A stretch of DNA of 48,272 bases from Oscillospiraceae bacterium (GTDB taxonomy: Bacteria; Bacillota; Clostridia; Oscillospirales; Ruminococcaceae): contig JAFQIY010000045.1 of the NCBI GenBank assembly GCA_017415165.1, forward strand, positions 1 to 48,272. The letters are read 5' to 3'. Position numbers and translations under genes: made by a program. This document shows positions 1 to 48,272 of the stretch, in pieces. Each line of letters starts with the position of its first letter. The first letter of the stretch is position 1. The notes beneath the pieces are model-generated. The model was not told where the DNA came from. It made no database searches and saw only the letters and a program-made list of their open reading frames with translations.

Positions 1-144
1 AATAGTGAATATTGAATAATGAATAATTAAGGAATTGCCTTCGGCAATGATATTAAAAATGTCCGCAAAGCGGACACCTTAACTATTCACTATTCATTAT
101 TCTTTATTCATTTTTCATTAGTCTGTCGACTTTATCGACAGGCT
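1..144 (+). repeat. Family A palindromic repeat, copy R1 (cut by window start)
   Basis: The copy has AT-rich outer arms (AATAGTGAATA-type on the left, TATTCACTATT-type on the right) that can pair into a long stem. The stem is capped by two small hairpins, one around TTGCC-TTC-GGCAA and one TGTCCGC-AAA-GCGGACA. It ends in the hairpin AGTCTGTCGA/TCGACAGGCT at 120-144. Other copies lie at 12551-12727, 19358-19520 and, inverted, 40653-40837. The left end, which in other copies carries a TGTCGAAAA/TTTTCGACA hairpin, is outside the window. It carries no gene. Confidence 0.85.
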
Positions 145-146
145 CA

Positions 147-167
147 GGGTACCGATTTTCGGTACCC
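147..167 (-). terminator. Hairpin after the anti-sigma gene
   Basis: GGGTACCGA and TCGGTACCC form a 9-bp stem just beyond the anti-sigma stop codon at 175. On the minus strand the stem runs straight into repeat R1 (next bases TGAGCC) with no T-run. This fits a terminator separated from its T-run by the repeat, as seen at 12520 and 40621. Confidence 0.5.
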
Positions 168-174
168 TTTGCTG

Positions 175-1296
175 TTAAAAAAGATTTTCAATCATTTTCC
201 TTGTTTCGGGAGTAACGCCTCCGTCAATGATTTCGGGGGCGTATTCGGGGAGGATTGCAAACTGATAGGTGTAAACAACCTGTATTGTTCTGATGTATAC
301 GATTTTCTTTCCGTTTGTGTCGGTAAAGGTTATAATCATATCAGTCATAAAGCTTTCCGTTTCGTCATTGTAATAAATATCCCCATAGGTTACATTATAA
401 CAGGACACACCTGCACAATCAAGCTGCTTGAACTTTTCAGCAAGCTTTTTTTCATATTCGGGATTTGGAGTTTCAGTGTCAGAATAGTAACCGCTGATAA
501 GGTCATAGGTGCTGTCAGGGGAAGCTTCTCCGTTAATGACTGCTTCCATAACGCTGACAGGCTGAATGCACGGGTTGAAAGCAAAATCAAGCTTTCCGCA
601 TATAAAATCGTGAAGTTCATCGTGTTCTCCCGGAAGCTTTTCAATCGTCGGCATAACCATAAATTTGCCGCCCATTTCACTTACCCAGAAATTAATGTCG
701 GAAATACCGTCCGCTTCAACTACCACACAGGATGTCGGGAAAAGCGCATCGGAGTCAAACATAAGATTACTGTAAATACAGAAGCTTGCGGTTATTTCGG
801 GGTTTTTGTCCTTAATCAGATTGTAATATTCTTCAAGAGCCCTGCGGCAGTTCAATTCGATTTCATCACGTTGCGAGTAAAACTGCATTGCCATATCGTA
901 AATATCAATGTTGTCAATAACATAGTCTATATCGCCCTCATTAAGCTTGCTGATAAGATTTTTTGCCTTGTAAGTGGAAATTACCGTTTCAAAGCTGAGC
1001 ACATACGGGCTATGCATAATCTGTCCGACCGTAAGATAAATCACAGGGATAAAAAGCAATATCATCAAAGCAATCACAAGCTTGTTTCTGAAAATGCTTT
1101 TCTTGATTTTCTTGAACGGTTTTTTCGGCGCAGACGCTTCCGCTTCGGGTGCGGTTATCTCGCTTTTGAGTTCTGACATAAGCTTTGCACAGTCGGAACA
1201 TTCAGCCGTGTGCTGTTCAATTTCCGCCGCCGCATCGGGTGAGCAGACACCGTCACAATAAGCGGGAAGCAAGTCCCTGATAATTTCACATTTCAT
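175..1296 (-). CDS. Anti-sigma factor with zinc-finger domain, membrane anchored
   Basis: A 373-aa protein that probably binds and holds the ECF sigma factor encoded just upstream. The first 40 residues contain a cysteine/histidine zinc-binding pattern (HTAECSDC, H-x3-C-x2-C) typical of zf-HC2 anti-sigma domains. A Lys-rich juxtamembrane stretch and one transmembrane segment follow at about residues 70-93. The remaining 270 or so residues would lie outside the cell as a sensor of unknown fold. The start ATG follows AAAGGAATG, and the gene begins 4 bp after the sigma stop, so the two are co-translated. The signal it responds to cannot be read from sequence. Confidence 0.85.
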   Translation of the reverse strand: MKCEIIRDLLPAYCDGVCSPDAAAEIEQHTAECSDCAKLMSELKSEITAPEAEASAPKKPFKKIKKSIFRNKLVIALMILLFIPVIYLTVGQIMHSPYVLSFETVISTYKAKNLISKLNEGDIDYVIDNIDIYDMAMQFYSQRDEIELNCRRALEEYYNLIKDKNPEITASFCIYSNLMFDSDALFPTSCVVVEADGISDINFWVSEMGGKFMVMPTIEKLPGEHDELHDFICGKLDFAFNPCIQPVSVMEAVINGEASPDSTYDLISGYYSDTETPNPEYEKKLAEKFKQLDCAGVSCYNVTYGDIYYNDETESFMTDMIITFTDTNGKKIVYIRTIQVVYTYQFAILPEYAPEIIDGGVTPETRKMIENLF

Positions 1297-1300
1297 ATAA

Positions 1301-1783
1301 TCATTCCTTTCGTATCTCCTTGATAATCATTTCTTTCGCACGGAAAAAGATAACCCTTGCCCAGCCGTCGGATTTTCCAAAAAGTGAGCCGATTTCCTTG
1401 AAGGAAAGCTCGCTGAAAATTCTCAGTGAGAAAACCTCTTTGTAGGGGTCTTCAAGGGTGTGCAGGACACGGTGAATGTTGAGAACCTGTTCCCTGTCCT
1501 CAAATTTCAGCACGATATCCGACCCGTCTGTAAAGTCCTCGTCGCCAATCGACACGTTCTTCCGTTCGCTTTTCCGCAGGTAGTCTATGTACAGATTTTT
1601 GGCAATTCCGCAAAGCCACACCGACATCTTACAGCCTCCAAGGTAGCTGTCGATTGTCTTTACCGCACGGTAAAATGTATCCGCAGTAAGCTCCTCAGCA
1701 AGGTCAGTATTGCCGCACATCTTTAACAGAAAGCGGTACACGTCCTTTGCGTAAAGCCTGTATATCTCGTCAAAATCGGACAT
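1301..1783 (-). CDS. ECF RNA polymerase sigma factor (sigma-70 family)
   Basis: About 160 aa, the usual ECF length, with only sigma region 2 (LTADTFYRAV, then the DYLRKSERK linker side) and region 4 (helix-turn-helix around LSFKEIGSLFGKSDGWARV). The start chosen is the ATG at 1783, preceded by AAAGGAGGG with 10-nt spacing. A longer reading from a GTG at 1810 would begin at or before the predicted transcript start and contain the ribosome binding site, so it is rejected. The gene lies directly before its anti-sigma gene, and its promoter matches an ECF consensus, implying self-activation. Confidence 0.92.
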   Translation of the reverse strand: MSDFDEIYRLYAKDVYRFLLKMCGNTDLAEELTADTFYRAVKTIDSYLGGCKMSVWLCGIAKNLYIDYLRKSERKNVSIGDEDFTDGSDIVLKFEDREQVLNIHRVLHTLEDPYKEVFSLRIFSELSFKEIGSLFGKSDGWARVIFFRAKEMIIKEIRKE

Positions 1784-1817
1784 CTGCCCCGTCCCTCCTT
1801 TCCTTTTCACTCTATAT

Positions 1818-1843
1818 GACGGATGAGATTTAAAAGTGTTACA
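1818..1843 (-). promoter_or_regulatory. ECF-type autoregulatory promoter of the sigma gene
   Basis: Reading the minus strand, TGTAAC (1838-1843) is followed by exactly 16 nt and then CGTC (1818-1821). The Gram-positive ECF consensus is an AAC-containing -35 and a CGT-containing -10 with a 16-nt spacer. No good sigma-A promoter overlaps it. It sits 35 bp before the chosen start codon. Confidence 0.75.
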
Positions 1844-1872
1844 GAAAATCTGAAATTTTTCAGAAAATTATA

Positions 1873-1898
1873 AAGGGTACCAAACGATACCCTTTTTT
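1873..1898 (-). terminator. Intrinsic terminator after the lipoprotein gene
   Basis: GGGTATC and GGTACCC arms with the loop GTTT, read on the minus strand, are followed by TTTATAATTTT. On the plus strand the same hairpin ends in a run of six T. Confidence 0.6.
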
Positions 1899-1908
1899 GT
1901 AAATGAGA

Positions 1909-2703
1909 TTATTCCATATACTGATTAATATAATCATCATAAGTAAGCTCAGTGCAGTCAGCAGGAGGTGCGAAAACCGATTCGTCAGCCGCGTCAGCAA
2001 ACTCAACTGTCATATTCATAAATGTTACTTCGCCGTACATATTGATTGAGTAGTAAGCAACATTTCCAAGTGCGTCAAAATAAAATCTTGTAGGCACGCC
2101 CATAAGGTCGTACTCCTCATAGATATATTCTGTGCCGTTGACTTCCTCAATACCTGCCTCTGTGAAGCTTTCCATTTCGTCCTCAGCCAGCATATAGTTG
2201 TCAACGCCCTCAGAGCCGTTAGGGTTGATGCAGTAAGTCTTTGTCACGCCGTCAACCATATAGTAATTTGTGCCGTCGAAAATCTGTGTGGAGGACATCA
2301 TATCAGCAACCTCAACCTTTGAAACGAATTTATCGCCGAGTGTTTCAATTTCCATATCTGTTACAATTCCGACCATTTCGTAGCTTACGTTGATTCTAAC
2401 GTTGCCTGACCACTGACTTACCTTATTTGCAAGGTCAACTGCCCACAGTCCGTCAGCTCTGCTTGCGAGCACATCATCAATGCTTGCTTCCGCTTCAGTT
2501 TCAGCCACTGTAGTTTCAGCTTCAGTAGTAGTTGTTTCAGCCTCAGTTGCTTCGGTATCAGCTTCTGTAACAGCCTCTGTTTCAGCTGCCGCAGTATCTG
2601 CAGCGGTTGTCTCAGCTGTTTCATTCGTATTGTTTTCAGCAGCACAAGCTGTCATAGATGCCGCAATGACAAGAGCAGATATAATTGCAAGAATTTTTTT
2701 CAT
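1909..2703 (-). CDS. Secreted lipoprotein with Thr/Glu-rich linker
   Basis: The 264-aa protein begins with a lipoprotein signal peptide ending in the lipobox SMTAC (Cys about residue 19), so it should be lipid-anchored outside the membrane. Residues 22-70 are a low-complexity Ala/Glu/Thr tether. The remainder is a beta-rich domain of about 190 residues with no motif I can assign firmly; its pattern (variable strands, FDGTNYYMVDG) recalls LolA/LppX-like carriers, but that is only a suggestion. The gene is monocistronic, with a near-perfect sigma-A promoter upstream and a terminator downstream. Confidence 0.8.
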   Translation of the reverse strand: MKKILAIISALVIAASMTACAAENNTNETAETTAADTAAAETEAVTEADTEATEAETTTTEAETTVAETEAEASIDDVLASRADGLWAVDLANKVSQWSGNVRINVSYEMVGIVTDMEIETLGDKFVSKVEVADMMSSTQIFDGTNYYMVDGVTKTYCINPNGSEGVDNYMLAEDEMESFTEAGIEEVNGTEYIYEEYDLMGVPTRFYFDALGNVAYYSINMYGEVTFMNMTVEFADAADESVFAPPADCTELTYDDYINQYME

Positions 2704-2744
2704 AGTTGTAATTTCCTTTCTGATATAAATATTCTGTATTTACA

Positions 2745-2773
2745 ATTATACCCTTTTAAAGTTGTAATGTCAA
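2745..2773 (-). promoter_or_regulatory. Sigma-A promoter of the lipoprotein gene
   Basis: TTGACA (2768-2773), 17-nt spacer, TATAAT (2745-2750) on the minus strand: both hexamers match consensus exactly. It lies about 45 bp before the start codon. Confidence 0.85.
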
Positions 2774-2843
2774 CAAGATTATGAACGTTTTGTGACAAAA
2801 TATAATATTTTTTGTTTATCAAGAAAATTTATGTTCAAAATTA

Positions 2844-2872
2844 CAAAAAATCGGACAGCAAAAAGCTGTCCG
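2844..2872 (-). terminator. Intrinsic terminator after the DHH phosphoesterase gene
   Basis: On the minus strand CGGACAGC, loop TTTTT, GCTGTCCG, then ATTTTTTG: an 8-bp GC-rich stem followed by six T. Confidence 0.85.
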
Positions 2873-2886
2873 AAATATACTATGAA

Positions 2887-3804
2887 TTATTCCTGATAAT
2901 TGATAAGCTCGTCAAGCATCTTTGGCAGGTCTGTATCCATATTCTCGTCTGTAAACTGGCAAGTACCGACAGCCTTGTGTCCGCCGCCGCCGTATTTCAG
3001 CATAAGCTTGCCTACATTAACATTGGAAGTACGGTTGAGAATGGAGTAGCCAACAGCCGCGCTGCAGCCCTTTCCGCCCTTGCCGTTAACAATCCAAGCG
3101 GAAATATTCTGCTCAGGGTAGAGGCTGTAAATCAGGAAGCGGTTGCCTGAGTAAATCGGGTCAACGCCGCGGAGGTCGCTGATGATAACATCCTTTTCAA
3201 CACGTGTGTGTGCCTTGACCATTTCCTTGAACTTTTCAGCCTGTTCAAAGTAGATATCAATTCTCTCCTTGACATCAGGGAGAGCAAGAATTTCGTCTGT
3301 AGTCATTGTGCGACAGCAGTCAATAAGCTTTTCCATCAGCTGATAGTTAGAGATAGTGAAGTTTCTCCATCTGCCGAGACCTGTTCTCGGGTCCATAAGG
3401 AAGCCTACCAAAATCCAGCCTGTTGGGTTGAGAATTTCCTCACGGGTAAGGTTACCGCTGTCAACCTTATCAACGGCAATCATCATATCGTCGTAGTGGT
3501 CAAAGCGTTCCTTGCCGCCGTAGTAATCATAAATAATTCTTGCGCAGGAAGGTGCAATACGGCTTTCACCGTTGTACTTGCCCTCAAGCTGGTTACGCTC
3601 AAATTCGCTGGAGTGGTGGTCAAACCAGAGTCCGCAGCCTTCAACATAAGGCACGTTAGCGAGGCAGTCATTTTCGGTAATCTCGATAAGACCGTCCTGC
3701 AAATCCTTAGGATGAGCGAACTTCCAGTGGTCGATGACACCTACGTCTTTAAGCAGCGCACCGCAAGCAAGTCCGTCGAAATCTGAACGTGTAACAAGTC
3801 TCAT
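2887..3804 (-). CDS. DHH-family phosphoesterase (exopolyphosphatase/NrnA-like)
   Basis: A metal-dependent phosphoesterase of the DHH superfamily, whose members hydrolyse pyrophosphate, polyphosphate, oligoribonucleotides or cyclic dinucleotides. Motifs seen are the N-terminal RSDFDGLACGA aspartate motif, the signature WFDHHSSEF and a C-terminal DHHA1-type GGGGHKAVGTCQF. No GGDEF or CBS region is present, so this is the short cytosolic form of 305 aa. Start: the ATG at 3804 follows AGGAG with 8-nt spacing; an upstream in-frame codon at 3822 has no such site. It stands alone with its own promoter and terminator. The substrate cannot be decided from sequence. Confidence 0.85.
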   Translation of the reverse strand: MRLVTRSDFDGLACGALLKDVGVIDHWKFAHPKDLQDGLIEITENDCLANVPYVEGCGLWFDHHSSEFERNQLEGKYNGESRIAPSCARIIYDYYGGKERFDHYDDMMIAVDKVDSGNLTREEILNPTGWILVGFLMDPRTGLGRWRNFTISNYQLMEKLIDCCRTMTTDEILALPDVKERIDIYFEQAEKFKEMVKAHTRVEKDVIISDLRGVDPIYSGNRFLIYSLYPEQNISAWIVNGKGGKGCSAAVGYSILNRTSNVNVGKLMLKYGGGGHKAVGTCQFTDENMDTDLPKMLDELINYQE

Positions 3805-3855
3805 ATAAACATCTCCTGACATAGAAATATTGACAAATCAAAATTACATATCACC

Positions 3856-3884
3856 ATTATACACTATTTCCCGAAAAATTTCAA
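3856..3884 (-). promoter_or_regulatory. Sigma-A promoter of the DHH gene
   Basis: Minus strand TTGAAA (3879-3884), 17-nt spacer, TATAAT (3856-3861). Confidence 0.75.
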
Positions 3885-3977
3885 TAGATTTCAAACAGAT
3901 TTTTGCACAATCTTAGTGCAATTTTTATAAGCAAGTTTACGAAATTGCTGTAAATCATAATTTACCTTAATACACAA

Positions 3978-4006
3978 AACCGCCGCTCCGAATTGAAGCG
4001 ACGGTT
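3978..4006 (-). terminator. Terminator after pheT
   Basis: On the minus strand AACCGTCGCTTC, loop AATTC, GGAGCGGCGGTT: a 12-bp stem with two G-T pairs, then TTTTG. The T-run is short but the stem is strong. Confidence 0.65.
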
Positions 4007-4029
4007 ACAATTATTTATACAACGAAGCT

Positions 4030-4107
4030 TATTATGCACGAAGCTATGCTGAGAGTATTATGCACGAAGCTATGCTGAGAGTATTATGCACGAAGCTCTG
4101 CGCCGAG
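4030..4107. repeat. 26-bp tandem repeat spanning the 3' end of pheT
   Basis: Two identical 26-bp units (4030-4055 and 4056-4081, TATTATGCACGAAGC...) are followed by a third, partly diverged unit (4082-4107). The third is the last codons and stop of pheT. The downstream units are copies of the gene's own 3' end, including the stop codon. Confidence 0.85.
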
Positions 4108-6501
4108 TGCGGAGAGTTCCTTCAGAACACGCTTTACAGCTGCGTCAGCCTGCTCGTCGGTAAGTGTACCCTCGTGGGAACGCATTGAGATAGCGTATGC
4201 AACGGACTTCTTGCCCTCTGCAATCTGCTTGCCCTGATATACGTCAAAGAGAGTAACTGTTTCAAGGATGCTGCCTACAGCCTTCTTGATAGCCTTTTCA
4301 AGCTTTGCAACAGGGAGTGCTTCGTCGCAAACGATAGCGAGGTCACGGGTTGTTGCAGGGAACTTAGGGAGCGGCTTGTATGTCTTTGTTGCAACAGCAA
4401 CTTCAAGGATTTCTGTAACATTAATCTTTGCAGCGTAAGCCTTTGTGCCGATACCGTAGTTTTCGAGAGTTTCAGGGTGAAGCTCACCAACAATACCGAT
4501 TGCCCTGCCGTCCTTTGTGATTACTGCGCATCTGCCAGGATGGAAAGCGTCAGCTTCTGCGAATACAGCGCTGTCTGTGCAAGCTTCGTATTCGAAATCT
4601 TCAACGCCGACATTCTTCAGCATAGCGTCAACGATACCCTTGATGTCGTAGAAATCACGGTTGCCGCCGTACATACCAACGCTGAGACGTACAGGCTCGT
4701 CAGGGAGCTCTGCACCTGTTGGGAGATACTCGTTGCCAAGTTCAAACAGGCAAGCGGAAGCGTTACGGTTGTTGTAGTTTCTTGCGAGGACTTCACACAT
4801 TGAAGGAATGAGAGTTGTTCTCATAACGGATGTATCTTCGCCCAGCGGGTTTGTGATTACAACCGTGTTTCTCAGCTTGCTGTCCTCAGGGAGACGGATT
4901 TTATCGAAATACTTAGGGCTGATGAAAGAATATGTTGTGATTTCGTAAGCGCCGAGGGAAGTCATAGCGTTCATAATCTTGCGCTCAAACTTCTGCTTTT
5001 CAGTAAGCTCGGCAGCTGCAACACCGCGGATAATTGTCTTTGGAATGTTGTTGTAGCCGTAAATTCTTGCAACCTCTTCAGCAATATCAGCTTTGCACTC
5101 GATGTCGATACGAACGGACGGAGCGTAAGCCATACCGTTTTCAATCTTGAAATCAAGCTTTTCAAGGCACTTCTTCATTACGTCCTCGGAGATGTCTGTG
5201 CCCAGGAAGCCGTTAATCCAAGCAGGATTGAACTCAACACCCTTTGGTGTCTTGTCGGAGTGGTCAGCGTCGATGATTGTGTTTACAACCTCGCCGCAGC
5301 CGAGCATTTCAACAAGCTCGAATGCACGCATAATTGCAGGGTAAGCGTTCTGTGGGTCGATACCCTTTTCGAAACGTGCGGAAGCGTCAGTTCTCATACC
5401 GAGAGCCTTAGCTGTTGTACGAACGGAAGCGCCGTCGAAGCAAGCGGACTCGAAAACAACGTCAACTGTGTCGTCCATAATACCGCTGTACTCGCCGCCC
5501 ATTACACCTGCAACAGCAACAGGGCTTTCAGCGTCAGCGATAACGAGCATATTTTCGGTAAGAGCTCTCTCTGTACCGTCGAGAGTTGTGATTGTTTCGC
5601 CAGCCTTAGCGTTACGGATATTGATTTCGTTGCCCTTGATGTAGCGGATATCGAAAGCGTGCATAGGGTGACCGTATTCAAGCATTACATAGTTTGTGAT
5701 GTCAACGAAATTATTGATAGGACGCACACCGCTTGCACGGAGACGTTCTCTCATCCAGCGTGGTGACTGACCGATTTTAACGTTCTTTACAACACCAGCG
5801 ATATAGCGTGAGCAGAGGTCTGTGTTCTGCACGTTAACCTTCAGCATAGAGTTGATGTCGCCATCGATGCCCTTGTAGGTTGGCTCTTTTACTGTGTAAG
5901 GACGGTCAAAAGTTGCAGCTGTTTCTCTTGCAAGACCGATTACAGCAAGGCAGTCAGGACGGTTGGAAGTAATTTCGAACTCAACGGAAGTATCGTTAAG
6001 ACCGATTGCTTCCTTGATATCCATACCCAGTTCAAGCTCAGGACAGCCTTCTTCCTGCTGCATAATGAAGATACCGTCAGCGATTGCGTAAGGGAAATCG
6101 TGAGTTGTAAGACCAAGCTCGCCAAGGGAACAGAGCATACCGTTGGACTCAACGCCGCGGAGCTTGCCCTTCTTGATTTTGATGCCGTTAGGAAGTGTGG
6201 AGCCATCCATAGCAACAGGAACAATGTCGCCAGCCTTAACGTTAGGCGCACCTGTTACAATCTGGATAGGCTCGCCGTTGCCAGCCTTGCCCACGTCAAC
6301 CTGACACACTACAAGGTGGTCGGAATTTTCGTGGGGAACAACGGAAAGAAGCTTACCCACAACAACCTTGCTGATTTCCTCGCCCTCTGTCTCCCAGCGT
6401 TCAACCTTTGAGCCGCTGATTGTAAGACCTGAGCAGAATTCTTTTATTGAAAGGTCGGACACGTCAATATAATCCGACAGCCATCTCATTGATAAATTCA
6501 T
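4084..6501 (-). CDS. pheT: Phenylalanyl-tRNA synthetase beta subunit
   Basis: Pairs with PheS to form the cytosolic alpha2-beta2 enzyme that charges tRNA-Phe. At 805 aa it has the usual bacterial length and domain order: an N-terminal tRNA-binding OB-fold region (about 40-150, EEISKVVVGK to GNGEPIQIVTGAPNV), the B3/B4 editing region (about 210-400), a B5 domain, the catalytic-like core, and a C-terminal ferredoxin-fold anticodon-binding domain (KFPATTRDLAIVCDEALPV onward). The start ATG follows CAGGAGG. It is the last gene of pheS-(membrane protein)-pheT, with one extra gene between the two subunits, and is presumably controlled by the T-box leader before pheS. Confidence 0.97.
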   Translation of the reverse strand: MNLSMRWLSDYIDVSDLSIKEFCSGLTISGSKVERWETEGEEISKVVVGKLLSVVPHENSDHLVVCQVDVGKAGNGEPIQIVTGAPNVKAGDIVPVAMDGSTLPNGIKIKKGKLRGVESNGMLCSLGELGLTTHDFPYAIADGIFIMQQEEGCPELELGMDIKEAIGLNDTSVEFEITSNRPDCLAVIGLARETAATFDRPYTVKEPTYKGIDGDINSMLKVNVQNTDLCSRYIAGVVKNVKIGQSPRWMRERLRASGVRPINNFVDITNYVMLEYGHPMHAFDIRYIKGNEINIRNAKAGETITTLDGTERALTENMLVIADAESPVAVAGVMGGEYSGIMDDTVDVVFESACFDGASVRTTAKALGMRTDASARFEKGIDPQNAYPAIMRAFELVEMLGCGEVVNTIIDADHSDKTPKGVEFNPAWINGFLGTDISEDVMKKCLEKLDFKIENGMAYAPSVRIDIECKADIAEEVARIYGYNNIPKTIIRGVAAAELTEKQKFERKIMNAMTSLGAYEITTYSFISPKYFDKIRLPEDSKLRNTVVITNPLGEDTSVMRTTLIPSMCEVLARNYNNRNASACLFELGNEYLPTGAELPDEPVRLSVGMYGGNRDFYDIKGIVDAMLKNVGVEDFEYEACTDSAVFAEADAFHPGRCAVITKDGRAIGIVGELHPETLENYGIGTKAYAAKINVTEILEVAVATKTYKPLPKFPATTRDLAIVCDEALPVAKLEKAIKKAVGSILETVTLFDVYQGKQIAEGKKSVAYAISMRSHEGTLTDEQADAAVKRVLKELSALGAELRA

Positions 6502-6538
6502 TTTATTTTCCTCCTGTTAAGTTTTTACAGATACGGGA

Positions 6539-7003
6539 TTAAACATTTTCCTCATTAGCGGACTGAGTGTTTTCCTGTATTGCTTTAAGGTGTTCGAGAA
6601 ATTCTTTTGTGCCGTTTTCATTTGGAGAAAGACCATACTGCTTTCCGTTTTTAAGTCTAATCATAATAGTAACGGCAGGTCCTTCTGTTACGGAATATAT
6701 CTGGTCGATTTCACTGAACTCATATGTTGCAGGCTTTGCACCAAGCTGTAAAACTGAGAACTTTTCGTCGTTCCAATACCACGCACGCTTTGCGGAAGCA
6801 AATCCTGCAAATGCGGAAAGCGCTGCACAAAACACGAACACAAGAATAATAAGAATGTCTGACATAACCGTAAAATTAACGATTACCCCTGCTATGATTA
6901 AAATTGCCGCAAAAATATATAAGCCCTTTGATACCGCAGGATTTGATTTTATACAGCCCTTTGGCTCGTAATCAATTCTGCTGTCTGTAATTTTGTTTTC
7001 CAT
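6539..7003 (-). CDS. Small two-helix membrane protein between pheS and pheT
   Basis: 154 aa, family not recognised. It has a short polar N-terminus, two closely spaced transmembrane segments (about 27-46 and 49-68), and a soluble C-terminal part of about 80 residues whose strands (KFSVLQLGAKPATYEFSEIDQIYSV, read in two halves) resemble bacterial PH-like (YdbT/DUF304-type) folds; that similarity is tentative. The start ATG follows CAGGGGG. It lies 37 bp before pheT and 25 bp after pheS, so it should be co-transcribed with them under the T-box, although no link to aminoacylation is evident. Confidence 0.75.
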   Translation of the reverse strand: MENKITDSRIDYEPKGCIKSNPAVSKGLYIFAAILIIAGVIVNFTVMSDILIILVFVFCAALSAFAGFASAKRAWYWNDEKFSVLQLGAKPATYEFSEIDQIYSVTEGPAVTIMIRLKNGKQYGLSPNENGTKEFLEHLKAIQENTQSANEENV

Positions 7004-7028
7004 AGCTGTAACCCCCTGTTATTTGTTA

Positions 7029-8048
7029 TTAAAACTGACCCAAAAATCTCATATCATTCTCGTAAAGCAGACGCATATCGTTGATTTCGTAGCGTCCCAT
7101 TGTGATACGTTCAAGACCGATACCGAACGCAAAGCCGCTGTAAACCTCAGGGTCAATGCCGCAGCCTTCCAGTACCTTAGGGTGTACCATACCTGCACCG
7201 AGAAGCTCGATGTAGCCCTCGTTCTTACACATCGGACAGCCCTCGCCGTGACAGTTGAAGCACATAATATCAACCTCGGCGGAAGGCTCTGTGTATGGGA
7301 AGTGGTGCGGACGCAGACGAATCTTGCAGTCCTCGCCGTAAAGTCTCTGCATAAGAAGCTCAAGTGTACCGCAAAGGTCAGCAAATGTGATGCCCTTGTC
7401 GATTACAAGACCTTCAATCTGGTGGAAAAGTGGAGAGTGTGTTGCGTCAACAGCGTCGGAACGGTAAACACGTCCCGGGGAGATAATTCTGATAGGAGGC
7501 TTCTTGTTCTCCATTGTACGAATCTGTACGGAGGAAGTCTGTGTACGGAGGAGCACGTTTTCGCTGATGTAAAATGTATCCTGTGTGTCACGTGCTGGGT
7601 GGTGCTTAGGCATATTCAATGCCTCAAAGCAGTAGTGGTCGGTTTCAACCTCAGGACCTTCAACAACCTCGAAGCCCATACCGAGGAAAACTTCCTTAAC
7701 TTCGTTGAGTACGGCTGTGAGCGGGTGAAGCTTACCAACGGACTGTACCTTGCCTGGAAGTGTAACGTCGATGGTTTCTTCCTTCAGCTTCTTAGCCGCA
7801 AGTTCGGACTTGAGAGCAGCTGTTCTTGCTGCAAGTGTGTCCTCGATGCTCTTTCTTACTTCGTTTGCAAGCTGACCGATAACAGGTCTTTCCTCTGCGG
7901 AGAGACCGCCCATCTGCTTCAGAATAGCGGTAAGCTCGCCCTTTTTGCCGAGGTACTTTACACGGAGCGCTTCAAGCGCTTCTGCGGAATTGCACTCGGC
8001 AAGCTCTGCTTCTGCAAGCTGTCTGATTTTTTCAAGCTGTTCCTTCAT
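7029..8048 (-). CDS. pheS: Phenylalanyl-tRNA synthetase alpha subunit
   Basis: The catalytic subunit of PheRS: it activates phenylalanine with ATP and transfers it to tRNA-Phe. It has 339 aa, the normal length. The N-terminal coiled coil (about 1-85) binds tRNA. The class II core follows with motif 2 ([19 protein letters not shown]), the phenylalanine-binding region near PFTEPSAEV-like (here [11 protein letters not shown]) and motif 3 ([15 protein letters not shown]). The start ATG has AAAGGATTG upstream. First gene of the pheS-X-pheT operon. Confidence 0.97.
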
Positions 8049-8090
8049 TAAAAAACAATCCTTTCCTTATCCCAAAATTACGAGGAATTC

Positions 8091-8473
8091 TATGCAAAAA
8101 AATAAAGCCCTGCCCCTGAACGGGACAAGGCATAACCTTGCTTATAAACCACCCACAAAGGACAATCATCCTCTATGCCTTAACGCAGCAAATACGTTTC
8201 CGCCTACTTGCAAATGTTTCAGCAGAACCACTCGTGAGCGAAATTCGTCATACGGAGGTACAAAGGGACTTCCAGCTTACGCCCCTCTCTCTGTGTATAC
8301 CGTTTTCCATACGCTTACTAATTCTGTACCAATTCGGCACAGCCAAGAGAATTTTCCGAATAAATTTTCTTCAGCCGAACAGCCAAAAGAAATTTTCCAA
8401 CGGAAAATTTCTTGGAACCAACCGCTTGCGGTTGGTTTTCCCAGGTCATCGTGTTTCGGGATTATTATTTACA
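8091..8473 (-). promoter_or_regulatory. T-box leader, phenylalanine-specific, of pheS
   Basis: The leader RNA reads uncharged tRNA-Phe and controls termination before pheS. Seen on the minus strand: the AGAGAG motif of stem I (8285-8290) beside a GGGG...TCCC arm; a specifier-loop candidate GAATTTCGC (8238-8246) containing TTC; the AAGTAGG segment (8203-8209) followed by a small CG-rich helix; GGGTGG (8149-8154) with TGGT complementary to an ACCA end; and a CAAGG/CCTTG helix closed by TCCC. This overlaps a terminator (8096-8131). The TGGT fits the A73 discriminator of tRNA-Phe. The bulge after TGG is not the canonical ACC. About 130 nt of extra hairpins lie before stem I. Together with the two promoters at 8480-8548, this fills the gap between pheS and the gene at 8588. 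Confidence 0.85.
8096..8131 (-). terminator. Terminator half of the T-box switch
   Basis: Minus strand GCCTTGTCCC, loop GTTCA, GGGGCAGGGC pairs over 10 bp (two G-T pairs), followed by TTTATTTTTTT. Its 5' arm is shared with the CCTTG-TCCC part of the antiterminator, so the two forms exclude each other. Confidence 0.9.
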
Positions 8474-8479
8474 TCTACT

Positions 8480-8508
8480 ATTATATACAATCCCGTCATA
8501 AATTGCAA
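8480..8508 (-). promoter_or_regulatory. Sigma-A promoter of the T-box/pheS operon
   Basis: Minus strand TTGCAA (8503-8508), 17-nt spacer, TATAAT (8480-8485). Divergent from the promoter at 8520. Confidence 0.75.
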
Positions 8509-8519
8509 GTAAATTTTTC

Positions 8520-8548
8520 TTGAAAGTTGAAAAAAAGTATGCTATAAT
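8520..8548 (+). promoter_or_regulatory. Sigma-A promoter of the 8588 operon
   Basis: TTGAAA (8520-8525), 17-nt spacer, TATAAT (8543-8548), 39 bp before the first start codon. Confidence 0.8.
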
Positions 8549-8587
8549 ATATTTTATACAAAAACTAATTGAAATCAGGAGGCAAAA

Positions 8588-9118
8588 ATGGACATTTTTG
8601 TTGAACAAATTGTAAAGAAAGCCCCTAACGGCAAAGATACGGCAAAGAAAGTGCTTATAGTGCTATGCACCTGCCTGCTTGCTGCGGTGCTTGCGTTTGT
8701 GATGATGTTTATGCCTGCATTTTCAGGTGTAGCGCTTCTTCTGCTGTTCGGTGTGATGTACGGCAGCTACTATCTGATTACAGGAATTGACGTTGAATAT
8801 GAATATATCGTAACCAACGGCGAAATGGATATTGATAAGATTATTGCCAAAAGAAAACGCTCACGTCTTATCACAGGAAAGGTTTCTTCCTTTGAAGCAT
8901 TCGGCAAGTACGCAGACGCTCCCGATATTGACAGCAGCGTAACAATAGTAAGCGCTGTGGGAACAAGTCTCAGCGGCGTTGAGACAGAAGAATGGTACGC
9001 TGATTTCACTCACCCTTCTGCAGGCAAGGTACGCCTTATATTTTCCGCAGAGGACAAGGTCATAGAAGCAATCAGACCATTCCTCCCAAGACAGCTGAAG
9101 GTTAATCTTAACAAATAA
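8588..9118 (+). CDS. Small membrane protein, DUF6106-like
   Basis: 176 aa with a charged N-terminus (MDIFVEQIVKK), two adjacent transmembrane helices (about 22-42 and 45-66) and a cytosolic C-terminal domain of about 110 residues. The opening and overall layout resemble an uncharacterised family common in Ruminococcaceae (DUF6106, recalled rather than searched). Function unknown. The start follows AGGAGGCAAAA. It is the first gene of an operon with the AcpS-like protein and nnr. Confidence 0.75.
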   Translation: MDIFVEQIVKKAPNGKDTAKKVLIVLCTCLLAAVLAFVMMFMPAFSGVALLLLFGVMYGSYYLITGIDVEYEYIVTNGEMDIDKIIAKRKRSRLITGKVSSFEAFGKYADAPDIDSSVTIVSAVGTSLSGVETEEWYADFTHPSAGKVRLIFSAEDKVIEAIRPFLPRQLKVNLNK

Positions 9119-9167
9119 TCAAGTATAAGTCTCAACACTACAATTACCCACCGAAAGGATGTTTTTT

Positions 9168-9527
9168 ATGACTATTGGATCATATCTTGTAGAATTTGAC
9201 CGCTTTAAGAAGCTGGCTGCCAAGCCAAGATTTATGTCCAAGTATTATTCTCCTCAGGAAATGAAGTATCTTATGGAAAGACATTTCCCTAAGTTCATTA
9301 TGGCTGAGATGTTTGCCACAAAATTTGCTTTTCTCAAAGCAATGGGCATAAGCTCTACAGGCATCCGTCTCAATGAAATTTCCGTGCTTACCGATTACAG
9401 CGGCGCTTATTACATCAGCCTTTCGGGCAGAGCAAAAAAAGCTTTTGCAATCAAAAAATGCAGAATTGCAATCAGCTGCTCACACACTAAGAATCTTGCT
9501 ACAGGAATTGTTGCATTCTACGAATAA
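9168..9527 (+). CDS. AcpS-like (holo-ACP synthase fold) protein with lost metal-binding residues
   Basis: 119 aa, matching AcpS in length and pattern. The N-terminal GSYLVEFDRF aligns with the family GxDIVExxRI, MFATKFAFLKAMG with RFAAKEAFSKAxG, and CSHTKNLATGIVAF with the terminal SHxxxxAxAxV. In active AcpS the first motif holds an Asp and the second a Glu that bind Mg and coenzyme A. Here they read Tyr (GSY) and Phe (ATKF). It is therefore probably not a working phosphopantetheinyl transferase, or it works very differently. Start: ATG at 9168 after GAAAGGATG. It precedes nnr, a pairing known for acpS in Firmicutes, which supports the ancestry. Confidence 0.75.
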   Translation: MTIGSYLVEFDRFKKLAAKPRFMSKYYSPQEMKYLMERHFPKFIMAEMFATKFAFLKAMGISSTGIRLNEISVLTDYSGAYYISLSGRAKKAFAIKKCRIAISCSHTKNLATGIVAFYE

Positions 9528-9543
9528 AATCGGAGGAACATAA

Positions 9544-11061
9544 ATGATTTATCCTACACCAAAGCAAATGAAAACCATCGAAGAAAATTCCGAAAAGAAT
9601 GGTGTATCCTGCCGTGAACTGATGGAAAATGCAGGTTCAGCCCTTACGATGCTGATTTATAAAATAGGGCAGGAAACTGATATTTCCTCAGGCATTGTGT
9701 TTGTCTGCGGAAGTGGCAACAACGGCGGTGACGGCTTTGTTTCTGCACGTCTGCTTGCGGAAAATGATATGGATGTTACGGTTGTTCTTGCCTGCGGCGA
9801 CCCTGCTACAGAGCTGGCGGCGTATGAATACTGCGAGCTCAGCGGTGTTCACGGTGTTGAGGTGCTGAACCTTAACGACAACATTGATAAGGTGTTTTCG
9901 AAATTTGCGTCGGCTGCGATAATTGTTGACTGCGTTTTCGGTACGGGTTTCCACGGCTTTCTTCCTCCGCAGATTAAGGCTTGCTTTTCCTTTGCGCAGA
10001 GAAGTCCTGCAATCAAGATTGCGGCGGATGTGCCATCGGGTGCGGACTGCCTGAAGGGTACAATTGAGGAGGGTACGCTCAAATGCGATTACACTGTAAC
10101 CTTCGGCTATAAGAAAATAGGTATGCTTTTTCAGCCGCTTGAAGAATACTGCGGCGAAATCATTGTTGAGGAAATCGGATTTCCTGCAAAGGCTACTGCA
10201 GGTGTTGAGCTTCTGCCTACACTTTTTGAGGAAAAACACGCTGTTGAACTTTTCCCGAAGCGTGCGAAAAATTCCCATAAGGGCGATTTCGGCAGGGTGC
10301 TGAATGTGGCAGGAAGCGCAGGAATGAGCGGTGCGGCGGCGCTTTCCACAAAGGCGGCGCTTCGTTCAGGTGCAGGACTTGTTACTCTTGCTTCAAGCGA
10401 AACCGTAATAAGCAGAATTGCGGCGGCTATGCCTGAGGCTATGTACCTTGTTACGGACAAGGCTGACGCTGATACCATTATCAAAGAATGTGAAAACAAG
10501 AACGCTGTTGCTGTGGGATGCGGTCTTTCCGTGACACAGGACACGAAGAAAATTGTTGAAAAAATCATAAAGAAATCACCTTGCACCGTAATTCTTGACG
10601 CAGATGGAATAAACTGCATTGCGGACAACATAGATATAATCAGGGACAAAAAAGCAGAACTGATTATCACTCCGCACGCAGGTGAGCTTGCAAGACTTTG
10701 CGGCACGACTCCCGAAGAAGCTTACGCTGACAGGCTTACTCTTGCTGTCAACCTTTCAAGAGAGTACGGCGTAACTGTTGTAGCTAAGGGTACTCCTACG
10801 ATTGTAGTGGGCAAGGGCAAGGCTTACGTTATTCCTGCGGGCAACCCTGGATTAAGCCGCGGCGGCAGCGGTGACGTGCTGACGGGGATTATTTCGGCAT
10901 TTGCGGCGCAGGGACTTGACCCTGTTGATGCGGCGGCGGCAGGTGTGTTTGTGCACGGTGCGGCTGCGGACATTGCTGCGGATAAGCTTTCCGAAATGGG
11001 TATGCTTCCATCGGATGTGATTGAAAATCTGCCTTTTGTGTTCAGAAAATGGAACAGATAA
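9544..11061 (+). CDS. nnr: Bifunctional NAD(P)HX epimerase / ADP-dependent dehydratase
   Basis: Repairs hydrated NADH and NADPH: the N-terminal half epimerises the R and S forms and the C-terminal kinase-like half dehydrates S-NAD(P)HX using ADP. Seen: the YjeF N-terminal Rossmann motif CGSGNNGGDGFVSARLL (about 57-73); the C-terminal entry HKGDFGRVLNVAGSAGMSGA (about 244-263); the TPHAGELARL region; and the nucleotide-binding LSRGGSGDVLTGIISA (about 437-452). 505 aa is a normal length for the fused bacterial form. The start ATG follows CGGAGGAACATAA. Last gene of the operon, with a terminator at 11088. Confidence 0.95.
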   Translation: MIYPTPKQMKTIEENSEKNGVSCRELMENAGSALTMLIYKIGQETDISSGIVFVCGSGNNGGDGFVSARLLAENDMDVTVVLACGDPATELAAYEYCELSGVHGVEVLNLNDNIDKVFSKFASAAIIVDCVFGTGFHGFLPPQIKACFSFAQRSPAIKIAADVPSGADCLKGTIEEGTLKCDYTVTFGYKKIGMLFQPLEEYCGEIIVEEIGFPAKATAGVELLPTLFEEKHAVELFPKRAKNSHKGDFGRVLNVAGSAGMSGAAALSTKAALRSGAGLVTLASSETVISRIAAAMPEAMYLVTDKADADTIIKECENKNAVAVGCGLSVTQDTKKIVEKIIKKSPCTVILDADGINCIADNIDIIRDKKAELIITPHAGELARLCGTTPEEAYADRLTLAVNLSREYGVTVVAKGTPTIVVGKGKAYVIPAGNPGLSRGGSGDVLTGIISAFAAQGLDPVDAAAAGVFVHGAAADIAADKLSEMGMLPSDVIENLPFVFRKWNR

Positions 11062-11087
11062 GGCGGAATAATACATAGTTGACGATT

Positions 11088-11118
11088 GCCCTCTGTTCTT
11101 TGAATGGAGGGCTTTTTT
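11088..11118 (+). terminator. Terminator of nnr that carries the next gene's ribosome binding site
   Basis: GCCCTCTGTTC and GAATGGAGGGC (two G-T pairs, loop TTT) are followed by TTTTTT, and the next base starts the ATG of the lipoprotein gene. The GGAGGG serving that ATG is inside the 3' arm of the stem. Confidence 0.8.
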
Positions 11119-11703
11119 ATGGGCAAAATCAGAAAAACCGTTTCAATTATTCTACTGATTGTAATTATTATGTTTGTTTGTACGTCTTGTAATGGGAAAA
11201 ACGTGGGGTTTTTGAGCAAAACGCCTGATATGAATGTTCAGTATGAGGCGGAAATCAAGGTTCAGTCAGGTGAATTGGAATTCTGCGGCAAAGTCAGACG
11301 CTACGGTGCGGAATTCTGGGAGATGAGTGTTGACTCGCCCGAAACTCTGGCGGGACTGGAGCTTACAATGAACAGCGAGGGTGTAAAGGCAACCCTTGAC
11401 GACCTTGTGCTGGATATTCCTATGGAGGATGTGCGGAATACGGCAGTTTTTGCACTTATTTTCAAGGCACTTGATAATGCGGCGGTAAGTGAATTGTCCT
11501 GCACCGAAACAGAGGATGGTATGTACTACGAGGGTGAATTTGACGGAACAGTCTACAGACTTGGTTTTGACAGCGAAAGTCTGAAACCCGTGCTGCTTGA
11601 AATCCCTGAGGCAGCGCTGACGGCAGAAATAAAAGGCTTTGAAATTCTCAGCGGAGAGGACAATTTGGCAAACACTTCCGAAACGACCGCTGCAACAAAT
11701 TGA
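11119..11703 (+). CDS. Small secreted lipoprotein
   Basis: 194 aa with a signal peptide whose hydrophobic core ends at the lipobox VCTSC (Cys about 23), so it should be lipid-anchored. The body is beta-rich (MNVQYEAEIKVQSGELEFCGKV...) with an all-strand pattern like LolA/DUF-type carriers; no firm family. The ATG at 11119 uses GGAGGG inside the preceding terminator; an in-frame ATG at 11104 overlaps that site and is less likely. Expression may depend on readthrough of the nnr terminator, because no clear promoter lies between. Confidence 0.7.
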   Translation: MGKIRKTVSIILLIVIIMFVCTSCNGKNVGFLSKTPDMNVQYEAEIKVQSGELEFCGKVRRYGAEFWEMSVDSPETLAGLELTMNSEGVKATLDDLVLDIPMEDVRNTAVFALIFKALDNAAVSELSCTETEDGMYYEGEFDGTVYRLGFDSESLKPVLLEIPEAALTAEIKGFEILSGEDNLANTSETTAATN

Positions 11704-11782
11704 CATTTTGTGCAAATACTTCACAATCAGTTACAGCATCATTACAAATTGTTACACAACCGTTAAATGTTATAAAAACCAC

Positions 11783-11810
11783 TTGCCTTTTTTGTTTAGT
11801 ATGCTATAAT
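11783..11810 (+). promoter_or_regulatory. Sigma-A promoter of the DUF4358 lipoprotein gene
   Basis: TTGCCT (11783-11788), 16-nt spacer, TATAAT (11805-11810), 59 bp before the start codon. Confidence 0.65.
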
Positions 11811-11869
11811 TAGTTTGACCTTGGGGAATTACTCTGAGGTGCAGCACAAAATGAAAGGAATTTAAAAAT

Positions 11870-12502
11870 ATGAAAAAGATTATCGCTATGATTTCCGCAA
11901 TCGCAGTCTGTACAGCTATGTTTACAGCTTGCAGCAGCGGTGAAGCTGAAACAACTGAAACAACCGCTGATACAACAATTTCTGAAACAGCTGCTGAGGA
12001 AACAGAAGCTGAAACAGAAGAATCTGTTGAGGAAGCACCTGCTGAAACTGAGGAATCCGCTGAAGAATCCACAGAGGAAGATGTTCCTTCCGAGGACGGC
12101 GGAGAGGCTGCAGCAAACGCACTCCAGCCGCTTGTTGACGCTGCACTTGCAGTAGGTGAATGGCCTGCAATGATGGAAGTTACAGACACAATGATGCTTA
12201 CTGACTACTTCGTGCTTGACCCTGAAAATGCAAACTACCTCAATATGATTGTTATGCAGTGCCCTATGAGCGCTACAATGAGCGAAATCATCATCATCGA
12301 AGCTGAGGACGTTGAGGCTGCAAAGGCTGACCTTAATGCACGCCGCGACAAGGCTATTTCTCAGGACGCTTGGTATCCTAATGATGTTGAGCTTGCAGAA
12401 GCTTCCATTGTAGGTGCAGAAGGCAACTACGCTTACTTCGTTCTTGCAGGCTCCGCTGCTGAGGCTGAAACTGCAATCGTTGAAGCAATCAAGGCTCTTT
12501 AA
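11870..12502 (+). CDS. DUF4358-type lipoprotein with Glu/Thr-rich linker
   Basis: 210 aa. The signal peptide ends in the lipobox MFTACSS (Cys about 21). A Glu/Thr/Ala linker at about 25-80 is very like that of the lipoprotein at 1909-2703. The C-terminal domain of about 125 residues has the DUF4358 pattern: a region like DYFVLDPENANYLNMIV, then ATMSEIIIIEAED, then an ALNAR-type helix (here DLNARRDKAIS). DUF4358 proteins are common in Clostridia and have no known role. Monocistronic, with the promoter at 11783 and terminator at 12520. Confidence 0.8.
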   Translation: MKKIIAMISAIAVCTAMFTACSSGEAETTETTADTTISETAAEETEAETEESVEEAPAETEESAEESTEEDVPSEDGGEAAANALQPLVDAALAVGEWPAMMEVTDTMMLTDYFVLDPENANYLNMIVMQCPMSATMSEIIIIEAEDVEAAKADLNARRDKAISQDAWYPNDVELAEASIVGAEGNYAYFVLAGSAAEAETAIVEAIKAL

Positions 12503-12519
12503 TCCATACTTAAACAAAA

Positions 12520-12545
12520 GCGTATCCGATTTAATTCGGGTACGC
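12520..12545 (+). terminator. Proximal terminator hairpin (copy 1 of 2)
   Basis: GCGTATCCGA, loop TTTAA, TTCGGGTACGC. The stem is followed by TTCAG instead of a T-run. A 25-nt identical copy with six T lies at 12732, on the other side of repeat R2. Confidence 0.8.
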
Positions 12546-12550
12546 TTCAG

Positions 12551-12727
12551 TTTGTCGAAAAAGACTTTTCGACAAAGAATAGTGAATATTGAATAATGAA
12601 GAATGAATAATTAAGGAATTGCCTTCGGCAATAATATTAAAAATGTCCGCATAGCGGACACCTTAACTATTCACTATTCATTATTCTTTATTCATTTTTC
12701 ATTAGCCTGTCGACTTTATCAACAAGC
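12551..12727 (+). repeat. Family A palindromic repeat, copy R2
   Basis: Full-length copy. The left hairpin is TTTGTCGAAAA/TTTTCGACAAA (12551-12576). Long AT-rich arms surround the two apical hairpins (TTGCC/GGCAA-type and TGTCCGC/GCGGACA). The right hairpin AGCCTGTCGA/AACAAGCT is damaged here. It is flanked on both sides by the same terminator hairpin. Confidence 0.9.
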
Positions 12728-12731
12728 TAAT

Positions 12732-12762
12732 GCGTATCCGATTTAATTCGGGTACGTTTTTT
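12732..12762 (+). terminator. Distal terminator hairpin with T-run (copy 2 of 2)
   Basis: The first 25 nt are identical to 12520-12544, followed by TTTTTT. This copy looks functional. The 160 bp from here to the pckG promoter at 12926 show nothing I recognise. Confidence 0.8.
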
Positions 12763-12925
12763 GCAAGTCGGTGAAAACAAAAATTCATTTTCGTTCCAAG
12801 CGGCTTTTATCCATTTTAAGGAACAAATTGTTAAAAAATTGTCATTCGGTTTCTTTTGCGTGCATATTGCTGAAAAAATTTCGGAAAACTTGTTGTGTTG
12901 AGATAATGAAAATTTTAAATCTCCC

Positions 12926-12954
12926 TTGACTTATTGACGTGAATAAAGTATAAT
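12926..12954 (+). promoter_or_regulatory. Sigma-A promoter of pckG
   Basis: TTGACT (12926-12931), 17-nt spacer, TATAAT (12949-12954), about 97 bp before the start codon. Confidence 0.8.
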
Positions 12955-13051
12955 AGTATATGTGGAAAATTTGAATGTTTTTGCAGAAAAATATTTGCAA
13001 ATGCAGACACATTCGGGTTTTAATTCAAATTCAATTAAGGAGTTGTAAATT

Positions 13052-14887
13052 ATGTCACTTACACAGAACCCTAACATCCTCAAGTGGATTGATGAAATGG
13101 TTGCCCTCTGCAAGCCTGACAGTGTTGTCTGGATTGATGGCTCCAAGGAACAGCTCGACGCTCTTACAGAAGAGGTTTGCGCTCTTCCTGATGATAGCAA
13201 GGATAAGATGTTTAAGCTCAACCAGGATAAGCTCCCTGGCTGTCTTTACCACAGAACTCAGGTAAACGACGTTGCCCGTGTTGAAGACAGAACCTTCATC
13301 TGCTGCAAGAATAAGGAAGATGCAGGTCCTACAAACAACTGGTGCGACCCACAGGAAATGTACGCTAAGCTCACTCCGCTCTATGACGGCGTTATGAAGG
13401 GCAGAACAATGTACATCATCCCTTACTCTATGGGTCCTATCGGTTCCCCAATCGCTAAGGTTGGTGTTGAAATCACAGACTCTATCTACGTTGTTCTCAA
13501 TATGAACATTATGACAAGAATGGGCAAGGAAGTTATGGATGCTTTCGGCAACGAGTCCAACGACTTTGTAAGATGTCTCCACTCCAAGGCTGACGTTGAC
13601 CCAGAAAAGAGATACATTGTTCACTTCCCTGAAGACAATGCAATCTGGTCTGTTAACTCCGCTTACGGCGGCAACGTTCTCCTCGGCAAGAAGTGCTTCG
13701 CTCTGCGTATTGCTTCCTATCAGGGTAAGAACGAAGGCTGGATGGCTGAACATATGCTCATCCTCGGCGTTAAGAAGCCAAACGGCGAAATCAAGTATAT
13801 CACAGCTGCATTCCCATCTGCTTGCGGCAAGACAAACCTTGCTATGCTCATCCCACCTGAGGGATACCGCAAGGACGGCTACGAAGTATTCACAGTTGGT
13901 GACGACATCGCTTGGATGAAGCAGGGTCCTGACGGAAGACTTTACGCTATCAACCCTGAAAACGGCTTCTTCGGCGTTGCTCCCGGTACTAACGCTAAGT
14001 CCAACTACAACGCTCTCGCTTCCACAATGAAGAACACAATCTTCACAAACGTTGCTATCAACAACGATGATAACACAGTTTGGTGGGAAGGTCTCGACAA
14101 GAACCCTCCTGTAAACGCTACAGAGTGGACAGGTCTTAAGGTTAACGGCGTTGAATTCACATCTGAAAAGGGTGCTGACGGCAAGAACAAGAAGCTCGCT
14201 AACCCTAACTCCAGATTTACAGCTCCTGCTGAAAACTGCCCTTGCATCTCCCCTGAGTTCAACAACCCACAGGGCGTTCCTGTTTCCGCTATCATCTTCG
14301 GCGGCAGACGTGCTTCCACAACTCCTCTCGTATATCAGTCCTTCGACTGGACACACGGCACATATATGGGCTCTGCTGTTTCCTCTGAAACAACAGCTGC
14401 TGCAACAGGTGCAGTCGGCGTACTCCGTCACGACCCAATGGCTATGAAGCCATTCATCGGCTACAACGTAGGCGATTACTGGGCACACTGGCTCGAAATG
14501 GGTGAAAAGCTCGGCGACAAGGCTCCTAAGATTTTCAACGTTAACTGGTTCAAGCAGGATGAAGAAGGCAACTTTATGTGGCCTGGTTTCGGCGATAATA
14601 TGAGAGTCCTCGACTGGATTATCAAGAGATGTGACGATGAAATCGACGCTGAAGAAACAGCTATCGGTTACCTTCCTAAGAAGGGCGACATCAACATCGA
14701 AGGTCTTGAAGATGAGGTTACTCCTGAAATTATGGATAAGCTCCTCGCTGTTGATAAGGACCTCTGGACAGCTGAAATCGCTGAAATGAGAAGATACTAC
14801 AAGGACGATATCGCTGCTAAGGGCGGACGTATCCCTGCTGCTCTCGAAGCACAGCTCGACGCTCTCGAAGCAAGACTTGCTAAGTAA
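13052..14887 (+). CDS. pckG: Phosphoenolpyruvate carboxykinase (GTP)
   Basis: Interconverts oxaloacetate and PEP with GTP/GDP. In rumen- and gut-type anaerobes it often runs toward oxaloacetate as the entry to succinate formation (known for the group, inferred here). At 611 aa it matches the GTP-dependent family rather than the ATP family of about 530 aa. Motifs seen: the P-loop AFPSACGKTNLAM with the reactive Cys at about 258, the metal-binding VGDDIAWMK region, and NPENGFFGVAPGTN. The start follows AAGGAGTTGTAAATT. Codon choice is strongly biased, suggesting high expression. Own promoter and terminator. Confidence 0.97.
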   Translation: MSLTQNPNILKWIDEMVALCKPDSVVWIDGSKEQLDALTEEVCALPDDSKDKMFKLNQDKLPGCLYHRTQVNDVARVEDRTFICCKNKEDAGPTNNWCDPQEMYAKLTPLYDGVMKGRTMYIIPYSMGPIGSPIAKVGVEITDSIYVVLNMNIMTRMGKEVMDAFGNESNDFVRCLHSKADVDPEKRYIVHFPEDNAIWSVNSAYGGNVLLGKKCFALRIASYQGKNEGWMAEHMLILGVKKPNGEIKYITAAFPSACGKTNLAMLIPPEGYRKDGYEVFTVGDDIAWMKQGPDGRLYAINPENGFFGVAPGTNAKSNYNALASTMKNTIFTNVAINNDDNTVWWEGLDKNPPVNATEWTGLKVNGVEFTSEKGADGKNKKLANPNSRFTAPAENCPCISPEFNNPQGVPVSAIIFGGRRASTTPLVYQSFDWTHGTYMGSAVSSETTAAATGAVGVLRHDPMAMKPFIGYNVGDYWAHWLEMGEKLGDKAPKIFNVNWFKQDEEGNFMWPGFGDNMRVLDWIIKRCDDEIDAEETAIGYLPKKGDINIEGLEDEVTPEIMDKLLAVDKDLWTAEIAEMRRYYKDDIAAKGGRIPAALEAQLDALEARLAK

Positions 14888-14901
14888 TTCTATAAACATT
14901 C

Positions 14902-14932
14902 AACCGCTTCCGAAAGGGAGCGGTTTGTTTTT
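14902..14932 (+). terminator. Intrinsic terminator of pckG
   Basis: AACCGCTTCC, GAAA tetraloop, GGGAGCGGTT, then TGTTTTT. Confidence 0.9.
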
Positions 14933-14964
14933 ATGGACGAATAATTCATTCCCCGCTCGGAAAG

Positions 14965-14993
14965 TTGACTTTTAGCGGCGAATATGATAAAAT
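14965..14993 (+). promoter_or_regulatory. Sigma-A promoter of the aminotransferase gene
   Basis: TTGACT (14965-14970), 17-nt spacer, TAAAAT (14988-14993). Confidence 0.7.
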
Positions 14994-15035
14994 TATTCAG
15001 TACTGATTAAAAATCCCCGAAAGGACGGTAATAAT

Positions 15036-16235
15036 ATGTCTAACATCGTTTCCGAAAAAATGTATGCCCTCGGCAGCAAGCGCTCCGAAATCCGTGAGCT
15101 TTTCGAGTACGGCAAAAAGCGTATCGCTGAGGTTGGTGCTGAAAATGTCTATGATTTCAGTCTCGGCAACCCAAGCGTGCCCGCTCCTGACTGCGTAAAG
15201 AATGCCCTTGCAAAGCTTGTTTCCGAAACTGACCCTGTAGCACTTCACGGCTACACCTCCGCTCAGGGTGACGCAGGTGTGCGTCAGGCTTGCGCTGATT
15301 ATATCAAGAATACACACGGCTGTGATTGCTCTGCTGACGATTTCTATATGACCTGCGGTGCAGCTGCTTCTCTTACAATTACACTCAATGCCCTTTCCAA
15401 CGAGGGTGACGAGGTTATCGCACTTGCTCCATTCTTCCCTGAGTACACCGTTTTCATCACTCAGGCAGGTATGAAGTGCGTGCAGGTAAAGTGCAGCGAG
15501 GAAGATTTCCAGATTGACTTTGCGGCACTTGAAGCTACAATCAACAAACATACAAAAGCTATCATCATCAACTCTCCTAACAACCCATCAGGCGCAGTAT
15601 TCTCCGAGGATACTATCAAGAAGCTTGCCGAAATGCTTGACAATGCACAGAAGAAGTACGGCAGAAGCATCTTCATCATTGCCGACGAGCCATACCGTGA
15701 GCTTGTTTACGATGCAGACATCAAGGTGCCGTTCATTCCTAACTATTATGACAACACAATCGTCTGCTACTCATTCAGTAAGTCACTTTCTCTCCCGGGC
15801 GAGCGTATCGGTTACATTTTTGTTCCGTCCAAGGCTTGTGACAACAAAGATATCTACTTTGCTGTATGCGGCGCAGGACGTGCACTCGGTTACGTTTGTG
15901 CACCAAGCCTGTTCCAGAAAATTGTTCCCGAATGTATCGGCAAAACAGCTGATATTTCCATCTATAAGAAGAACCGTGACCTGCTTTGCAGCGCACTTTC
16001 AGAGTACGGCTACAAAGTAGTACGTCCCGACGGCGCATTTTATCTTTTTGTAAAAGCACTTGAGGAGGACTCCCGTGCGTTCTGCGAAAAAGCAAAGGCA
16101 CACGACCTGCTTATCGTAGCAAGCGACAGCTTTGGTTTCCCTGGTTACGCAAGAATTTCCTACTGCGTATCAACAGAAATGATTGAGCGCGCACTTCCTG
16201 CATTCAAGGCGCTTGCAGAAGAATACGGCAAATAA
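15036..16235 (+). CDS. Class I/II PLP-dependent aminotransferase
   Basis: 399-aa fold-type I aminotransferase. Seen: the substrate-side DFSLGNPSVPAP, the HGYTSAQGD region, INSPNNPSGAVFS, the PLP-phenol Asp in IIADEPYRELVYD, and the Schiff-base lysine in SFSKSLSLPGERIGY (about 248-262). It belongs to the aspartate/aromatic aminotransferase superfamily; the substrate cannot be fixed from these motifs. Start ATG after GAAAGGACGG. Single gene with its own promoter and terminator. Confidence 0.9.
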   Translation: MSNIVSEKMYALGSKRSEIRELFEYGKKRIAEVGAENVYDFSLGNPSVPAPDCVKNALAKLVSETDPVALHGYTSAQGDAGVRQACADYIKNTHGCDCSADDFYMTCGAAASLTITLNALSNEGDEVIALAPFFPEYTVFITQAGMKCVQVKCSEEDFQIDFAALEATINKHTKAIIINSPNNPSGAVFSEDTIKKLAEMLDNAQKKYGRSIFIIADEPYRELVYDADIKVPFIPNYYDNTIVCYSFSKSLSLPGERIGYIFVPSKACDNKDIYFAVCGAGRALGYVCAPSLFQKIVPECIGKTADISIYKKNRDLLCSALSEYGYKVVRPDGAFYLFVKALEEDSRAFCEKAKAHDLLIVASDSFGFPGYARISYCVSTEMIERALPAFKALAEEYGK

Positions 16236-16240
16236 TTCAC

Positions 16241-16274
16241 AGCCCGAAAGACTATGGTTTTTCGGGCTGGTTTT
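16241..16274 (+). terminator. Terminator of the aminotransferase gene
   Basis: AGCCCGAAA and TTTTCGGGCT arms around a short loop, then GGTTTTA. Confidence 0.8.
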
Positions 16275-16291
16275 ATGAGAAGGAGTAAATC

Positions 16292-16418
16292 ATAAATTAT
16301 GATTTATAGAGTTAGGAGTGTTGAGAGTGGAGTGTGGAGTTGTTGTGTAAACTATGGTTCTCTTTAACTCCTCACTCCACTCTCCAAACTCCACACTCAC
16401 AGATAAATTATAATTTAT
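16292..16418 (+). repeat. Family B 127-bp palindromic repeat, copy B1
   Basis: It begins and ends in near-identical 16-nt palindromes (ATAAATTATGATTTAT and ATAAATTATAATTTAT). Inside, GGAGTGTTGAGAGTGGAGTG... pairs with the right arm over 27 positions with three mismatches. Exactly 127 bp, as are the copies at 18481 and (inverted) 36324. No coding potential. Confidence 0.9.
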
Positions 16419-16464
16419 CTCCCAACGTAATTATGTCCAAAATGTAAACATTATCCTGTGCTAC

Positions 16465-16493
16465 TTGAATTTACAATACAAAAGGTTTATACT
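16465..16493 (+). promoter_or_regulatory. Sigma-A promoter of htpG
   Basis: TTGAAT (16465-16470), 17-nt spacer, TATACT (16488-16493). The CIRCE element begins 4 bp downstream. Confidence 0.8.
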
Positions 16494-16497
16494 GTAA

Positions 16498-16524
16498 TTA
16501 GCACTCGTAAACAGTGAGTGCTAA
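16498..16524 (+). promoter_or_regulatory. CIRCE operator (HrcA binding site)
   Basis: TTAGCACTC, 9-nt spacer, GAGTGCTAA: all 18 arm positions match the CIRCE consensus. It covers the expected transcription start of htpG, so HrcA should repress htpG and release it on heat shock. CIRCE normally governs dnaK and groEL. Confidence 0.97.
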
Positions 16525-16576
16525 CACTTGAATAACCAAAGTGCTAAAATAATATAAATCGAAAGGAATGTTCCCA

Positions 16577-18481
16577 ATGGCTGAAACAAAACAGTTCAAG
16601 GCAGAGTCCAAACGTCTGCTTGATATGATGATTAACTCAATTTATACTCACAAGGAGATTTTCCTCCGTGAGCTTATCTCCAACGCCAGCGACGCTATCG
16701 ACAAGCTTTATTTCAAGTCCCTTACAGATGACAAGGTTGGTCTTAAAAAGGACGATTTCTGCATTTTTATCGAGGCTGACGGCGATAACAAGACTCTTAT
16801 CATTTCCGACAACGGTATCGGTATGACAAAGGACGAGCTTGAAAATAATCTCGGTACAATCGCAAACAGCGGCTCTCTTGCGTTCAAGAACGAGAACACA
16901 AGCGAGGATATTGACATCATCGGTCAGTTCGGTGTCGGCTTCTACTCCGCATTTATGGTTGCAAAAGAAGTACAGGTGCGTTCAAAGGCTTACGGCTCCG
17001 AACAGGCTTACCTCTGGAAGTCCGAGGGTGTTGAAGGCTACACAATTGAAGAATGTGAAAAGGACTCTGTTGGTACTGAAATCCGCCTTATCCTCAAGGA
17101 TAACACAGATGATGAAAATTATGAAGATTACCTGATGCAGTGGAAGCTCAAGTCCCTTGTAAAGAAGTATTCCGACTATATCCGCTTCCCTATCAAGATG
17201 GAAATCGCTCACGACCATCTCAAGGAAGGCACAGGTACAGAGGACGTTCCTGCTGAGTACGAAACACACACTGAAATTGAAACTCTCAACAGTATGGTTC
17301 CTCTTTGGAGAAAGAACAAGAGCGAAATTACTGATGAGGAATACAACAAGTTCTATAACGAAAAGTTCTGGGACTACAACGAGCCGCTTTGCCACATTCA
17401 CGCAAAGACAGAGGGTACTGCAACATACGACGCACTCCTCTACATTCCGTCACAGGCTCCGATGGATTACTACACAAAGGATTTCACAAAGGGTCTCCAG
17501 CTTTTCTCCAGCGGCGTGCTTATTATGGATAAGTGCTCCGACCTTCTTCCTGACCACTTCTCATTCATGAAGGGTCTTGTTGACTCGCAGGATCTGTCCC
17601 TGAACATCTCCCGTGAAATGCTCCAGCACGACAAGCAGCTCAAGCTTATTGCAAAATCTCTTGAACGTACAATCAAGAACGAGCTGAAAAAGATGCTGAA
17701 CAATGACCGTGAGAAGTACGAAAAATTCTGGAAGGCTTTCGGATTGCAGATTAAGTTCGGTGTTTACAACGGCTACGGCGTGAACAAGGAAATGCTGAAA
17801 GACCTGCTTATGTTCCACAGCTCATTTGAAAAGAAGCTTGTTACACTTGAAGAATACGTTTCCCGTATGAAGGAAGACCAGAAGTACATCTACTACGCAG
17901 CAGGCGAAAGCGTTGCAAAGATTGATGTTCTGCCGCAGACAGAGGTTGTGAAGGACAAGGGTTACGAAATTCTGTACCTTACAGAAAGTGTTGATGAATT
18001 TGCAATCCAGATGCTTATGGGCTACGACGACAAGCAGTTCAAGTCCGTTTCTGCGGCTGACCTTGACATTGACACTCCTGAGGAAAAGGCTGAATTCAAG
18101 AAGCTTGCTGATGACAACAAGGATATGCTCACTGCTATCAAGGATGCTCTCGGCGGCAAAATCAAGGAAGCACGTCTTTCCGAGCGTCTTAAGTCACACC
18201 CTTGCTGTCTGACAAATGACGGACAGATTTCTCTTGATATGGAAAGAACCTTTGCGGCAATGCCGAACAACGACCAGAACATCAAGGCTGAAAAGGTGCT
18301 TGAACTGAACGCTGACCACGCAATGTTCAAGAAGCTCCAGTCACTTTATGAAAGCGACAAGGAAAAGCTGAAGGCTTACAGCGAAATCCTCTACACACAG
18401 GCACTTCTCATTGAGGGTATGCCTATTGAAGACCCGCTTGCTTACTCCAACCTTGTTTGTGAATTGATGGTGGGTAACTAA
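16577..18481 (+). CDS. htpG: Chaperone HtpG (Hsp90 family)
   Basis: ATP-dependent cytosolic chaperone, 634 aa, the normal bacterial length. N-terminal GHKL ATPase motifs are clear: [32 protein letters not shown] and [13 protein letters not shown]. The middle domain contains the catalytic-loop Arg in LNISREMLQ, and the C-terminal dimerisation domain is present. The start chosen is the ATG at 16577; the upstream in-frame ATG at 16568 abuts the GAAAGGA site and is too close to it. Controlled by a CIRCE element. The last base of its stop codon is the first base of repeat B2. Confidence 0.96.
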
Positions 18482-18607
18482 TAAATTGTAATTTATAGAG
18501 TTAGGAGTGTTGAGAGTGGAGTGTGGAGTTGTTGTGTAAACTATGGTTCTCTTTAACTCCTCACTCCACTCTCCTAACTCCTAACTCAACGATAAATTAT
18601 AATTTAC
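18481..18607 (+). repeat. Family B 127-bp palindromic repeat, copy B2
   Basis: Same length, ends and orientation as B1; with B1 it brackets htpG as direct repeats. No other terminator is seen after htpG, so the long GGAGTG-rich hairpin may fill that role. Confidence 0.9.
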
Positions 18608-18629
18608 CCATTCAAAAGGAGCTGAATTT

Positions 18630-19307
18630 ATGTTCAAATACGAAACCCACCTCCACACCTCCGAAACAAGTGCTTGTGCAAACTCGACGGGTGCCGAAAT
18701 GGCTGTGAAATACAAGGAAGAAGGCTACACGGGAATTATTGTTACCGACCATTTCTTCAACGGCAACACCACCGTGCCACGTGACCTGCCTTGGGAAGAA
18801 CGTGTTGAGCTGTTCTGCAAGGGCTACGAAAACGCTAAGGCAAAGGGCGACGAAATCGGGCTTGATGTTTATTTCGGTTTCGAATACACCTACCACGGCT
18901 CAGATTTTCTTGTGTACGGTCTTGACAAGCAGTGGCTTATGAACAATGACAGGATTATGGATATGAAACTGTACAGATTTCTCGACCACGTTCACGCTTG
19001 CGGCGGACGTGTCATCCACGCTCATCCGTTCAGGGATTACAACTACATCCCTATGATGACCTTTGCACCGCACCGTGTTGACGGTGTGGAAATCGTGAAC
19101 ACGTCCCACGCTGACCCTGCCTTTGACGAGCGTGCAAAGACGTATGCGGAGTGGTACAAGCTGCCCGTAACCTGCGGCTCCGACGCACACAACACCACTG
19201 ACCGCTGGTACGGCGGCGGTGTGCTTGCCGAAAAGAAATTCACCTCTGCGCTGGATTACGTTGATGCGGTGATAATGGGTGAAGTTACGATTATTGAGAA
19301 AAAGTAA
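18630..19307 (+). CDS. PHP-domain metal-dependent hydrolase
   Basis: 225 aa, polymerase-and-histidinol-phosphatase fold. Metal-binding motifs in order: ETHLHTSETSACA (HxH), VTDHFF, GFEYTY, RVIHAHPFRD, and SDAH near the C-terminus (TCGSDAHNT). These indicate a trinuclear metal phosphoesterase. The substrate is unknown; histidinol phosphate, nucleotides and oligonucleotides are all used by relatives. The start ATG follows AAAAGGAGCTGAATTT and lies just after repeat B2, with no clear promoter of its own visible. Confidence 0.88.
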   Translation: MFKYETHLHTSETSACANSTGAEMAVKYKEEGYTGIIVTDHFFNGNTTVPRDLPWEERVELFCKGYENAKAKGDEIGLDVYFGFEYTYHGSDFLVYGLDKQWLMNNDRIMDMKLYRFLDHVHACGGRVIHAHPFRDYNYIPMMTFAPHRVDGVEIVNTSHADPAFDERAKTYAEWYKLPVTCGSDAHNTTDRWYGGGVLAEKKFTSALDYVDAVIMGEVTIIEKK

Positions 19308-19318
19308 TACAAATACAA

Positions 19319-19357
19319 AAAGCACTTCTCTTGTCAGTAAGAGAAGTGCTTTCATTT
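19319..19357 (+). terminator. Terminator of the PHP gene
   Basis: AGCACTTCTCTT and AAGAGAAGTGCT form a perfect 12-bp stem with loop GTCAGT, then TTCATTTTG. Repeat R3 begins directly after it. Confidence 0.85.
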
Positions 19358-19520
19358 TGTCGAAAAAGTCTTTTTCGACAATGAACAGTGAATAGTTGAT
19401 AATTGACAATTATGGTATTGCCTTCGGCAATAATATTAAAAATGTCCGCAAAGCGGACACCTTAATTATTCACTATTCATTATTCATTTTTCATTAGCCT
19501 GTCGAGTTTATCGACAGGCT
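19358..19520 (+). repeat. Family A palindromic repeat, copy R3
   Basis: Left hairpin TTGTCGAAAAA/TTTTTCGACAA, diverged left arm, the two conserved apical hairpins, right arm, and intact right hairpin AGCCTGTCGA/TCGACAGGCT followed by TTTTATT. It lies between two convergent genes; its end hairpins could terminate both. Confidence 0.88.
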
Positions 19521-19522
19521 TT

Positions 19523-20065
19523 TTATTCCTGAGGAGCTTTGCGTGCCTTTGCACCAAGCTTTTTTATGCCACGTCCGACTTTCTGAAATCTCGGAATAAC
19601 CGTTTCAAGCAGTCCGCAGTATTTATCCACAAGGACGATGACCAGTGTTTCACGGTATTTCGGAAGCGCCGTGATATTCAGCGGAAACATATGCTTTTCG
19701 ATTATATCCGCTTCAAGGTCGGAAACGTAAAAGTTTTCACGGACATTTTTCAGCGCCGCACCTGCGTGGGTAAAACCGTGCAGACGCTCGCCCTTTGCAG
19801 GCTTGTAGGTGTGCCAGTCGTAGAGAAACAGGTCGTGGAGCAGCCCCGCCCTTGCACCTGCACGCTCGTTAAGGGAGAAAAATCTGCAAAGCTTATAATT
19901 ATAATATGAAACATTCAGACAATGCTGAAAACAGGTTGTATCGCCGTGGTGAGGGAATTCCTTCATTTTAAGCACGGTTTCATTTTCAAGCAGGTCAGCA
20001 ACAAGATGATTGTACACAAGGTCTTTATCGCTGAGGTCAACCTTTGAGCCTATGGCATTCAGCAT
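19523..20065 (-). CDS. HD-domain phosphohydrolase
   Basis: 180 aa. The histidine/aspartate set of the HD superfamily is visible: HHGDTTCFQHCLNVSYY (about 39-55), AGLLHDLFLYDW (HD, about 73-84) and a later Asp in VDKYCGLLE. The arrangement resembles small YfbR/YqeK-type HD proteins acting on nucleotides. The tail is strongly basic (KKLGAKARKAPQE). Substrate unknown. Start ATG after GAAAGGAG. Convergent with the PHP gene; divergent from the dcw cluster. Confidence 0.85.
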   Translation of the reverse strand: MLNAIGSKVDLSDKDLVYNHLVADLLENETVLKMKEFPHHGDTTCFQHCLNVSYYNYKLCRFFSLNERAGARAGLLHDLFLYDWHTYKPAKGERLHGFTHAGAALKNVRENFYVSDLEADIIEKHMFPLNITALPKYRETLVIVLVDKYCGLLETVIPRFQKVGRGIKKLGAKARKAPQE

Positions 20066-20097
20066 AGCTTTTCTCCTTTCACAACGCTATTATTGTA

Positions 20098-20126
20098 ATT
20101 ATACAACATCAATCCTGCATTTGCAA
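20098..20126 (-). promoter_or_regulatory. Sigma-A promoter of the HD gene
   Basis: Minus strand TTGCAA (20121-20126), 17-nt spacer, TATAAT (20098-20103). Confidence 0.75.
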
Positions 20127-20169
20127 CAGGTTTACGAATATTTGCAAATAATTTTTTTCAAAAAATTTG

Positions 20170-20198
20170 TTGATAATACACATAGACAGCGTTATAAT
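20170..20198 (+). promoter_or_regulatory. Distal sigma-A promoter upstream of mraZ
   Basis: TTGATA (20170-20175), 17-nt spacer, TATAAT (20193-20198), about 390 nt before mraZ. Between it and the proximal promoter I see no gene; a long leader or small RNA is possible. Confidence 0.55.
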
Positions 20199-20337
20199 CT
20201 GCAAACAGTCCGTCAGATATATTACAACACGTTGATTAGGAAAAATAAATTCCACAGTGTATTCATTGTGTTGTCAAATTGCATAAAAAACGGCAAAATT
20301 TTTCTTTGTTTATTTTCAATGCAAATTTTAACAGTTG

Positions 20338-20366
20338 TTGCAATTTGGTTTCAGTTGGTGTATAAT
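20338..20366 (+). promoter_or_regulatory. Proximal sigma-A promoter of the dcw cluster
   Basis: TTGCAA (20338-20343), 17-nt spacer, TATAAT (20361-20366), directly followed by the MraZ-type boxes. Confidence 0.8.
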
Positions 20367-20372
20367 ATCATT

Positions 20373-20412
20373 AAAGTGGTGAATTGTCACTGGTTTGGGG
20401 TGAAAAGTGGTG
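20373..20412 (+). promoter_or_regulatory. Probable MraZ operator repeats
   Basis: AAAGTGGTG at 20373, TTTGGGGTG at 20394 and AAAGTGGTG at 20404. MraZ is known to bind direct repeats of this kind (TGGG-type in Escherichia coli, AAAGTGG-type in mollicutes) at its own promoter. The position just downstream of the -10 fits autorepression. Confidence 0.65.
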
Positions 20413-20424
20413 AATTTCCACATT

Positions 20425-20447
20425 GTTTTCAACACTGTGTTGAAAAC
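20425..20447 (+). repeat. Perfect palindrome in the mraZ leader
   Basis: GTTTTCAACAC, one central T, GTGTTGAAAAC. It could be an operator or an RNA hairpin; no known binding protein is assigned. Four further TTGAA motifs follow at 20537-20574. Confidence 0.6.
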
Positions 20448-20589
20448 TTATCCCTGACACTTGTTAAAAAAGTGATATTTTATGTCGTTTTTAATGGAAA
20501 TTACGATTTTAAGCCATCTGTAACCGATTGGAAATGTTGAAAACTTTGTTGAATCGGTTGAAAAGACTGTTGAAAGGAGTGATAAAGCT

Positions 20590-21015
20590 ATGGCAAACTG
20601 TTTGATGGGAACTTATGAGCATACTATGGATGCCAAGGGAAGAATGGCTTTCCCCACCAAGCTCCGTGAGCGTCTCGGTCTTAGCTTTATCGTTACTATC
20701 GGTCTTGACGGCTGTTTATATGTATATTCCAATGAGGACTGGGAAGTATTTACCGAAAAGCTTCAGACTCTCACAGGTGCAAAGGCTAAGGCTGCAAAGC
20801 TCCTTATCGTCAATGCGTGCGTCGTTGAGCCTGACAAGCAGGGTCGTATTCTTATTCCGCAGAACCTCCGTGAACACGCAGGACTTGACCACGATGTTAC
20901 TGTTCTGGGTGTCATAAACCGTGCTGAAATCTGGGATACTGCAAAGTTCAAGGCTTTCAGCAGCGAAATTACAAACGAAATGCTTTCAGAAGCACTGGAA
21001 GATTTAGCTTTCTGA
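20590..21015 (+). CDS. mraZ: Division/cell-wall cluster transcriptional regulator MraZ
   Basis: 141 aa made of two SpoVT/AbrB-like swapped-hairpin domains: GTYEHTMDAKGRMAFPTKLRE at the start (read as two parts around DAKGR) and EPDKQGRILIPQNLRE in the second half. The repeated D-x-x-GR-hydrophobic-P motif is diagnostic. MraZ forms ring oligomers and binds the dcw promoter. First gene of the cluster, start ATG after GAAAGGAGTGATAAAGCT. Confidence 0.97.
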   Translation: MANCLMGTYEHTMDAKGRMAFPTKLRERLGLSFIVTIGLDGCLYVYSNEDWEVFTEKLQTLTGAKAKAAKLLIVNACVVEPDKQGRILIPQNLREHAGLDHDVTVLGVINRAEIWDTAKFKAFSSEITNEMLSEALEDLAF

Positions 21016-21037
21016 TGCATATTTATAAGGATAGATT

Positions 21038-21970
21038 ATGGAAAATATCAGCTTTTCCCACATTTCCGTGCTTCTTGCGGAATGTATCGAGGGACTTGAC
21101 ATAAAACCCGATGGGATTTATATTGACGGAACCTGCGGCGGTGCAGGTCATTCCTGCGAAATTGCCAAACGTCTTACAGACGGCGGCAGGCTTATCGGCA
21201 TTGACCGCGACCCTGATGCTATAAAGGCGGCTACGGCACGTCTTGCACCCTACAACGCAAAGGTTCTTCACGGAAATTACTCGGAAATTGAGGCACTTGC
21301 ACATTCTGAGGGTGTTGAAAAGGTTGACGGCGTACTTCTTGACCTTGGTGTTTCGTCGCATCAGCTTGACACGCTGGAGCGTGGTTTTTCCTACCACGGC
21401 GACGCTCCTCTTGATATGAGAATGTCTCAGGAGGGCGCTACTGCGGCGGATTTAATCAACACGCTTCCTGCCGAAGAACTGAGCAGAATTATGTTTGAAT
21501 ACGGCGAGGAAAAATTCAGCAGAAAGATTGCTGCTGAAATTATAAAGCGCCGTGAAATAAAGCCGATTGAAACCACAAGCGAGCTTGCAGACATCATCAC
21601 AACCGCTGTGCCTGCAAAATTCAGACGTGACAAGAATCCCTGCAAGAAAACCTTTCAGGCGTTCAGAATTGCGGTAAACTGCGAGTTTGACCATCTGAAC
21701 AAGGGTCTTGACGACGCTTTTGAGCTGCTTAAAACAGGCGGCAGGCTTTGCGTGATAACCTTCCACTCGCTGGAGGACAGAATTGTAAAACAGAGATTTG
21801 CGTCCTTCTGCAAGGGCTGCGTGTGTCCGCCTGATTTTCCACAGTGCGTCTGCGGGAAAACTCCGAGGGGAAAGCTTGTGAACAGAAAGCCTATTGAAGC
21901 TTCTCCCGAAGAGCTTGAGGCAAATATAAGAAGCAGAAGCGCTAAGCTGCGAATTATAGAGAAATTATAA
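21038..21970 (+). CDS. rsmH: 16S rRNA (cytosine(1402)-N(4))-methyltransferase
   Basis: Methylates C1402 in the ribosomal P site using S-adenosylmethionine. 310 aa. The SAM-binding motif DGTCGGAGHSCEI (about 28-40) and GIDRDPDAI, LLDLGVSSHQLD, and the C-terminal FHSLEDRIVKQRF are all present. The start ATG lies 22 bp after mraZ, preceded by AAGGAT; normal position in the dcw operon. Confidence 0.97.
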   Translation: MENISFSHISVLLAECIEGLDIKPDGIYIDGTCGGAGHSCEIAKRLTDGGRLIGIDRDPDAIKAATARLAPYNAKVLHGNYSEIEALAHSEGVEKVDGVLLDLGVSSHQLDTLERGFSYHGDAPLDMRMSQEGATAADLINTLPAEELSRIMFEYGEEKFSRKIAAEIIKRREIKPIETTSELADIITTAVPAKFRRDKNPCKKTFQAFRIAVNCEFDHLNKGLDDAFELLKTGGRLCVITFHSLEDRIVKQRFASFCKGCVCPPDFPQCVCGKTPRGKLVNRKPIEASPEELEANIRSRSAKLRIIEKL

Positions 21971-22022
21971 AGATAAATAAAAACAAAAGGAAGAATAAAA
22001 AGAAAGGAACAGTGACGGATTA

Positions 22023-22484
22023 ATGAGCAGAAATAATCTTGCGTATGACCTCACCAAATATGAGGACGTCGCACCTGAAAAAGCACCCAAAATCCGAATC
22101 CGCAGGCAGAAAGCCGAGAATGTAGGCTCTGCACCGAAGCTTGTCGTTATGACCGTTGCTGCAGGCGCTCTGCTTGGTGCGGTTATATACGGAAAGGTGG
22201 AAAACACTGCTATCCACTCGGAAATCGCCGCTCAGTCGCAGTACGTTGAAATGCTCGAAAGTGAAAACGTCCGTATGCAGTCTGAGCTTGAAGAAAAAAC
22301 CGCTCTCAAGTCCGTCGAGAATTATGCGGAGCAGATTCTTGGAATGCAGAAGCTGGATAAATCCCAGATTGAATATGTCAGCATTTCAAACGGAAACATC
22401 ATTGATATTCCCGAAAGCAACGACAATATTTTTGTCAGAATCAAGATTGCTTTTGAGGATTTTGTGGAATATCTCAGGGGCTGA
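22023..22484 (+). CDS. ftsL: Cell division protein FtsL
   Basis: 153-aa bitopic membrane protein: cytosolic basic N-terminus, one transmembrane segment at about 39-57, then a coiled coil (AQSQYVEMLESENVRMQSEL) typical of FtsL/DivIC. It would link FtsQ/DivIB with the FtsW-PBP synthase. Sequence identity in this family is poor, so the call rests on size, topology and position between rsmH and the PBP gene. Confidence 0.85.
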   Translation: MSRNNLAYDLTKYEDVAPEKAPKIRIRRQKAENVGSAPKLVVMTVAAGALLGAVIYGKVENTAIHSEIAAQSQYVEMLESENVRMQSELEEKTALKSVENYAEQILGMQKLDKSQIEYVSISNGNIIDIPESNDNIFVRIKIAFEDFVEYLRG

Positions 22485-22501
22485 TGAAATAGTATAAATA
22501 A

Positions 22502-22538
22502 GGGTTGCATATCAGGAGATAATCTCCCGTTGCAGCCC
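22502..22538 (+). other. Conserved-looking RNA hairpin between ftsL and the PBP gene
   Basis: GGGTTGCA pairs with TGCAGCCC, and inside it GGAGAT pairs with ATCTCC. There is no T-run, so it is not a standard terminator. It may be an RNA processing or stability element in the operon transcript. Confidence 0.5.
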
Positions 22539-22592
22539 GAATTTTGCTTAAAAAGATAATTAACACGAAATTTGCCGAAAGGAGAAAATGCC

Positions 22593-24905
22593 TTGTCATA
22601 CCAGCCAACCAACAAAATGAGAAAAAATCTTACTGTTGTTATTCTGTTATTTCTGGCGTTTGCGGCTTGGATACTTGTCAATCTTTTCAAGACCTCTATC
22701 ACCGACAATGCCAAGTATCAGGCGCTTGCCAACGAAAATCAGTTCGGCAGCACTATCGTCAAGGCTAACCGAGGCAGTATTTACGATACAAACGGAAAAA
22801 TCCTTGCTCAGTCGGCAACGGTTTACTCAATCTGCGTAAACCCTAACCGTATTTATCAGCAGCAGCAAAAAGAAGCAAAGGCTTCCGCACCTGCCGAGGG
22901 CACGACTGAGTCACAGCGTATGCTTGAAGCGGCGGCATCAATTCTTTCTGAGGAGCTTACTGCGTCAGGTACAAAGGTTACTCACGCTGAGGCTGTGAAG
23001 AAGCTTACCGAAAATGCTGCAAACAGCCAGTGGGCAATGATTGCAAAATCAATCGAAAAGCCTGTTGCAGACAGGATTATTGCCCGTGCAGCCGAAGAAA
23101 ATCTTGGTGACCTGATTTACACTCAGCTTGACACGAAGCGCTATTACCCTCAGGGCTCACTTGCGGCGGCGGTAATCGGCTTTACCAATTTTGACGGTGA
23201 CGGTATTTACGGTGTTGAGTCCTACTACAACGAATACCTCAAGGGCGTTGACGGAAAAATCATTTCCGCAACCGATGCAAACGGCAACGAAATGCCGTAC
23301 AAAAACGATAAGATTTATGACGCTCAGGACGGCAACTCCCTTCACCTTACACTTGATATGACTCTCCAGCATCAGGTTGAAAAATATCTTGAGCAGCAGG
23401 TTAAGGCGCACAATGTCGATAACCGTGCCTGTGCGATTATGATGAATGTCAACACGGGTGCAATCCTTGCAATGGCAAGCTCTCCGGGCTTTGACCTCAA
23501 CGACAAGAATTCTATTTACAGTGAAAAGGATTTGGCACTTCTTTCGGGAATTACCGATGAAGAAGAATACAACACAACCTATGCTGCGCTCCGTGAGCAG
23601 CAATGGAAGAACAAGGCTATTACCGAGCTTTACTTCCCTGGCTCTGTATTCAAGGTTATCACAGGCTCTGCGGCACTTGAAGAACGTGCAATCTCTATGA
23701 ATACATCCTTCAACTGCGGTCAGGTAATGGTAGTTGCCGACACAAAAATGCACTGCTGGTCTACATATTCCCACGGCACACAGGACTTTACTACAGCGAT
23801 GACAAACTCCTGCAACCCTGCCTTCATTCAGATTGGTCAGGCACTCGGCAAGGATAAATTCTTCGATTATTTCAAGGCTTACGGATTTACCGAGCCGACA
23901 GGTATCGACCTGCCGGGTGAGGCGTCCAGTATCTATGTAAACACAAGCGAAAAGGGACCCGTTGAGCTTGCATCAAGTTCATTCGGTCAGACAAACAAGA
24001 TTACTCCGCTTCAGATGATTACCGCTTATGCGGCTGTTGTAAACGGCGGTTATCTTGTTACCCCGTATGTTGTGGATAAAATTGTCGATACTAACGGTAA
24101 TGTTATAAAAACAACCACACCGTCAATCAAGCGTCAGGTTATTTCGGAAGAAACCTCCGCACAAATGCGTCAGGTGCTTGAAGACGTTGTAAACAATAAG
24201 GGCGGCTCAAACGCTTACATCAAGGGCTACGCTATCGGCGGCAAGTCGGGTACGTCCCAGAAAATCGACAAGACCAACGAAACAGGCAACGAAAACCTCT
24301 ATGTTTCCTCGTACTGTGCTTTTGCACCTGCCGATGACCCCGAAATTATTATGCTTGTTATGGTTGACGAGCCTACAGCACGCGACCAGAACGGCTCACT
24401 TATGTACTACGGCAGCGTTGTTGCTGTTCCTGCGGTTGTTAACGTGCTCAAAGAGGCACTTCCGCATCTCGGCTACTACCCTGAATACACAGAAGAAGAA
24501 CTTGAAGCGCTTGGCGTTACACTTCCGTCTGTTGAGGGCGAGTCTGTAAGCATTGCCAAGGAAACTCTTGAAGCGCTTGACCTGCAGGTTACCGTTATCG
24601 GTGATGGTGAAAAGGTTATCGCTCAGGTTCCTAATGCACAGGAGTCCGTTCCGAGAAACGGTAAGGTTGTTCTTTACACAGAAGAAAATTACGAAACGGA
24701 ATACACGGAAGTACCGAACGTTATCGGCTACGGCGTTTCCGATGTTAACACTATTCTTACCAACGCTGACCTTAACTTTATGGTTGGTGACGGTGCGGCA
24801 AACCATTCGGGCGCTGTTGCGTACAGTCAGAACTACGCTGAGGGCAACATTGTTCCTAAGGGTACGATTATTGAGGTTACATTCATTATCAAGGATGAAG
24901 GCTAA
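22593..24905 (+). CDS. Septal peptidoglycan transpeptidase (class B PBP, PASTA domains)
   Basis: Cross-links peptidoglycan at the septum or in spores, partnered with FtsW; homologous to PBP2B/SpoVD. About 770 aa. One N-terminal membrane helix is followed by a PBP dimerisation domain (ANRGSIYDTNGKILAQS). The transpeptidase has SVFK (Ser about 351), SCN (about 406) and KSGTS (about 551). Two PASTA repeats lie at the C-terminus. Start: the TTG at 22593, 8 nt after AAGGAG. A nearer-looking ATG at 22588 is out of frame, and an in-frame ATG at 22617 has no site. Only one such PBP gene is present here, where Bacillus has pbpB and spoVD, so the symbol is left open. Confidence 0.93.
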   Translation: MSYQPTNKMRKNLTVVILLFLAFAAWILVNLFKTSITDNAKYQALANENQFGSTIVKANRGSIYDTNGKILAQSATVYSICVNPNRIYQQQQKEAKASAPAEGTTESQRMLEAAASILSEELTASGTKVTHAEAVKKLTENAANSQWAMIAKSIEKPVADRIIARAAEENLGDLIYTQLDTKRYYPQGSLAAAVIGFTNFDGDGIYGVESYYNEYLKGVDGKIISATDANGNEMPYKNDKIYDAQDGNSLHLTLDMTLQHQVEKYLEQQVKAHNVDNRACAIMMNVNTGAILAMASSPGFDLNDKNSIYSEKDLALLSGITDEEEYNTTYAALREQQWKNKAITELYFPGSVFKVITGSAALEERAISMNTSFNCGQVMVVADTKMHCWSTYSHGTQDFTTAMTNSCNPAFIQIGQALGKDKFFDYFKAYGFTEPTGIDLPGEASSIYVNTSEKGPVELASSSFGQTNKITPLQMITAYAAVVNGGYLVTPYVVDKIVDTNGNVIKTTTPSIKRQVISEETSAQMRQVLEDVVNNKGGSNAYIKGYAIGGKSGTSQKIDKTNETGNENLYVSSYCAFAPADDPEIIMLVMVDEPTARDQNGSLMYYGSVVAVPAVVNVLKEALPHLGYYPEYTEEELEALGVTLPSVEGESVSIAKETLEALDLQVTVIGDGEKVIAQVPNAQESVPRNGKVVLYTEENYETEYTEVPNVIGYGVSDVNTILTNADLNFMVGDGAANHSGAVAYSQNYAEGNIVPKGTIIEVTFIIKDEG

Positions 24906-24906
24906 A

Positions 24907-24989
24907 AAACGAACGCAAGCGTTCGTTTCCGAGTTTTTTCGCATTGCGAAAAAACATCGGAGTTTGCGTGGCAATCCAAATTGGATTGC
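24907..24989 (+). other. Three consecutive hairpins between the PBP gene and murE/F
   Basis: Hairpin 1: AAACGAACGC/GCGTTCGTTT. Hairpin 2: CCGA-G-TTTTTTCGC, loop ATT, GCGAAAAAAC..TCGG. Hairpin 3: GCAATCCAA/TTGGATTGC around one base. Hairpin 1 with its TTT could terminate weakly; the stem resembles the tRNA-Leu terminator at 39681. They may lower or partition downstream expression. Confidence 0.6.
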
Positions 24990-25019
24990 AGATGAAATTT
25001 TCACAGAGGAGTTGAAATT

Positions 25020-27902
25020 ATGAGACTTGACGAGCTTATTGAAGAAGCAAAAAAGGTTATGCCTGTTCAGGTGAAAACACAAAACAAGCTTTCTGTTGTT
25101 GAGGGAATTACCGATAACACGGACGAAGTGCAGGAAGGATATATTTTCGTATGTGTAAGAGGCACTCGCTTTGACGGACACGACTTTGCCGAAGAAATGC
25201 TTGACAAGGGTGCGCTGTGCGTTGTTACCGAGGAAGATTTAGGCATTGACAATCAGATTATCGTCAGCAATTCCCGTATTTTCTACGGTCACCTCTGTGC
25301 AATATGGTTCAACCACCCCGAACGCCGTATGAAGCTTATCGGCGTCACAGGCACAAACGGCAAGACTACTCTTGCCACGATGATAAAGGAAATCCTTGCT
25401 TCAAAGGGTCACCGTGTGGGCTTTATCGGTACAACAGGTGCGCTTATCAACGGAAAGCCTGTCGAAACAGACGGTTCAACCCCTACGACTCCCCGTGTTT
25501 ATGAGCTTTACAAGCTTTTCTATGATATGGCAAAAAGCGGCTGTGACTGCGTTGTAATGGAGGTTTCCTCCTTTGCGCTTGAACAGAACCGCATAGGTCC
25601 TGCTATGTTCCGTATCGGTATTTTCACTAATCTTACTCAGGACCACCTTGATTATCACGGCAATATGGAAAGCTACTTCGAAGCAAAGAAAAAGCTTTTC
25701 ACCGACCACTGCGAAACTGCAATTATCAATATTGACGACAAGTACGGTCTGCGCCTTTATGATGAAATGAAGGAAAGAGGGCTGGAGTGTATTTCCTGTT
25801 CCATCAGCGGTCAGAAGGCTGACATTACAGGCAGCAAAATTCACTTTGCCGGTGGCGTGACAAAATTCTGGATTACAGCAGCCAGCAAAAATCATCCGTT
25901 CCAGCTGAATATGATTGGCAGCTACAACGTTCTCAACGCTGTTCAGGCTATTGCTGCGGCTATCAAGCTTAATCTCAGCATAAATGCCATTTCCAATGCG
26001 CTGTCCGTTTTCAGCGGCGTAAAGGGGCGCTGTGAGTTTATTCCCACAGGCAAGGATTTCCTTGTTATCTGCGACTATGCCCACTCCCCTGACGCACTGG
26101 AAAATATGCTTCCGAACATCAAGGAAAACTGCAAGGGACGTCTTATCTGTCTTTTCGGCTGCGGCGGTGACCGTGACAGGACAAAGCGTCCGCTTATGGC
26201 AAGGGCGGCGGAAAAGTTTGCCGACCTGCTCGTTATTACTTCCGATAATCCGCGAAACGAAGACCCTGAGGCAATCATTGACGATATTATTGCAGGTCTC
26301 AGCTTTACAAAGCCTTATATCAGAATTACCGACCGAAAGGCGGCTATAAGACGTGCGGTAACCATTGCCGAAAAGGGCGATATAATTGTTCTTGCAGGCA
26401 AGGGGCACGAGGATTATCAGATTTTGAAGGATAATATCCATATCCACTTTGACGAGCGTGAAATCGTCAAGGAGGTTATGCGCAGCTACACAAGAAAGCG
26501 CTTTGACCCGACTATGCCTGAGCTGGTTACTATAAACGAACTTATGGACATAACAGGCGGCAAGCCTCACGCTATCAGAAGCTATGACCGCAGTGTTTCG
26601 ATGTCCTCGCTTTTCTCAGACACGAGAAATGTTGTTCAGGGCGGCGTTTTTGTTGCAATCAAGGGTGAACGCTTTGACGGACACGAATTTGCAAAGCAGG
26701 CTGTTGAACAGGGTGCTGTGTGTGCAATAACCGAGCGTACAATTCCTGACGTGCCGAGCATTGTTGTAAAAAGCACACGCAAGGCACTGCTTGACCTTTC
26801 AAGATATTTCCGCAATAAGTTCAAGCCTGTAGTTGTGGGTGTAACAGGCAGCGTCGGCAAGACTACCACAAAGGAAATGATTGCACTTGCACTTTCCTGC
26901 AAACACGCTGTTCACAAAACCACGGGCAACCACAACAACGAAATCGGTCTGCCATTTACCGTGTTCAAGATGAACCACACCTGCACTGCGGCTGTTTTCG
27001 AAATGGGTATGAACCATTCAGGAGAAATTGAACGCCTTTCAAGGGCTTCACACCCGAATATCTGTGTTATCACAAACATAGGCTTTTCACATATCGAAAA
27101 TCTCGGCTCTCAGGAGGGTATTCTTGAAGCAAAGCTTGAAATCCTCAAGGGTGCTGACAGAAATGCTCCTCTTGTGGTAAACTGCGATGACCCGATGCTT
27201 GCTCCCCTTAAAAAGGAGTATGACGGCTACCGTGAGATTATTACCTACGGTATCGACTCGGAGGACGCAGATTACCGTGCGACTGATATTGTCACAAAGC
27301 CTGACCGTATGTACTTCAATGTTGTACGCGGCGGAGAAATCATCTGTGACGTAACTCTTTTCTGTCTTGGCAAGCACAACATCTACAACGCTCTTGCGGC
27401 AATTGCTGTTGCTGTAAAGGCAGGCTGTGACCCTGTTGAGGCTGCTGAAATGCTTACGGGATATCAGCCCGACTCCCTGCGTCAGCACGTTATCAAGCGT
27501 GGTGAACAGACTGTTATCGTTGACTGCTACAACGCTTCTCCTGCTTCGATGGAGGCGGCTATTGACGTGCTGTGTGAAATGAAGCCGCAGGGAGAGGGAC
27601 GACGTGTTGCGGTGCTGGGTGATATGCTGGAGCTTGGCGAAAAAGCTCCTGAGCTTCACGCACAGGTCGGAGAATACGCCGCTAAAAAGGGCATTGACGT
27701 GCTTGTCTGCTACGGTAAAAACTCCAAGTATATGGCTGACCGTGCCGATGAGCTTGGTCTGCACCCTGCCCATTCCGAGGAGTCAAAAATTATACTCAAC
27801 TTTATGAAATACAAGTTCAGACCAAATGATATTGTTCTTTTCAAGGCAAGCAGGGGTATGCACCTTGAGGAGCTTATCGAAGAATTTTACAAGGATTGCT
27901 GA
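25020..27902 (+). CDS. MurE-MurF fusion (UDP-MurNAc-tripeptide synthetase and D-Ala-D-Ala ligase)
   Basis: One 960-codon frame encodes two Mur ligases. Residues 1 to about 497 are MurE, with ATP loop GVTGTNGKTT (111-117 core), EVSSFALEQNR, GDRDRTKRP and the DNPR motif at 409-412 that selects meso-diaminopimelate. Residues of about 500-960 are MurF, with GVTGSVGKTT (610-616 core), HKTTGNHNNEIGLP, FEMGMNHSGEI and a C-terminal NASPASMEAAI-type region. It would add m-DAP and then D-Ala-D-Ala to the UDP-MurNAc peptide in the cytosol. No stop, frameshift or internal ribosome site is seen at the join. Start ATG after GAGGAGTTGAAATT. Fusions of these enzymes are known but uncommon. Confidence 0.95.
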   Translation: MRLDELIEEAKKVMPVQVKTQNKLSVVEGITDNTDEVQEGYIFVCVRGTRFDGHDFAEEMLDKGALCVVTEEDLGIDNQIIVSNSRIFYGHLCAIWFNHPERRMKLIGVTGTNGKTTLATMIKEILASKGHRVGFIGTTGALINGKPVETDGSTPTTPRVYELYKLFYDMAKSGCDCVVMEVSSFALEQNRIGPAMFRIGIFTNLTQDHLDYHGNMESYFEAKKKLFTDHCETAIINIDDKYGLRLYDEMKERGLECISCSISGQKADITGSKIHFAGGVTKFWITAASKNHPFQLNMIGSYNVLNAVQAIAAAIKLNLSINAISNALSVFSGVKGRCEFIPTGKDFLVICDYAHSPDALENMLPNIKENCKGRLICLFGCGGDRDRTKRPLMARAAEKFADLLVITSDNPRNEDPEAIIDDIIAGLSFTKPYIRITDRKAAIRRAVTIAEKGDIIVLAGKGHEDYQILKDNIHIHFDEREIVKEVMRSYTRKRFDPTMPELVTINELMDITGGKPHAIRSYDRSVSMSSLFSDTRNVVQGGVFVAIKGERFDGHEFAKQAVEQGAVCAITERTIPDVPSIVVKSTRKALLDLSRYFRNKFKPVVVGVTGSVGKTTTKEMIALALSCKHAVHKTTGNHNNEIGLPFTVFKMNHTCTAAVFEMGMNHSGEIERLSRASHPNICVITNIGFSHIENLGSQEGILEAKLEILKGADRNAPLVVNCDDPMLAPLKKEYDGYREIITYGIDSEDADYRATDIVTKPDRMYFNVVRGGEIICDVTLFCLGKHNIYNALAAIAVAVKAGCDPVEAAEMLTGYQPDSLRQHVIKRGEQTVIVDCYNASPASMEAAIDVLCEMKPQGEGRRVAVLGDMLELGEKAPELHAQVGEYAAKKGIDVLVCYGKNSKYMADRADELGLHPAHSEESKIILNFMKYKFRPNDIVLFKASRGMHLEELIEEFYKDC

Positions 27903-27943
27903 TAAAAACGCTTTAATCAGCTTTTCCAATCGGAGGATTGTTT

Positions 27944-28954
27944 ATGCCATTCTGGATTAATTTGATTGTTGCACTGGCTGCTTTTGCCGTTTCTGCCATA
28001 ACGGGAAAATTTCTCATTCCATTGCTTAAAAAGCTCCACTTCGGACAGACTATTTATGAGGATGGTCCGAAGTGGCACAAGGATAAACAGGGCACCCCGA
28101 TGATGGGCGGATTTATGTTCATTATCGGTACGACGGTTGCTGTTGCCTTAGGCTATGCACTTTACCGTTTCAAGAGCGCTGACCCTACGGTTATCCCTGA
28201 TAACACGGGACTTTACAGGCTTCTTGCAGGCTTTGCGTATGCGCTTCTCAACGCAGGTATCGGCTTTATTGACGACTACACAAAGGCTGTGAAAAAGCAG
28301 AATCTCGGTCTTAAAGCAAAGCAGAAAATGGTTATGCAGTTCACTATCAGCGCTGCATTCCTTGCGGCACTTTATCTCCTTGGCGACACCTCCACAAAAA
28401 TCACATTCCCATTCTTCGGTGATATTGATTTCGGCATTTTCTACTATGTGATAATGCTTCTGTATCTCGTTTTCCTTACCAATGCTGTAAATCTTACGGA
28501 CGGTATTGACGGACTCTGCGGCTCGGTAACGGTTATCGTGGGACTTTCCTTTGTAATGCTCTGCGCTTCAATGGGCATATGGGAATACTCCATTTTCGGT
28601 ATGGCTCTTGCAGGCGGCTGTCTTGGCTTCCTTGTGTGGAATCTGCACCCTGCAAAGGTATTTATGGGCGACACAGGCTCAATGTTTTTGGGCGGTGCGG
28701 TATGTGCACTCGGCTTTGTCACACATCAGCACCTGCTCCTTGCACTTGTTGCAATCGTGTACATCCTTGAGGCGCTTTCCGTTGTTATTCAGGTGCTTTA
28801 CTTCAAGGCTACAAAGGGCAAGCGTCTGTTCAAGATGTCCCCTATCCACCACCACTTCGAGCTCAGCGGTTTTTCCGAATACAAAATTGTTATTACATTT
28901 TCCTGCACGGCACTTCTTGCAGGAATTGCAGCTAATCTTATCTACAATCTTTAA
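27944..28954 (+). CDS. mraY: Phospho-MurNAc-pentapeptide translocase
   Basis: Integral membrane enzyme that transfers phospho-MurNAc-pentapeptide to undecaprenyl phosphate, making lipid I. About 336 aa with roughly ten helices. Seen: KWHKDKQGTPMMGG, FIDDYTKAVKKQNLGL (Asp pair), NLTDGIDGLCG, MGDTGSMFLGG and the cytosolic HHHFE. Start: the ATG at 27944, 7 nt after GGAGG; a TTG two codons earlier is too close to that site. In most Firmicutes murD follows mraY; here ftsW does. Confidence 0.97.
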   Translation: MPFWINLIVALAAFAVSAITGKFLIPLLKKLHFGQTIYEDGPKWHKDKQGTPMMGGFMFIIGTTVAVALGYALYRFKSADPTVIPDNTGLYRLLAGFAYALLNAGIGFIDDYTKAVKKQNLGLKAKQKMVMQFTISAAFLAALYLLGDTSTKITFPFFGDIDFGIFYYVIMLLYLVFLTNAVNLTDGIDGLCGSVTVIVGLSFVMLCASMGIWEYSIFGMALAGGCLGFLVWNLHPAKVFMGDTGSMFLGGAVCALGFVTHQHLLLALVAIVYILEALSVVIQVLYFKATKGKRLFKMSPIHHHFELSGFSEYKIVITFSCTALLAGIAANLIYNL

Positions 28955-28993
28955 TACGATATAAACCCCATAATTTCAGGAAAGGAGAATTCG

Positions 28994-30220
28994 ATGGCAA
29001 GTGCATCAAACGCTGTTCCGAACGGTAAAAAGCGTGCAAAGAAGAAAAAACTGAATGCTGACGGAACTTCAAAGGGCTACACCGAAAAGCTTGCGGTGGG
29101 ACCTATCGACTACCCGTTTCTGCTTATTGTTATGATTCTCCTTGTAATGGGAATTATTATGATGTTTTCCGCAGGCTATGCCTGGGCAATTGCGGAGGGC
29201 GGCACGGGTACCGACTACGTTCAGAATCAGATTATTATGGCGTGTATCGGTCTTGTGGGTATGTTCTTTGCGTCATTCTTCGATTATCACTGGCTGAGAA
29301 AACCGATTTTTGCCTACGGCTTTTTCATCTTCTGCATAATACTTCTTATTCTTTGTCGTGTCGGACCTTTTGCAGACCCGCATAACTTTTCCTACCGCTG
29401 GATAAAATTTCCCGGAATTCCCTCTTTCCAGCCATCAGAGCTGATGAAGCTTGCTATCGTGCTTCTTTTTGCGTACATCATTTCGGTAAACTATTCAAAG
29501 ATGAAATATTTCAAATTCGGCATTGTTCCGTTTATGGCTGTGCTGGGAATTGTTGCGGCACTTATGCTTATGCAGCCTCACCTTTCGGGTACAATCATCA
29601 TCTGCGCAATCGGTCTGATTATGATGTTCGTAGGCGGTTCAAGATTTTCACACCTGCTTGGTGTAGCAATCGTGGGCATTGCCGCTGTGGCACTTATAGT
29701 TTTTTACCTTGCTGAAACAAAGGGCTTCGGCTACTTTGAAAAGAGATTTGTTTCCTGGCTTGACCCCTTCAACGAGGACGCTGCCGATGACACCTGGCAG
29801 ACAAGAAACAGCCTTATTGCCATTGGTTCAGGCGGATTTTTCGGTCTCGGACTTGGCAACTCCCGTCAGAAATTTCTTTACCTCCCCGAAGCAAAGAACG
29901 ACTTCGTTTTCGCAGTAGTCTGCGAGGAGCTGGGCTTCGTGGGTGCACTTATGGTTATCATTCTGTTCCTGCTTCTGATTTTCAGAGGTATGCACATCGC
30001 TTCAAAAGCACCCGACAAATACGGTATGATGATTGCTCTAGGACTTACCGTGCAAATCGGCTTGCAGGCACTTCTGAACATTGCCGTTGTTACAAATACA
30101 ATCCCGAATACGGGTGTATCACTGCCGTTTTTCAGCTACGGAGGCACGGCACTTATAATGCAGCTTGTGCAGATGGGAATTGTTCTGAATATTTCAAGGC
30201 AATCTATTATTGAAACGTAA
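28994..30220 (+). CDS. ftsW: Septal peptidoglycan glycosyltransferase FtsW (SEDS family)
   Basis: 408-aa SEDS protein that polymerises lipid II with the class B PBP partner. The basic N-terminal tail of about 35 residues (KKRAKKKKLN) is cytosolic, followed by about ten transmembrane helices. Family signatures: FPGIPSFQPSELMKLA, LIAIGSGGFFGLGLGNS, and the C-terminal NTGVSLPFFSYGGTAL. SpoVE cannot be separated from FtsW by sequence alone; the position in the cluster suggests FtsW. Start after GGAAAGGAGAATTCG. Confidence 0.95.
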   Translation: MASASNAVPNGKKRAKKKKLNADGTSKGYTEKLAVGPIDYPFLLIVMILLVMGIIMMFSAGYAWAIAEGGTGTDYVQNQIIMACIGLVGMFFASFFDYHWLRKPIFAYGFFIFCIILLILCRVGPFADPHNFSYRWIKFPGIPSFQPSELMKLAIVLLFAYIISVNYSKMKYFKFGIVPFMAVLGIVAALMLMQPHLSGTIIICAIGLIMMFVGGSRFSHLLGVAIVGIAAVALIVFYLAETKGFGYFEKRFVSWLDPFNEDAADDTWQTRNSLIAIGSGGFFGLGLGNSRQKFLYLPEAKNDFVFAVVCEELGFVGALMVIILFLLLIFRGMHIASKAPDKYGMMIALGLTVQIGLQALLNIAVVTNTIPNTGVSLPFFSYGGTALIMQLVQMGIVLNISRQSIIET

Positions 30221-30247
30221 ATTGATATTCGAAAGGAATGTTTATAT

Positions 30248-31384
30248 ATGCTTAAAGTTCTGCTTGCAGGCGGCGGCACGGGCGGACACATCAATCCTGC
30301 TCTTGCTATTGCCTCAATCATAAAGCAGCATCACCCCGACGCTGAGTTTCTTTTTGCGGGGACTCCCAACGGAATGGAGGCTACTCTTATTCCGAAAGCG
30401 GGCTACAATTTTGCACCTATCAAGGTAAGCGGCTTTCAGAGAAAAATCAATCCCGAAAACATTGTCCGCAATGTAAAAGCGGCAAGCTACCTTGCAATGT
30501 CGGGACACCGTGCAAAGAAAATTATCTCCGATTTCAAGCCTGATGTTGTCATCGGCACGGGCGGTTATGTAAGCTACCCTATCCTTGCAAAGGCTGTACA
30601 GATGGGTATTCCTGCTGCTATTCACGAGCAGAATGCTTTCCCCGGAATTACAAACAGGCTTCTTTCCAAAAAGGTAAATGAGGTTATGCTTACTGTCGAG
30701 GAAGCGGCTCAGCACCTAGACGCCTGTGCAAAATACACCGTAACGGGACTTCCTGTAAGAGCAGGATTTTCCACTGACGGACTTACCCGAAGCGAAGCAA
30801 AGAAAAAACTCGGACTTGACGGCAAGCTCTGCATTTTCAGTTTCGGCGGCAGCCTTGGTGCAGGTGCTATAAACAAGGGAGCAGAGGCTCTCATCAAGTG
30901 GGAAAAGGCTGAAAATATTCCTGTTAACCACATTCACGGCTACGGCAGAATGGGTAAGGATACTCTCCCGAAAAATCTTGCCGATGCAGGTATTGACTAC
31001 GAAAATGACGACAGCCTCATAGTAAGCGAATACATACACAATATGGATGTTTGTCTTGCGGCGGCTGACCTTATCATATGCAGAAGCGGTGCTTCAACGA
31101 TTTCCGAGCTTCAGGCTATGGGACGTGCTTCAATTCTTATTCCGTCCCCTAACGTAACCGCAAATCATCAGTACCACAATGCTATGGTTTTAGGACGTGC
31201 AGGCGCGGCGGTTGTAATTGAGGAAAAGAACCTTTCCGACGAAAAGCTCATTGAAAAGGTAAAGGAATTCATAGACAACCCCGAAAAGCTGGACACCCTT
31301 GCGAAGCGTGCTGCTGAAACCTATGTAACAGACACACCTGACAGAATTTACGCTGTTATAAAGCGTCTTATTGACAAGGAATAA
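30248..31384 (+). CDS. murG: UDP-GlcNAc:lipid I GlcNAc transferase
   Basis: Adds GlcNAc to lipid I on the inner face of the membrane to give lipid II. 378 aa, GT28 family, GT-B fold. Seen: the glycine loop GGGTGGHINPALA (about 8-20), GTGGYVSYP, HEQNAFPGITNRLLS, the second loop FSFGGSLGAGAIN, and the donor-site ICRSGASTISEL. Start ATG after GAAAGGAATGTTTAT. Confidence 0.97.
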   Translation: MLKVLLAGGGTGGHINPALAIASIIKQHHPDAEFLFAGTPNGMEATLIPKAGYNFAPIKVSGFQRKINPENIVRNVKAASYLAMSGHRAKKIISDFKPDVVIGTGGYVSYPILAKAVQMGIPAAIHEQNAFPGITNRLLSKKVNEVMLTVEEAAQHLDACAKYTVTGLPVRAGFSTDGLTRSEAKKKLGLDGKLCIFSFGGSLGAGAINKGAEALIKWEKAENIPVNHIHGYGRMGKDTLPKNLADAGIDYENDDSLIVSEYIHNMDVCLAAADLIICRSGASTISELQAMGRASILIPSPNVTANHQYHNAMVLGRAGAAVVIEEKNLSDEKLIEKVKEFIDNPEKLDTLAKRAAETYVTDTPDRIYAVIKRLIDKE

Positions 31385-31450
31385 TCACTTTCCGCACAAA
31401 AAATCCCATACCGCATAAGATAATAAAAAAACGGTAAGGGAGCTGCTTGT

Positions 31451-32704
31451 ATGCAGAAACTTATAATAAACGGCGGAAAAAAGCTTAACGGAGAAATCCG
31501 TATTCAGGGCGCAAAGAATGCAGCACTGCCCATTATGGCGGCAGCTGTTCTCTGCGGAGAAAAAGTCGTGCTTCACAACTGTCCGAAGATTTCAGATGTT
31601 TACTCTGCGATGAGAATACTTACATATTTAGGCTGCAAGGCAAGCTTTGACGGAAAATCTGCTGTTATTGACTCTGAAAATATTTCCTGTTCGGCGGTGT
31701 CCGAAGAACTTATGCGTGAAATGCGCTCGTCCATTTTCTTTCTTGGCGCTGTGCTCGGAAGGACAGGACGGTGCAGGCTTTCCCTCCCCGGAGGCTGTGA
31801 CCTTGGACCGCGTCCCATTGATATTCACATTTCCGCACTTCGGAAAATGGGTGTGCGTATCAAAGAGGAGTACGGCGGTCTTGACTGTTCTGCGGAAAAG
31901 GGTCTGACGGGGGATAAAATTGCGCTGTCCTTCCCCTCTGTGGGTGCAACGGAAAACATCATTCTTGCGGCAGTTCTTGCCGAGGGTACAACCGTAATCA
32001 GCAACGCTGCCCGTGAGCCTGAAATTATTGACCTTGCGGAATTCCTGAACAGATGCGGTGCAAGAATTCACGGTGCAGGCGGGAGCAAGGTTACTGTTAT
32101 CGGAGTAAAAAAGCTTCACGGCTGCGAATACACGGTTATGCCCGACAGAATAGCCTGCGCAACTTATCTTTCCTGCGCTGCCTCGACAGGCGGCGAGCTT
32201 ATTGTTACGGATTGCAGACCTGCGGATATGGAAAGTATTCTCCCTGTTTTTGAGCAGATGGGGTGCATTGTTCACGCTCTCGACGATAAAATATTTTTCA
32301 GCGCAAAATATCCTCTCCACGCAGTTGCGCCGATACGCACGATGGTTTACCCCGGCTTTCCCACTGACGCTCAGGCGTTTGTGATGGCGGCTTTGTGCAG
32401 GGCTAAGGGCACGTCGGTTTTCGTGGAAAACATTTTTGAAAACAGATACAAGCACGTTGGCGGACTTACCCGAATGGGTGCAGATATTCTCGTTGAGGGA
32501 AAGGTTGCGGTAATTGAGGGTACACCTAAGCTTTACGGAGTGAAAACCGAAGCTCCCGATTTGCGCGGCGGTGCGGGACTTGTGGCGGCGGCGCTTGCCG
32601 CTGAGGGAACAAGCGAAATATCAGCCCTGCATCATATTGACAGGGGCTATGAGGAAATAGAAAAGGTGCTGACCTCGGTTGGTGCGGATATAAAAAGAAT
32701 CTGA
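31451..32704 (+). CDS. murA: UDP-GlcNAc 1-carboxyvinyltransferase
   Basis: First committed step of peptidoglycan synthesis: transfers enolpyruvate from PEP to UDP-GlcNAc. 417 aa, two EPSP-synthase-like halves. The active-site loop reads LSLPGGCDLGPRPIDIH with the Cys at about 116, the residue alkylated by fosfomycin in other MurA proteins. IRIQGAKNAALP is at the N-terminus. Start ATG after AAGGGAGCTGCTTGT. A murA copy inside the dcw operon after murG is a clostridial arrangement. Confidence 0.96.
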   Translation: MQKLIINGGKKLNGEIRIQGAKNAALPIMAAAVLCGEKVVLHNCPKISDVYSAMRILTYLGCKASFDGKSAVIDSENISCSAVSEELMREMRSSIFFLGAVLGRTGRCRLSLPGGCDLGPRPIDIHISALRKMGVRIKEEYGGLDCSAEKGLTGDKIALSFPSVGATENIILAAVLAEGTTVISNAAREPEIIDLAEFLNRCGARIHGAGGSKVTVIGVKKLHGCEYTVMPDRIACATYLSCAASTGGELIVTDCRPADMESILPVFEQMGCIVHALDDKIFFSAKYPLHAVAPIRTMVYPGFPTDAQAFVMAALCRAKGTSVFVENIFENRYKHVGGLTRMGADILVEGKVAVIEGTPKLYGVKTEAPDLRGGAGLVAAALAAEGTSEISALHHIDRGYEEIEKVLTSVGADIKRI

Positions 32705-32720
32705 AAAGGAGGAATGAAAA

Positions 32721-33590
32721 ATGCAGGACAATCGCAGAAGGAGAGGTAATATGTCGCTTCACTACAGCCTTATTGCCTTTATTGTTCTTGTCATTTTTGC
32801 AATTCTTTCCCTGACGGTTTTCTTTAACATAGAGAACGCTGACATTATCGGCTCATCAATCTATTCTGCCGATGAAATTGTTGCCGTAAGCGGAATAAAA
32901 GGCGGCGACAATATGATACGCAAGAATATGAGCAGGGCTGAAAAAAACATTGTCTCAGAGCTTATTTACATTGAGGAGGCACACATTACACGAAAGCTTC
33001 CGAATTCCGTGGAAATTCTGATTGTTCCGTGCGCAGAAACAGCAAGCCTTCAGACTGAGGACGGATACCTGATTGTCAGCGAATCGGGAAAAGTGCTCCG
33101 TGCTGACGCTGAGCCTGCGGAAGATACACTGGTATTTCTCGGCGCAGAGCCTGCCGAGGATATACACGTCGGAATGACCTTCGCCTCCGCTGACGAGGAC
33201 AAAACCGAGGTAATCTACGAGCTGATGGCACTTACAGATGACCCTTTTGCTTCAAGAATTACCAGCTTTGACGTTACCGACAGACTCAATATCAGCTGTC
33301 TTTACGAGGACAGAATTACTATCGACATCAAATCAACTGCGGACATAGACTATAAATTCAGACTTGCCGAGGAAATTCTCTCAACAAAAATTTCTTCCGA
33401 CGCAGAAGGCGTGCTGAAAATGCTTGACAACGGCGCTCAGTTCCTCAGCAATGACGACCTTGAACAGATTGAACAGACATATGAAATAAATATGGAAACC
33501 TCAGGCGCAAACGAGACTCTCCCTTCTGAAACCGAGACCGAAAATACCGTCTCAGATGAAGCCGAAAGCACCCGCCTGAACTTCGAATAA
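32721..33590 (+). CDS. ftsQ: Cell division protein FtsQ/DivIB
   Basis: 289-aa bitopic protein: short basic cytosolic tail, transmembrane helix at about 17-37, then a POTRA domain (NADIIGSSIYSADEIVAVSG, ending in RKLPNSVEILIVP) and a FtsQ beta-domain. The acidic Ser/Thr/Glu-rich tail is disordered. It should form the FtsQLB-type complex with FtsL and hold the septal synthase inactive until division. Start ATG after AAAGGAGGAATGAAAA, 17 bp after murA. Confidence 0.9.
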   Translation: MQDNRRRRGNMSLHYSLIAFIVLVIFAILSLTVFFNIENADIIGSSIYSADEIVAVSGIKGGDNMIRKNMSRAEKNIVSELIYIEEAHITRKLPNSVEILIVPCAETASLQTEDGYLIVSESGKVLRADAEPAEDTLVFLGAEPAEDIHVGMTFASADEDKTEVIYELMALTDDPFASRITSFDVTDRLNISCLYEDRITIDIKSTADIDYKFRLAEEILSTKISSDAEGVLKMLDNGAQFLSNDDLEQIEQTYEINMETSGANETLPSETETENTVSDEAESTRLNFE

Positions 33591-33637
33591 TCCATCAAGA
33601 AATTTTTTCTAATTTCAATGTTTTTTTCTTAAACCCC

Positions 33638-33666
33638 TTGAAAAATAAATCAAAGTATGTTAAAAT
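33638..33666 (+). promoter_or_regulatory. Sigma-A promoter of ftsZ
   Basis: TTGAAA (33638-33643), 17-nt spacer, TAAAAT (33661-33666), about 62 bp before ftsZ; allows expression separate from the upstream cluster. Confidence 0.75.
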
Positions 33667-33727
33667 AATTGTTGTATATGTGATAATTATTTTCTTTTTC
33701 AGAAATTTAAATAGGAGGACGTTTTAA

Positions 33728-34825
33728 ATGGGTTTTGCTATAGATAATGAAGAAATCTATTCCGATATTAATATAAAAGTTGTAGGTGTCGGCGGCGGCG
33801 GCGGTAACGCCCTCAACTGTATGGCTACCGAAGGTATTTTCGACGTTGAATTTGTTGCTGTAAACACTGACGCAGCTGCTCTCCGTTCCTCCAAGGCTTC
33901 CACTAAGGTTCAGATTGGCGAAAAACTCACACGAGGCAGAGGCGCTGGCAATAAGCCTGAAATCGGTGAACGCTCCGCTCAGGAAAACCGTGACGAAATC
34001 GCTGCTGCTCTCAAGGGTGCTACTATGGTTTTCATCGCTGCAGGTATGGGCGGCGGTACAGGTACAGGTGCAGCTCCTGTTGTTGCTGAGGTTGCCAAGG
34101 AAATGGATATCCTTACTGTTGCTGTTGTAACAAAGCCTTTCAACTTTGAGCAGAAGGCTAAGATGGTTCAGGCTGAACGCGGTATCGGCGAGCTTATGAA
34201 GCACGTTGACTCCCTCGTTGTTATCCCTAACGAACGTCTTATTTCCACAAATGAAAAGCCTCTCACAATGAAGGAAAGCTTCTCACTTGCTGATAATATC
34301 CTCAAGACAGGTGTAAAGTCCATTGCTGAGCTTATCACAGTTGACGGATTCATCAACCTCGACTTTGCTGACGTTGAGACAACAATGAAGAACGCAGGCT
34401 ATGCTCATATGGCTATCGGTCACGGTTCAGGCAAGGATAAGGCTGCTGAAGCTGCAAACGCTGTTATCACAAGCCCGCTCCTCGAAACTTCTATCAGCGG
34501 CGCTACAAGACTCCTTGTTAACATTGTTATGTCTGAGGACGCTCTTTCCACTGATATCGACACAGCTACAAAGCTTATCACAGAAGCTGCTGACCCTGAT
34601 GTTGAACTCATCTTCGGTGCAAGCTTCGATGAAAATATGCAGGACGAAATCAACCTTACTGTTATCGCTTCCGGCTTCAAGAATATGGAGGGCGTTGGCA
34701 CAGTTATTAAGGCTGACGAGCCAAAGGCAGCAGAAACAGGCGATGCAGGTGCAGATATTCCTAAGCCATCTTCTGCAATCAACGAATACTCTGAGCTGTT
34801 TGATATCTTCAACAGCAGAGGCTAA
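33728..34825 (+). CDS. ftsZ: Cell division GTPase FtsZ
   Basis: Tubulin-like GTPase that forms the cytokinetic ring. 365 aa. The nucleotide-binding GGGGGNALN near residue 20 and the tubulin signature GGGTGTGAAP (about 105-114) are present, as is the T7-loop region FINLDFADVETTM. The short linker ends in NEYSELFDIFNSRG, unlike the usual DIPxFLR-type terminal peptide that binds FtsA. Start ATG after AGGAGGACGTTTTAA. Own promoter and strong terminator. Confidence 0.98.
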   Translation: MGFAIDNEEIYSDINIKVVGVGGGGGNALNCMATEGIFDVEFVAVNTDAAALRSSKASTKVQIGEKLTRGRGAGNKPEIGERSAQENRDEIAAALKGATMVFIAAGMGGGTGTGAAPVVAEVAKEMDILTVAVVTKPFNFEQKAKMVQAERGIGELMKHVDSLVVIPNERLISTNEKPLTMKESFSLADNILKTGVKSIAELITVDGFINLDFADVETTMKNAGYAHMAIGHGSGKDKAAEAANAVITSPLLETSISGATRLLVNIVMSEDALSTDIDTATKLITEAADPDVELIFGASFDENMQDEINLTVIASGFKNMEGVGTVIKADEPKAAETGDAGADIPKPSSAINEYSELFDIFNSRG

Positions 34826-34838
34826 GCTACATAAAATC

Positions 34839-34868
34839 AAGCCGTATCCTAATGGATACGGCTTTTTT
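34839..34868 (+). terminator. Intrinsic terminator of ftsZ
   Basis: GCCGTATCC, loop TAAT, GGATACGGC, then TTTTTT: perfect 9-bp stem. Confidence 0.95.
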
Positions 34869-34891
34869 GTAAGAAGCAATTCAATGAAAAC

Positions 34892-35083
34892 ATTATGGAG
34901 ACTCACTGGGGCAAACCTTTCTGAAGAAAGGTTCTTCCCCAGACCCCTTTCCAAAGACTTTCAGTCTAAAATACCCATATATGGCTATAGCCATATATGG
35001 GTATTTTACATTAGAAGTTTTAGGGAGGGAGTTTGAGGGAGGACCCTTTTCCAAAAGGGTCTCCCTCAATAGCTCTCCATAAT
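34892..35083. mobile_element. Family C MITE-like element, 192 bp, with 10-bp terminal inverted repeats
   Basis: Ends are ATTATGGAGA and TCTCCATAAT, exact inverted repeats. Inside are three hairpins: GGGGCAAACCTTTCT/AGAAAGGTTCTTCCCC-type on the left, a perfect 42-nt palindrome at 34967-35008, and GAGGGAGGACCC/GGGTCTCCCTC on the right. No reading frame. It lies between the convergent ftsZ and ilvE genes and may serve as ilvE terminator. A transposon-derived origin is inferred from the ends. Confidence 0.75.
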
Positions 35084-35094
35084 ATTTCACCGAA

Positions 35095-36189
35095 TTACTT
35101 CTTGCAGCAGCAACATTCGCCGACAGGAGTTGTCCAGCCGAACTTGTCCTCAACCTTGCCCCACTGGATACCTGTGAGAGTATCGTAAAGCTTCTGGGAA
35201 ATTGCTCCGATTTCGCCGTTGTTGAGTACCATAACCTTGTCGCCGTACTTGAGTTCGCCGACAGGAGAGATAACAGCAGCTGTACCTGTACCGAAAGCTT
35301 CGTCGAACTTACCTTCGTCGTAAGCCTTAACAAGCTCGTCAATTTCGATGTCACGCTCTGTAACCTTGTAGCCCATAGACTTGAGAAGCTCAATGCAGGA
35401 CTTTCTTGTGATACCGCCAAGGATAGAACCTCTGTCAAGGCTTGGTGTAATAACTTCGCCGTCAACAACGAAGAATACGTTCATAGCACCAACTTCGTCA
35501 ATGTACTTTCTGTGTACGCCGTCAAGCCAGAGAACCTGTGCGTAGCCCTGCTTTTCAGCTTCTTCCTGAGCCTTGAGGGATACAGCGTAGTTTGCAGCAG
35601 CCTTTGTGAAGCCTGTACCGCCTGTTACTGCACGAACGTACTTTTCTTCAACATAAATCTTAACAGGAGCAAGTCCGTTTGCATAGTAAGCGCCAACAGG
35701 GGAAAGAATGATAGCGAAGATAAGGTGCTTTGCAGGGTGAACGCCAACCATTGGGTCAACTGCAAAGATGTATGGACGGATGTAGAGGGAAGTGCCCTCA
35801 GCAGTAGGAATCCAGTCCTCGTCAACCTTTACAAGAGTCTTGATGGCTTCAACAGCGAAAGCTTCGTCAATCTGTGGGATACAGAGACGGTCGTTGGAGA
35901 GGTTGAGCCTTGCCATATTCTGCTCAGGACGGAAAAGCTGAATTTTGCCGTCAGCAGTTCTGTAAGCCTTGAGACCTTCAAAGTCAGCCTGACCGTAGTG
36001 GAGACACATAGAAGCAGGGTCCATAGGAATTGGACCGTAAGGAACGATTCTTGCATCGTGCCAGCCCTGACCCTCGTCATAATTCATAAGGAACATATGG
36101 TCTGTAAAAATTTTACCGAAGCCAAGCTTTGTTTCGTCAGCAGGTTTAGCCTTCGGAGTTGCAGTTCTTGTTACTTTTATTTCCAGCAT
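35095..36189 (-). CDS. ilvE: Branched-chain-amino-acid aminotransferase
   Basis: Fold-type IV PLP enzyme that transfers amino groups between glutamate and the keto acids of leucine, isoleucine and valine. 364 aa. Seen: LHYGQADFEGLKAYR, the PLP lysine in GTGFTKAAANYAVSL, VLWLDGVHRKYIDEVGAMN, and PSLDRGSILGGITR. The length and motifs fit the longer eukaryote-like BCAT type. The C-terminus ends in the odd run GECCCCKK. Start ATG at 36189 after GAAAGGAAGTTTTCTAA; own promoter. Confidence 0.95.
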   Translation of the reverse strand: MLEIKVTRTATPKAKPADETKLGFGKIFTDHMFLMNYDEGQGWHDARIVPYGPIPMDPASMCLHYGQADFEGLKAYRTADGKIQLFRPEQNMARLNLSNDRLCIPQIDEAFAVEAIKTLVKVDEDWIPTAEGTSLYIRPYIFAVDPMVGVHPAKHLIFAIILSPVGAYYANGLAPVKIYVEEKYVRAVTGGTGFTKAAANYAVSLKAQEEAEKQGYAQVLWLDGVHRKYIDEVGAMNVFFVVDGEVITPSLDRGSILGGITRKSCIELLKSMGYKVTERDIEIDELVKAYDEGKFDEAFGTGTAAVISPVGELKYGDKVMVLNNGEIGAISQKLYDTLTGIQWGKVEDKFGWTTPVGECCCCKK

Positions 36190-36227
36190 TTAGAAAACTT
36201 CCTTTCTGTTTTATAAAATACACATTT

Positions 36228-36256
36228 ATTATATCACATCTATCCACGCAATTCAA
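36228..36256 (-). promoter_or_regulatory. Sigma-A promoter of ilvE
   Basis: Minus strand TTGAAT (36251-36256), 17-nt spacer, TATAAT (36228-36233). No T-box or other leader is visible in the 38 bp before the gene. Confidence 0.8.
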
Positions 36257-36323
36257 GTAGGAAAGGGAATAATTTTTAAACTTATGCAATTATCCAAGAT
36301 AAAACTTGCAGAATTCTATGCAG

Positions 36324-36450
36324 ATAAATTACAATTTGTCTGTGAGTGTGGAGTTTGGAGAGTGGAGTGAGGAGTTAAAGAGAATCATAGTTTACACAAC
36401 AACTCCACACTCCACTCTCAACACTCCTAACTCTATAAATTATAATTTAT
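36324..36450 (-). repeat. Family B 127-bp palindromic repeat, copy B3 (inverted)
   Basis: Reverse complement of B1/B2 with the same 127-bp length and 16-nt palindromic ends. It occupies most of the ilvE-spoVAD gap, where spoVAC would normally be found upstream of spoVAD. Apart from B3 and the ilvE promoter the gap shows no clear sigma-G site. Confidence 0.9.
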
Positions 36451-36512
36451 ATTTATAGTATAAAATAGTTTTGCCGTGGAAAAATATAAAAAAATCCGAA
36501 AGGAAATTTTCT

Positions 36513-37574
36513 ATGGCAAAAAAGATTTCACGAAATACATTTATTATGGAAAGTCCGCCCACAATACACAGCTATGCTTCGACAGTCGGAAAAAAAGAGG
36601 GAGAAGGTCCGCTTGCAGACTGCTTTGACGAGGTTTCCGAGGATGCTTACTTCGGTCAGAAAACCTGGGAGCAAGGCGAAAGCGAGCTGATGAAGCGTAC
36701 TGTTCAGCGTGCGATAAAAAAAGGGAAACTCGGCAACGATGACATCGACTATATGTTTGCAGGTGATTTGCTTAATCAATGCATAAGCTCTACCTATGGT
36801 CTGCGTGACCTTAATATTCCTTTGCTGGGCATTTACGGTGCTTGCTCAACAATGTCTGAGGGGCTTACTCTTGCGGCGCTTCTCACGGACGGAGGAATGG
36901 GAGGTAATATCGTTGCAACCACGTCTTCACACTTCTGCACGGCAGAACGACAATTCCGTTTCCCGTTGTCCTACGGCTCTGTACGCACCCCCACGGCTCA
37001 GTGGACCTGCACAGCTTCGGGTGCCGTTGTGGTTACCCCAAAGAGAGTTTCCCCGTTCATACGTGCTGTCACAATCGGCAAAATCGTAGACCTTGGTGTA
37101 ACAGACGCAAACAATATGGGGGCGGCGATGGCGCCTGCCGCGGCGTATGTGATAAAGACATTTTTGCAGGACACGTCAATGGAGCCGTCCGATTTTGATG
37201 CAATTGTAACAGGCGACCTTGGCACGGTAGGAAGCAAGCTGCTTGTTGAACTGCTGATGACGGAGGGTATTAATATTTCTGCACAGCACCGTGACTGCGG
37301 GGTAATGATGTTCGATATCGAGGGACAGGACGTCCACGCAGGCGGTTCAGGCTGCGGTTGTTCGGCATCGGTTCTGTGCGGATATTTCCTGCCAAAGCTG
37401 CGTACAGGCGAGCTGAAAAATATTCTTTTCTGTGCAACGGGTGCACTTATGTCAACAACCGCTTCACAGCAGGGTGAAAGTATTCCGTCCATTTCACACG
37501 CTGTATTTATCTCTGCGGAAAGCCGTCTGCAAGACCACGAAGGAGGTGCTGAAAATGCTGATGGATTATCTTAA
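36513..37574 (+). CDS. spoVAD: Stage V sporulation protein AD
   Basis: 353-aa thiolase-fold protein. In Bacillus SpoVAD binds dipicolinic acid and works with SpoVAC and SpoVAE(b) to load Ca-DPA into the forespore. Family features: NTFIMESPPTIHSYAST at the start, LLNQCISSTYGLRDL, IYGACSTMSEGLTLA (thiolase-like Cys region), and VTGDLGTVGS. Start: ATG at 36513 after GAAAGGAAATTTTCT. It overlaps spoVAE by 20 bp. spoVAC is absent upstream, which is unusual. Confidence 0.95.
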   Translation: MAKKISRNTFIMESPPTIHSYASTVGKKEGEGPLADCFDEVSEDAYFGQKTWEQGESELMKRTVQRAIKKGKLGNDDIDYMFAGDLLNQCISSTYGLRDLNIPLLGIYGACSTMSEGLTLAALLTDGGMGGNIVATTSSHFCTAERQFRFPLSYGSVRTPTAQWTCTASGAVVVTPKRVSPFIRAVTIGKIVDLGVTDANNMGAAMAPAAAYVIKTFLQDTSMEPSDFDAIVTGDLGTVGSKLLVELLMTEGINISAQHRDCGVMMFDIEGQDVHAGGSGCGCSASVLCGYFLPKLRTGELKNILFCATGALMSTTASQQGESIPSISHAVFISAESRLQDHEGGAENADGLS

Positions 37575-37914
37575 TGCGTTTATTGTGGGAGGGGCATTCT
37601 GTGCAGTTGGACAGCTGCTGATTGATTACACCAAGCTTACACCTGCAAGAATTCTGGTTTCGTATGTTGTGGTTGGTGTAATTCTTGGTGCGTTCAATCT
37701 GTATCAGCCATTGATTGATTTTGCGGGAGCGGGCGCAAGCGTACCGCTTACAGGCTTCGGAAATCTTCTTGCGGACGGAGTGCGTCAGGCGGTTGACGAA
37801 AAGGGTCTGCTGGGCGTCCTCACAGGAGGAATTACCAATGCCGCAGGTGGGATAACCGCCGCCATACTTTTTGGACTGCTTGGTGCACTGATATTCAAGC
37901 CTAAAGAGAAGTAA
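37555..37914 (+). CDS. spoVAE: Stage V sporulation protein AE (AEb type)
   Basis: 119-aa hydrophobic protein with about four transmembrane segments, part of the spore DPA channel. Seen: AFIVGGAFCAVGQLLIDYTK, LTPARILVSYVV, GAGASVPLTGFGNLLADGV, and KGLLGVLTGGITNAAGGI. The length matches SpoVAE(b). Start ATG at 37555 follows AGGAGG with 8-nt spacing inside the end of spoVAD; translation is coupled. Confidence 0.93.
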   Translation: MLMDYLNAFIVGGAFCAVGQLLIDYTKLTPARILVSYVVVGVILGAFNLYQPLIDFAGAGASVPLTGFGNLLADGVRQAVDEKGLLGVLTGGITNAAGGITAAILFGLLGALIFKPKEK

Positions 37915-37941
37915 GACAAATTATAATTCAACTGTTTCCAC

Positions 37942-37979
37942 AAAAATACCGCACCCGACAGCTATGTCAGATGCGGTAT
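37942..37979. terminator. Bidirectional terminator between spoVAE and the carboxypeptidase gene
   Basis: ATACCGCA...TGCGGTAT outer stem with an inner GACA/TGTC pair. Minus strand continues TTTTTG; plus strand continues AAATT, so it works best for the minus-strand gene. Confidence 0.75.
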
Positions 37980-37982
37980 AAA

Positions 37983-38996
37983 TTATACAATAATTGTAAC
38001 CTTCTGCTCCGAATACGAGGTTGAAGGCATTGTTTCCTTCGGCTCTGTATTTTCGGAAGCTGCTGTTACCTCAGGTTCTTCCTCTTTTTCCTCAAGCGGA
38101 CCAAGCATTTCCGTTGCCTTGCCGTTTTCGTCAAGCCATCCCTGCTTTTCGAAATATTCCTCAAGGCAAAGACCGCTTTCCTTGATTTCAGTTGCGTAAT
38201 ATACGCCTACAAATCTATAGTGCCACGGCTCGTAAATGATATCTGTTATTTCCTGCTTGCCTTTCGGATAACGCAGTATAAAGCCGTACTTGTGTGCATT
38301 CTTGTCAAGCCACTTGAACGCTTCGGTGTCTTCAAAACCGTCGTCCTCCATACTTGTGTATTCCTCAGACATAATATCCAGCGCAAGACCTGCGTTGTGC
38401 TCACTTTCACCCGGAAGTGCAACCTCCGCAAGCGTATCAGCGTAAGCCTCGTCATAGGTCATACCCCTGTTGTCAATTCTGTCCTGCACGCTGTTATCGA
38501 AGTTCTGCTGCTGATACTCAATTGTGCGGTAGGCGGAAACCACCATCAGGTCAATTCCGTCCTCCTTTGCGGCATTATACATATCATCGAAATATCCTGC
38601 CGCACGGGAGTCAAAGTAATATTTTCTCCAGCTTTCAAAAATCATTGTTGTTTCAATTCTGCTGTCATAGTCCAGCGGCAGCGGATTATTCTTGTTCACA
38701 AGGAACATTGCCCATTCGTTGTCTATATTCTCTTCCTCCTCAGCAGGTTCTTCCATAATAATAACCTCAGGTGTTGTTTCGGTAAGCTTTTCCGACTCTC
38801 CCTCGGTTTCAATCTCAGCCCCTGTTTTAACCTCGGTTCCTGCCTCAGCAGCAGTATTGTTCTCATCTTTCTTGAAAACAAAGGTTGTCAGCACAAAAGC
38901 AAGCGCCAGAAGCAGTGCCGTTATAATCAATAAGTATTTTATTCCACGCAAAATTATTACTCTCCTTTTATTGTTGTTTCTTTTTATTTTACGCAT
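37983..38996 (-). CDS. Membrane-anchored D-Ala-D-Ala carboxypeptidase (VanY/M15B)
   Basis: Zinc peptidase that trims the terminal D-Ala from peptidoglycan stem peptides outside the membrane. 337 aa: very basic N-terminus (RKIKRNNNKRR), one transmembrane helix (about 19-41), a Glu/Thr-rich linker, then the M15 domain with SEHNAGLALDIM (zinc His about 200 and Asp about 207) and EPWHYRFVG (Glu-Pro-Trp-His, His about 259). A disordered acidic tail follows. Start: ATG at 38996 after AGGAGAATTGCT; the longer reading from 39053 lies within the promoter. No vancomycin-resistance genes are nearby, so housekeeping wall trimming is likely. Confidence 0.92.
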   Translation of the reverse strand: MRKIKRNNNKRRVIILRGIKYLLIITALLLALAFVLTTFVFKKDENNTAAEAGTEVKTGAEIETEGESEKLTETTPEVIIMEEPAEEEENIDNEWAMFLVNKNNPLPLDYDSRIETTMIFESWRKYYFDSRAAGYFDDMYNAAKEDGIDLMVVSAYRTIEYQQQNFDNSVQDRIDNRGMTYDEAYADTLAEVALPGESEHNAGLALDIMSEEYTSMEDDGFEDTEAFKWLDKNAHKYGFILRYPKGKQEITDIIYEPWHYRFVGVYYATEIKESGLCLEEYFEKQGWLDENGKATEMLGPLEEKEEEPEVTAASENTEPKETMPSTSYSEQKVTIIV

Positions 38997-39024
38997 AGCA
39001 ATTCTCCTGAAAAAATATATTACC

Positions 39025-39053
39025 ATTATACCACTAAAACTGTCATTTTTCAA
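39025..39053 (-). promoter_or_regulatory. Sigma-A promoter of the carboxypeptidase gene
   Basis: Minus strand TTGAAA (39048-39053), 17-nt spacer, TATAAT (39025-39030). Divergent from the nrdR promoter 10 bp away. Confidence 0.8.
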
Positions 39054-39062
39054 CCTTAATTC

Positions 39063-39092
39063 TTGACAAAATAACGCCAGCCGTGATATACT
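39063..39092 (+). promoter_or_regulatory. Sigma-A promoter of nrdR
   Basis: TTGACA (39063-39068), 18-nt spacer, TATACT (39087-39092). Confidence 0.78.
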
Positions 39093-39122
39093 TTAATTAT
39101 TAAATCTGAAAGGAATTTTCCA

Positions 39123-39569
39123 ATGCGCTGTCCGTTTTGCAATTACGAAGATACAAAAGTCGTGGACTCACGCTCCATTGACGGAAAAAAACGCCGCAGA
39201 CGTGAATGTACAAACTGCGGAAAAAGGTTTACTACATATGAAGCGGTTGAAATGCCCGTATTGCTGGTCGTGAAGCGTGATAACTCAGTTGAGCTTTTCG
39301 ACAGGAACAAGCTTATCAAGGGGCTGTCCTCGGCGGTAAAAAAGCGTCCTGTTTCAATTGAAGATGTAAACAGAATTGTTGACAGCGTTGAAAGCTGTTA
39401 CGCAAACAATATGCAGAATCAGATTACCTCCGCCGAAATCGGAGATATCGTGCTGAAAAGCCTGAAAGAAATGGACCAGGTTGCATATGTGCGTTTTGCG
39501 TCTGTTTACAAGGATTTCAGCGACGTGGAAAGCTTTATAAATATTATTTCTGAGCTTAAAGGGGAATAA
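39123..39569 (+). CDS. nrdR: Ribonucleotide reductase repressor NrdR
   Basis: 148-aa zinc-ribbon and ATP-cone repressor that senses ATP/dATP and represses nrd genes. The four zinc cysteines are visible (C3, C6, C29, C32) in MRCPFCNYEDTKVVDSR and ECTNCGKRFTTYE. The ATP-cone covers about 49-139 (VKRDNSVELFDRNKLIKGL onward). Start ATG after GAAAGGAATTTTCCA. Monocistronic. Confidence 0.97.
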   Translation: MRCPFCNYEDTKVVDSRSIDGKKRRRRECTNCGKRFTTYEAVEMPVLLVVKRDNSVELFDRNKLIKGLSSAVKKRPVSIEDVNRIVDSVESCYANNMQNQITSAEIGDIVLKSLKEMDQVAYVRFASVYKDFSDVESFINIISELKGE

Positions 39570-39576
39570 AATGTTT

Positions 39577-39610
39577 AAGGGTATCAGGCTTACGCTTGAT
39601 ACCCTTGTTT
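39577..39610 (+). terminator. Terminator of nrdR
   Basis: AAGGGTATCA, loop GGCTTACGCT, TGATACCCTT, then GTTT. A family A remnant follows at once. Confidence 0.85.
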
Positions 39611-39650
39611 AATGAATAATGAAAAATGAATAGTGAATAACGAATAATAC
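39611..39650 (+). repeat. Family A repeat remnant R5
   Basis: Only the AATGAATAATGAAAAATG- and AATAGTGAATAA-type arm sequence remains; the apical and end hairpins are missing. Like the full copies it directly follows a terminator. Confidence 0.6.
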
Positions 39651-39680
39651 ATAAATCACCAAGTAATTATTATCCAATAC

Positions 39681-39707
39681 AAAACGAACGCCAACGGCGT
39701 TCGTTTT
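39681..39707 (-). terminator. Terminator of tRNA-Leu
   Basis: Minus strand AAAACGAACGCC, loop GTT, GGCGTTCGTTTT: 12-bp stem whose T-rich 3' arm supplies the T-run. It begins on the last base of the encoded CCA end. Confidence 0.85.
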
Positions 39708-39789
39708 GGTGCGGATGACAGGACTTGAACCTGCACGCAAAAGCAATAGATCCTAAGTCTATCGTGTCTGCCAATTCCACCACATCCGC
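39707..39789 (-). tRNA. tRNA-Leu (anticodon UAG)
   Basis: Minus strand. The acceptor GCGGATG pairs with CATCCGC, then A73 and an encoded CCA. The anticodon stem is ATAGA/TCTAT around CTTAGGA, giving anticodon TAG (reads CUN codons). A long variable arm (TGCTTTTGCG region) marks a class II tRNA. The T-loop GGTTCAAGTCC is intact. Confidence 0.97.
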
Positions 39790-39802
39790 ATACGACTTTA
39801 TA

Positions 39803-39831
39803 ATTATAATGCTTTTTTTTACTTTTGTCAA
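39803..39831 (-). promoter_or_regulatory. Sigma-A promoter of tRNA-Leu
   Basis: Minus strand TTGACA (39826-39831), 17-nt spacer, TATAAT (39803-39808): full consensus, as expected for a stable RNA gene. Confidence 0.9.
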
Positions 39832-39856
39832 GCAGATAACTTGTTTTAAAATTCTA

Positions 39857-39885
39857 TTGACAAATCGTTACAGAATATATATAAT
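39857..39885 (+). promoter_or_regulatory. Sigma-A promoter of the AIM24-family gene
   Basis: TTGACA (39857-39862), 17-nt spacer, TATAAT (39880-39885): full consensus. Confidence 0.88.
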
Positions 39886-39921
39886 TAAAGTACACTATAA
39901 CTTTGAAAAGGGGTATGAATT

Positions 39922-40602
39922 ATGCAGTATGAAATCAAGGGAACTCCGTTTCCCGTAATTATCTGTAAGCTTGAACCAAACGAAACGGTTTGCTGTCAGA
40001 AGGGTGCTATGTCTTGGATGTCACCTAATATGCAGATGTCCACCAATGCAGGCGGCGGTATCGGCAAGATGTTTTCCCGTGCTGTAAGCGGCGAGTCTAT
40101 TTTCCAGAACAAGTACACTGCTGTCGGCGGCAACGGCGAAATCGCTTTTGCTTCATCCGTGCCAGGTCAGGTTCTTCCTGTTGAAATTTCTCCTGCAAGA
40201 ACTATTGTTGCTACCAAATCCGCTTATATCGCTTCCAGCCCAAGCGTTGAGATGAGCCTTTTCTTCCAGAAAAAGTTCGGTGTTGGTCTTTTCGGCGGCG
40301 AAGGCTTTATTATGCAGAAATTCACTGGCAACGGCGTTGCATTCCTTGAAATCGACGGCAGCTGTGTTGAGTATGACCTTGCTGCAGGCGAATCTATTCT
40401 TCTTGACACAGGCTACCTCGTAGCAATGGACGCAACCTGCTCTGTTGATATTGAGTCTGTAAAGGGTGTAGGCAATGCGCTTTTCGGCGGTGAAGGCTTA
40501 TTTAACACAAGAGTTTCCGGTCCCGGTCATATCTGGATTCAGACAATGCCTACTTATGCACTTGCAAATGCAGTACGTCCTTATATTCCTACAGGCAACT
40601 GA
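39922..40602 (+). CDS. AIM24 / TIGR00266 family protein
   Basis: 226-aa all-beta protein. Family features: the N-terminal YEIKGTPFPVIICKLEPNE, GAMSWMSPNM, the repeated FGGEGFIMQKFTG and FGGEGLFNTRVSGPGHIWIQT, matching the duplicated beta-helix-like AIM24 fold. Bacterial members are cytosolic and uncharacterised. Start ATG after AAAAGGGGTATGAATT. Strong promoter, single gene. Confidence 0.92.
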   Translation: MQYEIKGTPFPVIICKLEPNETVCCQKGAMSWMSPNMQMSTNAGGGIGKMFSRAVSGESIFQNKYTAVGGNGEIAFASSVPGQVLPVEISPARTIVATKSAYIASSPSVEMSLFFQKKFGVGLFGGEGFIMQKFTGNGVAFLEIDGSCVEYDLAAGESILLDTGYLVAMDATCSVDIESVKGVGNALFGGEGLFNTRVSGPGHIWIQTMPTYALANAVRPYIPTGN

Positions 40603-40620
40603 TTTGTACATAACAAAACT

Positions 40621-40652
40621 AAAGCTTTCGTGCCTAAGGGTACGAAAGCTTT
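40621..40652 (+). terminator. Proximal terminator hairpin (copy 1 of 2)
   Basis: AAAGCTTTCGT and ACGAAAGCTTT arms; followed by AGCC rather than a T-run. A near-identical copy lies at 40840 beyond repeat R4. Confidence 0.85.
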
Positions 40653-40837
40653 AGCCTGTCGATAAACTCGACAGGCTAATGAAAAATGAATAAAGAATAA
40701 TGAATAGTGAATAGTGAATAGTTAAGGTGTCCGCTTTGCGGACATTTTTAATTTTATTGCCGAAGGCAATTCCTTAATTATTCATTCTTCATTATTCAAT
40801 ATTCACTATTCTTTGTCGAAAAGTCTTTTTCGACAAA
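40653..40837 (-). repeat. Family A palindromic repeat, copy R4 (inverted)
   Basis: Full-length copy in the opposite orientation to R1-R3. The AGCCTGTCGA/TCGACAGGCT hairpin comes first (40653), then AT-rich arms and both apical hairpins, ending in TTTGTCGAAAA/TTTTTCGACAAA (40812-40837). Bracketed by two copies of the same terminator. Confidence 0.92.
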
Positions 40838-40839
40838 CT

Positions 40840-40874
40840 AAAGCTTTCGTGCCTAATGGTACGAAAGCTTTTTA
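40840..40874 (+). terminator. Distal terminator hairpin with T-run (copy 2 of 2)
   Basis: AAAGCTTTCGT/ACGAAAGCTTT as at 40621, one base different in the loop, followed by TTTATATG; this copy keeps the T-run. Confidence 0.85.
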
Positions 40875-41060
40875 TATGTATAACTGTAAGGGAGGTGTGC
40901 CTGTACGCCAACTATCGTTTATGACAATTTACGATAACGGGCAATTAACTTTGATTTTCCGTTTTGTGAGGTGCGGATTGGCAAAGAGGACACCCCTTAG
41001 TGTGGGTGCGATATAGAGGTTTTGAAAGTATTGTTTAAAGCTTAATACAGCGGATTATGA
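40875..41060. other. Intergenic stretch without a supported gene
   Basis: A short open frame runs through on the plus strand and encodes VRCGLAKRTPLSVGAI near its end, but its only start lies inside repeat R4. GGGAGGTG at about 40890 is not followed by a good start. It may be a decayed gene fragment. Confidence 0.4.
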
Positions 41061-41099
41061 AAAGCCAGCCCTGCAACATTACATTGCAGGGCTGGCTTT
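41061..41099. terminator. Strong terminator after the 53-aa peptide gene
   Basis: AAAGCCAGCCCTGCAA and TTGCAGGGCTGGCTTT form a perfect 16-bp stem with a 7-nt loop. The minus strand continues TTTTC, and the peptide stop codon is 4 bp upstream on that strand. Confidence 0.85.
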
Positions 41100-41102
41100 A
41101 TG

Positions 41103-41264
41103 TTAGCGGTCATCATTTGTATGAATTTGACAATTACTTTCAGTTGTAAAAAGCTCAGTTGTTATTCCTACTGAATTAAACATAATGGAAATAACCAAGA
41201 GAATTTCTGAAAAAACAACTTTAAAATGCTTTTTCTTTGCTTTAAACTTAATTACGACCTTCAT
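41103..41264 (-). CDS. Small peptide, 53 aa, basic N-terminus and one hydrophobic segment
   Basis: Not a recognised family. Basic residues (MKVVIKFKAKKKHFK) precede a hydrophobic segment of about 20 residues (VVFSEILLVISIMFNSVGIT) and a polar tail ending NDDR. Support for being real: AAAGGAATAAC before the ATG, a 16-bp terminator right after the stop, a sigma-A promoter at 41563-41591 and a structured leader between. It lies on the same strand just after the histidine kinase gene of the ABC/two-component operon. It could be a membrane peptide that tunes the kinase or transporter, a secreted signal, or a small toxin; these are guesses. Confidence 0.6.
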   Translation of the reverse strand: MKVVIKFKAKKKHFKVVFSEILLVISIMFNSVGITTELFTTESNCQIHTNDDR

Positions 41265-41277
41265 GTTATTCCTTTCC

Positions 41278-41362
41278 GCTCAAGCACACTTGCGGAAGTT
41301 TATAATGCTTAAATAAAAAACTCAAGCATTAAAACGAATACATAATCCGTTTGTGCTTGAGC
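41278..41362 (-). promoter_or_regulatory. Candidate attenuator/riboregulator before the 53-aa peptide gene
   Basis: On the minus strand segment 1 (GCTCAAGCACA, 41352-41362) can pair with segment 2 (TGCTTGAG, 41321-41328), followed by TTTTTTATTT, giving a terminator with an extra AAACG/CGTTT helix inside. Segment 1 can instead pair over 11 bp with segment 3 (TGTGCTTGAGC, 41278-41288). Segment 3 otherwise forms a hairpin TTCCGC/GCGGAA that reaches into the ribosome binding site. The two folds exclude each other. A 29-codon open frame (41322-41411) overlaps segments 1 and 2, with a poorly spaced site. The rest of the 323-bp gap to the kinase gene is AT-rich. Confidence 0.55.
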
Positions 41363-41562
41363 AAAACATAAGATAATCAGAAAACGGATAATATTCGCAT
41401 TGTAAAAGCATTTTCCTTTTTTCTAATTATCTTTGAATATTTTAATGAGCTACACTGTTCATTTTCAATTAATTTCTTACATTTATATTTTACTTTAATT
41501 TCTATTAAGCTCGTAATTTTCTTTTAAATTTATTTTCCTTTGTTTTTAGCTTTTACAATATA

Positions 41563-41591
41563 ATACTACCACATTTTATATTATTTGTCAA
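41563..41591 (-). promoter_or_regulatory. Promoter of the peptide gene leader
   Basis: Minus strand TTGACA (41586-41591), 17-nt spacer, TAGTAT (41563-41568). The -35 overlaps the end of the kinase gene. It predicts a 5' leader of about 290 nt. Confidence 0.6.
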
Positions 41592-42493
41592 TATATTTCA
41601 AATTTTTTAAACCTTATCTCAACCTTAAACCACTCGCCTTGAACCTCTGCCGTCATATCGCCGTTCATACGTTCAGCAAGTCCCTTTGCTATTGCAAGTC
41701 CGAGCCCTGTTGATGAATGAGTGCGGGCGGGATCTGATTTATAAAAGCGTGTGAATATCTGCGAAATATCAATGCTGTCCGGATTATCGACCTTATTTGA
41801 GCAAGAGAAAATAACTCTTTCATTTTCTTGCTTCAAGGTCATTTCAACCGTTTTACTTCCGTGGTCGATAACGTTTTTCAGCACGTTCTGAACAATACGC
41901 TGTAACCCTTCAGCATTACAGTCAACTACTATCTCTTCATCTGTAAAATCTACCTGTACCTCAATACCCTTTTCCTGAAACTCATTGTAAAATGAAACAA
42001 GTGTCGAAGAAACACAACGAACAATATCAATAGGCTCGGTTTGCAGCTTATAGTCCTCGTTCTGTAATTTCGTATAGGTAAAAAGCTCTTCAAGCATATA
42101 TTTCAGATTATTTATGCGGTTCTGAATAACATCAACGCATTGAGTACGCTCTTCCTCCGAGTCTGCGTTTTTCAAAAGCTGAAAAAAACCGTCAAGGGAG
42201 GTCAGCGGTGTACGTATATCGTGAGAAATATTAGTTATAGCGTCCTTTAAATTCTGCTCGTTATGCTCCGCCTTGTGTCGCAGCTCATCAGAGTTGTCAA
42301 GTAGTTCATTTACATTATCCGAAAGCTCATAAAGCTCCCTGAACGGCAGTCCCGAACGCAGACGAAGGTTGGTTTTATTCTTTTTCATAAATGCCAGATG
42401 GCGGCAGGTGTTTTTCACCTGTCGCCTGTAGGCTATGAATATTGAAACAGTTATAACGCTTACGATTGTAGCGATAATCGCCCATATCAACAT
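41588..42493 (-). CDS. Sensor histidine kinase (short, single-membrane-helix type)
   Basis: 301 aa. One N-terminal transmembrane helix (about 3-22) and no sizeable extracellular domain, as in kinases that sense through a partner transporter. H-box ISHDIRTPLTSLDGF with phospho-acceptor His91; N-box NVLKNVIDH; G-box STGLGLAIAKGLAERM. The start follows TAAGGAGCTTTAT, 10 bp after the permease gene. Should phosphorylate the regulator at 44366. Confidence 0.95.
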   Translation of the reverse strand: MLIWAIIATIVSVITVSIFIAYRRQVKNTCRHLAFMKKNKTNLRLRSGLPFRELYELSDNVNELLDNSDELRHKAEHNEQNLKDAITNISHDIRTPLTSLDGFFQLLKNADSEEERTQCVDVIQNRINNLKYMLEELFTYTKLQNEDYKLQTEPIDIVRCVSSTLVSFYNEFQEKGIEVQVDFTDEEIVVDCNAEGLQRIVQNVLKNVIDHGSKTVEMTLKQENERVIFSCSNKVDNPDSIDISQIFTRFYKSDPARTHSSTGLGLAIAKGLAERMNGDMTAEVQGEWFKVEIRFKKFEIY

Positions 42494-42503
42494 ATAAAGC
42501 TCC

Positions 42504-43367
42504 TTATCTTATGTCACGTTTCTGCATAACGGTCATTGATAATAATGTGGATGCCACAAGGAATACTGCACCTACCGCAATAACTCTTGCAAGGTCGCCG
42601 CCGCTTAAATCGGGGCTTACGATTGAGATACAGCCTTCAATAAGATATTTGCTGATAGTGAATTCCTCTGAAACGCCGCACTTATGAATAAGAACATCGG
42701 CAAAAGCATAAAGAAGCGAGGTTATACCCGTTGAGCAGAGGATACCGAAGGTCATACCCAAGCCTGAGCCACGGACAAGAATTGTAAGCGCAGTAACAAG
42801 CGATGCAAATGAAAAATGCAGTAAATAATGAATACCGAACACCTTTGCAAAATCGCTTACAGACTCAAATACAAGCTTGTCGCCCCAGCATATTTTACCC
42901 ATAACCGCTGCCGAGAAGATAAACATGGCGAAGATAATTAATACCTGCACTGCTACCGCCGCCAGCTTTGATAATACAAGCATACCTCTGTTATTGAGCT
43001 GTCCCGCAATGTTTTTAATATAGCCGTTTTTCTGTTCACCGTTTACGAAAATGGGAGGAAAGATCGCACATAGAATTGCTAAAAGCTGACCGGCAATATT
43101 TGAGTTTATAAGGTCGGTGAAATCAATTCGGTCTGCCCATTCAGACTTTGTATCAACATACACTCCGAAGGTCACATCTGCCTCCTCCGGCGGAACTTCA
43201 GAAACGCTCATATCAGTCATATCCACGACTGTATCAGTATGTGTTGTTGCGTCATAATGCGTCATATACACGCTGAAAAAAGACACGAATACAGTTACCG
43301 CAATCATTATCCAGAAGGACTTTATACGAAAAAGTCTGTGCAGATCCATTTTTGTTAAATTAAGCAT
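42504..43367 (-). CDS. ABC transporter permease (ABC-2 type)
   Basis: 287 aa with about six transmembrane helices. The large first loop after helix 1 (TDTVVDMTDMSVSEVPPEE onward) is outside. The NGEQKNGYIKNIAGQLNNRG stretch before helix 3 is typical of permeases partnered with BcrA/lantibiotic-immunity ATPases. It overlaps the ATPase gene by 8 bp; start ATG after CAGGAGGAAACGGCA. Predicted role: extrusion of, or self-protection from, a peptide or lipid-active compound; substrate unknown. Confidence 0.85.
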   Translation of the reverse strand: MLNLTKMDLHRLFRIKSFWIMIAVTVFVSFFSVYMTHYDATTHTDTVVDMTDMSVSEVPPEEADVTFGVYVDTKSEWADRIDFTDLINSNIAGQLLAILCAIFPPIFVNGEQKNGYIKNIAGQLNNRGMLVLSKLAAVAVQVLIIFAMFIFSAAVMGKICWGDKLVFESVSDFAKVFGIHYLLHFSFASLVTALTILVRGSGLGMTFGILCSTGITSLLYAFADVLIHKCGVSEEFTISKYLIEGCISIVSPDLSGGDLARVIAVGAVFLVASTLLSMTVMQKRDIR

Positions 43368-44274
43368 TGCCGTTTCCTCCTGTCAGATTAAGATAGTAGT
43401 CCTCAAGCGCTTCGTTTCTGACGGAAATACCGAGAGTTTTTACTCCGTTTTCAGCCAGCTTCATTGTTATATCCCCGCCGTCCTGCAGGCGTTCAAAAAT
43501 CTGGATAGTATCATTGTCCACAACCTTGTATTCGTGAATACCCATCTTTTCAAGAACAGTACAGGCCTTTGCGGTGTCATCGGTTTTCAGCTCAATACGC
43601 TCGCTGCACTTCTGCAAAAGTTCTTCTCTTGTAAGCTCCTGAACAAGAGCGCCGTTATGAATAATAGCGTAATTAGTTGCTATTTTCGCAAGTTCTTCGA
43701 GGATATGGCTGGAGATTATAAAGGTGATACCCTGTTCCTTATTGAGCTTTTCAATAGTTTCTCTTATCTCAACAATACCCTGCGGGTCAAGTCCATTGAT
43801 AGGTTCATCAAGAATGACTAAATCAGGATCGCCTATCAGTGCAAGAGCAATACCCAGTCGTTGTTTCATACCGAGAGAAAATTTACCTGCACGCTTTTTG
43901 CCTGTATCGGCAAGACCGACAGTTTCAAGTATCTTCGGAATTACCGTCTTATCACGCACGCCCATAGCAATACACTTTAATCTGAGATTTTCTGCCGCTG
44001 AAAGGTCAGGATAAATCCCGGGGGCCTCGATAAGTGTTCCTATACGGTGCATAACCTGTGCTTTTTCCTTGCCTTTAAAACCGAACAGAGTGAAATCACC
44101 CTTGCTTGGTGCTGCAAGTCCGCTTATCATTTTTAGGAGAGTTGTTTTACCTGCGCCGTTTCGTCCGATAAGTCCGTAAATGTCACCCTGACGGACATTT
44201 ATACTGATTTGGTCTGCGGCATTGTGCTTACCATAGGTTTTGGTAAGTCCGCTTGTGGTTAATATGTAATCCAT
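43360..44274 (-). CDS. ABC transporter ATPase (BcrA/lantibiotic-immunity type)
   Basis: 304 aa. Walker A GRNGAGKTT (37-45), signature SLGMKQRLG (133-141), Walker B LVILDEPINGLDPQG (about 152-166), switch His in ISSHILEEL. The C-terminal extension of about 80 residues ends in EDYYLNLTGG, as in the drug/bacitracin-type CcmA group. Start after GAAAGGACGAAATTT. Possible extra promoter in the 91-bp gap upstream, which also holds two AAAGAAA repeats. Confidence 0.93.
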   Translation of the reverse strand: MDYILTTSGLTKTYGKHNAADQISINVRQGDIYGLIGRNGAGKTTLLKMISGLAAPSKGDFTLFGFKGKEKAQVMHRIGTLIEAPGIYPDLSAAENLRLKCIAMGVRDKTVIPKILETVGLADTGKKRAGKFSLGMKQRLGIALALIGDPDLVILDEPINGLDPQGIVEIRETIEKLNKEQGITFIISSHILEELAKIATNYAIIHNGALVQELTREELLQKCSERIELKTDDTAKACTVLEKMGIHEYKVVDNDTIQIFERLQDGGDITMKLAENGVKTLGISVRNEALEDYYLNLTGGNGNA

Positions 44275-44337
44275 AAATTTCGTCCTTTCTGCTTTTCTTT
44301 ACAACTATATAATACACTGTGCTTTCCAATAAATCGC

Positions 44338-44355
44338 AAAGAAAAGGTAAAGAAA
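44338..44355 (+). promoter_or_regulatory. Candidate response-regulator binding repeats
   Basis: AAAGAAA at 44338-44344 and 44349-44355, 11 bp apart in direct orientation, upstream of the ABC genes. OmpR/PhoB-type regulators bind direct repeats at about this period. Position and period are the only support. Confidence 0.35.
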
Positions 44356-44365
44356 GTTTCAAGAT

Positions 44366-45037
44366 TTACTTTGAAAGCTTAAAGCCAATGCCCCATACTG
44401 TTTCAATATATTCCTCATCAGTAACCGCTTTCAGCTTTTTACGGATATTGCTGATGTGCATATTTATGGTCTTATCCTCGCCGATATAGATATCGTCCCA
44501 GGCGTAGTCGTAAATATCCTGTTTTGTAAAGGCTCTGTTCGGATTTTCCATAAGCAGCTGAAGAATTTTATACTCGTGTTTTGTAAAGGACAGAGTATTT
44601 TCACGGATTTCAGCGGACATTTCCTCTAAATTAAGTGTCAGACCCTTGTGGGTAAGCTGTTTAGCAGGTTTGCTATCAGCGTTTCGTCTTAACTGAACAC
44701 CCACTCTTGCCATAAGCTCTCCTATTTCAAAGGGCTTTGTAATATAATCTTCTGCACCTGCGTTAAGCAAATCAATCTTGCTGTCAAGGCTGTCCTTTGC
44801 TGAAAGCACAATAACAGGAATGTTGAAATCATTCTTAAGCTGCGGAAGAAGCTCCTCGCCGTTTATTCCCGGGAGCATAAGGTCAAGTATAGCGAGAGAG
44901 AACTGTTCTGTTTTCGCATAAAGAAGACCCTCCGTTCCCGAAAACGCCTGCTGACAGGTATAACCTTCCTTTGAAAGTGATTTTGCGATGAGGTTATTTA
45001 TATATGTATCATCTTCAATTATCAGAATTCTGGTCAT
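44366..45037 (-). CDS. OmpR/PhoB-family response regulator
   Basis: 223 aa: receiver domain (1-118) with acidic pair IIEDD, phospho-acceptor Asp52 in LAILDLMLPG and Lys in ITKPFEIGEL; winged-helix DNA-binding domain from about 130 (LTLNLEEMSAEI, NPNRAFTKQDIYDYAW, INMHISNIRKKL, ETVWGIGFKL). Start after ACAGGTGATAAT, only 4 bp beyond the FRG gene. Should control the downstream ABC genes. Confidence 0.95.
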   Translation of the reverse strand: MTRILIIEDDTYINNLIAKSLSKEGYTCQQAFSGTEGLLYAKTEQFSLAILDLMLPGINGEELLPQLKNDFNIPVIVLSAKDSLDSKIDLLNAGAEDYITKPFEIGELMARVGVQLRRNADSKPAKQLTHKGLTLNLEEMSAEIRENTLSFTKHEYKILQLLMENPNRAFTKQDIYDYAWDDIYIGEDKTINMHISNIRKKLKAVTDEEYIETVWGIGFKLSK

Positions 45038-45041
45038 ATTA

Positions 45042-46328
45042 TCACCTGTTTCTACTATATTTGTCTTTTATAAATTCAGCAACACATTCTATTTCGGGAA
45101 ACAATGTTGCACGATTAATGGAAAGTGTATTAAGCTGATTCATAATTTCCTGTTTGTTATCAATTAATAATACAATCTTTTTGTTGGTTGTTTTATTTTT
45201 ATATCTGTGGTTACTTAGTGAATTATCATTATTATTTAAGCCGCAAATTATGAAAGCACCATCTTGTTTTACAATACGGTTATTATTTTTTAACGCATAT
45301 ACAAAATAATTTTCTAATAGATTATTAAGTTCAATTTCAGCTAAAAATGAAGGCTTTTCGAGTCTGATTTCACGAATCAGGTGAGATATCGTATTTTGCA
45401 GATTATAATCATTTGAATCTTGATTTGTGAGAACTGCAGCAATTGTTTCTTTTTTCGAATAATCAATTGCTGCAAGACTTGCCAAAATGCTGACGGTGTC
45501 ACTGTTAGGATATTTAATAGATTGTGAATTTGCTGATAATAACACTATTTCTCCATATCGCTCGCTTTGATTTTCGCAAGCAAAATATAATGCCACTAAC
45601 GGATTACGCGTCACATCTAACAGTCTGGTCGGTAAACCATAGTGCTGCATTTCTACTAATCTTTCTAAATGAGTATTACAATTAGCAAAACTATCTGGAC
45701 AATCAATTATTATATCATTATACATTCGATGTTCATTCTGTTTCCAAGAATCTAAACGCATTACTGATGGAATCAATTTGTAGTTAACATTAGAATGTCC
45801 TCTGAAAAATAGATTTTCGTCTTGAGATAAGGTTAGACTGGATGTGAATTTATTTACATCCGCAACAGAATGAAGAAAATGAATTTCTACTTTTTCATTA
45901 TTATAAACTATTCCTGAAGAAAATTTAACATCATTAGCAATCGAATGAAATTCTTTAATATTTTGTAGTAACGCTTTGGTAAACTCTTGTCTTTCGTTTT
46001 TATTATTTAGAATTTTATACACCCAATAAACAATAGCTATAGATTCTAATGTACTTAAATTTTCATCAACATCTACTTCGCCTATTATATCATCCCACAT
46101 TTTTACTGCATCATTTTCATTCGGAAATGTATTTGCATATAACACGGCATATTTTGAATTGCAGTTGGATAACTTACAATAAAATTCCTCTTTTTTAACT
46201 TTTGCATTTATGTAATAGCTCATATCGAAATAGCCGTCAGCAACCATTTTGTCCAAGCATATATTTTTAAACGCTTGTTGTATTTTAGCTTTATGGTATA
46301 ATTCATCAAAAAAGAAAAAGAAGAACAT
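45042..46328 (-). CDS. FRG-domain protein
   Basis: About 428 aa. The FRG domain is visible from FFRGHSNVNYKLIPSVMR to RLVEMQHYGLPTRLLDVTRNPLVALYFAC (roughly residues 175-260), with the defining Phe-Arg-Gly and the LLDxTxNPLVALYFA motif. The flanking regions are unassigned. FRG domains have unknown biochemistry and are often found in phage-defence neighbourhoods. The start chosen is the ATG at 46328 after AAGGAG with 7-nt spacing; an ATG at 46358 overlapping the GNAT stop (ATGA) is the alternative. The gene is markedly AT-rich compared with the left half of the window, suggesting acquisition. Confidence 0.85.
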   Translation of the reverse strand: MFFFFFFDELYHKAKIQQAFKNICLDKMVADGYFDMSYYINAKVKKEEFYCKLSNCNSKYAVLYANTFPNENDAVKMWDDIIGEVDVDENLSTLESIAIVYWVYKILNNKNERQEFTKALLQNIKEFHSIANDVKFSSGIVYNNEKVEIHFLHSVADVNKFTSSLTLSQDENLFFRGHSNVNYKLIPSVMRLDSWKQNEHRMYNDIIIDCPDSFANCNTHLERLVEMQHYGLPTRLLDVTRNPLVALYFACENQSERYGEIVLLSANSQSIKYPNSDTVSILASLAAIDYSKKETIAAVLTNQDSNDYNLQNTISHLIREIRLEKPSFLAEIELNNLLENYFVYALKNNNRIVKQDGAFIICGLNNNDNSLSNHRYKNKTTNKKIVLLIDNKQEIMNQLNTLSINRATLFPEIECVAEFIKDKYSRNR

Positions 46329-46354
46329 AACAAGACTCCTTAAATAATTATTGC

Positions 46355-46825
46355 TCATAAATTTTTTAGTAACTTATAATACTCCCCATACTCATATGTA
46401 CCATCAAATATCACAGTTGTAAATCCTTTTTTACGATAAAGATGCAACGCTGCTGTATTATCTTTATCAACACCGATAGAGATTTCTTTATATCCCATTT
46501 TTTTGATTTCATCAATCATAAAGTCCACAAGAATACCACCTATACCTTTGTTTCGGTATTCAGGCTTCACAATCAAACGTGAAAGATATATCCTCTGATT
46601 AGGGATAGTATAATCGACGTCGTTCATATCGAAAACATAAGCAATTTCGCCGAGAAACCCACCGTTTACTTTATAAACATACACGACACGATTACCTGTT
46701 TCAATTTCTTTTCGGAAAGGTTCGGTATATGGGTCGGCAGACATATTCCATATATTATTGCATTTCTCATACTCGCTGATATTCAGCTTTTCGATAACAT
46801 AATCTTTAATGTTTAATTCAGTCAT
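46355..46825 (-). CDS. GNAT-family N-acetyltransferase
   Basis: 156 aa. The acetyl-CoA binding motif A is RLIVKPEYRNKGIGGILVDF (R/Q-x-x-G-x-G/A), followed by motif B ISIGVDKDNTAALHLYRKKGF. Acceptor unknown. It starts 1 bp after the flavodoxin/ferredoxin gene and ends overlapping the alternative FRG start. Confidence 0.92.
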   Translation of the reverse strand: MTELNIKDYVIEKLNISEYEKCNNIWNMSADPYTEPFRKEIETGNRVVYVYKVNGGFLGEIAYVFDMNDVDYTIPNQRIYLSRLIVKPEYRNKGIGGILVDFMIDEIKKMGYKEISIGVDKDNTAALHLYRKKGFTTVIFDGTYEYGEYYKLLKNL

Positions 46826-46826
46826 T

Positions 46827-47582
46827 TTAGTTTTTCCACACCTTTTCTACAGCCTTATTCTTAAATAAAGACAGTGCCAACTTGGGACAATGATGAATAC
46901 AACGATAGCAATTCATACACATAGCCTTGTTGATTACAGGATAGCTATTAATTTCAGTAATTGCACCCTGCGGACAATTCCTTTCACACTTGCCGCAATT
47001 AACACATCTGTCCTTATGAAGATATATCGGAAATGTTGTAGCCTTGCCCAGCATTTTATTGGGATAATTCAGTGGTGTGTACCACTTGAATTTTGGAATA
47101 TCAGATTTTGAATGTGATTTCAGCTTGCTTATAAAAGTGCTGAAATCCTTTTTTGTTTTCAACTGCAAATCTTTTTCATTATGAAACCAACAATCCATAA
47201 ATGGTGTAAGGAGCATTCCGTCTGTTGCGGAACAGCGATAGCTTGCAGAGTGTATAGGTATGATTTTGTGTTTCAGACACTCCTTGGCAAGAATACGCAG
47301 ACAGTTCTCAGAATACAGACCACAGGTTGTAAAAATAAATGCAGGGATTTTTCTGCTTGGGTTAACTGTTGCAAGAAATTTCATCAACGGCTTTGCGGGC
47401 TTGGAGTGATATGTAGGCGTACCGATAATTATAGCTGAATAATTATCAACAGAAAAATCGTTGGGTAAGTTTTCTACTGAATAAATTTCTGTGGGTATTT
47501 TATTGGCATAGCTTTTTATCTGCTCTGCAACAGCTTTTGTATTACCGACACCCGAAAAATATATTATAAGAAATGGTTTCAT
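46827..47582 (-). CDS. EFR1-type flavodoxin/ferredoxin fusion protein
   Basis: 251 aa. The N-terminal flavodoxin-like half has the FMN phosphate loop FSGVGNTKAVAE (about 9-20) and GTPTYHSKPAKP. The C-terminal half carries two [4Fe-4S] motifs, CVNCGKCERNCPQGA and CMNCYRCIHHCPKLA. It would shuttle electrons; partners unknown. The start has a weak site (GAGGGCAAAAT). It lies 9 bp after the NUDIX gene in the same operon. Confidence 0.92.
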   Translation of the reverse strand: MKPFLIIYFSGVGNTKAVAEQIKSYANKIPTEIYSVENLPNDFSVDNYSAIIIGTPTYHSKPAKPLMKFLATVNPSRKIPAFIFTTCGLYSENCLRILAKECLKHKIIPIHSASYRCSATDGMLLTPFMDCWFHNEKDLQLKTKKDFSTFISKLKSHSKSDIPKFKWYTPLNYPNKMLGKATTFPIYLHKDRCVNCGKCERNCPQGAITEINSYPVINKAMCMNCYRCIHHCPKLALSLFKNKAVEKVWKN

Positions 47583-47591
47583 ATTTTGCCC

Positions 47592-48083
47592 TCACAAATA
47601 ATATTCCAACAACTTCTCATCAATAGGAGCAATGGGCTCTTTATCCTTAATATCTTTGTAAAATGCCAGCTTAACTATCTCGTCATGGTCGTTAATCTGT
47701 TTATAGATTTCTTCAATGCTCATATTTTCAAGGACAACTCCATACAAGCCGCCGTATTCAATGCGTTCCTTAGGAGAAAAATAGTCGGGCATCATAAGAA
47801 ATTTCATAATGCCGAGGTATTGAAAATCAGCACCGTCAATTCCTAATTCTTCGTAGCACTCACGAACAATGCCCTCTCTTGGCGTTTCGCCTTTATCAAT
47901 ACATCCGCCAAAAATCTCCCATCTGTTACGCCACTTATTCCAGCCCAAAAGGTAATCTTCGCCTACCTTAACAACCGCAAGGCAATGGGTGAGCTGTTCA
48001 TAGTGTGACAGGGTGCTTTCATCTTCATTTGTCATTAAGATAAAAAGATTGCCGTCCCAGTCTTTTAAGATGTAGTCAATCAA
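47592..48083 (-). CDS. NUDIX hydrolase
   Basis: About 163 aa. NUDIX box GGCIDKGETPREGIVRECYEELGI (about 72-95, read with the Gx5Ex7REUxEExGU pattern) is complete, so it should bind Mg and hydrolyse a nucleoside diphosphate derivative; substrate unknown. The start chosen is a TTG at 48083, 8 nt after GGAGG. An in-frame ATG at 48098 contains that site and is less likely. First gene of the right-hand operon. Confidence 0.88.
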   Translation of the reverse strand: MIDYILKDWDGNLFILMTNEDESTLSHYEQLTHCLAVVKVGEDYLLGWNKWRNRWEIFGGCIDKGETPREGIVRECYEELGIDGADFQYLGIMKFLMMPDYFSPKERIEYGGLYGVVLENMSIEEIYKQINDHDEIVKLAFYKDIKDKEPIAPIDEKLLEYYL

Positions 48084-48114
48084 GCAGAACACCTCCATAA
48101 AATCATCTATCCCT

Positions 48115-48143
48115 ATAATATCACAAAATCTCCCATATTTCAA
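48115..48143 (-). promoter_or_regulatory. Promoter of the NUDIX-to-kinase operon
   Basis: Minus strand TTGAAA (48138-48143), 17-nt spacer, TATTAT (48115-48120). Confidence 0.75.
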
Positions 48144-48239
48144 TCTATAAAACGCTTACCTCTTGTTTATTTCTACGAAAATTTAAAACAGGGTTATAAA
48201 ACACCCCTCCATCTGACCTTAATATATGGAAGCTGTAGT

Positions 48240-48272
48240 TTGCGATAAAATTGCTTGCCCGATTTTATGCAA
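48240..48272. other. Imperfect inverted repeat at the window end
   Basis: TTGCGATAAAAT faces ATTTTATGCAA across a 10-nt loop (one unpaired base). It may be a terminator or part of a gene beyond the window. Confidence 0.4.

Follow-up and report, generated by a model that had tools for sequence, protein, structure and literature searches.

The closest described parallels to the locus analyzed here are found in the IS1182 family of insertion sequences (ISs). In the model proposed for IS1272, the transposon ends attack the 3' feet of a target stem-loop, which is lost upon insertion; the alternative drawn in the same source, the hypothetical pathway b of the Fig. 13 legend, is an attack on the 5' feet that would duplicate the whole stem-loop (PMC5678879). 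IS1272 and TnSha1 reside in hairpins, five of which are stated to be terminators confirmed by RNA-seq, and the target is partly deleted (PMC4923244). Palindrome targeting by IS1182 members is already known as such, given that Siguier et al. noted palindrome-targeting members of this family, with no detailed data (as related in PMC5678879). Long repeats of variable length have been reported for IS1549 and IS1634, for which the available part of the report gives no mechanistic model (PMC2266710). A search of the open-access literature, with most subscription papers outside its scope, returned no report of the duplication of a whole terminator hairpin by an IS or a MITE. Group IIC introns share with the MITE described here the insertion beside terminator stem-loops but differ from it in their ribozyme and reverse transcriptase, the single orientation of insertion, and the lack of stem-loop duplication. 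ISfinder reportedly lists IS1182 repeats of 0-60 bp, and its curators may know of long repeats.

The DNA analyzed here (hereinafter, the window) is the entire 48,272-base contig C43 of an Oscillospiraceae genome assembly (G000; 2.62 Mb in 75 contigs, 93% complete) that breaks at repeats. Like IS1272 and TnSha1, the element in question, probably mobilized by an IS1182-family transposase, is found in both orientations in hairpins of unrelated sequence, several of them terminators, but those two systems eliminate the target stem-loop wholly or in part and make no duplication (PMC5678879, PMC4923244). Here, IS1272-type replacement of the stem-loop is ruled out because the stem-loop is present twice. 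The element resembles IS1549 and IS1634 in its long direct repeats of variable length and differs from them in that the available part of the report states no link to hairpins (PMC2266710) and in the transposase family identified by the NCBIfam model. Similarly to BOX, RUP, SPRITE and QMITE, it is short, AT-rich, multi-copy, often intergenic, non-autonomous and capable of forming stem-loops; unlike it, these repeats are not described as targeting terminator hairpins with duplication in the accessible part of the source (PMC10969869). A group IIC intron was rejected as well, because an Rfam search of the window detected only tRNA and no open reading frame (ORF) of at least 70 aa spans a copy of the element.

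The present data fit the duplicating branch of the IS1272 model, and we consider it highly probable that an IS1182-family DDE transposase mobilizes the MITE, selecting stem-loop targets by their shape, attacking each at both feet and thereby duplicating the hairpin. DDE transposases normally leave a duplication of approximately fixed length; here, both in the MITE and in autonomous relatives from family and phylum samples, the duplication is 20 to 40 nt long and is set by the hairpin. These loci make up a natural data set on stem-loop duplication, the branch proposed but unobserved for IS1272, and may be relevant to the long variable repeats described in other families with no mechanism.

At the focal locus, the element has invaded the terminator of a plus-strand AIM24-family gene (39922..40602; Pfam PF01987, 1.4e-71), the product of which has its nearest named records in Oscillospiraceae and Ruminococcus MAGs. 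The copy of the element, R4, is 187 nt long and lies on the minus strand (40653..40839), with the AGTTTGTCG end at 40839 and the AGCCTGTCGA end at 40653. The gene-proximal stem-loop (40621..40652, plus strand; AAAGCTTTCGTGCCTAAGGGTACGAAAGCTTT) directly abuts AGCCTGTCGA of the element, has lost the T-run and is not called terminator-like. The gene-distal stem-loop (40840..40871, plus strand; AAAGCTTTCGTGCCTAATGGTACGAAAGCTTT) keeps the T-run (GCTTTTTATATG), leads into TTATATG and is called terminator-like by a pattern scan that counts the T's of its stem too. Both fold as 14-bp stems, at -20.9 and -21.1 kcal/mol (z -7.2 and -8.0), respectively, the distal copy having been folded with 9 extra bases, and they are identical in 31 of 32 positions, the sole mismatch being a loop base. 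These findings agree with the original prediction that a hairpin pair with one mismatch flanks R4 and that only the copy far from the gene retains its T-run; the predicted span, 40617..40874, correctly encloses both hairpins, but positions 40617-40620 lie outside the duplication. The T-run accompanies only the distal copy because the duplicated stretch is the stem-loop without it. The repeat finder reports 37 nt at R4, as opposed to the 32 nt obtained by comparison with empty sites (see below); the five surplus letters, AAACT, match because the element's own end is ACAAACT, so that one occurrence is part of the left flank and the other is part of the element end. The pattern scan alone also detected a terminator-like hairpin within the R4 element (40724..40748, plus strand).

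The second case in the window, identified by sequence reading, consists of a MITE copy (12548..12729, plus strand) in the orientation opposite to that of R4, preceded by the proximal hairpin (12518..12547, plus strand) and followed by the distal one (12730..12759, plus strand), next to which is the T-run. Comparison of 12518-12759 with 40621-40871 upholds the claim of a second case that involves a different terminator and a reversed element. At a third place, a lone hairpin (19319..19352, plus strand) adjoins a MITE copy at approximately 19353-19520, with the second hairpin copy absent; within the 19319-19530 stretch, the element's own end hairpin, AGCCTGTCGA..TCGACAGGCT, leads into TTTTATT, and the element itself may supply the terminator. 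A further plus-strand copy (1..143) is cut by the contig start, and its right-flank hairpin, AGGGTACCGATTTTCGGTACCCT, is found again by the cut copy that ends contig C15.

Across the genome, the core pattern of the element occurs in at least 56 places, compared to 2 for the reversed control, and the end patterns yield 47 strand-wise matches for the left end and 37 per strand for the right end. In total, 54 element places were found in the DNA examined, namely, 53 distinct ones (55 matches, two of which were seen twice) and one degenerate copy; approximately 48 copies are more likely than 54 because 12 contig-cut places look like six split copies. When an autonomous copy was sought in this genome with both end patterns, the matches, compared by eye, coincided with the known copies except for the degenerate one, C33:2474. 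The 38 of the 53 places that are uncut by contig ends were used as the test set. The original prediction had named as its refuting condition that most other copies lack a flanking hairpin duplication, and had held that the pattern is not coincidental. The former proved not to be the case: 27 of the 38 uncut copies carry the hairpin as a direct repeat on both sides, 25 of these detected by script and two by eye (L010, with a 15-nt repeat that includes 14 matches, and L018, in which the script missed the right end), and 11 do not. The latter claim stands, given that a direct repeat score of at least 36 was obtained for the copy's own flanks in 25 of the 38 cases, compared to 1 of 1406 mismatched pairs and 2 of 1000 positions drawn at random from the window. 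A hairpin score of 8 or more on at least one flank was reached by 32 of the 38 copies and by 29 of 1000 random 50-mers, and the flanking hairpin sequences differ from locus to locus.

Among the 11 copies without the two-sided repeat, the right element end was not located in five (L033, L038, L039, L041 and L042). A hairpin with a score of at least 8 is nevertheless present on one flank of seven of the 11 (L028, L033, L035, L038, L042, L051 and the copy at window position 19353) and one with a score of 7 in two more (L039 and L040), leaving L041 and the second L009 copy, for which the scripted scoring found no flank hairpin. L040 (G000 C33:129122-129183) is a divergent copy, with the left-end motif reversed and across the core, and is perhaps rearranged. 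No clear trend was detected when the decay of the hairpin copies without the T-run was compared to that of the T-bearing copies.

The 15 cut copies have one testable flank each, and the hairpin score is at least 8 in 13 of these. Twelve of them form six pairs of left and right flanks with matching hairpins (L006/L031, L032/L045, L034/L049, L036/window start, L037/L047 and L046/L048); L030 has a hairpin with no partner, and L024 and L050 have no hairpin. Such pairing, an incidental result and not a designed test, is the pattern that would arise if single copies with duplicated hairpins on either side had been split by the assembly. The paired hairpins suggest six candidate contig adjacencies (C28/C4, C7/C46, C11/C61, C15/C43, the latter being the window, C27/C51 and C48/C61), and this kind of pairing may allow matching of broken contigs.

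The consensus of the element, built from 30 of the 38 uncut copies, with eight truncated or divergent copies excluded, is 181 nt long; the median pairwise identity is 94.2% (range 77.4-98.8%). The element has no ORF and folds as a single long hairpin that bears a small one at either end. Its ends read AGTTTGTCGAAAAAG on one strand and GAGCCTGTCGATAAAG on the opposite one, and the terminal inverted repeats are imperfect, AG(TT/CC)TGTCGA, with 8 of 10 letters shared between AGTTTGTCGA and AGCCTGTCGA. The short, multi-copy, dispersed sequence, the terminal inverted repeats, the target-site duplication, the existence of empty sites and the lack of a transposase ORF together identify this element as a MITE, a non-autonomous DNA transposon.

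IS1182-type transposase genes (PF13751) are present in 10 of the 61 genomes of the relatives sample, whereas this genome gave no matches to PF05598 and PF13751 or to the L166 protein (E <= 0.001 in each case), to the L174 protein (E <= 1e-10) or to NF033551 (E <= 1e-60). The L166 transposase, from a genome of the same genus (G001), scores 392.2 bits against the NCBIfam IS1182 model NF033551 (cut-off 270), and the ends of this IS, CAGCTTGTCGAAAAAG / CAGCCTGTAGAAAAAC, are close to those of the MITE, with 14 of 15 letters shared at one end between CAGTTTGTCGAAAAAG of the MITE and CAGCTTGTCGAAAAAG. The L174 transposase, from G049, scores 385.9 bits against the same model and cut-off; its IS is bounded by CAGACTGTCGAAAAAC, with GGTGTGGGGCGGGAAGATTCCCGCCCCACACC on both sides, differing by two loop changes. 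Other IS1182-type elements have ends like CAGNNTGTC(G/A)AAAAA. Judging by these comparisons, the ends of the MITE match the terminal repeats of NF033551-positive IS1182-family elements. The MITE core is unlike the IS interiors when the consensus is compared by eye with the IS ends, so the MITE is not a simple deletion derivative of any IS seen.

The search of 396 family genomes with the L174 protein produced matches in 48, with 29 loci among the matches listed, and the search of 299 phylum genomes with NF033551 produced matches in 60, with 30 loci among the matches listed; these 59 loci were examined together with 11 from the PF13751 search of the relatives. Counting distinct elements with CAG-type ends (GAG in L214, TAG at one L235 end) and both flanks readable, 17 of 26 ISs lie between two copies of one hairpin (L174, L176, L178, L179, L180, L183, L184, L185, L187, L214, L215, L217, L218, L224, L228, L235 and L237). 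Six of the 26 (L167, L181, L182, L186, L188 and L220) have complete but different hairpins on the two sides, an outcome expected from recombination between copies or from misassembly; in L216, the hairpin is limited to the left side, and no hairpin stands beside L190, which has an 8-bp repeat, or L240. Two of the loci, L169 and L239, show L178 and L174 again, respectively; in L166 and L226, the sole readable flank carries a hairpin, and the remaining loci are cut, degenerate, of another end type or without a placeable end pair. These counts come from draft genomes, in which most of the sampled elements were seen once, and many of the IS hairpin calls were made by eye. In the same samples, a hairpin direct repeat is absent from all 10 elements with GGGGCTGT-like ends (L164, L165, L213, L221, L222, L223, L225, L227, L229 and L241). 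In five of these (L221, L222, L227, L229 and L241), a T-rich run directly follows the element, as if the IS might have replaced the terminator stem. In a transposase tree of 47 rows (5 of 52 omitted as too short), the CAG-labelled and GGGGCTGT-labelled rows are split by one change, with rows of neither kind uncounted; given the long-branch warnings, and that several of the 26 rows labelled CAG-end (L175, L177, L219, L226) had one or no end placed, the tree was used only for this split.

An alternative is that the hairpins are targeted by a transposase outside the IS1182 family whose element shares terminal letters with IS1182 members by chance. No helper transposase was found in the assembly, as this explanation would allow, but chance would have to account both for the terminal letters, 14 of 15 at one end in an IS from the same genus, and for the unusual duplication, and both of these are common to NF033551-positive elements; we regard this alternative as improbable. 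An IS1182-family helper appears to be the better explanation for the mobility of the MITE.

The boundaries of the repeats bear on how the target is recognized. The 25 duplications detected by script are 24-40 nt long (median 27), with a length that tracks the hairpin and no fixed stagger, and in all 25, the duplication ends within 0-3 nt of the hairpin feet. Of the outer 8 positions, 7 or 8 are paired in all 25 cases, compared to 509 of 5000 random 29-mers with the same register freedom. The hairpin is itself the target-site duplication. Gene context was assessed with a crude, mechanical ORF caller, which erred at least once (for the copy at 12548): none of the 38 lies inside an ORF of at least 70 aa by script, and in 34, a gene 3' end faces the element within 160 nt. 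In the 25 scripted cases, the genes point from the CAGTTTG end of the element in 8, from its opposite end in 6 and from both sides in 10; the one case that the ORF caller left unassigned follows a plus-strand gene, 11870-12502. The orientation of the element is therefore free, in accord with the claim that the duplication follows the direction of the terminator and not that of the element.

Long-stagger insertion without hairpin recognition would also produce long variable duplications in intergenic DNA, with terminators hit only because intergenic insertions survive. Repeats of this kind are known for IS1549/IS1634, with no mechanism proposed in the available part of the report (PMC2266710), and the absence of copies from ORFs fits such a scenario; survival alone, however, would not put both repeat ends at hairpin feet, as seen in all 25 scripted copies and, by eye, in 17 ISs. 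Furthermore, the L174 transposase scores 22.3 bits against the IS1634 model NF033559, below the cut-off of 100, and this model is not among the L166 matches. This explanation is marginally less probable still than that invoking an unrelated transposase.

Under the preferred scenario of stem-loop targeting, the IS1182-family transposase would pick stem-loops, mostly intrinsic terminators, by shape and not by sequence; both transposon 3' ends would join opposite feet of the extruded hairpin (cruciform), and gap repair would copy the entire stem-loop onto both sides because the 3' ends are joined at opposite feet. Extrusion of the target hairpin is suggested by the products, 20-40 nt long and ending at the feet, which would not be expected of a rigid complex with a fixed stagger, and it is these repeat boundaries that point to cruciform-directed strand transfer at both hairpin feet. 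The T-run lies outside the stem and is left beside the downstream copy, which preserves a complete terminator-like signal, and the terminator probably keeps working from the distal copy. Insertion into a terminator that rebuilds a terminator-like signal downstream may represent a safe-site strategy. More broadly, we are inclined to favor, with some reservation, a scheme in which IS1182 transposases recognize the shape of the four-way junction formed at the foot of an extruded hairpin, with the duplication length set by the target; the CAG-end branch would double the hairpin, the GGGGCTGT-end branch would not, perhaps like IS1272, and high-copy MITEs would use the doubling to colonize terminators without breaking them.

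Empty sites in relatives reveal the state before the insertion. In a DNA search of 21 genomes of the genus with window positions 39900-42600 as the query, the matches in G003 (88%) and G005 (85%) stop at query base 753, that is, window position 40652, the last base of the proximal hairpin; matches in the remaining genomes end earlier, inside or just past the AIM24 gene. The orthologous AIM24 sites of G003 and G005 contain one hairpin with a T-run and no element. In both, the hairpin ends in GCTTT and is followed by TTTATGTATAACTGCAAGGGAGGTGT, compared to TTATATGTATAACTGTAAGGGAGGTGT to the right of the distal copy in the window; the T-run and TATGTATAACTG after the hairpin match the window sequence there. 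Given that these empty sites hold a single hairpin, the duplication arrived with the insertion, and because the loop is TAAGGG in both relatives, the mismatch in the window most likely arose in the distal copy. At a second locus, L013, G005 and G003 have a single hairpin, compared to the two that flank the element in the genome analyzed; because the hairpin letters in the relatives differ from those in this genome, this comparison shows the single-copy state only. The third relative examined at L013, G010 (L258), has no clear hairpin. Downstream of AIM24 orthologs in named records, no element was found (12 of 80 loci, approximately 190 nt each), and the hairpins there are too diverged for use as empty sites.

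Palindromes are prone to replication slippage, so that a hairpin might have been duplicated in this manner, or tandem terminators might have been already there, with the element inserted between the copies later. The single hairpin in the element-free orthologous sites at the two loci tested speaks against this possibility, as do the locus-specific duplicates flanking the element in 27 of 38 copies, and we deem it very unlikely. That the element brings terminators along, as a mobile terminator cassette, is the least probable explanation and hardly credible: its end hairpins do fold, and an internal one is terminator-like, but the flanking hairpins vary between loci, and one was already present at an empty site.

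Several additional observations on repeats and IS ends were made along the way. In G001 and G008, five loci (L053, L054, L058, L067 and L073) contain AT-rich palindromic repeats with AATTAATAATTAAT arms around small GC hairpins; the core of these repeats resembles the MITE core, whereas the ends differ, and the MITE may combine such a core with IS1182-type ends. Other genomes of the genus also gave weak matches to the core; at the 16 loci inspected by eye, these are AT-rich repeats of other kinds or single motifs, and no hairpin duplication was seen. The IS ends in L178, L180, L185 and L187 contain hairpins with a preceding A-run and a trailing T-run, like bidirectional terminators, and could shield the transposase gene from read-through once the host hairpin loses its T-run. 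The window also contains three copies of a second repeat family (16292-16420, 18481-18606 and 36322-36450), with ends ATAAATTATAATTTAT and arms GAGTGTGGAGTT, which by eye are not located beside duplicated terminators. Finally, at 39578-39653, a terminator-like hairpin after an nrdR-like gene is followed by an AT-rich stretch similar to the MITE's inner arm; this may be another element or a decayed one.
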